From: a virus
Length of the DNA stretch: 22,787 bases
IMG/VR virus record: IMGVR_UViG_3300010883_024114
Coordinates: 1 to 22,787 of that record
Reading direction: 5' to 3' (one strand)
The notes under the pieces were generated by a model. That model saw only the letters and a list, made by a program, of their open reading frames with translations. It ran no database searches and had not been told where the DNA came from. This document shows, piece by piece, positions 1 to 22,787 of the stretch (position 1 is its first letter; the number at the start of each line of letters is the position of its first letter). The position numbers and the translations under genes are program-made.

Positions 1-2
1 AG

Positions 3-2630
3 ATGAGTCCAGCAATGAGAGGGGCAGCGGCAACATCTCTATTCGTCAATGCAATACCAACAGTTGAAATGTCAAGGTGTATACCGTATATTAATATAAG
101 CTTTATCGCAGCTGTGCCGCCCTCCCAGAATAATGGCCCAAATCAGATTAGCCTATTAAGATTTCTAGGGATGAGCGGAGTAAAAGACAAGGTGGGAGCA
201 AATCCGTATGACGGTATTAATCTAGATGGCGCACTACCGCAGCAGCTTAAAGATCAATACGGATATACTCTCACAGCGCCAGATGATTCCGGAGCAGTGA
301 CAACAGATACGATCTCAGAATACTCAACTACACTATCATCTGCAGGAATGGAGTTATTTACATCTCCACAAACACTTGTGAATCCAGAGTTAAATCAGAT
401 GAATGGGGAAGGCTTAGAAGCTAAAAGTGTCTATGCAGGTGCTGCAAGTACTGCACTAGATGTATTTGCTCCCTTCATGACACTGAACTCCTTAAAGATT
501 AGTATCTCTGGATTGGGAAATGCACTCCATGCTAACAAGACAGGAATGCTATCGTTTACTCTTCATGATAGATCTAGAATGGCAGATATAGCACCATTAA
601 TAGCAACAGATCTATTCTCACAATCATATCTCAATGTTGAGTGGGGATGGTCTCACCCAGATGGAGATGATGCTAGCACAAACGCATACGGTGCGCTTCT
701 TAATTCTATGAGGTCAGTTGGCCAGTTCAACATAGTTGCATCAAACTTTAGTATGGGAAGTGACGGACAAGTCAAAGTCGATATGAAGATAGCGTCTAGA
801 GGGGGAACTGAGATAAGAACATTTCCAATAGCTACAGGAAATCTAATGCCTGTTGCTCCCTTTAAGTCAATGGTTGCTCAATATCTCGCACAAGCATTAC
901 AAAAAGCATCTGAGGCAGAGGGAGTAAAAGATAATACCCTGGCAGAAATAAACACAAGAATAAATGTATCAATGGGTGATGCATCATCTCCATCATCAGT
1001 TATAACTAGAGAGCTATGGGATGAATTTATGGATTACGTTGCACCTGGCACGACAGATGAGTCAAAGACTCCAGAGTCTTTTTCTGAATTACTTAAAACA
1101 CTAGTGGGCGATCCATCTGCAGATAAAGACTCACAAGCAGCTGTGGGTGCAATCAGTACAGCAAATGCAACACTGGCATCAGAGGCAAGGAAGAAATTAA
1201 AACAGCTGGATAACACAAGTGATCCATTCTATCCAAGCCAAATACCAGTTGCTATACAGACCTCCATGGCCGAGCTTAAAGAAGAACTCCCCGACGGTAC
1301 CACGACCACAGCGGGAAACTACCAGAGTCTTGGAAAAGTAATATCACAATTTGTTGGTGTACCTCTCGCAGGAAGCGGAAGATTTGACGAGGTCCAATTA
1401 ATGTTTTATAGATTCAACGGCAAGTCAGGTGCAGCAAAGGATTATCCCACAATTGCTAGCTTCCTTGTTCCAGTGGATACACTAGGCTATACAATGACAG
1501 AGTATATCAAGACTCGACCGGGCCTCTCAATATCGGGATATATGGATATGCTCAATAATGAGGTCATAGGAGATCCAGCTAGCATTAACTATGGCTTAAC
1601 AGCTCTTCAGAGTCAGCTAGAGGTTGTCACTGAAACTGAAAATGAGTCAGCTAGTGAGGATGAAAAGACATCTATTCAGAATCAGGTCACTCAAATAGGT
1701 AAAGATGTTACAGACCGTCTAAAGGTAATATACTCAACCGGACCACCAACAGAGCCGGTATTTGTGCAACCAAAGCTGGCAATGATATTTGAGTCTCTTC
1801 CAGCAATGGTTTCATCAGATGGAGAAGCTCCATTCGAGCCTGACAAGAGTAAGATAATTCTTAGGGTTCACATCTTTGACACAAATGCAACCCCCCATAG
1901 GGATGAGATGTTTCTCCACAATGCAATGAATGACAAGGAGCTGGCTGTTAGGGTGAAGGCAGAGGAGACGACAGATACATCGAATGCAGTTACTGACGAT
2001 GCTAAGCGTGGCGCAGTCACACCCGACGGATCAGAACCAATTATTGTAGAAAATGCCCTCGCGGCTGGACATATTAAGAATGCGGGGGACCCAGATAGTG
2101 ACGAGTTCAAGAATTCACCATTTGTTGTTGCAGTGTCCGCGCTTCCAAACACTTCGATAAAAAGAATAATAAAGAATACTGTCCCAAGCATGACATTTGG
2201 TCTAGGATTCTCAGCACTAAATAGCTTTTCATTGCAATCAACCACCGGCGGAGCAGTTGGTAATACAATGTTGTTAAATGCAATTGCTGATGCAAAGCGT
2301 GCAAAAGATAATCCCACTAAGAATGACTCACAGACAAATGATCTAGAGGATATAACTGTAATACCAGCAAATGCAAGTATTGATCTACTTGGATGTCCCC
2401 TTCTTGAGTATGGGCAAAATTTCTTTGTTGATCTTGGTACGGGAACAACAGCAGATAACCTCTATTATATTACGTCAATAGATCACACCTTAACATCAGG
2501 TGAATTTAGAACAAGCGCAACACTTTCATTCTCAGGAAGTGGAACACTAAAGACATTTAGAAGCATGCTAATATCGTCTCAGGCGGGCATATCTCAAATA
2601 GTTGAACAGGCTAAAGAAACAGCAGAATAA
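3..2630 (+). CDS. Baseplate/tail hub-like virion structural protein (5' end probably cut by window edge)
   Basis: At least 875 residues, open to the first bases of the window. The ATG at 3 has no room for a ribosome binding site, so the true start is probably upstream. The composition is that of a virion protein: rich in Ser, Thr, Ala and Asn, few Cys, no membrane segment. The last ~90 residues read GQNFFVDLGTGTTADN, then a Y-Y-I-T-S-I-D-H stretch and G-E-F-R-T-S-A-T-L. This resembles the C-terminal beta domain of phage hub proteins of the gpD/gp27 kind, which ends in a 'Y.V..I.H.i..G.f.T' pattern. A middle segment (about 180-230, with HDRSRMADIAP and NVEWGWSHPDG) also looks like a beta-rich tail domain. 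The next gene starts 32 bases downstream and belongs to replication, so this is probably the end of a structural block. The structural assignment is reasonably safe; the hub role is an inference from one C-terminal pattern. Confidence 0.6.
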   Translation: MSPAMRGAAATSLFVNAIPTVEMSRCIPYINISFIAAVPPSQNNGPNQISLLRFLGMSGVKDKVGANPYDGINLDGALPQQLKDQYGYTLTAPDDSGAVTTDTISEYSTTLSSAGMELFTSPQTLVNPELNQMNGEGLEAKSVYAGAASTALDVFAPFMTLNSLKISISGLGNALHANKTGMLSFTLHDRSRMADIAPLIATDLFSQSYLNVEWGWSHPDGDDASTNAYGALLNSMRSVGQFNIVASNFSMGSDGQVKVDMKIASRGGTEIRTFPIATGNLMPVAPFKSMVAQYLAQALQKASEAEGVKDNTLAEINTRINVSMGDASSPSSVITRELWDEFMDYVAPGTTDESKTPESFSELLKTLVGDPSADKDSQAAVGAISTANATLASEARKKLKQLDNTSDPFYPSQIPVAIQTSMAELKEELPDGTTTTAGNYQSLGKVISQFVGVPLAGSGRFDEVQLMFYRFNGKSGAAKDYPTIASFLVPVDTLGYTMTEYIKTRPGLSISGYMDMLNNEVIGDPASINYGLTALQSQLEVVTETENESASEDEKTSIQNQVTQIGKDVTDRLKVIYSTGPPTEPVFVQPKLAMIFESLPAMVSSDGEAPFEPDKSKIILRVHIFDTNATPHRDEMFLHNAMNDKELAVRVKAEETTDTSNAVTDDAKRGAVTPDGSEPIIVENALAAGHIKNAGDPDSDEFKNSPFVVAVSALPNTSIKRIIKNTVPSMTFGLGFSALNSFSLQSTTGGAVGNTMLLNAIADAKRAKDNPTKNDSQTNDLEDITVIPANASIDLLGCPLLEYGQNFFVDLGTGTTADNLYYITSIDHTLTSGEFRTSATLSFSGSGTLKTFRSMLISSQAGISQIVEQAKETAE

Positions 2631-2661
2631 TACATCCGAAAAATAGCCGATATTATTCTAT

Positions 2662-3855
2662 ATGCAAATTACAATTTCAGGAAAGAGACTTGGAACCTTA
2701 CAACATCTAATTCATGATGGAGAGATGTTCACGTGGTCAAATAGTATCCCTGAGGATTCTTGGAGATTCGGATTTGATAACTCTAAGAAAGACATAGAGA
2801 TTGTTGCTACAGCTTCTGGATATGATCTTTCAACATTTGAAAAATCTCCCCACAAGAAATCGATGGACATAATATTTGGTGATAGACCTGTTGATGTGCC
2901 GTGGATGCATGTAATGCCAAGGGGTATGTTTCATAAGCAGCTTCTAAGCCTTCTAGATCAGCTCTGGTGTGTCATTAGAGCTGAGCATGACCAGTACTAT
3001 ATGAATCAGTTTCTAAGCAACAGAGAGCTACTTATGGCCTTGCAGCAGCCACTAGTAGATGTAGCACACTTAAGAAATATTATCAAAGGTGCAGGACTAA
3101 AGAGGGGGGAGCTTTTAAAGTTTCTTCCTGAAAAAGGAGATGTTTCTCCAAGATCAGTCTATAGTCAGACAGGATCTATAACGGGAAGGCTAATAGTGTC
3201 CTCCGGCCCAAACATACTAACTCTCAAAAAAGAGCATAGAAGAATATTAAAATCAAGGTTTAGCGGGGGAAAGATAATTCAGATTGATATTTCATCATTA
3301 GAACCAAGGATAGCTCTCGCTGTTGCAGGAAAGGAATCACCTGATGACATTTATAATTTTATAGGAGACAATGTTTTGATGGGCGGACTAACAAGAGCTC
3401 AAGTAAAGATTGCAGTTTTAAGTTGTATGTACGGTGCATCTGAATGGTCACTATCTAAGCAGATTCCAAAAGAACTAGATGCCAAAAAGATATTGAAAGA
3501 AATAAAAAGATATCTAAAAATACCATCACTACAGAGTGATCTAGAAAAGCAAATAGAGAAATCAGGCTATATAAAGAATCTGTACGGAAGAAAGATAAAG
3601 TCACATGAATCAGTAGTTAATCATTTCTTGCAATCATCTGGCGTTGATGTCTCTTTTAATATTTTTTCACAGATTATGCATGACTTACAGAATAATAATA
3701 TAGACTTTGTTCCAATATACGTTATACACGATGCCCTTGTTTTGGATATTCATGGATCAGATTATAAAAATATTATAGAATTAACAAATATAGATTATAA
3801 AGTTGATAAGCTAGATGGTATATTTCCTGTAAAGATAGAAACAATAAAGGAATAA
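2662..3855 (+). CDS. polA: Family A DNA polymerase, polymerase domain only
   Basis: A 397-residue replicative polymerase of the Pol I family lacking the 5'-3' nuclease and any recognisable 3'-5' proofreading domain. Visible motifs in order: SQTGSITGRL (168-177); motif A IIQIDISSLEPR with catalytic D209 and E214; motif B R245-AQV-K249-IAV-L253-SCM-Y257-G; a GYIKNLYGRK element (302-311); N-x-F-L-Q-S-S-G (320-327); and motif C IHDALV with H356 and D357. Aligned to E. coli Pol I, L253 falls at position 762 (Phe in E. coli), and the residue after the motif C Asp is Ala rather than Glu. At under 400 residues it is short for the family, because the N-terminal half is reduced to about 160 divergent residues. 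The missing 5' nuclease is encoded separately at 10432. No clear Shine-Dalgarno precedes the ATG. Identity is secure from motifs A, B and C. Confidence 0.93.
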   Translation: MQITISGKRLGTLQHLIHDGEMFTWSNSIPEDSWRFGFDNSKKDIEIVATASGYDLSTFEKSPHKKSMDIIFGDRPVDVPWMHVMPRGMFHKQLLSLLDQLWCVIRAEHDQYYMNQFLSNRELLMALQQPLVDVAHLRNIIKGAGLKRGELLKFLPEKGDVSPRSVYSQTGSITGRLIVSSGPNILTLKKEHRRILKSRFSGGKIIQIDISSLEPRIALAVAGKESPDDIYNFIGDNVLMGGLTRAQVKIAVLSCMYGASEWSLSKQIPKELDAKKILKEIKRYLKIPSLQSDLEKQIEKSGYIKNLYGRKIKSHESVVNHFLQSSGVDVSFNIFSQIMHDLQNNNIDFVPIYVIHDALVLDIHGSDYKNIIELTNIDYKVDKLDGIFPVKIETIKE

Positions 3856-3860
3856 TAATA

Positions 3861-4460
3861 ATGTCAAAATCTCTTTCGTCTGATAAGATTGAATCAAACT
3901 GGGAAACATTTAATAAGTTGTGCAGACGACTTTCAGATCATAACTTGAACAAGCTACTAGATGAGCTGGGTGAAAGGATAGTTATGTGTCCCGCATCTTC
4001 AAGACTAGATCAATATTCTGCGTATCCTGGTGGGCTTATTGAGCACTCTCTTGCAGTTGCAGGAACACTAAGGGGAATAAATGACTCTCACTCTCTTGGA
4101 TTAGAGGTAGCTTCTATTCTAAAGGTATCACTTCTTCATGATCTGGGAAAGATAGGAGATAGTAAGAGAGATCTCTTTATAGATCAAGACTCTGATTGGC
4201 ATAGGGAAAAGCTAGGCCAGATGTATAAGTACAATGAAGATTTACAGAAGATGTCTGTGTCACACAGGACACTTTTCCTGCTACAGTCTTTTGGTGTAGA
4301 ACTAACATGTGATGAGTGGATTGCTATTCAGTTAGCTCAGGGATCTCATTTCGAAGAGAACAGGTTCTATGTGGGAAGTGAGCCATCACTAGCCCTAGCA
4401 TTACAGCAGGCAAAGGCACTGGCAATTCACAAGACATCTAGCTCATTTATTCCATTTTGA
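3861..4460 (+). CDS. HD-domain metal-dependent phosphohydrolase
   Basis: A 199-residue soluble protein with an HD-superfamily metal site: YPGGLIEHSLAVA (H62) followed by LLHDLGKIGD (H93-D94), and downstream candidates H135 and D151. Small HD proteins of this layout are common in large phages next to replication genes, and HD enzymes often hydrolyse nucleotides or nucleotide phosphate esters. The substrate cannot be told from sequence; dNTP or nucleotide-pool trimming is a guess from its position behind the polymerase. An AAGGA ribosome binding site lies 9 bases before the ATG, and the gene starts 5 bases after the polymerase stop, so the two are very likely co-transcribed. Confidence 0.85.
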   Translation: MSKSLSSDKIESNWETFNKLCRRLSDHNLNKLLDELGERIVMCPASSRLDQYSAYPGGLIEHSLAVAGTLRGINDSHSLGLEVASILKVSLLHDLGKIGDSKRDLFIDQDSDWHREKLGQMYKYNEDLQKMSVSHRTLFLLQSFGVELTCDEWIAIQLAQGSHFEENRFYVGSEPSLALALQQAKALAIHKTSSSFIPF

Positions 4461-4468
4461 GGCTGTAA

Positions 4469-4681
4469 GTGAAAATAGGTGATCTTGTAAATCACTATCC
4501 TTTCTGGGAGGGTCCAGAAGAACCTTATTTTGATAGCGGTATAATCATTAAGCTATATTCAAAGCAAATACATGGAATGAAAGGTTTTGCTGTAGTTGTT
4601 CTAGAGAGTAACGGAATCACTAGAACATATCCATCTGATGAACTTCGAGTCATTTCTAGCCCAGATAGAGATATCAAGTAA
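4469..4681 (+). CDS. Small conserved-looking phage protein, SH3/KOW-like
   Basis: A 70-residue protein starting at GTG, 8 bases after the HD gene stop. It reads IGDLVNHYPFW, then a Gly/Glu/Pro-rich turn, FDSGIIIKL, FAVVVLESNGITRTYPSDELRVIS. Short alternating hydrophobic strands, the opening 'GDLV' and the closing 'L.vIs' suggest a small beta barrel of the SH3/KOW type. Small proteins of this pattern are common in marine phages and have no assigned function that I know of. The coding call rests on the tight spacing, the plausible fold and the absence of any other good reading frame here. Confidence 0.7.
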   Translation: MKIGDLVNHYPFWEGPEEPYFDSGIIIKLYSKQIHGMKGFAVVVLESNGITRTYPSDELRVISSPDRDIK

Positions 4682-4692
4682 TAGTTATATAC

Positions 4693-5520
4693 ATGGATTC
4701 TGCCTCCACATCTAGAGCCAGTGAAATTCTTGAAAACATATATCACAAGGGTCAGGATAAAATATGGGATGGGCGTGTTGTTCTTGAGACGCTAATCATT
4801 CAACATGGAGGAGTAGCAAGTTTAGATGATAAAATATCGCAGTCACTTGAAAGAATACTATCGATGATTCTTAGAGGTGAGAAGGCAGCTTGGAAGATTT
4901 CCCTACAGCTAGCACAGGAGATATCTGATATTGAAGCCAAGCTAGCAGCAACATCTCAGGCTCACGATGAGTCTAGACATTTTTATGTGCTAAGAGATTA
5001 TTTGTTACAGAGAGGTCCTATCAATAATGATCTTCCTCGTAGTATAACTGCAGCGCTAGAGATGGTTGAAAATACAGGATCATTGGGTAAGAAATTATTA
5101 GGGATGCAACTAATGGTTGAGCCAATAGCACTCACAATATTCCAGGAGATCAGAAGATTAGATATTGATCCTGTGCTAAGTGATTTATTACCTTATTTTG
5201 AACGAGATGAAGCTCGACATGTTGCACTAGGGGTTCAATATTTGCCCACAGTTATTAAAGCTATGAACCCACTACAGATATCAGCACTTATAGCATGGCA
5301 ATTTCGATTATTCATGCTTGAACTATCGGGTCTCAAAGAGATGAGAAATGATCTCGAAATTGTAGGGCTTGATCCTGAAAAAGTATTTTCTCTTGCTGAG
5401 TCAAAGCAACTTAGTGCTCTTGAACAATTTACAGATGAGTTAGGAATAACATCTCTTGTATGGTCTCCTTTGCGACAGTTAATTCGCATAAGAAAAGACA
5501 TGATACTTGGTCCGAAATAA
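4693..5520 (+). CDS. Ferritin-like di-iron protein (probable oxidase/oxygenase-type four-helix bundle)
   Basis: A 275-residue helical protein with a textbook di-iron carboxylate set: E63 (in GEKAAW), E93-x-x-H96 (in DESRHF), E143 (in LMVEPIAL) and E173-x-x-H176 (in DEARHV). The spacing is 30, 47 and 30 residues between the successive Glu ligands, as expected for a ferritin-superfamily four-helix bundle. This is larger than ferritin or rubrerythrin (about 150-190 residues) and nearer to R2-like or N-oxygenase-like enzymes. Bacterial proteins annotated only as 'ferritin-like domain-containing' have similar DEaRH pairs. The substrate is unknown; oxidation chemistry or iron handling are both possible. 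It is not a ribonucleotide reductase small subunit as far as I can see: no R2 tyrosyl-radical context, and the phage carries a B12-dependent enzyme instead. No strong Shine-Dalgarno precedes the ATG. Confidence 0.82.
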   Translation: MDSASTSRASEILENIYHKGQDKIWDGRVVLETLIIQHGGVASLDDKISQSLERILSMILRGEKAAWKISLQLAQEISDIEAKLAATSQAHDESRHFYVLRDYLLQRGPINNDLPRSITAALEMVENTGSLGKKLLGMQLMVEPIALTIFQEIRRLDIDPVLSDLLPYFERDEARHVALGVQYLPTVIKAMNPLQISALIAWQFRLFMLELSGLKEMRNDLEIVGLDPEKVFSLAESKQLSALEQFTDELGITSLVWSPLRQLIRIRKDMILGPK

Positions 5521-5533
5521 ATAGAAGGATTCA

Positions 5534-5767
5534 ATGATAAAATATATTAAAGCGCTGTTTGTAGAACATCCGCAAGAAGTAGGAGAGACATACTTTTCTC
5601 ATCAGAAATTCGCAATGAGAACGGGTATAGTATTACTAGCTCTCGGAGCAATATCGATAGTACACTCAATACTGCCCTTTATCTTCAAGGATACAGCAAG
5701 CACACATATTCATAAGCTAAGTGACAAGATGTCATCCAAAGATAGATTTAGAGATGATTGGTGGTAA
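5534..5767 (+). CDS. Small inner-membrane protein resembling the DUF6356 family
   Basis: A 77-residue protein with one hydrophobic segment at about 28-51. The pattern is F-V-E-H-P-x-x-V-G-E-T-Y-x-x-H near the N-terminus (9-23), then the helix, then VHSILPFIF (43-51), and a basic, amphipathic C-terminus. From memory this EHP..VGETY..H plus HxLLPFLF layout matches a family of small proteins of Proteobacteria (DUF6356, sometimes labelled capsule-related), best known to me from Alphaproteobacteria. No function is established. It has a good AGAAGGA ribosome binding site and follows the di-iron protein by 13 bases, so the two may work together. The family name is recalled, not checked. Confidence 0.75.
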   Translation: MIKYIKALFVEHPQEVGETYFSHQKFAMRTGIVLLALGAISIVHSILPFIFKDTASTHIHKLSDKMSSKDRFRDDWW

Positions 5768-5811
5768 ATAGCAGTGAATCTAAATAGTTATGTGTATCAG
5801 GAGATAATTAA

Positions 5812-6318
5812 ATGAGACTTAAGCCCAGCACACTGAAAAGAATAATCCAAGAAGAGCTTCAAAGAGCTATTAACGAGCGAGTTAATCTTGACAGCTTAAA
5901 GATAAGTGATGATCAAAAGACCTTTTCTGTCATGGCAGATCCCACAAAAGAAGAAGAGGGAACTGAGTCTGAAGAGATTACTGGAAGAATTGAAAGATAT
6001 AAGGGTGTTCCCCTACCAAAGGCTGATCCTGAAAATCTACCTTTTGGATATGATAGCTTAAGGTCAGTATCCGGACAGCTGTCAGCACAGCTTAGACCAA
6101 TCTTTGATGAGATGTTCGGTGTAGTAGTGGGAGATGCAGCTGCTAGACAGGGTAAGGGTACAGTTCTAGCTGATGCATTATCAGCAATAGCAGAAAAATA
6201 TCCCGATGATGAAGATGTCCAGGCAGCAATTGGAACAATTCTAGGAATCAAGATGGGATTTGATGTACCTTATGGCTCTGGTGTCCCAGAAGTAGAAGAA
6301 GAAGAAGTCGGCTGGTAA
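5812..6318 (+). CDS. Acidic protein with N-terminal LK-x-II-x-EEL helix, probable virion or assembly protein
   Basis: A 168-residue acidic protein with AGGAG 6 bases before the ATG region (AGGAGATAATTAAATG). It opens with a basic amphipathic helix, LKPSTLKRIIQEELQRAI, a type of N-terminus I associate with many structural or packaged proteins of marine myophages. The rest is acidic, with E/D-rich stretches (46-54 and a Glu-rich C-terminus), and has no recognisable catalytic motif. It lies just before the larger gene at 6355, which carries similar short helices. Virion or assembly involvement is inferred from this only. Confidence 0.65.
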   Translation: MRLKPSTLKRIIQEELQRAINERVNLDSLKISDDQKTFSVMADPTKEEEGTESEEITGRIERYKGVPLPKADPENLPFGYDSLRSVSGQLSAQLRPIFDEMFGVVVGDAAARQGKGTVLADALSAIAEKYPDDEDVQAAIGTILGIKMGFDVPYGSGVPEVEEEEVGW

Positions 6319-6354
6319 ACATTTAATAGCCTGACGGCCATAAGTATAGCTACA

Positions 6355-7947
6355 ATGGCAACATTAAAATCTAAAGAATTCAAAAAGAAGTATGCAACTT
6401 CTATGGATAATATACCTGAAAAAGGTGTGTGGTCTGGAAGGGGAATTGGAATCCCTGTCGCCGGTGCCATAGGTGGCGGAGACGACTATAAGCAAAAGAT
6501 TGGTCGTGGAAAGCTACCAGACTTTAGAACCGGAAGACCTACTCAAGGAGCTGATTCAACATTTTCATCATATTTAGCAAGGGTTAATACGGGATATGAT
6601 GATGTTTATTTAGATATTCCTATGTTTCCTGAGCAAGAAGCCGAAGATGAAGATATTTATCATGGTGATGAGCCAGGCCATATTAGAAGCAGAAAGCTTC
6701 CTAAGGATTTTAAGATCAAGAGGCCAAAGATTCGGGAGAGCGGAAAGATGACGTTTGAAGACGATAATGTTGTTAGTGATTCAAGATATAGTCTAGTATC
6801 AGCTTTAGAGCACAAGGGTGAAATTAATGAGTTTGGAACAGTCGGAGCGCTTAGGCTCGCAGGAAAGGGTCTTGCTAGAGTAGTAGCAAAGGGAACAAAG
6901 GCAGCAGCTCTCTCTGTCCCCCTATTGGATACAGTTATTGGGATTCCAATAATGGCATATGCCCTCTATCAAGTGAAATCTGCAACAGACGGATTTGTTA
7001 GTGATCTAGATATACCGCAAAATTCACTATTTGAAGCTCTAACCGCAGAATCAGAGCAAGCTTGGCTAGAAATAATTGATAAAGCAGTTAATTCTCCTAT
7101 AGAGATAAGGGAAGATGTTGAAGGCCACTATAATGAAATGCTTGATGCAATCAAGGGAATGTTTATAACTCTCATTCAGACAGCTGATTCACTGGTAGTT
7201 GGAGCTGGAACTATCGCTATTGGTGCACCAATTCCGCTTCCAGAAGAGATTATAACTGTCCCGGCAGCAGAAATTATGACAAATCTGGCAACCGGAATAG
7301 GCGGATTCATCGCAGATATAGTTCCTGTTGAGAGGTTTATTTTCGATATGGCAGGAAGAGGAGCTGAAGTCGTTGAATCAGGACTTGATTCTTTGCAAAA
7401 AGTCAGTCCTGAAGATTTTTCTGCCATCCAAAAAATGGGAGAAGATGGAGGAGCCGGTGCAATGTCTGTACTGATGCACCCTGTTAGATCGTTTAGAAGA
7501 TTAGCACAACTGTATAGGGCACTAAATGATGTACCGGCAGTTGATCAGGTGATAGGAGCAGTTCCCGGCGCTGTATCACAGACGACAGCACTACCATCAG
7601 AATTACGCCAAAGTATCGCACAATTAGGAGGAGAACAAATGTCTTTAGAAGAGCTTAGAAGCTTCATAAGAGAGTCTGTATACCCAGACTATCCATCATA
7701 TCACCCACCCCAGCCAACAGGATTCGAGTATAGATCAGTTCCAGTAGTTGTTTCAAAGGAAGAAGCAGATTCTGATTTTGAAACACTTGATGACTATGAT
7801 GAATTTGCAGTAGCCTATAAGACAGATGGAGGAGTTGTTTCATATCAGGACAGAAACAAGCTTGTAAAGGAAGCAGCCTTAAGAAATATAATTCGAAGAA
7901 AAATAGAGTCTATTATTGATGAAAGTAAAAAAAAAAAGAATTATTAG
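6355..7947 (+). CDS. Large phage protein of unknown function, zero-frame product ending at a frameshift site
   Basis: The zero-frame product has 530 residues. Residues 1-160 are charged and Gly/Asp-rich. Residues 165-210 and 265-325 hold long stretches of small and hydrophobic residues (GLARVVAKGTKAAALSVPLL; LVVGAGTIAIGAPIP; LATGIGGFIADIV), which could be membrane-active or buried amphipathic helices. Two short motifs, LEELRSFIRESV (431-442) and LRNIIRRKIESIIDE (509-523), resemble the N-terminal helix of the upstream gene. The frame ends with four Lys, Asn, Tyr and TAG immediately after a run of eleven A. A continuous coding stretch in the -1 frame follows without its own start, so the full product is probably about 619 residues. 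No clear Shine-Dalgarno precedes the ATG. A virion or internal-core role is possible; the function is unknown. Confidence 0.75.
   Translation: MATLKSKEFKKKYATSMDNIPEKGVWSGRGIGIPVAGAIGGGDDYKQKIGRGKLPDFRTGRPTQGADSTFSSYLARVNTGYDDVYLDIPMFPEQEAEDEDIYHGDEPGHIRSRKLPKDFKIKRPKIRESGKMTFEDDNVVSDSRYSLVSALEHKGEINEFGTVGALRLAGKGLARVVAKGTKAAALSVPLLDTVIGIPIMAYALYQVKSATDGFVSDLDIPQNSLFEALTAESEQAWLEIIDKAVNSPIEIREDVEGHYNEMLDAIKGMFITLIQTADSLVVGAGTIAIGAPIPLPEEIITVPAAEIMTNLATGIGGFIADIVPVERFIFDMAGRGAEVVESGLDSLQKVSPEDFSAIQKMGEDGGAGAMSVLMHPVRSFRRLAQLYRALNDVPAVDQVIGAVPGAVSQTTALPSELRQSIAQLGGEQMSLEELRSFIRESVYPDYPSYHPPQPTGFEYRSVPVVVSKEEADSDFETLDDYDEFAVAYKTDGGVVSYQDRNKLVKEAALRNIIRRKIESIIDESKKKKNY
7927..7938 (+). promoter_or_regulatory. 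Putative -1 ribosomal frameshift (slippery) site, dnaX-type A AAA AAG
   Basis: Eleven A followed by G. In the zero frame of the 6355 gene the last codons are AAA AAG preceded by A (7932-7938), which is exactly the A AAA AAG heptamer used in E. coli dnaX. A -1 slip puts the ribosome at GAA 7938 in the open extension frame. The zero-frame TAG follows at 7945-7947, so termination and shifting would compete. I see no convincing stem-loop immediately downstream. Transcript slippage on the A-run or a homopolymer error are alternatives. Confidence 0.6.
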
Positions 7948-8213
7948 ACGATGAAGAAGAAGATGATCTCTCTAGAGAAGACGAACAAAATACAGTCTCA
8001 TCAGGAAATATTGCAGGATGGATTGGTCCACTTGGTGCTGGATCTGGGCAAAGCTATGAAAAGCTTGCTAAGAGAAATGCTAGCTTCTTCGGAGGAGGCA
8101 CTTTGGTTAATCCAGACTCTCCTGAAAGAATCGTTAAGAAAGCAACAGAGTTTGCAGATGGCACGGCTGGAAGATCAAAGAAGAGGAGGAAGGCCAGGAG
8201 AAAGAAAAACTAA
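7938..8213 (+). CDS. -1 frame extension of the 6355 gene (C-terminal ~91 residues)
   Basis: In the frame starting GAA TTA TTA GAC at 7938 the sequence is open to TAA at 8211-8213. It encodes an acidic linker (ELLDDEEEDDLSREDEQ), a Gly-rich middle (SGNIAGWIGPLGAGSGQSY), EKLAKRNASFFGGG, and a strongly basic tail (GRSKKRRKARRKKN). There is no ATG or GTG in this frame, and a TAA at 7926-7928 closes it just upstream, so it can only be reached by a shift within the A-run. The composition is protein-like and continues the charged C-terminus of the upstream frame. The zero-frame reading of the same bases gives a low-quality Lys/Leu/Gln-rich peptide. The basic tail could bind DNA or RNA. An indel in the A-run (11 versus 12 A) would also explain it. 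Confidence 0.7.
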   Translation, partial: ELLDDEEEDDLSREDEQNTVSSGNIAGWIGPLGAGSGQSYEKLAKRNASFFGGGTLVNPDSPERIVKKATEFADGTAGRSKKRRKARRKKN

Positions 8214-8256
8214 AAACTAAAAAACTAAAAAACTAAAAACTAAAAACTAAAAAACT
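8205..8256 (+). repeat. Seven tandem A5-6CT units
   Basis: Units of 7,7,8,8,7,7,8 bases (AAAAACT or AAAAAACT) run from 8205 to 8256, starting inside the last codons of the -1 extension. Two further degenerate copies lie at 8312-8323. Because the unit is not a multiple of three, the embedded TAA triplets stop all three forward frames. The transcribed RNA would be almost unstructured and A-rich, and it sits in the leader of the SSB gene. Confidence 0.9.
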
Positions 8257-8295
8257 AAATCTTGAACATTGCCCTATTTCGGGGTACCTTTAAAT

Positions 8296-8308
8296 TGTGC
8301 TAAGCACA
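8296..8308 (+). promoter_or_regulatory. Hairpin in the SSB leader
   Basis: TGTGC-TAA-GCACA forms a perfect 5-bp inverted repeat with a 3-base loop, 40 bases before the SSB start. A weaker CCC/GGG pairing lies just upstream at 8272-8283. Together with the A-rich repeats it could form a translational or operator element for the SSB gene. No protein or ligand can be named from sequence. Confidence 0.45.
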
Positions 8309-8337
8309 GACAAACTAAAAACTACATTATAAACATT

Positions 8338-8341
8338 GGAG
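8338..8341 (+). promoter_or_regulatory. Ribosome binding site deciding the SSB start
   Basis: GGAG lies 6 bases before ATG 8348. It overlaps an in-frame TTG at 8336, so that TTG is not the start. Confidence 0.8.
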
Positions 8342-8347
8342 TATAAA

Positions 8348-9145
8348 ATGGCAGTTGATTTTGATGCAATTCGTAAGAAACTAGATCGGTTGAGTGGAAC
8401 TAACAAGAATCGATCTTCAACATGGCGACCCACCGAGGGAGAGGAACATACAGTTCGATTGATCTCTTTTCCTGAGAATGAGGGGCAGCCTTTCAAAGAA
8501 CTTTGGTTCTATTACAATATCGGAAAGGAAAGGGGACTTCTAACCCCCCATCAATTCGGTAATCCCGATCCAATTCAGGAGCTTATCAACAAGCTTCGTG
8601 AGGAAGGATCAAAGGAATCTTATGAGCTAGCTAAGAAGCTATATCCTAAGATGAGAACATATGCCCCAGTAATTGTTCGAGGTGAAGAGGACAAGGGTGT
8701 CCAGATCTGGGGATTTGGAAAGATGGTCTACCAGGCTCTTCTTGGTTTGATGCTTGATGAAGATTACGGTGATATTACTGATCCTCTTGAGGGGAGAGAT
8801 ATCAAGGTAGTTTGCTCTAAGCAACCTGGAAAGAAGTGGGCTATGACTGAGGTTCGGCCTCGAGGTAAGCAGTCTCTCCTGTCTGAAACACCAGCTCAGG
8901 TAAAAGAGTGGATGAGCAATATTCCAGATATGGATGATCTCTGGGAATGCAAGTCATATGATGAACTTTCAAAGATTGTAAATGACTGGCTGGGTGATGG
9001 AGAATCAGAATATGATTCAGGAGCATCAGCTTCAGGAGACTCATCCTCTGTGACTACCGCACCAAAGAAAGATGCAAATCCTAAAGGCACGGGATCTGGA
9101 TATTCAAATATTGATGATGCATTCGCAGATTTAATGTCAGATTAA
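8348..9145 (+). CDS. gp32-like single-stranded DNA-binding protein
   Basis: A 265-residue protein resembling the gp32-type SSB of T4-related marine phages. It starts MAVDFDAIRKKLDRLSG and has a core with many aromatic and basic residues (RLISFPENEGQPFKELWFYYNIGK, split here by eye into beta strands; VQIWGFGKMVYQALLGLM; DPLEGRDIKVV). A Ser/Gly/Ala linker rich in acidic residues follows, and then an acidic tip NIDDAFADLMSD, the sort of tail SSBs use to recruit replication partners. I see no Cys/His zinc module like that of T4 gp32. It should coat ssDNA during replication and recombination with the recombinase and helicase downstream. It stands alone between an unusual repeat leader and a strong terminator, as expected for a highly expressed, separately controlled gene. 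Confidence 0.8.
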   Translation: MAVDFDAIRKKLDRLSGTNKNRSSTWRPTEGEEHTVRLISFPENEGQPFKELWFYYNIGKERGLLTPHQFGNPDPIQELINKLREEGSKESYELAKKLYPKMRTYAPVIVRGEEDKGVQIWGFGKMVYQALLGLMLDEDYGDITDPLEGRDIKVVCSKQPGKKWAMTEVRPRGKQSLLSETPAQVKEWMSNIPDMDDLWECKSYDELSKIVNDWLGDGESEYDSGASASGDSSSVTTAPKKDANPKGTGSGYSNIDDAFADLMSD

Positions 9146-9162
9146 TATCTTGTTCTAAATTG

Positions 9163-9199
9163 ATAAAACGAGGGGTCCACTTAGGGTCCCTCGTTTTAT
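9163..9199 (+). terminator. Rho-independent terminator after the SSB gene
   Basis: A 12-bp perfect stem (ATAAAACGAGGG, 9163-9174, pairing with CCCTCGTTTTAT, 9188-9199) surrounds a 13-base loop, with a TTTTAT tract on the 3' arm. It begins 17 bases after the SSB stop. It is nearly symmetric (A-run on the 5' side), so it could also work in the other direction, but no minus-strand gene is seen. Confidence 0.88.
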
Positions 9200-9257
9200 A
9201 TTGTAACAATGAACATTTTGTGCGTTTGTTGTATATTTGAACTTAAGGATTTAAATA

Positions 9258-10445
9258 GTGCAAGACAAAAATAAAAATAAAAATAAAGAGAAGATAGAAG
9301 ATTTCACTTCAGATTTAATAGTTGCTCTTAATAGAGAGCACGGATCTAGAGTTGCATATAACTTAAGCGAAGATGAATCTCCCACTCATGTCAAGCGATG
9401 GATATCAACCGGCTCCAAGCTATTAGACTATATTTGTTCAAATAGAAGAGATGGAGGGCTGCCAGAGGGCAGAATTGTTGAGATATTTGGACCTCCCTCT
9501 ATAGGAAAATCTCACATAGCAACTCAGATAGCTAGATCAACACAGAAAATGGGTGGAATAGCTGTATATATTGACACAGAAAATGCAACATCTGTTGACA
9601 ATCTTCAAATGCTCGGTGTAGATGTATCTAATAGATTTGTATACGTTGATACTCACTGCACAGAAGAAGTCTTTAAGGTAGCAGAGTCTGTCATTTTAAA
9701 GTCTAAAGGGATGGATAAAGATGTTCCTGTCACAATAATCTGGGATTCAGTAGCAGCATCATCTCCAAAAGCAGAGTTACTTGGCGATTATGATAAAGAG
9801 ACAATAGGACTGCAAGCAAGAACGATATCCAAGGGAATGAGAAAGATAACAGGTGTTATTGGAGATCAAAATGTTCTATTCGTTATATTGAATCAGACAA
9901 GAATGAAAATAGGTGTGATGTTTGGCGACCCAACAACAACGCCTGGTGGTAAAGCAATTCCATTTCATGCAACCACAAGGATAAAGCTAGGTGCAGGCCA
10001 ACAGATAAAAGAGGGTGAAGATGTGATCGGCATTCATGTATCAGCAAAGACTATTAAAAATAAGGTGGCTGCTCCATTTAGAACAGCAAACTTTGAAATT
10101 CACTTTGGTGTAGGTATTAAAGAGCATGAACAGATATTTGATCTATTAAGAAAGCACGGTCCTGAGATTATAGATGGAAATGAGATAGCTGTAACCGGCA
10201 CTGGATCGTGGAAAACATTATGTGTAACTGATACAAAAACAGGCGAAGCAATTATTGAGAAGAAATTTCATAAACCTAAGTTTGATGAGATTTTATCCAA
10301 TCCTGAATATTCCTCATTTATAGATGATCTTCTGGATAGGGCAATGGTAAAGAAATTTGCTTCAGATCCGCTAGATATTGATACTGAGTCATATATTGAA
10401 ATTGAATCTATATCAGAAGCACTAAAAGATAATGAAGACAGCTAG
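9258..10445 (+). CDS. recA: RecA/UvsX-type recombinase
   Basis: A 395-residue ATP-dependent strand-exchange protein. Walker A GPPSIGKS is at 78-85, the catalytic Glu in YIDTENA (E108), Walker B VTIIWDSVAA (D163), and the loop L2 region NQTRMKIGVMFGDPTTTPGG at 212-231. An AKTIKNKVAAPF element follows. These match bacterial RecA unusually closely in the core (SVAASSPKAELLGD, MKIGVMFG), more than T4 UvsX does. The N-terminus is short and Lys/Asn-rich, and the C-terminus is acidic. It starts at GTG 9258 with AAGGA 8 bases upstream. The 60 bases before it follow the SSB terminator and may hold a promoter, but I could not assign one. The next gene overlaps it by 14 bases. Confidence 0.93.
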   Translation: MQDKNKNKNKEKIEDFTSDLIVALNREHGSRVAYNLSEDESPTHVKRWISTGSKLLDYICSNRRDGGLPEGRIVEIFGPPSIGKSHIATQIARSTQKMGGIAVYIDTENATSVDNLQMLGVDVSNRFVYVDTHCTEEVFKVAESVILKSKGMDKDVPVTIIWDSVAASSPKAELLGDYDKETIGLQARTISKGMRKITGVIGDQNVLFVILNQTRMKIGVMFGDPTTTPGGKAIPFHATTRIKLGAGQQIKEGEDVIGIHVSAKTIKNKVAAPFRTANFEIHFGVGIKEHEQIFDLLRKHGPEIIDGNEIAVTGTGSWKTLCVTDTKTGEAIIEKKFHKPKFDEILSNPEYSSFIDDLLDRAMVKKFASDPLDIDTESYIEIESISEALKDNEDS

Positions 10446-11403
10446 CAATGATTTAGTATTAATAGTCGATGCTCTAAATTTATTCACAAGACATTTTGTC
10501 GCACATCCTGCAACTGGTGTAAATGGTGAGCATGTTGGCGGAATTGTAGGATTCATGTATGCTATAGCAGATCTTTCTGAAAAATTCAAACCTTCAAAGG
10601 TGATAGTCGTCTGGGAGGGGGGAGGATCGTCTAAGAAGAGATCTATTTACAGTGAATATAAGCAAAAGAGAAGACCTGAAAAGCTAAATAGATTTTATGA
10701 AGAGGGCGAAATTCCTGATACAGTAGGGAATAGAAATCATCAAATATCTACACTTGTCGAGATAATGAAGAATTTACCAATAATTCAAATGTATGTACCC
10801 GACTGTGAAGCAGATGATGTGATAGGCTATATTTCAAAATACACATTCAAGAATAATAAAAAGTTAATAATTTCATCTGATAAAGACTTCTATCAGCTTT
10901 TAGACAATCATACAATTATTTACTCTCCCACATGGAAAAAGTTGATAACAAGAATAGAAGTGACAGAAAAGTTTGGAATATCTCCTGAAAATTTTTGTTT
11001 AGCAAAAGCCATATGCGGAGATCCTTCAGATAACATCAATGGTGTGGATAGAGTAGGATTTAAGACTCTTGCCAAAAGATTTCCAGAGTTTTCTAAATCA
11101 TCAATGCTTTCTATACAAGATGTAATTTCTAGGTGTAAATTGCTGCTAGCAGAGGGTAATAATCTAAAGGCAATAAAAAACATTTCAGAATCTGAAACAC
11201 TAATTAAGCGAAACTGGTCACTAATATATCTTGATACAGGAAATTTATCAAGTCAACAAATTTCAAAAATTAGTTACATTTTTGATAATTTCAAACAAGA
11301 AAGAAGCAAGATTAGTGTTATGAGAATTCTCGTTAGAGAAGGTATTCAGACATTCAATGTAGATAGATTATTTTTATCACTTAACCACGTAGGACGAACA
11401 TGA
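10432..11403 (+). CDS. 5'-3' exonuclease / RNase H of the FEN family
   Basis: A 323-residue flap-nuclease-type enzyme. Metal ligands and motifs: VDALN (D13), the R-x-x-Y-S-E-Y-K-x-x-R-R segment (70-81) that contacts DNA, CEADDVIG (E126, D128, D129), ISSDKDFYQLL (D150, D152), and the helix-hairpin-helix region GDPSDNINGVDRVGFKT (196-212). This is the nuclease that Pol I carries as an N-terminal domain. In this phage it is a separate gene, which fits the polymerase at 2662 lacking it. The likely job is removal of RNA primers and 5' flaps. It overlaps the recombinase by 14 bases and the helicase by 4 (ATGA), so the three are translated from one message. Confidence 0.92.
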   Translation: MKTASNDLVLIVDALNLFTRHFVAHPATGVNGEHVGGIVGFMYAIADLSEKFKPSKVIVVWEGGGSSKKRSIYSEYKQKRRPEKLNRFYEEGEIPDTVGNRNHQISTLVEIMKNLPIIQMYVPDCEADDVIGYISKYTFKNNKKLIISSDKDFYQLLDNHTIIYSPTWKKLITRIEVTEKFGISPENFCLAKAICGDPSDNINGVDRVGFKTLAKRFPEFSKSSMLSIQDVISRCKLLLAEGNNLKAIKNISESETLIKRNWSLIYLDTGNLSSQQISKISYIFDNFKQERSKISVMRILVREGIQTFNVDRLFLSLNHVGRT

Positions 11404-12773
11404 ATTCACATTTCGGTCAATATGGAAAATCATTTCAAGAAAAGATTTTCCAAGCATTTATTACTGATCAAAACTGGGCTGCACAGATGATTGAGGTAAT
11501 GACACCAACATATTTTGAACAAAAGTATTTATGCTTTTTGACGCAGAGATACTTTTCTTATCACGAAAAGTATAAGTCATTTCCAACACTTCCCTTGCTA
11601 ATAACGATCATAAGAGACGATCTCAAAGAGGGAAATGATTTAATTCTAAGAGATCAAATAATTGAGTTTCTGCATAGAGTTAAAATGAATCCAGATTTAG
11701 GAGATCTTGAGTTTGTTAAAGAAAAATCACTTGATTTTTGCAAAAAGCAATCTCTTAAAGATGCGCTTGAACAAGCAGTTGACCTTATAGCATCTGATAA
11801 GTACGAATCAGTTGTAGATCTTATGAAAAATGCTATATCAAAAGGAATGCCGTCTACACTTGGTCATGTTTTTTTCGAGGATTATGAAAGCAGGTTTACT
11901 GAACTCTCAAGATTTCCATGTCCAACGGGAATTCCAGAGATAGACAAGAGAGGAATATTAAACGGAGGACTTGGAAGAGGAGAGCTAGGAGTAATTACTG
12001 CACCTACAGGAGTTGGAAAATCACATTTCTTAGTAAACCTTGGTGCTGAAGCACTAACTCGTGGAAAGAATGTAATACATTACACATTTGAGCTATCAGA
12101 AAGAGCAGTCGGCATTCGATATGATAGCAATCTTTGTGAGATTCCAAGCAATGATATAATTGATAGAAAGGAAGAAGTCCTTGCTGTGTATGAAAAAGCT
12201 GAGCTCGGGCGACTTATTATTAAAGAATATCCCACAGGCTCTGCCTCTGTCATGACAATAAGAAACCACATAGAGAAGCTTTTATTGAAGTCTTTCGTAC
12301 CAAGCTTGATAATTATAGATTACGCAGATATCATGCGATCTTCAAGGCGTTATGATTCTTTAAGGCACGAGCTTAAGTTAATTTATGAGGAGTTAAGAAA
12401 CTTGTCGATGGATATGAACGTTCCTATCTGGACAGCATCACAGTCAAATAGAGATGCTGCAAATGCATCTGTAGTCGGATTAGAAAATATGGCCGAGGCT
12501 TATGGAAAGGCGATGGTTGCAGATGTAGTTCTGTCTCTTTCAAGAAAGCCCATGGAGAAATCATCTGGCGTCGGTAGACTGTTTATAGCAAAGAATAGAG
12601 CAGGTAGGGACGGTATTCTATATCCCGTATTGCTTGACACATCTATGTCAAAAATTCGCGTAGTAGCAAATAGCGAAGAAATGACACTTCAGGAGGTTTT
12701 AAAGACTGATGCTGAATCGATGAAAAGTCTTTTAAAGAAGAAGTGGAAAGAAGTTAACGGTAACGGCGATTAG
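11400..12773 (+). CDS. Replicative DNA helicase, DnaB/gp41 type
   Basis: A 457-residue RecA-fold helicase. The N-terminal ~160 residues look like a DnaB-N-type helical domain. The motor has Walker A APTGVGKS (201-208), motif H1a-like VIHYTFELSE (225-234), Walker B SLIIIDYADIM (302-312) and WTASQSNRDAA as motif H3 further on. Arg-rich KNRAGRDG marks the arginine-finger region. This should unwind DNA ahead of the polymerase. No primase domain is visible in it, and none is found elsewhere in the window. It starts with ATG overlapping the exonuclease stop (ATGA), and its own stop abuts the next gene. Confidence 0.92.
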   Translation: MNSHFGQYGKSFQEKIFQAFITDQNWAAQMIEVMTPTYFEQKYLCFLTQRYFSYHEKYKSFPTLPLLITIIRDDLKEGNDLILRDQIIEFLHRVKMNPDLGDLEFVKEKSLDFCKKQSLKDALEQAVDLIASDKYESVVDLMKNAISKGMPSTLGHVFFEDYESRFTELSRFPCPTGIPEIDKRGILNGGLGRGELGVITAPTGVGKSHFLVNLGAEALTRGKNVIHYTFELSERAVGIRYDSNLCEIPSNDIIDRKEEVLAVYEKAELGRLIIKEYPTGSASVMTIRNHIEKLLLKSFVPSLIIIDYADIMRSSRRYDSLRHELKLIYEELRNLSMDMNVPIWTASQSNRDAANASVVGLENMAEAYGKAMVADVVLSLSRKPMEKSSGVGRLFIAKNRAGRDGILYPVLLDTSMSKIRVVANSEEMTLQEVLKTDAESMKSLLKKKWKEVNGNGD

Positions 12774-12790
12774 TGGTAGATATTATTAAT

Positions 12791-12795
12791 GGAGG
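12791..12795 (+). promoter_or_regulatory. Ribosome binding site deciding the nrdJ start
   Basis: GGAGG is 7 bases before ATG 12803. The in-frame GTG at 12773, overlapping the helicase stop, has no such site. Confidence 0.8.
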
Positions 12796-12802
12796 GCAGA
12801 CT

Positions 12803-15316
12803 ATGGTAAGCTTTAATGAAGCGCTTGAAAAAAGCGTCGAGTACTTTGACGGAGATGAACTCGCTGCCAATGTTTTTGTCACAAAGTATGCTTTACGTGA
12901 TAGGTCTGGTAATTTTTATGAAGAAACTCCAGATGATATGCACAAGCGTTTAGCTAAAGAATTTTCAAGAATTGAAAAGAAGTATAAGAATCCCATGGCA
13001 GAAGAGGAGATATATCATCTTTTTAAAGATTTTAAATTTGTAATTCCTCAAGGAAGCCCTATGTCAGGCATAGGAAATAATTTTCAAATTCAATCTCTAT
13101 CCAACTGCTTTGTTATAGAGCCTCCATGGGACTCTTACGGAGGAATTCTCAAAACAGATCAAGAGTTAGTTCAAATAGCAAAAAGGCGCGGCGGCGTAGG
13201 ATTTGATATATCATCGATCCGCCCAAAGGGATTATCAACTGCAAATGCTGCTAGAACAACAGATGGAATAGAAGTCTTCATGGACAGATTTTCTAATTCT
13301 TGTAGAGAGGTCGCACAAGGCGGTAGACGAGGAGCACTGATGATAACAATATCTGTTCATCATCCTCAAATTAGTGATTTTATAAAAATAAAGCATGTTC
13401 TCACAAGAGTTACTGGAGCAAACATCTCTATAAAGCTAAGTGATGAATTTATGCGTGCAGTTGAAGATGATTCAGATGTAGAATTAAGATTTCCTGTCGA
13501 CAGCGATTCTCCTGAGATGAGAAAGATGATTCGTGCAAAAGATCTATGGGATGAAATAATATCATCAGCACATAAGACAGCTGAGCCCGGTTTGCTCTTT
13601 TGGGATACTGCTAAGAAACTAACACCGTCTGACATTTATGAAGACGAGGGATTTGGATCTGTATCTACTAACCCATGCGGCGAAATAATTTTATCTGCGT
13701 ATGATTCATGCAGGCTTATGCTGATCAACCTGTGTTCTTTTGTAGATAGACCCTTTAAGAAAGATTCAAGATTTAATTTTAAGAAAATGTCAGATGTAGC
13801 ATACAAGGCTCAGCGACTAATGGATGACATGGTAGATCTTGAAATAGAGCAGATAGATAAGATTCTAGAGAAGATAAGCTCAGATCCAGAACCGTCTAGT
13901 GTAAAGAAAATTGAAAGTGATCTTTGGAATAATATACGTGAGCAAGCAGTTAACGGAAGAAGAACTGGCCTTGGTGTGACAGCAGTGGGTGATACACTTG
14001 CAGCACTCAACATCAGATATGGATCAGATAAATCAATAGAAATTGTTGAAAAAATCTACAAGACACTAGCTATAAATGCATATAGATCTTCATGCATCAT
14101 GGCAAAGGAGAGGGGACCTTTTCCTATTCATGATTTTTCTAAAGAAACTTATCACCCATTCCTAAGGAGAATATGGGAGGAAGATCCAGAGATATTTCAA
14201 ATGAATGAAAAGTGGGGCAGAAGAAATATAGCATTAACGACTACAGCACCAGCTGGATCAGTTTCTGTCTTAGCACAAACATCTTCTGGAATAGAACCAG
14301 CATATCTTCTAAAATATACAAGAAGAAAAAAGATCAATCAGGCTACAGAGGTGGGAGCAATAATAGACTTTATCGATGACACCGGTGATACATGGCAGGA
14401 ATATGATGTATACCATCATGGATTCCAAAGATGGATGGATTCACTGTCTATCCCAGAAGGAAAGACTATGTCGTATGAAGCTCTCGAACAAATGAGCCCA
14501 TATTATGAATCTACATCTGCTGATATTGACTGGATTTCAAAAATTAAAATGCAGTCTGCAGCACAAAAGTGGGTCTGTCACGCAATATCAAATACAACAA
14601 ATGTTCCTAAGGATACTGACATTAGTGTAATTAAGGACATCTATATGGCCGGATGGAAACTTGGCTGCAAAGGTGTTACAGTCTATAGGGACGGATCTCG
14701 AGATGGTGTCCTTGTAGCCCAAAAAGAAAAGTCTATCGGTGATAGAGAGAATGGTTCTATTTTTTACCATAATGCTCCAAAGAGACCGAAAGAACTACAG
14801 TGTCAAATAAATCATGCAACGATTGCCGGAGAAAGCTGGACCATTCTAGTCGGAACAATAGGTGATAGACCGTATGAAATTATCGGCGGACTTTCAATGT
14901 ATGTAGAAATTCCAAAGAAATATTCAACTGGAAGAATAATTAAGCATCCAAGAAAAACAATGAATTCAAAGTATGACTTACACTTTGGTGAAGAGGGAAG
15001 TGAAGTCGTAGTAAAAGATATTGTGTCTGTGTTTGATAATCCTAATTACAGTTCGTTTACAAGAACAATCTCTTTAGCGCTGAGGCACGGAGTTCCAATT
15101 CAATATCTTGTTGAGCAGCTTCAAAAGGATAAGGATGCTGATATGTTCACATTTGCAAAGGTTACAGCTAGATGTCTTAAGAAATATATTTCAGATGGAA
15201 CAAAGCCAGGAAACGGAACACTCTTTTGTAGCTGTAAGTCGTCTGATCAAGCAAATATAGTTTATCAAGAAGGTTGTGCTACGTGCTTAACTTGTGGATA
15301 TGCTAAATGCGGGTAA
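12803..15316 (+). CDS. nrdJ: Adenosylcobalamin-dependent (class II) ribonucleotide reductase
   Basis: An 837-residue enzyme making dNDPs or dNTPs from ribonucleotides. Diagnostic elements are GNNFQIQSLSNCFV near the N-terminus (first active-site Cys), RRGGVGFDISSIRPKG, the NPCGE active-site loop at 290-294 (C292), LINLCSFV, and TAPAGSVSVLAQTSSGIEP in the phosphate-binding region. After the barrel there is a TSCPD-like domain. The C-terminus GCATCLTCGYAKCG has C825, C828, C831 and C836, suited to redox relay and possibly metal binding. The TSCPD-type extension and the absence of any NrdB or NrdG nearby point to class II, which uses vitamin B12 rather than a di-iron or glycyl radical cofactor. 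It would supply dNTPs independent of oxygen and of iron cofactors, given cobalamin. It follows the helicase by 29 bases. Confidence 0.93.
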   Translation: MVSFNEALEKSVEYFDGDELAANVFVTKYALRDRSGNFYEETPDDMHKRLAKEFSRIEKKYKNPMAEEEIYHLFKDFKFVIPQGSPMSGIGNNFQIQSLSNCFVIEPPWDSYGGILKTDQELVQIAKRRGGVGFDISSIRPKGLSTANAARTTDGIEVFMDRFSNSCREVAQGGRRGALMITISVHHPQISDFIKIKHVLTRVTGANISIKLSDEFMRAVEDDSDVELRFPVDSDSPEMRKMIRAKDLWDEIISSAHKTAEPGLLFWDTAKKLTPSDIYEDEGFGSVSTNPCGEIILSAYDSCRLMLINLCSFVDRPFKKDSRFNFKKMSDVAYKAQRLMDDMVDLEIEQIDKILEKISSDPEPSSVKKIESDLWNNIREQAVNGRRTGLGVTAVGDTLAALNIRYGSDKSIEIVEKIYKTLAINAYRSSCIMAKERGPFPIHDFSKETYHPFLRRIWEEDPEIFQMNEKWGRRNIALTTTAPAGSVSVLAQTSSGIEPAYLLKYTRRKKINQATEVGAIIDFIDDTGDTWQEYDVYHHGFQRWMDSLSIPEGKTMSYEALEQMSPYYESTSADIDWISKIKMQSAAQKWVCHAISNTTNVPKDTDISVIKDIYMAGWKLGCKGVTVYRDGSRDGVLVAQKEKSIGDRENGSIFYHNAPKRPKELQCQINHATIAGESWTILVGTIGDRPYEIIGGLSMYVEIPKKYSTGRIIKHPRKTMNSKYDLHFGEEGSEVVVKDIVSVFDNPNYSSFTRTISLALRHGVPIQYLVEQLQKDKDADMFTFAKVTARCLKKYISDGTKPGNGTLFCSCKSSDQANIVYQEGCATCLTCGYAKCG

Positions 15317-15356
15317 CATATGAATAGAATAATATATATCAATAAAAGGAGAGAAG

Positions 15357-15743
15357 ATGGCTTATTCAGATAAGGTTATAGATCATTTTGAAAACCCTAG
15401 AAACATGGGAAGTCTAGATAAAAATGACCCTCGTGTAGGTACGGGAATCGTTGGAGCACCTGAGTGCGGAGACGTTATGAAACTACAACTAAAGATCGGT
15501 GATGATGGCACAATTGAAGAGGCTAAGTGGAAAACTTTTGGATGCGGCTCTGCTATTGCATCAAGCTCATTAGTTACTGAGTGGGTGAAGGGAAGAACTA
15601 TTGATGATGCTGAGGTTATTAAAAATTCTGAAATAGCGATGGAACTTTCACTACCGCCAGTTAAGATTCACTGTTCAGTATTAGCAGAAGATGCCATCAA
15701 GGCAGCAATTAAGGATTATAGGGATAAGAATGACTCGCGATGA
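15357..15743 (+). CDS. iscU: Iron-sulfur cluster scaffold IscU
   Basis: A 128-residue protein close to bacterial IscU over its full length. The three cluster-ligand cysteines are present: C37 in GAPECGDVMKL, C63 in KTFGCGSAIASSSL, and C106 in KIHCSVLAEDAIKAAI, with D39 and H105 also conserved. LPPVK (99-103) is the docking motif for the HscA chaperone, so it should be able to use host HscA/HscB. It assembles 2Fe-2S and 4Fe-4S clusters with sulfur from a cysteine desulfurase, which is not encoded here. It has a strong AAAGGAG ribosome binding site and a 40-base AT-rich spacer upstream. The next gene overlaps it by 14 bases. Such strong likeness to the cellular protein suggests acquisition from a host and retained function. 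Confidence 0.97.
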   Translation: MAYSDKVIDHFENPRNMGSLDKNDPRVGTGIVGAPECGDVMKLQLKIGDDGTIEEAKWKTFGCGSAIASSSLVTEWVKGRTIDDAEVIKNSEIAMELSLPPVKIHCSVLAEDAIKAAIKDYRDKNDSR

Positions 15744-16005
15744 TATACAGAAAATCATAGATGAAGATATAAACCCAGGTCTTGAGATGCATGGTGGGTA
15801 TATTGCAATTCATAATTTTGATGAAGAGAACAAATCTTTAAAGCTGACGATGGGGGGCGGATGTCATGGCTGTGCATCATCAAAAATAACTATGATGCTT
15901 GGAGTTGAAAGACATTTCAGAGAAGTATTTCCAGACATCTGTGAGATTACAGATGTTACAGATCATCTAGCTGGTGAAAATCCTTATTATCCACAGGGGC
16001 AATAG
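15730..16005 (+). CDS. nfuA: NfuA/NifU C-terminal domain-type Fe-S carrier
   Basis: A 91-residue protein starting at ATG 15730, inside the iscU 3' end (14-base overlap). It carries HGGYIAI, then GGGCHGCASSKITMMLGVERHFREVFPDI, the NifU-C fold with the CxxC pair that bridges a 4Fe-4S cluster between two subunits. Only the Nfu domain is present; the degenerate A-type domain of E. coli NfuA is missing. It would take clusters from IscU and hand them to client enzymes, aconitase being a known client type for Nfu proteins. A farther upstream in-frame start at 15691 would add 13 residues unlike the family, so I prefer 15730. The iscA-type gene begins directly after its stop. Confidence 0.9.
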   Translation: MTRDDIQKIIDEDINPGLEMHGGYIAIHNFDEENKSLKLTMGGGCHGCASSKITMMLGVERHFREVFPDICEITDVTDHLAGENPYYPQGQ

Positions 16006-16338
16006 ATGGCAATAACAATGACAGAGTTTGCAACAGACAGAATTTCAGCTATGCTTGATAGAAGCCAGATGGATCGTGAAGCTGCATATCTTAGAGTCGG
16101 GTTACGGTCAGGCGGCTGCTCAGGATATTCTTATATTTTTGAGTTCACAGATAAGCGTGAAGAACACGACAAGATTTTTGAGTTCGGATCAGTTAAAATT
16201 TGTGTAGATAAAAAATCTTATTTATTCTTGAACGGCATGGAGATAGACTATGAAGAATCACCATTCAAGTCTGGAATTAAGATAAATAATCCAATGACTT
16301 CTAGGACTTGTGGTTGTGGCGAGTCAGTCGCCTTCTGA
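16006..16338 (+). CDS. iscA: A-type Fe-S carrier (IscA/ErpA/SufA family)
   Basis: A 110-residue A-type carrier with the three invariant cysteines: C38 in RSGGCSGYSY and C102/C104 in the C-terminal TCGCGESVAF. The 63-residue gap and the CGCG-x-S ending are those of the family. It receives clusters or iron and passes them to apo-enzymes. Which subfamily (IscA, SufA or ErpA) cannot be resolved by eye; the symbol is generic. ATG follows the nfu stop with no gap, and the TGA is the start of a GAGG used by the next gene, so the four genes from 15357 are translationally linked. Confidence 0.92.
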   Translation: MAITMTEFATDRISAMLDRSQMDREAAYLRVGLRSGGCSGYSYIFEFTDKREEHDKIFEFGSVKICVDKKSYLFLNGMEIDYEESPFKSGIKINNPMTSRTCGCGESVAF

Positions 16339-16340
16339 GG
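16337..16340 (+). promoter_or_regulatory. Ribosome binding site deciding the clpP-like start
   Basis: GAGG overlaps the iscA stop codon and lies 5 bases before GTG 16346. The alternative in-frame GTG at 16310 lies within iscA. Confidence 0.65.
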
Positions 16341-16345
16341 TATAC

Positions 16346-16948
16346 GTGAAGTGGACTACAAAAATTTCCGGACTTTTAAAGGATGTGGAGCTAAGAAAGA
16401 ATCCAGTTCTCATTAGAGTTAATAAGTTTGATGAAAAATCAACAAAAGAATTTCAGGATCAGGTTGCACAAGCACACAATACTGGGCAGAAGATAATACC
16501 AGTAGTTATAGACTCATACGGAGGCCAAGTCTATAGTCTAATGGCAATGATAAGCGCAATAAAGAATTCAGAGATTCCAGTTGCAACAATTGTAGAGGGA
16601 AAGGCGATGTCTTGCGGAGCAATTCTATTTAGCTTTGGTGAAGAAGGATACAGGTTCATGGATCCAAATGCAACTGTTATGATTCATGATGTCTCTTCTA
16701 TGGAAAGAGGAAAGGTCGAAGAAATAAAGGCATCTGCTGAAGAGACAGATCGTCTTAATAAGACAGTTTATGAAATGATGGCATTAAATTGCGGCAAAAG
16801 AAAGGATCATTTTTTAAAAATAGTCCATAAGAAGGGACATGCAGACTGGTATCTTGACGCCGAAGAGGCCAAGAAGCATAATTTAGCAAATCAGATAAGG
16901 GTTCCATCCCTTAGAATAAACATTAATGTCGATATAGAATTCGATTAA
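16346..16948 (+). CDS. clpP: ClpP-like serine protease
   Basis: A 200-residue crotonase-fold serine protease from GTG 16346. The oxyanion region is DSYGGQVYS (56-64), the nucleophile is S89 in GKAMSCGAI, the catalytic His is H114 in PNATVMIHDVSS, and the likely Asp is D167 in HADWYLDAEEA. The Ser is followed by Cys rather than the usual Met. The length matches mature ClpP. No ClpX/ClpA-like ATPase is nearby, so it would have to use a host unfoldase, act alone or form mixed rings. Phages use ClpP-fold enzymes as prohead proteases. Its place between Fe-S and carbon genes, far from capsid genes, makes a role in infected-cell proteolysis at least as likely. Confidence 0.87.
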   Translation: MKWTTKISGLLKDVELRKNPVLIRVNKFDEKSTKEFQDQVAQAHNTGQKIIPVVIDSYGGQVYSLMAMISAIKNSEIPVATIVEGKAMSCGAILFSFGEEGYRFMDPNATVMIHDVSSMERGKVEEIKASAEETDRLNKTVYEMMALNCGKRKDHFLKIVHKKGHADWYLDAEEAKKHNLANQIRVPSLRININVDIEFD

Positions 16949-16961
16949 CCGGAGATAGACT

Positions 16962-18536
16962 ATGATTTTTTCAGACCCGAACATTAGAATAGACAGCAAA
17001 GATACATACCCAGATATTCTTGATATAGGTGCTATGAATTTTCTTGCTGAGCTAACAAGAAAATTTAGACCAGAGCTAATAAGTCTTTTAGAGCGGAGAG
17101 AAGAGCGTCAAAACTTTTATGATGAGGGATACTCTCCAGATTTTCTATCTGAAAATGAAGACATTAGGTCTGATGATTGGAGGGTTGCAGATATACCAGA
17201 TGATCTTAAAGATAGAAGGGTAGAGATTACTGGTCCTGTTGATAGAAAGATGATCATTAATGCAATGAACTCTGGCGCAAATGTATTCATGGCAGACTTT
17301 GAAGACTCTCTCTCCCCAACATGGAGTAATGTTGTAGTTGGTCAGAGAAATCTAAAGGATGCTGTCGTAAAAAAAATTACATACGAGCATCCCACAAAAG
17401 GAACTTATAAGCTTAATAATAAAACAGCAGTCTTATTTGTAAGGCCAAGGGGACTTCATCTTAATGAAGCACATTTTTTAATTGATGATAAGCCAATACC
17501 TGCATCACTTTTTGATTTTGGATTATTCTTCTTCCACAATGTTCATGAACAAATATCCCGAGAAACAGGATCATATTTTTATCTTCCAAAAATCGAACAT
17601 CACTTAGAAGCAAGATGGTGGAATGATGTATTTAATTGGGCACAAGACAAGCTAGAAGTACCAAGGGGAACGGTTAGGGCAACAGTCTTAATAGAGACTC
17701 TTCCTGCAGCCTTCCAGATGGATGATATTTTATGGGAGCTTCAGGATCACTCTGCAGGCTTAAACTGCGGGCGGTGGGATTATATCTTTAGCTACATTAA
17801 GACATTTAGAAATCATGAAAATAAAGTCTTGCCAGACAGATCCTTAGTAACAATGGACAGGAAATTTATGAGATCATATAGTGATCTATTGATCAAAACT
17901 TGTCATAAGAGAGGTATTCATGCTATGGGCGGAATGGCTGCACAAATACCAATTAAGGGAGATCTTGCTGCAAATAATATTGCAATGGATGCAGTTAAAT
18001 CTGACAAATTTCGCGAAGTAACATCTGGACATGATGGAACCTGGGTAGCTCATCCCGGACTTGTACCTATCGCAAGAGAAGTATTTGATGAGTATATGAA
18101 AGATTCAAATCAGATTAGTAAACAAATTGATAGAGAAATCAAATCAATAGATCTGCTAAGGTGTCCCGATGGACTTATTACTTTTGATGGCCTGAGAAAG
18201 AATATAAATATAGGAATACTGTATATTGAAAATTGGCTACGAGGAAATGGATGTGTTCCTCTTTATAATCTTATGGAAGATGCAGCAACTGCTGAGATAT
18301 CCAGAACACAAGTGTGGCAGTGGATAAGACATCAAAAATTTGATACGAATGTATTTGATAGAATTTTAGATGAAGAATTGCTAAAGATAAGGATAGACGT
18401 AGGAGAAGATCTATTTCTGTCTGGTCGATATCATCAGGCTGCACAGCTCTTCGAAGGACTTTCAACTTCTAGTAATTTAACAAATTTCTTAACAGTTCCA
18501 GCATATCATATGCTGGTTGGAGATATTGATGATTGA
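16962..18536 (+). CDS. aceB: Malate synthase A
   Basis: A full-length, 524-residue malate synthase (E. coli AceB is 533): glyoxylate + acetyl-CoA + water gives malate + CoA, the second step of the glyoxylate bypass. Conserved blocks: [32 protein letters not shown] (108-121), RPRGLHL with catalytic R163, [15 protein letters not shown] with E245, [20 protein letters not shown] with D273, [31 protein letters not shown], and [13 protein letters not shown] with the probable catalytic base D440. No substitution in these residues is apparent, so it should be active. It is of type A, not the longer type G with its large insertion. It has a CGGAG ribosome binding site and overlaps isocitrate lyase by 8 bases at its 3' end. 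Confidence 0.97.
18519..18522 (+). promoter_or_regulatory. Ribosome binding site deciding the aceA start
   Basis: GGAG inside the 3' end of aceB lies 6 bases before ATG 18529. An in-frame TTG at 18517 overlaps it and is rejected. Confidence 0.75.
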
Positions 18537-19842
18537 TGATAATGGATATTGCATTCTTTGTGCTAAGCATGAGAATCAGTGCAGGTGCGATGAGGAAGAA
18601 CAGAAGCCTAGCGATAGGTGGGAGGGAATTAAGAGAGACTGGACTGCCATGGATATTAATGCGCTTAGGGGAAGAGTTAAAATAGAATATTCTCTTGCAG
18701 AACTAGGATCAAGAAAACTATGGGATCTTCTCAAACAAGAAGAGCCGGTTGCTGCCCTTGGCGCGCTAACTGGAAATCAAGCAGTTCAGCAAGTAAGGGC
18801 TGGGCTTAATGGGATATATGTTAGCGGATGGCAAGTTGCAGCTGATGCAAATCTTTCTGGACAGACATATCCAGACCAGAGCTTATATCCAGCAAACAGT
18901 GTTCCTGCGCTAGTAAAGAGAATTAATCAGTCCCTACATAGAGCAGATCAAATTGAAAGCTCAGAGGGAATTCAGACAAGAGACTGGATGGTTCCAGTTA
19001 TAGCAGATGCTGAAGCCGGCTTCGGCGGACCATTAAACGCATATGAGATGATGAAAGCAATGATAGAGTCAGGAGCAGCAGGAGTCCACTTTGAAGATCA
19101 GCTTTCATCTGAGAAAAAGTGTGGACATCTTGGAGGAAAAGTTTTATTACCAACATCACAGTTTATTAGAACACTAAAGGCAGCCAGGCTTGCAGCAGAC
19201 GTCATGGACGTTCCAGCAGTTTTAATTGCTAGAACAGATGCCAATAGCGCAAAACTAATAACATCTGATATAGATCCGAGCGATCATGAATTTTTAACTG
19301 GTGATAGAACAACTGAGGGATTTTATAGAATTACTGGGGGAATTGATTGCGCTATTGCAAGAGGTCTGGCATATGCTCCTTATGCAGATATGTTATGGTG
19401 TGAAACTTCAACTCCTGATCTAGGAGAGGCTCAAAAATTCGCTGATGCTATTCATGAAAAGTTTCCAGGCAAATTGCTTGCATATAATTGCTCGCCCTCA
19501 TTCAACTGGAGGAAGCATCTAGATGAAGTAACAATTTCAACATTCAGGCAGAAACTCAATAAAATGGGTTATAAGTTTCAGTTTGTAACTCTTGCAGGAT
19601 TTCATTCGCTTAATTATTCAATGTTTGAGCTATCTAGAAAATATAAAGACTATGCTATGTCTGCTTATGTTGAGCTACAAGATGAAGAATTTATGTCTGA
19701 ACATTTCGGGTACACTGCTACAAAGCACCAAAGAGAAGTCGGAACAGGATACTTTGATCATGTAAAAGAAGTTATCATGGGTGATGATGTATCATCGACT
19801 CTTGCGCTTAAGGGATCTACAGAGTCAGATCAGTTTGACTAG
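18529..19842 (+). CDS. aceA: Isocitrate lyase
   Basis: A full-length, 437-residue isocitrate lyase (E. coli AceA is 434): isocitrate gives glyoxylate + succinate. The family signature KKCGHL is at 196-201 with catalytic C198. Other conserved blocks are [112 protein letters not shown] and REVGTGYFD. All substrate- and Mg-binding segments I know of are intact. The first ~25 residues are unlike E. coli AceA and hold C8-x2-C11-x6-C18-x-C20, a possible metal-binding knuckle. It starts within the aceB stop region (ATGATTGA overlap), so the two enzymes are translationally coupled. No AceK kinase or IclR regulator is nearby. Confidence 0.97.
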
Positions 19843-19854
19843 GATTTTTAAGAT

Positions 19855-20664
19855 ATGAGCAATGTAGTACTGTTTGACATGGATGGAACACTAACTCCTG
19901 CAAGAAAGAAAATAAGCAAGAGAATGGTTAGTTCAATAATTGATCTTCTTAAATACTCAGAGGTTGGAATCGTAACGGGAAGCGGCTTAGATTATTTAAA
20001 GGAACAGTGTTCAGATCTGTGGAATGATTCAAGGTTTTTATCAGCCGGAGATAAGCTGTGGGACATTGTACTATTGCCGTGCAATGGAACGCAACTATTG
20101 AGCTGGAGCGGAGATTCATGGTCACAGTCTCATAATGCGTCTATGAGAAGCAAACTAGGCAATGAATCGATTGATAGACTATTTCAAGGAATCTCACATC
20201 TTCAGACAAAATATATTGATGATTATTTCGGAATAACCCCGCTGACTGGTCACTTTATTTCAAGCAGAGGATCATTAATTAACTGGTGTCCTATTGGAAG
20301 AAATGCTAGTGATAAAGATAGGAAGAGATTTTCCAAGATTGATGAAGGGCATAGTGTTAGATTGAGAATGATGGATCAGTTATTAGAGTGGATGAGAAGC
20401 TATAATATTGAAAATATAACTGTTGCGCTAGGCGGAAGCACGTCACTTGATATCTATCCTAATGGATGGGATAAGACGTATGCATTAAACCATTTCCCTG
20501 ATGATATTATTCCGTGGTTTGTTGGAGACAAATGCACGGGAACTGGAAATGATAGATCAATTTATGAGAAACTTTTAAAGTCTGGAAACTCATTTGAAAC
20601 ATCTGGGCCTAATGAAACAATTAAAATAATTCGTGATAAAATTATTCCCGGGATAAAAGAATAG
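19855..20664 (+). CDS. Eukaryote-type phosphomannomutase (HAD-IIB)
   Basis: A 269-residue HAD-fold enzyme of the PMM1/PMM2 kind: mannose-6-phosphate to mannose-1-phosphate, feeding GDP-mannose. It has the nucleophile motif FDMDGTLTPAR (D8, D10), GIVTGSGLDYLKEQ, LPCNGTQLL, the cap-domain substrate block SLINWCPIGRNAS (140-152), GGSTSLDIYPNGWDKTYAL (193-211) and the metal-binding FVGDKCTGTGND (222-233). The last three blocks are those that set PMMs apart from ordinary Cof-type HAD phosphatases. The length is slightly above human PMM2 (246). Most bacteria use the unrelated ManB/AlgC phosphohexomutase. It is weakly provided with a ribosome binding site (AGGA overlapping the aceA stop). Confidence 0.9.
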   Translation: MSNVVLFDMDGTLTPARKKISKRMVSSIIDLLKYSEVGIVTGSGLDYLKEQCSDLWNDSRFLSAGDKLWDIVLLPCNGTQLLSWSGDSWSQSHNASMRSKLGNESIDRLFQGISHLQTKYIDDYFGITPLTGHFISSRGSLINWCPIGRNASDKDRKRFSKIDEGHSVRLRMMDQLLEWMRSYNIENITVALGGSTSLDIYPNGWDKTYALNHFPDDIIPWFVGDKCTGTGNDRSIYEKLLKSGNSFETSGPNETIKIIRDKIIPGIKE

Positions 20665-21447
20665 ATGGATGAGTGGAGTAGGATGGTGGATGGTAATGTT
20701 TCCACTAGAAACATAGAAAACGTGTTTACGTGTTTTTGTGGAAATCATCCGTTGCCAGAGTTTCCGCCGTATGAGAGCAGACATAGAGCTGGAGAAAAAG
20801 GAAACAATATATTAGTGTCTGGTGTGGCAAGATCTGGAAGCACAGTATGCTGGCAGATAATCAATCTATTAAATGATAAAAGAGTTCTAAAGTCACACGG
20901 ATTCTCAGATTGTTGCCCGACAATGTTTAGATTTGAAAAAGTTATAGTTACAGTCAGACATCCGTTTGATGCCTATTATTCGTTTAAGAGAGCCTTTGGT
21001 GATAAAGATCCCCAGGATCTGCTGGCTGGGCAGTGGAATGATGTTGGTGCTTTCGTACTATTAAAGAAGCTACAGAGTTCAATCAAATACAGACCAGACA
21101 TGGATATAGTGTTTTTAAAATACGAAGATTTCTGGTCGAAAGATAGGGAGAGAATATTATTTTTATCAGAGTTTATCGGTAAAGAGATAAATGAAGAAGA
21201 ATTAGAAAAAATTCTATCAGAGACTTCTCTAGACAGAAATATTAAAATATCAAATAGCGGTGGCCAAGATTTTAGCGATGAAAGCAAATATAGAGATACA
21301 ATTCTTCCACGAATTCATTCTGGCCATGTTGGAGAAAAAAGAGGGATTCCAGGACAGGGATCTCAGCTCAAGCCCGAAGAGAAGGATAGAATATTAAAAA
21401 ATATAGAGTGGGTATTTGATGAGTTCGGATACAATAAGGTATGTTGA
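20665..21447 (+). CDS. PAPS-dependent sulfotransferase
   Basis: A 260-residue sulfotransferase-fold protein. The 5'-phosphosulfate loop is ILVSGVARSGSTVCWQI (49-65), and the 3'-phosphate-binding strand and helix are VIVTVRHPFDAYYSF (93-107) with R98. FLKYEDFW follows, as in many sulfotransferases, and the C-terminus HVGEKRGIPGQGSQLKPEEKD then a helix ending FDEFGY matches the usual 'G.w...L....' ending. It would move sulfate from PAPS to a hydroxyl or amine of a glycan, lipid or small molecule; the acceptor is unknown. The first 40 residues, with CFC and proline-rich text, are not part of the core fold. ATG follows the phosphomannomutase stop directly, so the pair is co-expressed and may act on one glycan. 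Confidence 0.85.
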   Translation: MDEWSRMVDGNVSTRNIENVFTCFCGNHPLPEFPPYESRHRAGEKGNNILVSGVARSGSTVCWQIINLLNDKRVLKSHGFSDCCPTMFRFEKVIVTVRHPFDAYYSFKRAFGDKDPQDLLAGQWNDVGAFVLLKKLQSSIKYRPDMDIVFLKYEDFWSKDRERILFLSEFIGKEINEEELEKILSETSLDRNIKISNSGGQDFSDESKYRDTILPRIHSGHVGEKRGIPGQGSQLKPEEKDRILKNIEWVFDEFGYNKVC

Positions 21448-21450
21448 TAA

Positions 21451-21478
21451 TGTACACATTTCTATATTTGTTTATAAT
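21451..21478 (+). promoter_or_regulatory. Putative sigma70-type promoter for tRNA-Thr
   Basis: TGTACA (21451-21456; four of six consensus -35 bases), a 16-base spacer and a perfect TATAAT -10 (21473-21478). Transcription would start at about 21485, just before the tRNA 5' end at 21488. This is the best host-type promoter I found in the window. Confidence 0.55.
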
Positions 21479-21487
21479 GTAATATAT

Positions 21488-21563
21488 GCCACCGTAGCTC
21501 AGCTGGTAGAGCAGTGCTCTTGTAAAGCACCGGTCGGAGGTTCGAGTCCTCTCGGTGGCTCCA
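21488..21563 (+). tRNA. tRNA-Thr, anticodon UGU
   Basis: A complete 76-base cloverleaf with encoded CCA. Acceptor GCCACCG pairs with CGGTGGC, discriminator T, then CCA. D arm GCTC-AGCTGGTA-GAGC, anticodon arm GTGCT-CTTGTAA-AGCAC with anticodon TGT at 21521-21523, and T arm GGAGG-TTCGAGT-CCTCT with the TTCGA loop. It reads ACA (and by wobble ACG), and A-ending Thr codons are frequent in the neighbouring AT-rich genes. Its own promoter sits directly upstream. No intron or truncation. Confidence 0.97.
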
Positions 21564-21586
21564 TAATATCTAGTGGGGGATAGAAA

Positions 21587-22159
21587 ATGAAAGAAGAATT
21601 AGATAAGAAACTCGTTAAGGCATTTCCCCTCCTCTATGGTGATAGGCATGCTTCGATGCAATCAACCGCTATGTGCTGGGGTTTCCCTGGCGATGGGTGG
21701 TTTGATATCATCTGGGATCTATCCTCAAAACTTGAACCTCTCATCCAGAAGTTCATTGACGATAATCCCAATATGCCCTGTTACGGATGTGGTTGTGCAA
21801 AGAAGAGTCACTACGGATGTAAGACTAGGAATCCCGGCAAGTGTCTGGCGATACATGTTGATCCAGAGTCGGAAGAGGTACCACCAGGTAACTACTTCGC
21901 CTGTTTTTGTGATGTTTATATAGGCAGCTATCCAAAAGCAGCACAGGTTAAAGAAAAGTTTGGTGGACTCAGGTTCTATATGACTTGTGGTACAGACGAG
22001 ATCTATGACCTTATTAGTGAGGCAGAGACTCTATCATGCAAGACCTGTGAAGAATGTGGAAAGCCCGGAGAAGAGCGGGCCACCGGCTGGATACATACCC
22101 TTTGTAATGACTGCCACGAAAACTGGGAAGAGATTCGATCAAAAAGATGGGAAAAGTAA
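21587..22159 (+). CDS. Phage protein with C-terminal zinc-ribbon-like Cys pairs
   Basis: A 190-residue protein with a GGGGGAT ribosome binding site. It contains GDGWFDIIWDLSSKLEPLI near the N-terminus, a Cys-rich insertion (CYGCGC at 65-70, C78, C86, CFC at 106-108), VKEKFGGLRFYM (121-132) and a C-terminal pair of CxxC knuckles (C154/C157 and C173/C176) in CEECGKPG and LCNDC. The GDGWFDIIW, KEKFGGLRFY and CE.CG blocks recur in a widespread family of phage proteins with no assigned function. The C-terminal knuckles probably bind zinc. The middle Cys insertion looks like an addition. Confidence 0.8.
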   Translation: MKEELDKKLVKAFPLLYGDRHASMQSTAMCWGFPGDGWFDIIWDLSSKLEPLIQKFIDDNPNMPCYGCGCAKKSHYGCKTRNPGKCLAIHVDPESEEVPPGNYFACFCDVYIGSYPKAAQVKEKFGGLRFYMTCGTDEIYDLISEAETLSCKTCEECGKPGEERATGWIHTLCNDCHENWEEIRSKRWEK

Positions 22160-22446
22160 TGAGGACAACATCACTTAAAACAATCTACCTTACAGAGAAA
22201 GAATTAAAGCAGGCTATATCCAACTGGATAGAACTAGAACATAAAGATACAGAACTGGCAATCCACTTAGAAGAAAATGTATGCGATATGTCTTGGTCAC
22301 AGGATGGTAAGGAGTTTATCATCTCATCGGACGGTGAGGTTGTTGATCGAGTTCGGGACACTGATAACCTTAGTGTGCTACATGAAGAGGAAGGAACCTA
22401 CTCTGTTGAAGAGGAAGATGAATATAAAGACTATGGCGGAGATTAA
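22159..22446 (+). CDS. Small acidic hypothetical protein
   Basis: A 95-residue protein from ATG 22159, which overlaps the previous TAA (TAATG), suggesting re-initiation. An in-frame ATG 12 bases upstream lacks a better ribosome binding site. It reads TIYLTEKELKQAISNWIE, then strands (DMSWSQDGKEFIISSDGEVVDRV) and a highly acidic C-terminus. No family or function is recognised. Confidence 0.65.
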   Translation: MRTTSLKTIYLTEKELKQAISNWIELEHKDTELAIHLEENVCDMSWSQDGKEFIISSDGEVVDRVRDTDNLSVLHEEEGTYSVEEEDEYKDYGGD

Positions 22447-22458
22447 AGAAGAATAAAA

Positions 22459-22659
22459 ATGACCACCGACAATAAATATAGGCATATTAAAGAAGGCTGT
22501 GTTGCCTATCAAGAAGGTGGAATGGGATGCCCAGATTGTTACTGTGGCCCCTCTTGTAAAGATGATTCTTGTCATATTTGTGGCGGCAATACACCAGAAA
22601 GAGTTGAAGAGCAGATTGAGCGGCTGGAAAAGATCGCAAAGCAAAAGGAAGAGAAATGA
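22459..22659 (+). CDS. Small Cys-rich protein, probable zinc knuckle
   Basis: A 66-residue protein with seven cysteines (14, 24, 27, 29, 33, 38, 41) in the first 41 residues, including CPDCYC and CHIC, followed by an amphipathic Glu/Lys helix (46-65). The pattern suggests one or two metal sites. It starts 12 bases after the upstream stop, with GAAGAA as a weak ribosome binding site, and overlaps the next gene by 4 bases (ATGA). No family is recognised. Confidence 0.65.
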   Translation: MTTDNKYRHIKEGCVAYQEGGMGCPDCYCGPSCKDDSCHICGGNTPERVEEQIERLEKIAKQKEEK

Positions 22660-22787
22660 AACCTGAAATTGAAGACACAGATATTATCATCAGACGAGCA
22701 GCAAACGGCTGGATCGTTTTCACTGGTTCAGAGTATGAAGAAGATCATTCTATGACGTCAGTGTACGAGGACGCTGAGACGACGTGG
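22656..22787 (+). CDS. Small hypothetical protein, 3' end beyond the window
   Basis: ATG overlaps the previous TGA (ATGA), with GGAAGAG as a good ribosome binding site 6 bases or so upstream. The first 44 codons are open to the window edge and read DTDIIIRRAANGWIVFTG then SVYEDAE, a pattern of short strands seen in small phage proteins of unknown role. Too little is present to assign a family. Confidence 0.6.
   Translation, partial: MKPEIEDTDIIIRRAANGWIVFTGSEYEEDHSMTSVYEDAETTW

Follow-up and report, generated by a model that had tools for sequence, protein, structure and literature searches.

In tailed phages, ribosomes slip on a short slippery sequence next to the tape measure gene and so produce the tail assembly chaperone gpG-GT. 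Among the genes with long homopolymer tracts, tssM1 of Citrobacter rodentium carries an A11 tract at which about 20% frameshift yields the long form, both forms and their ratio being of importance, and in tssM3 of Yersinia the polarity is reversed relative to tssM1 (PMC4256274). In the dnaX gene of Thermus thermophilus, a run of 9 A is soon followed by stops in the frames other than the templated one (PMC1088944, PMC5009743), and slippage on 9A or 9T is described for the transposase genes of IS elements (PMC1088944). As for phages, a passage on the methyltransferase gene CPt10_0091 of Campylobacter phage CPt10 describes a poly-A frame break and suggests slippage there (PMC2853527). Herein we describe a gene of uncultured phages in which, judging from comparison of sequences, a run of A residues probably acts as a switch for transcriptional slippage.

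Two frames at one junction

The window, by which we mean the whole stretch of DNA analysed (22,787 nt, positions 1 to 22,787 of IMG/VR record IMGVR_UViG_3300010883_024114), contains the junction whose features are collected in Table 1. Across it frame 0 reads ...GAA AGT AAA AAA AAA AAG AAT TAT TAG, the base after the run being G (7938). The -1 frame is closed by TAA at 7926-7928 and then stays open as far as the TAA at 8211-8213; its translation starts with KKKELLDDEEEDDLSREDEQNTVSSGNIAGWIGPLG... and ends with GRSKKRRKARRKKN, and a shift into it would give a long product of 619 aa. The first-pass annotation had described this geometry correctly: there are 11 A, frame 0 stops at 7945-7947, and the -1 frame, closed ahead of the run, stays open for 91 codons past it. 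Re-reading of the sequence likewise found neither ATG nor GTG in the -1 segment, and the two products predicted in that annotation, of about 530 and 619 aa, agree with the lengths of the ORFs.

Table 1. Positions in the window of the features at the junction and of the downstream neighbour gene
Feature	Position	Strand	Remark
Body ORF, frame 0, short product of 530 aa	6355..7947	+	start ATG 6355
A11 slippery run (candidate switch)	7927..7937	+	at least 9 A (one A8) at 31 junction sequences
Heptamer A AAA AAG, frame 0	7932..7938	+	in the window; not conserved by relatives
TAG stop of the short product	7945..7947	+	2 codons past the run
-1 frame tail, 91 aa, stop TAA 8211-8213	7938..8213	+	purifying selection in the -1 frame
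Acidic linker ELLDDEEEDDLSREDE	7938..7985	+	tail translation
Conserved tail core GNIAGWIGPLGAGSGQSYEKLAKRNASFFGGGTLVNP	8004..8114	+	in-frame homologues in outgroups
Basic C-terminus RSKKRRKARRKKN	8172..8210	+	lysines encoded without long A-runs
gp32-type ssDNA-binding protein, downstream neighbour	8348..9145	+	handle for sampling relatives

The N-terminus of the body is conserved (SGRGIGIP..GGDDYKQKIGRGK), the middle is variable and helical, and the C-terminus is an LRxxIRxx helix with ESKKKKNY as the last residues. An AF2 model of the body has a pLDDT of 48 and is confident only at the helices of residues ~200-274 and 360-390. No relatives of the body, the tail or the outgroup tails were found among the INPHARED phages, nor were relatives found in GTDB genomes, and body and tail gave no match to PHROG and Pfam. 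The glycine-rich conserved N-terminus, the LRxxIR helices, the acidic linker and the basic end suggest an assembly or virion role and no more; that the gene encodes a putative virion or assembly protein, of which a minority of copies would be extended, is our tentative guess. The preceding ORF (window 5812-6318) opens with an LKRIIQEEL helix similar to the LRxxIRxx motifs of the body gene, and a sorting or assembly signal common to both is conceivable. Directly past the tail stop, tandem AACTAAAA-like repeats occupy window positions 8208-8260, and close relatives have them too.

A gp23-type capsid gene is present in 7 of the 8 long records, and from the IMG sample numbers we take the source to be marine. 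Elsewhere in the window, an ORF of 397 aa at 2662-3855 resembles family A DNA polymerases (Pfam DNA_pol_A, E 3e-14) and, since it is equally short in L013 and L026, could represent a single portion of a split polymerase; three small ORFs at 15357-16948 are by eye IscU/NifU-, Nfu- and IscA-like (Fe-S cluster assembly), followed by a ClpP-like ORF. A malate synthase gene (16962-18536, Pfam E 4e-112) adjoins one for isocitrate lyase (18517-19842, E 8e-103), a glyoxylate-shunt pair on a phage contig; a study of how viruses reprogram metabolism in the dark ocean mentions both enzymes (PMC4053976).

Conservation of the run, the frame break and the tail

IMG/VR was searched with the body and the tail separately, and by tblastn the tail matched nine first-round contigs; wherever these contain the junction, the tail is out of frame with the body and follows a run of 9 or 10 A (the L011 contig ends at the run, so the junction is absent there). 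The set was extended by profile searches, and moreover 80 contigs were gathered via the downstream gp32 gene and the gene upstream was then inspected, which avoids selection by the feature itself. Collapsing the run and grouping identical flanks gave 34 groups, a few of them unrelated runs; the comparison set consists of 31 junction sequences, all of them on metagenomic contigs of related uncultured viruses. Since some of these form close sets (L077/L079/L080, L103/L104 and L112/L115), the truly distinct lineages number about 27, fewer than 31.

The run comprises 9-12 A in 30 of the 31 junction sequences and 8 in the remaining one (L107). The tail is offset by -1 in 23 of them and by +1 in two (L062 and L117, single contigs each, which could contain an assembly error), while in six the tail is in frame with the run still present (L055, L077, L079, L080, L110 and L131). 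A comparison of homologues had been proposed in the first-pass annotation as a check; it shows the shift to be conserved, in the 23 and the two sequences just named, and dispels the concern raised there that the downstream segment might be absent from homologues, as the tail is present in relatives and under purifying selection. The codon phase of the run varies (0, 1, 2), the next base is G, T or C, and the heptamer differs by lineage (A AAA AAG, A AAA AAA or A AAA AAC). Past the run a single frame is open in all 31 sequences, for 33-357 codons, and both other frames are closed within 8 codons in 23 of 27, against a background of 28.5% when codon positions are drawn at random from the other genes of these loci (p 1.4e-9). 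As one frame reaches the tail and the other two stop early, any slippage would therefore lead to either the long or the short product.

Runs of this length are rare in the same genomes. In the other plus-strand ORFs of these loci (172 kb) a run of 6 A or more occurs 165 times, yet outside this gene one of 9 or more occurs only twice, and 9 A are used in 0 of 40 other KKK tracts, a control that leaves out one listed match, L116's own candidate switch run. Three of the long records, of 115, 75 and 64 kb, contain no run of 9 A on either strand apart from the one at the junction; the remaining long records have a few more A9 runs, intergenic or in frame, and none of those inspected shows a frame break that is clearly conserved.

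The tail frame is under purifying selection. Compared with the window its dN/dS is 0.10-0.27, and for the pair L045-L052 elsewhere in the family it is 0.40; for one ungapped stretch read in all three frames, the -1 frame gives 0.19-0.23, frame 0 gives 0.8-1.0 and the third frame gives >3.

Probable slippage during RNA synthesis and its rivals

In the mechanism we propose, RNA polymerase, presumably that of the host, would slip on the tract of 9-12 A, so that A's would be gained or lost in the mRNAs. For the window, the unslipped mRNA (11 A) would give the short protein of 530 aa, and an mRNA with one A extra (or two fewer) would give the protein of about 619 aa with the acidic linker, the GWIGPLG core and the basic tail, the remaining frame closing within 5 codons. 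Selection would retain a mixture of short and long products, and because the genomic frame would set only which of them is major, relatives could combine -1, +1 and 0 offsets with the same type of run. What the junctions have in common is a homopolymer of at least about 9, far above background and independent of phase and heptamer. Transcriptional slippage fits better than a ribosomal shift since at least 9 A are kept in any phase, the heptamer is free, +1 lineages occur, and SD or stem-loop stimulators are lacking; the bacterial tssM genes moreover provide experimental precedents for either polarity (PMC4256274). Nascent-RNA hairpins, which stimulate slippage in some genes, were not evident at the junctions. 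A search for a T7-type RNA polymerase in the 8 long records gave no match, the control likewise matching nowhere. Ribosomal slippage may take place alongside transcriptional slippage on the same run; where the offset is -1 (23 sequences), ribosomes shifting by -1 on the A-run would yield identical products, and the six in-frame sequences would also gain a short form from such a shift.

The mechanism favoured in the first-pass annotation was a programmed -1 ribosomal frameshift of the dnaX type at A AAA AAG, considered here for A AAA AAA as well, and the frame change with its two C-terminal variants is borne out as real and conserved in the family. The window carries an in-phase, exact heptamer followed 2 codons later by the stop, 23 of the 31 junctions require -1, and E. 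coli dnaX is a familiar example of tRNA-Lys slipping on A AAA AAG (PMC5009743). However, a ribosomal shift needs just 6-7 A, yet the run is never shorter than 8 and nearly always at least 9; the variable heptamer and the free codon phase are left unexplained, +1 and in-frame members exist, and an X XXY YYZ heptamer conserved together with a -1 offset is not found in the family. No upstream SD or downstream hairpin common to the junctions was found; SD-like motifs are sporadic and RNA structure is close to average (mean z -0.26 on the 3' side and -0.05 on the 5' side), and both were rejected as common stimulators. We therefore regard a ribosomal origin of the shift as rather unlikely. Far less probable still is that internal initiation or reinitiation makes the tail as a protein of its own. 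A start at ATG 7951 would be one example; there the sequence TAG ACG ATG places a start close behind the stop, and frame 0 of the window reopens to 8220 as an ORF of 89 aa, which the first-pass annotation does not mention. This ORF is in frame 0 and is not the conserved tail; it shows the dN/dS of 0.8-1.0 given above and is closed early in most lineages, and reinitiation at ATG 7951 was rejected for an ORF without selection. Internal initiation is not a general route either, because in 18 of the 24 entries checked the tail frame has no ATG, GTG or TTG ahead of its core; moreover in L026, the first strand of a hydrolase domain begins right at the run.

Changes of run length in the DNA itself would be another way to two products. 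Homopolymers are hypermutable, and the occurrence of -1, +1 and 0 offsets among lineages would suit phase variation, in which a contingency A-tract toggles the tail within a population. Nevertheless, run length is identical in 11 lineages or groups, each represented by 2-5 independent contigs, without any within-group difference such as a phase-variable locus has among near-identical genomes; close relatives differ in run length by substitution with total spacing kept, and not by indel (window/L036, L077/L079, L112/L115), and the -1 state is in strong excess. The constant lengths within groups, the substitutions with spacing kept, and the variable phase and offset disfavour phase variation, which we deem improbable, and exclude a sequencing error for the family. 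In the latter reading, homopolymers being error-prone, the gene would truly be continuous, as it is in the outgroup, and the first-pass annotation had accordingly named reads with 12 A as what would undo its claim. One contig shared by L021 and L076 (3300025122_000108) does have an indel that shortens the tail relative to L075, an assembly error or a real change. But the break recurs across many lineages and in several metagenomes, the run lengths being specific to the lineage, and a relocated run in L103/L104/L116 likewise breaks the frame, so that a mere error of sequencing or assembly is scarcely credible. That relatives retain such a run although the frame changes in different directions marks the feature as genuine and old.

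History of the gene and its described counterparts

In the outgroup contigs, the core VANIAGVSTPLGTGPTYP...KKKK is in frame and there is no run; mostly it lies within a short protein of about 80-105 aa, which also starts with an LRxxIRxxL helix. Seven further lineages encode the long gene in frame without the run, so that the short form is dispensable in some. The gp32 tree unites the short run-less genes in a single supported group, and in the remainder the -1, +1, 0 and run-less long states are scattered. The supported clade L103/L104/L116 has lost the run at the usual site, where the longest A-run is 4; instead the frame breaks by -1 at an A9 some 100 nt downstream of that site, past the G..P motif, and this slippery break at a second site is in our view the strongest sign of selection for two products. 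Between the run and the family tail, L025/L026 and their relatives carry a GDSL/SGNH hydrolase domain (Pfam PF13472, E 9e-16) whose first strand begins at the putative slip site; in L026 (6590-7663) the insertion fits exactly into this interval and no start codon precedes it.

Across this clade of uncultured gp23-type marine phages, it is for us an even question whether a slippage switch indifferent to frame has been kept, the mixture being selected via at least 9 A. With the same balance of expectation, the offset of the genomic frame (-1, +1, 0) would be free to vary around it, as would the place of the run and even the domain that follows (the GDSL hydrolase insertion). If this is true, the gene would be, as far as we found, the first of a tailed phage to show transcriptional slippage throughout a family, and phages would tune a product ratio via polymerase slippage at a homopolymer and not solely by ribosomal recoding. 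The family would then be a natural experiment in which the polarity, the site and the partner domain of a switch evolve. There is a warning for viral metagenomics as well, where gene callers and the "correction" of homopolymers will truncate or mis-join such genes.

Compared with known systems, the gene resembles the gpG-GT chaperone as a phage gene with a minority product, here a proposed one, extended at the C-terminus; unlike the latter it is located beside gp32 and an HD-domain gene, has a long A-run and no homology, with no PHROG or Pfam match. CPt10_0091 is treated in the passage cited above as a single gene with a suggestion only, and family-wide conservation is not reported in that passage, while the family here is conserved. 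As in the IS transposases, a conserved run with an extension in the shifted frame is the comparative-genomic signature, although those are transposase fusions of mobile elements and the proteins are unrelated. With Thermus dnaX the gene shares a run of at least 9 A, other frames soon stopped, and a slip that would lead to the other length; in Thermus the templated frame is the long one, whereas here it is mostly the short one, and six of the 31 junction sequences are as in Thermus. Like tssM1 and tssM3, it has an A11 tract, a short default, a long form that would come from slippage, and a reverse polarity in a homologue; but tssM encodes a membrane protein of bacterial type VI secretion and is known from two genes, whereas the present case concerns an uncultured phage family with many lineages and three offsets.
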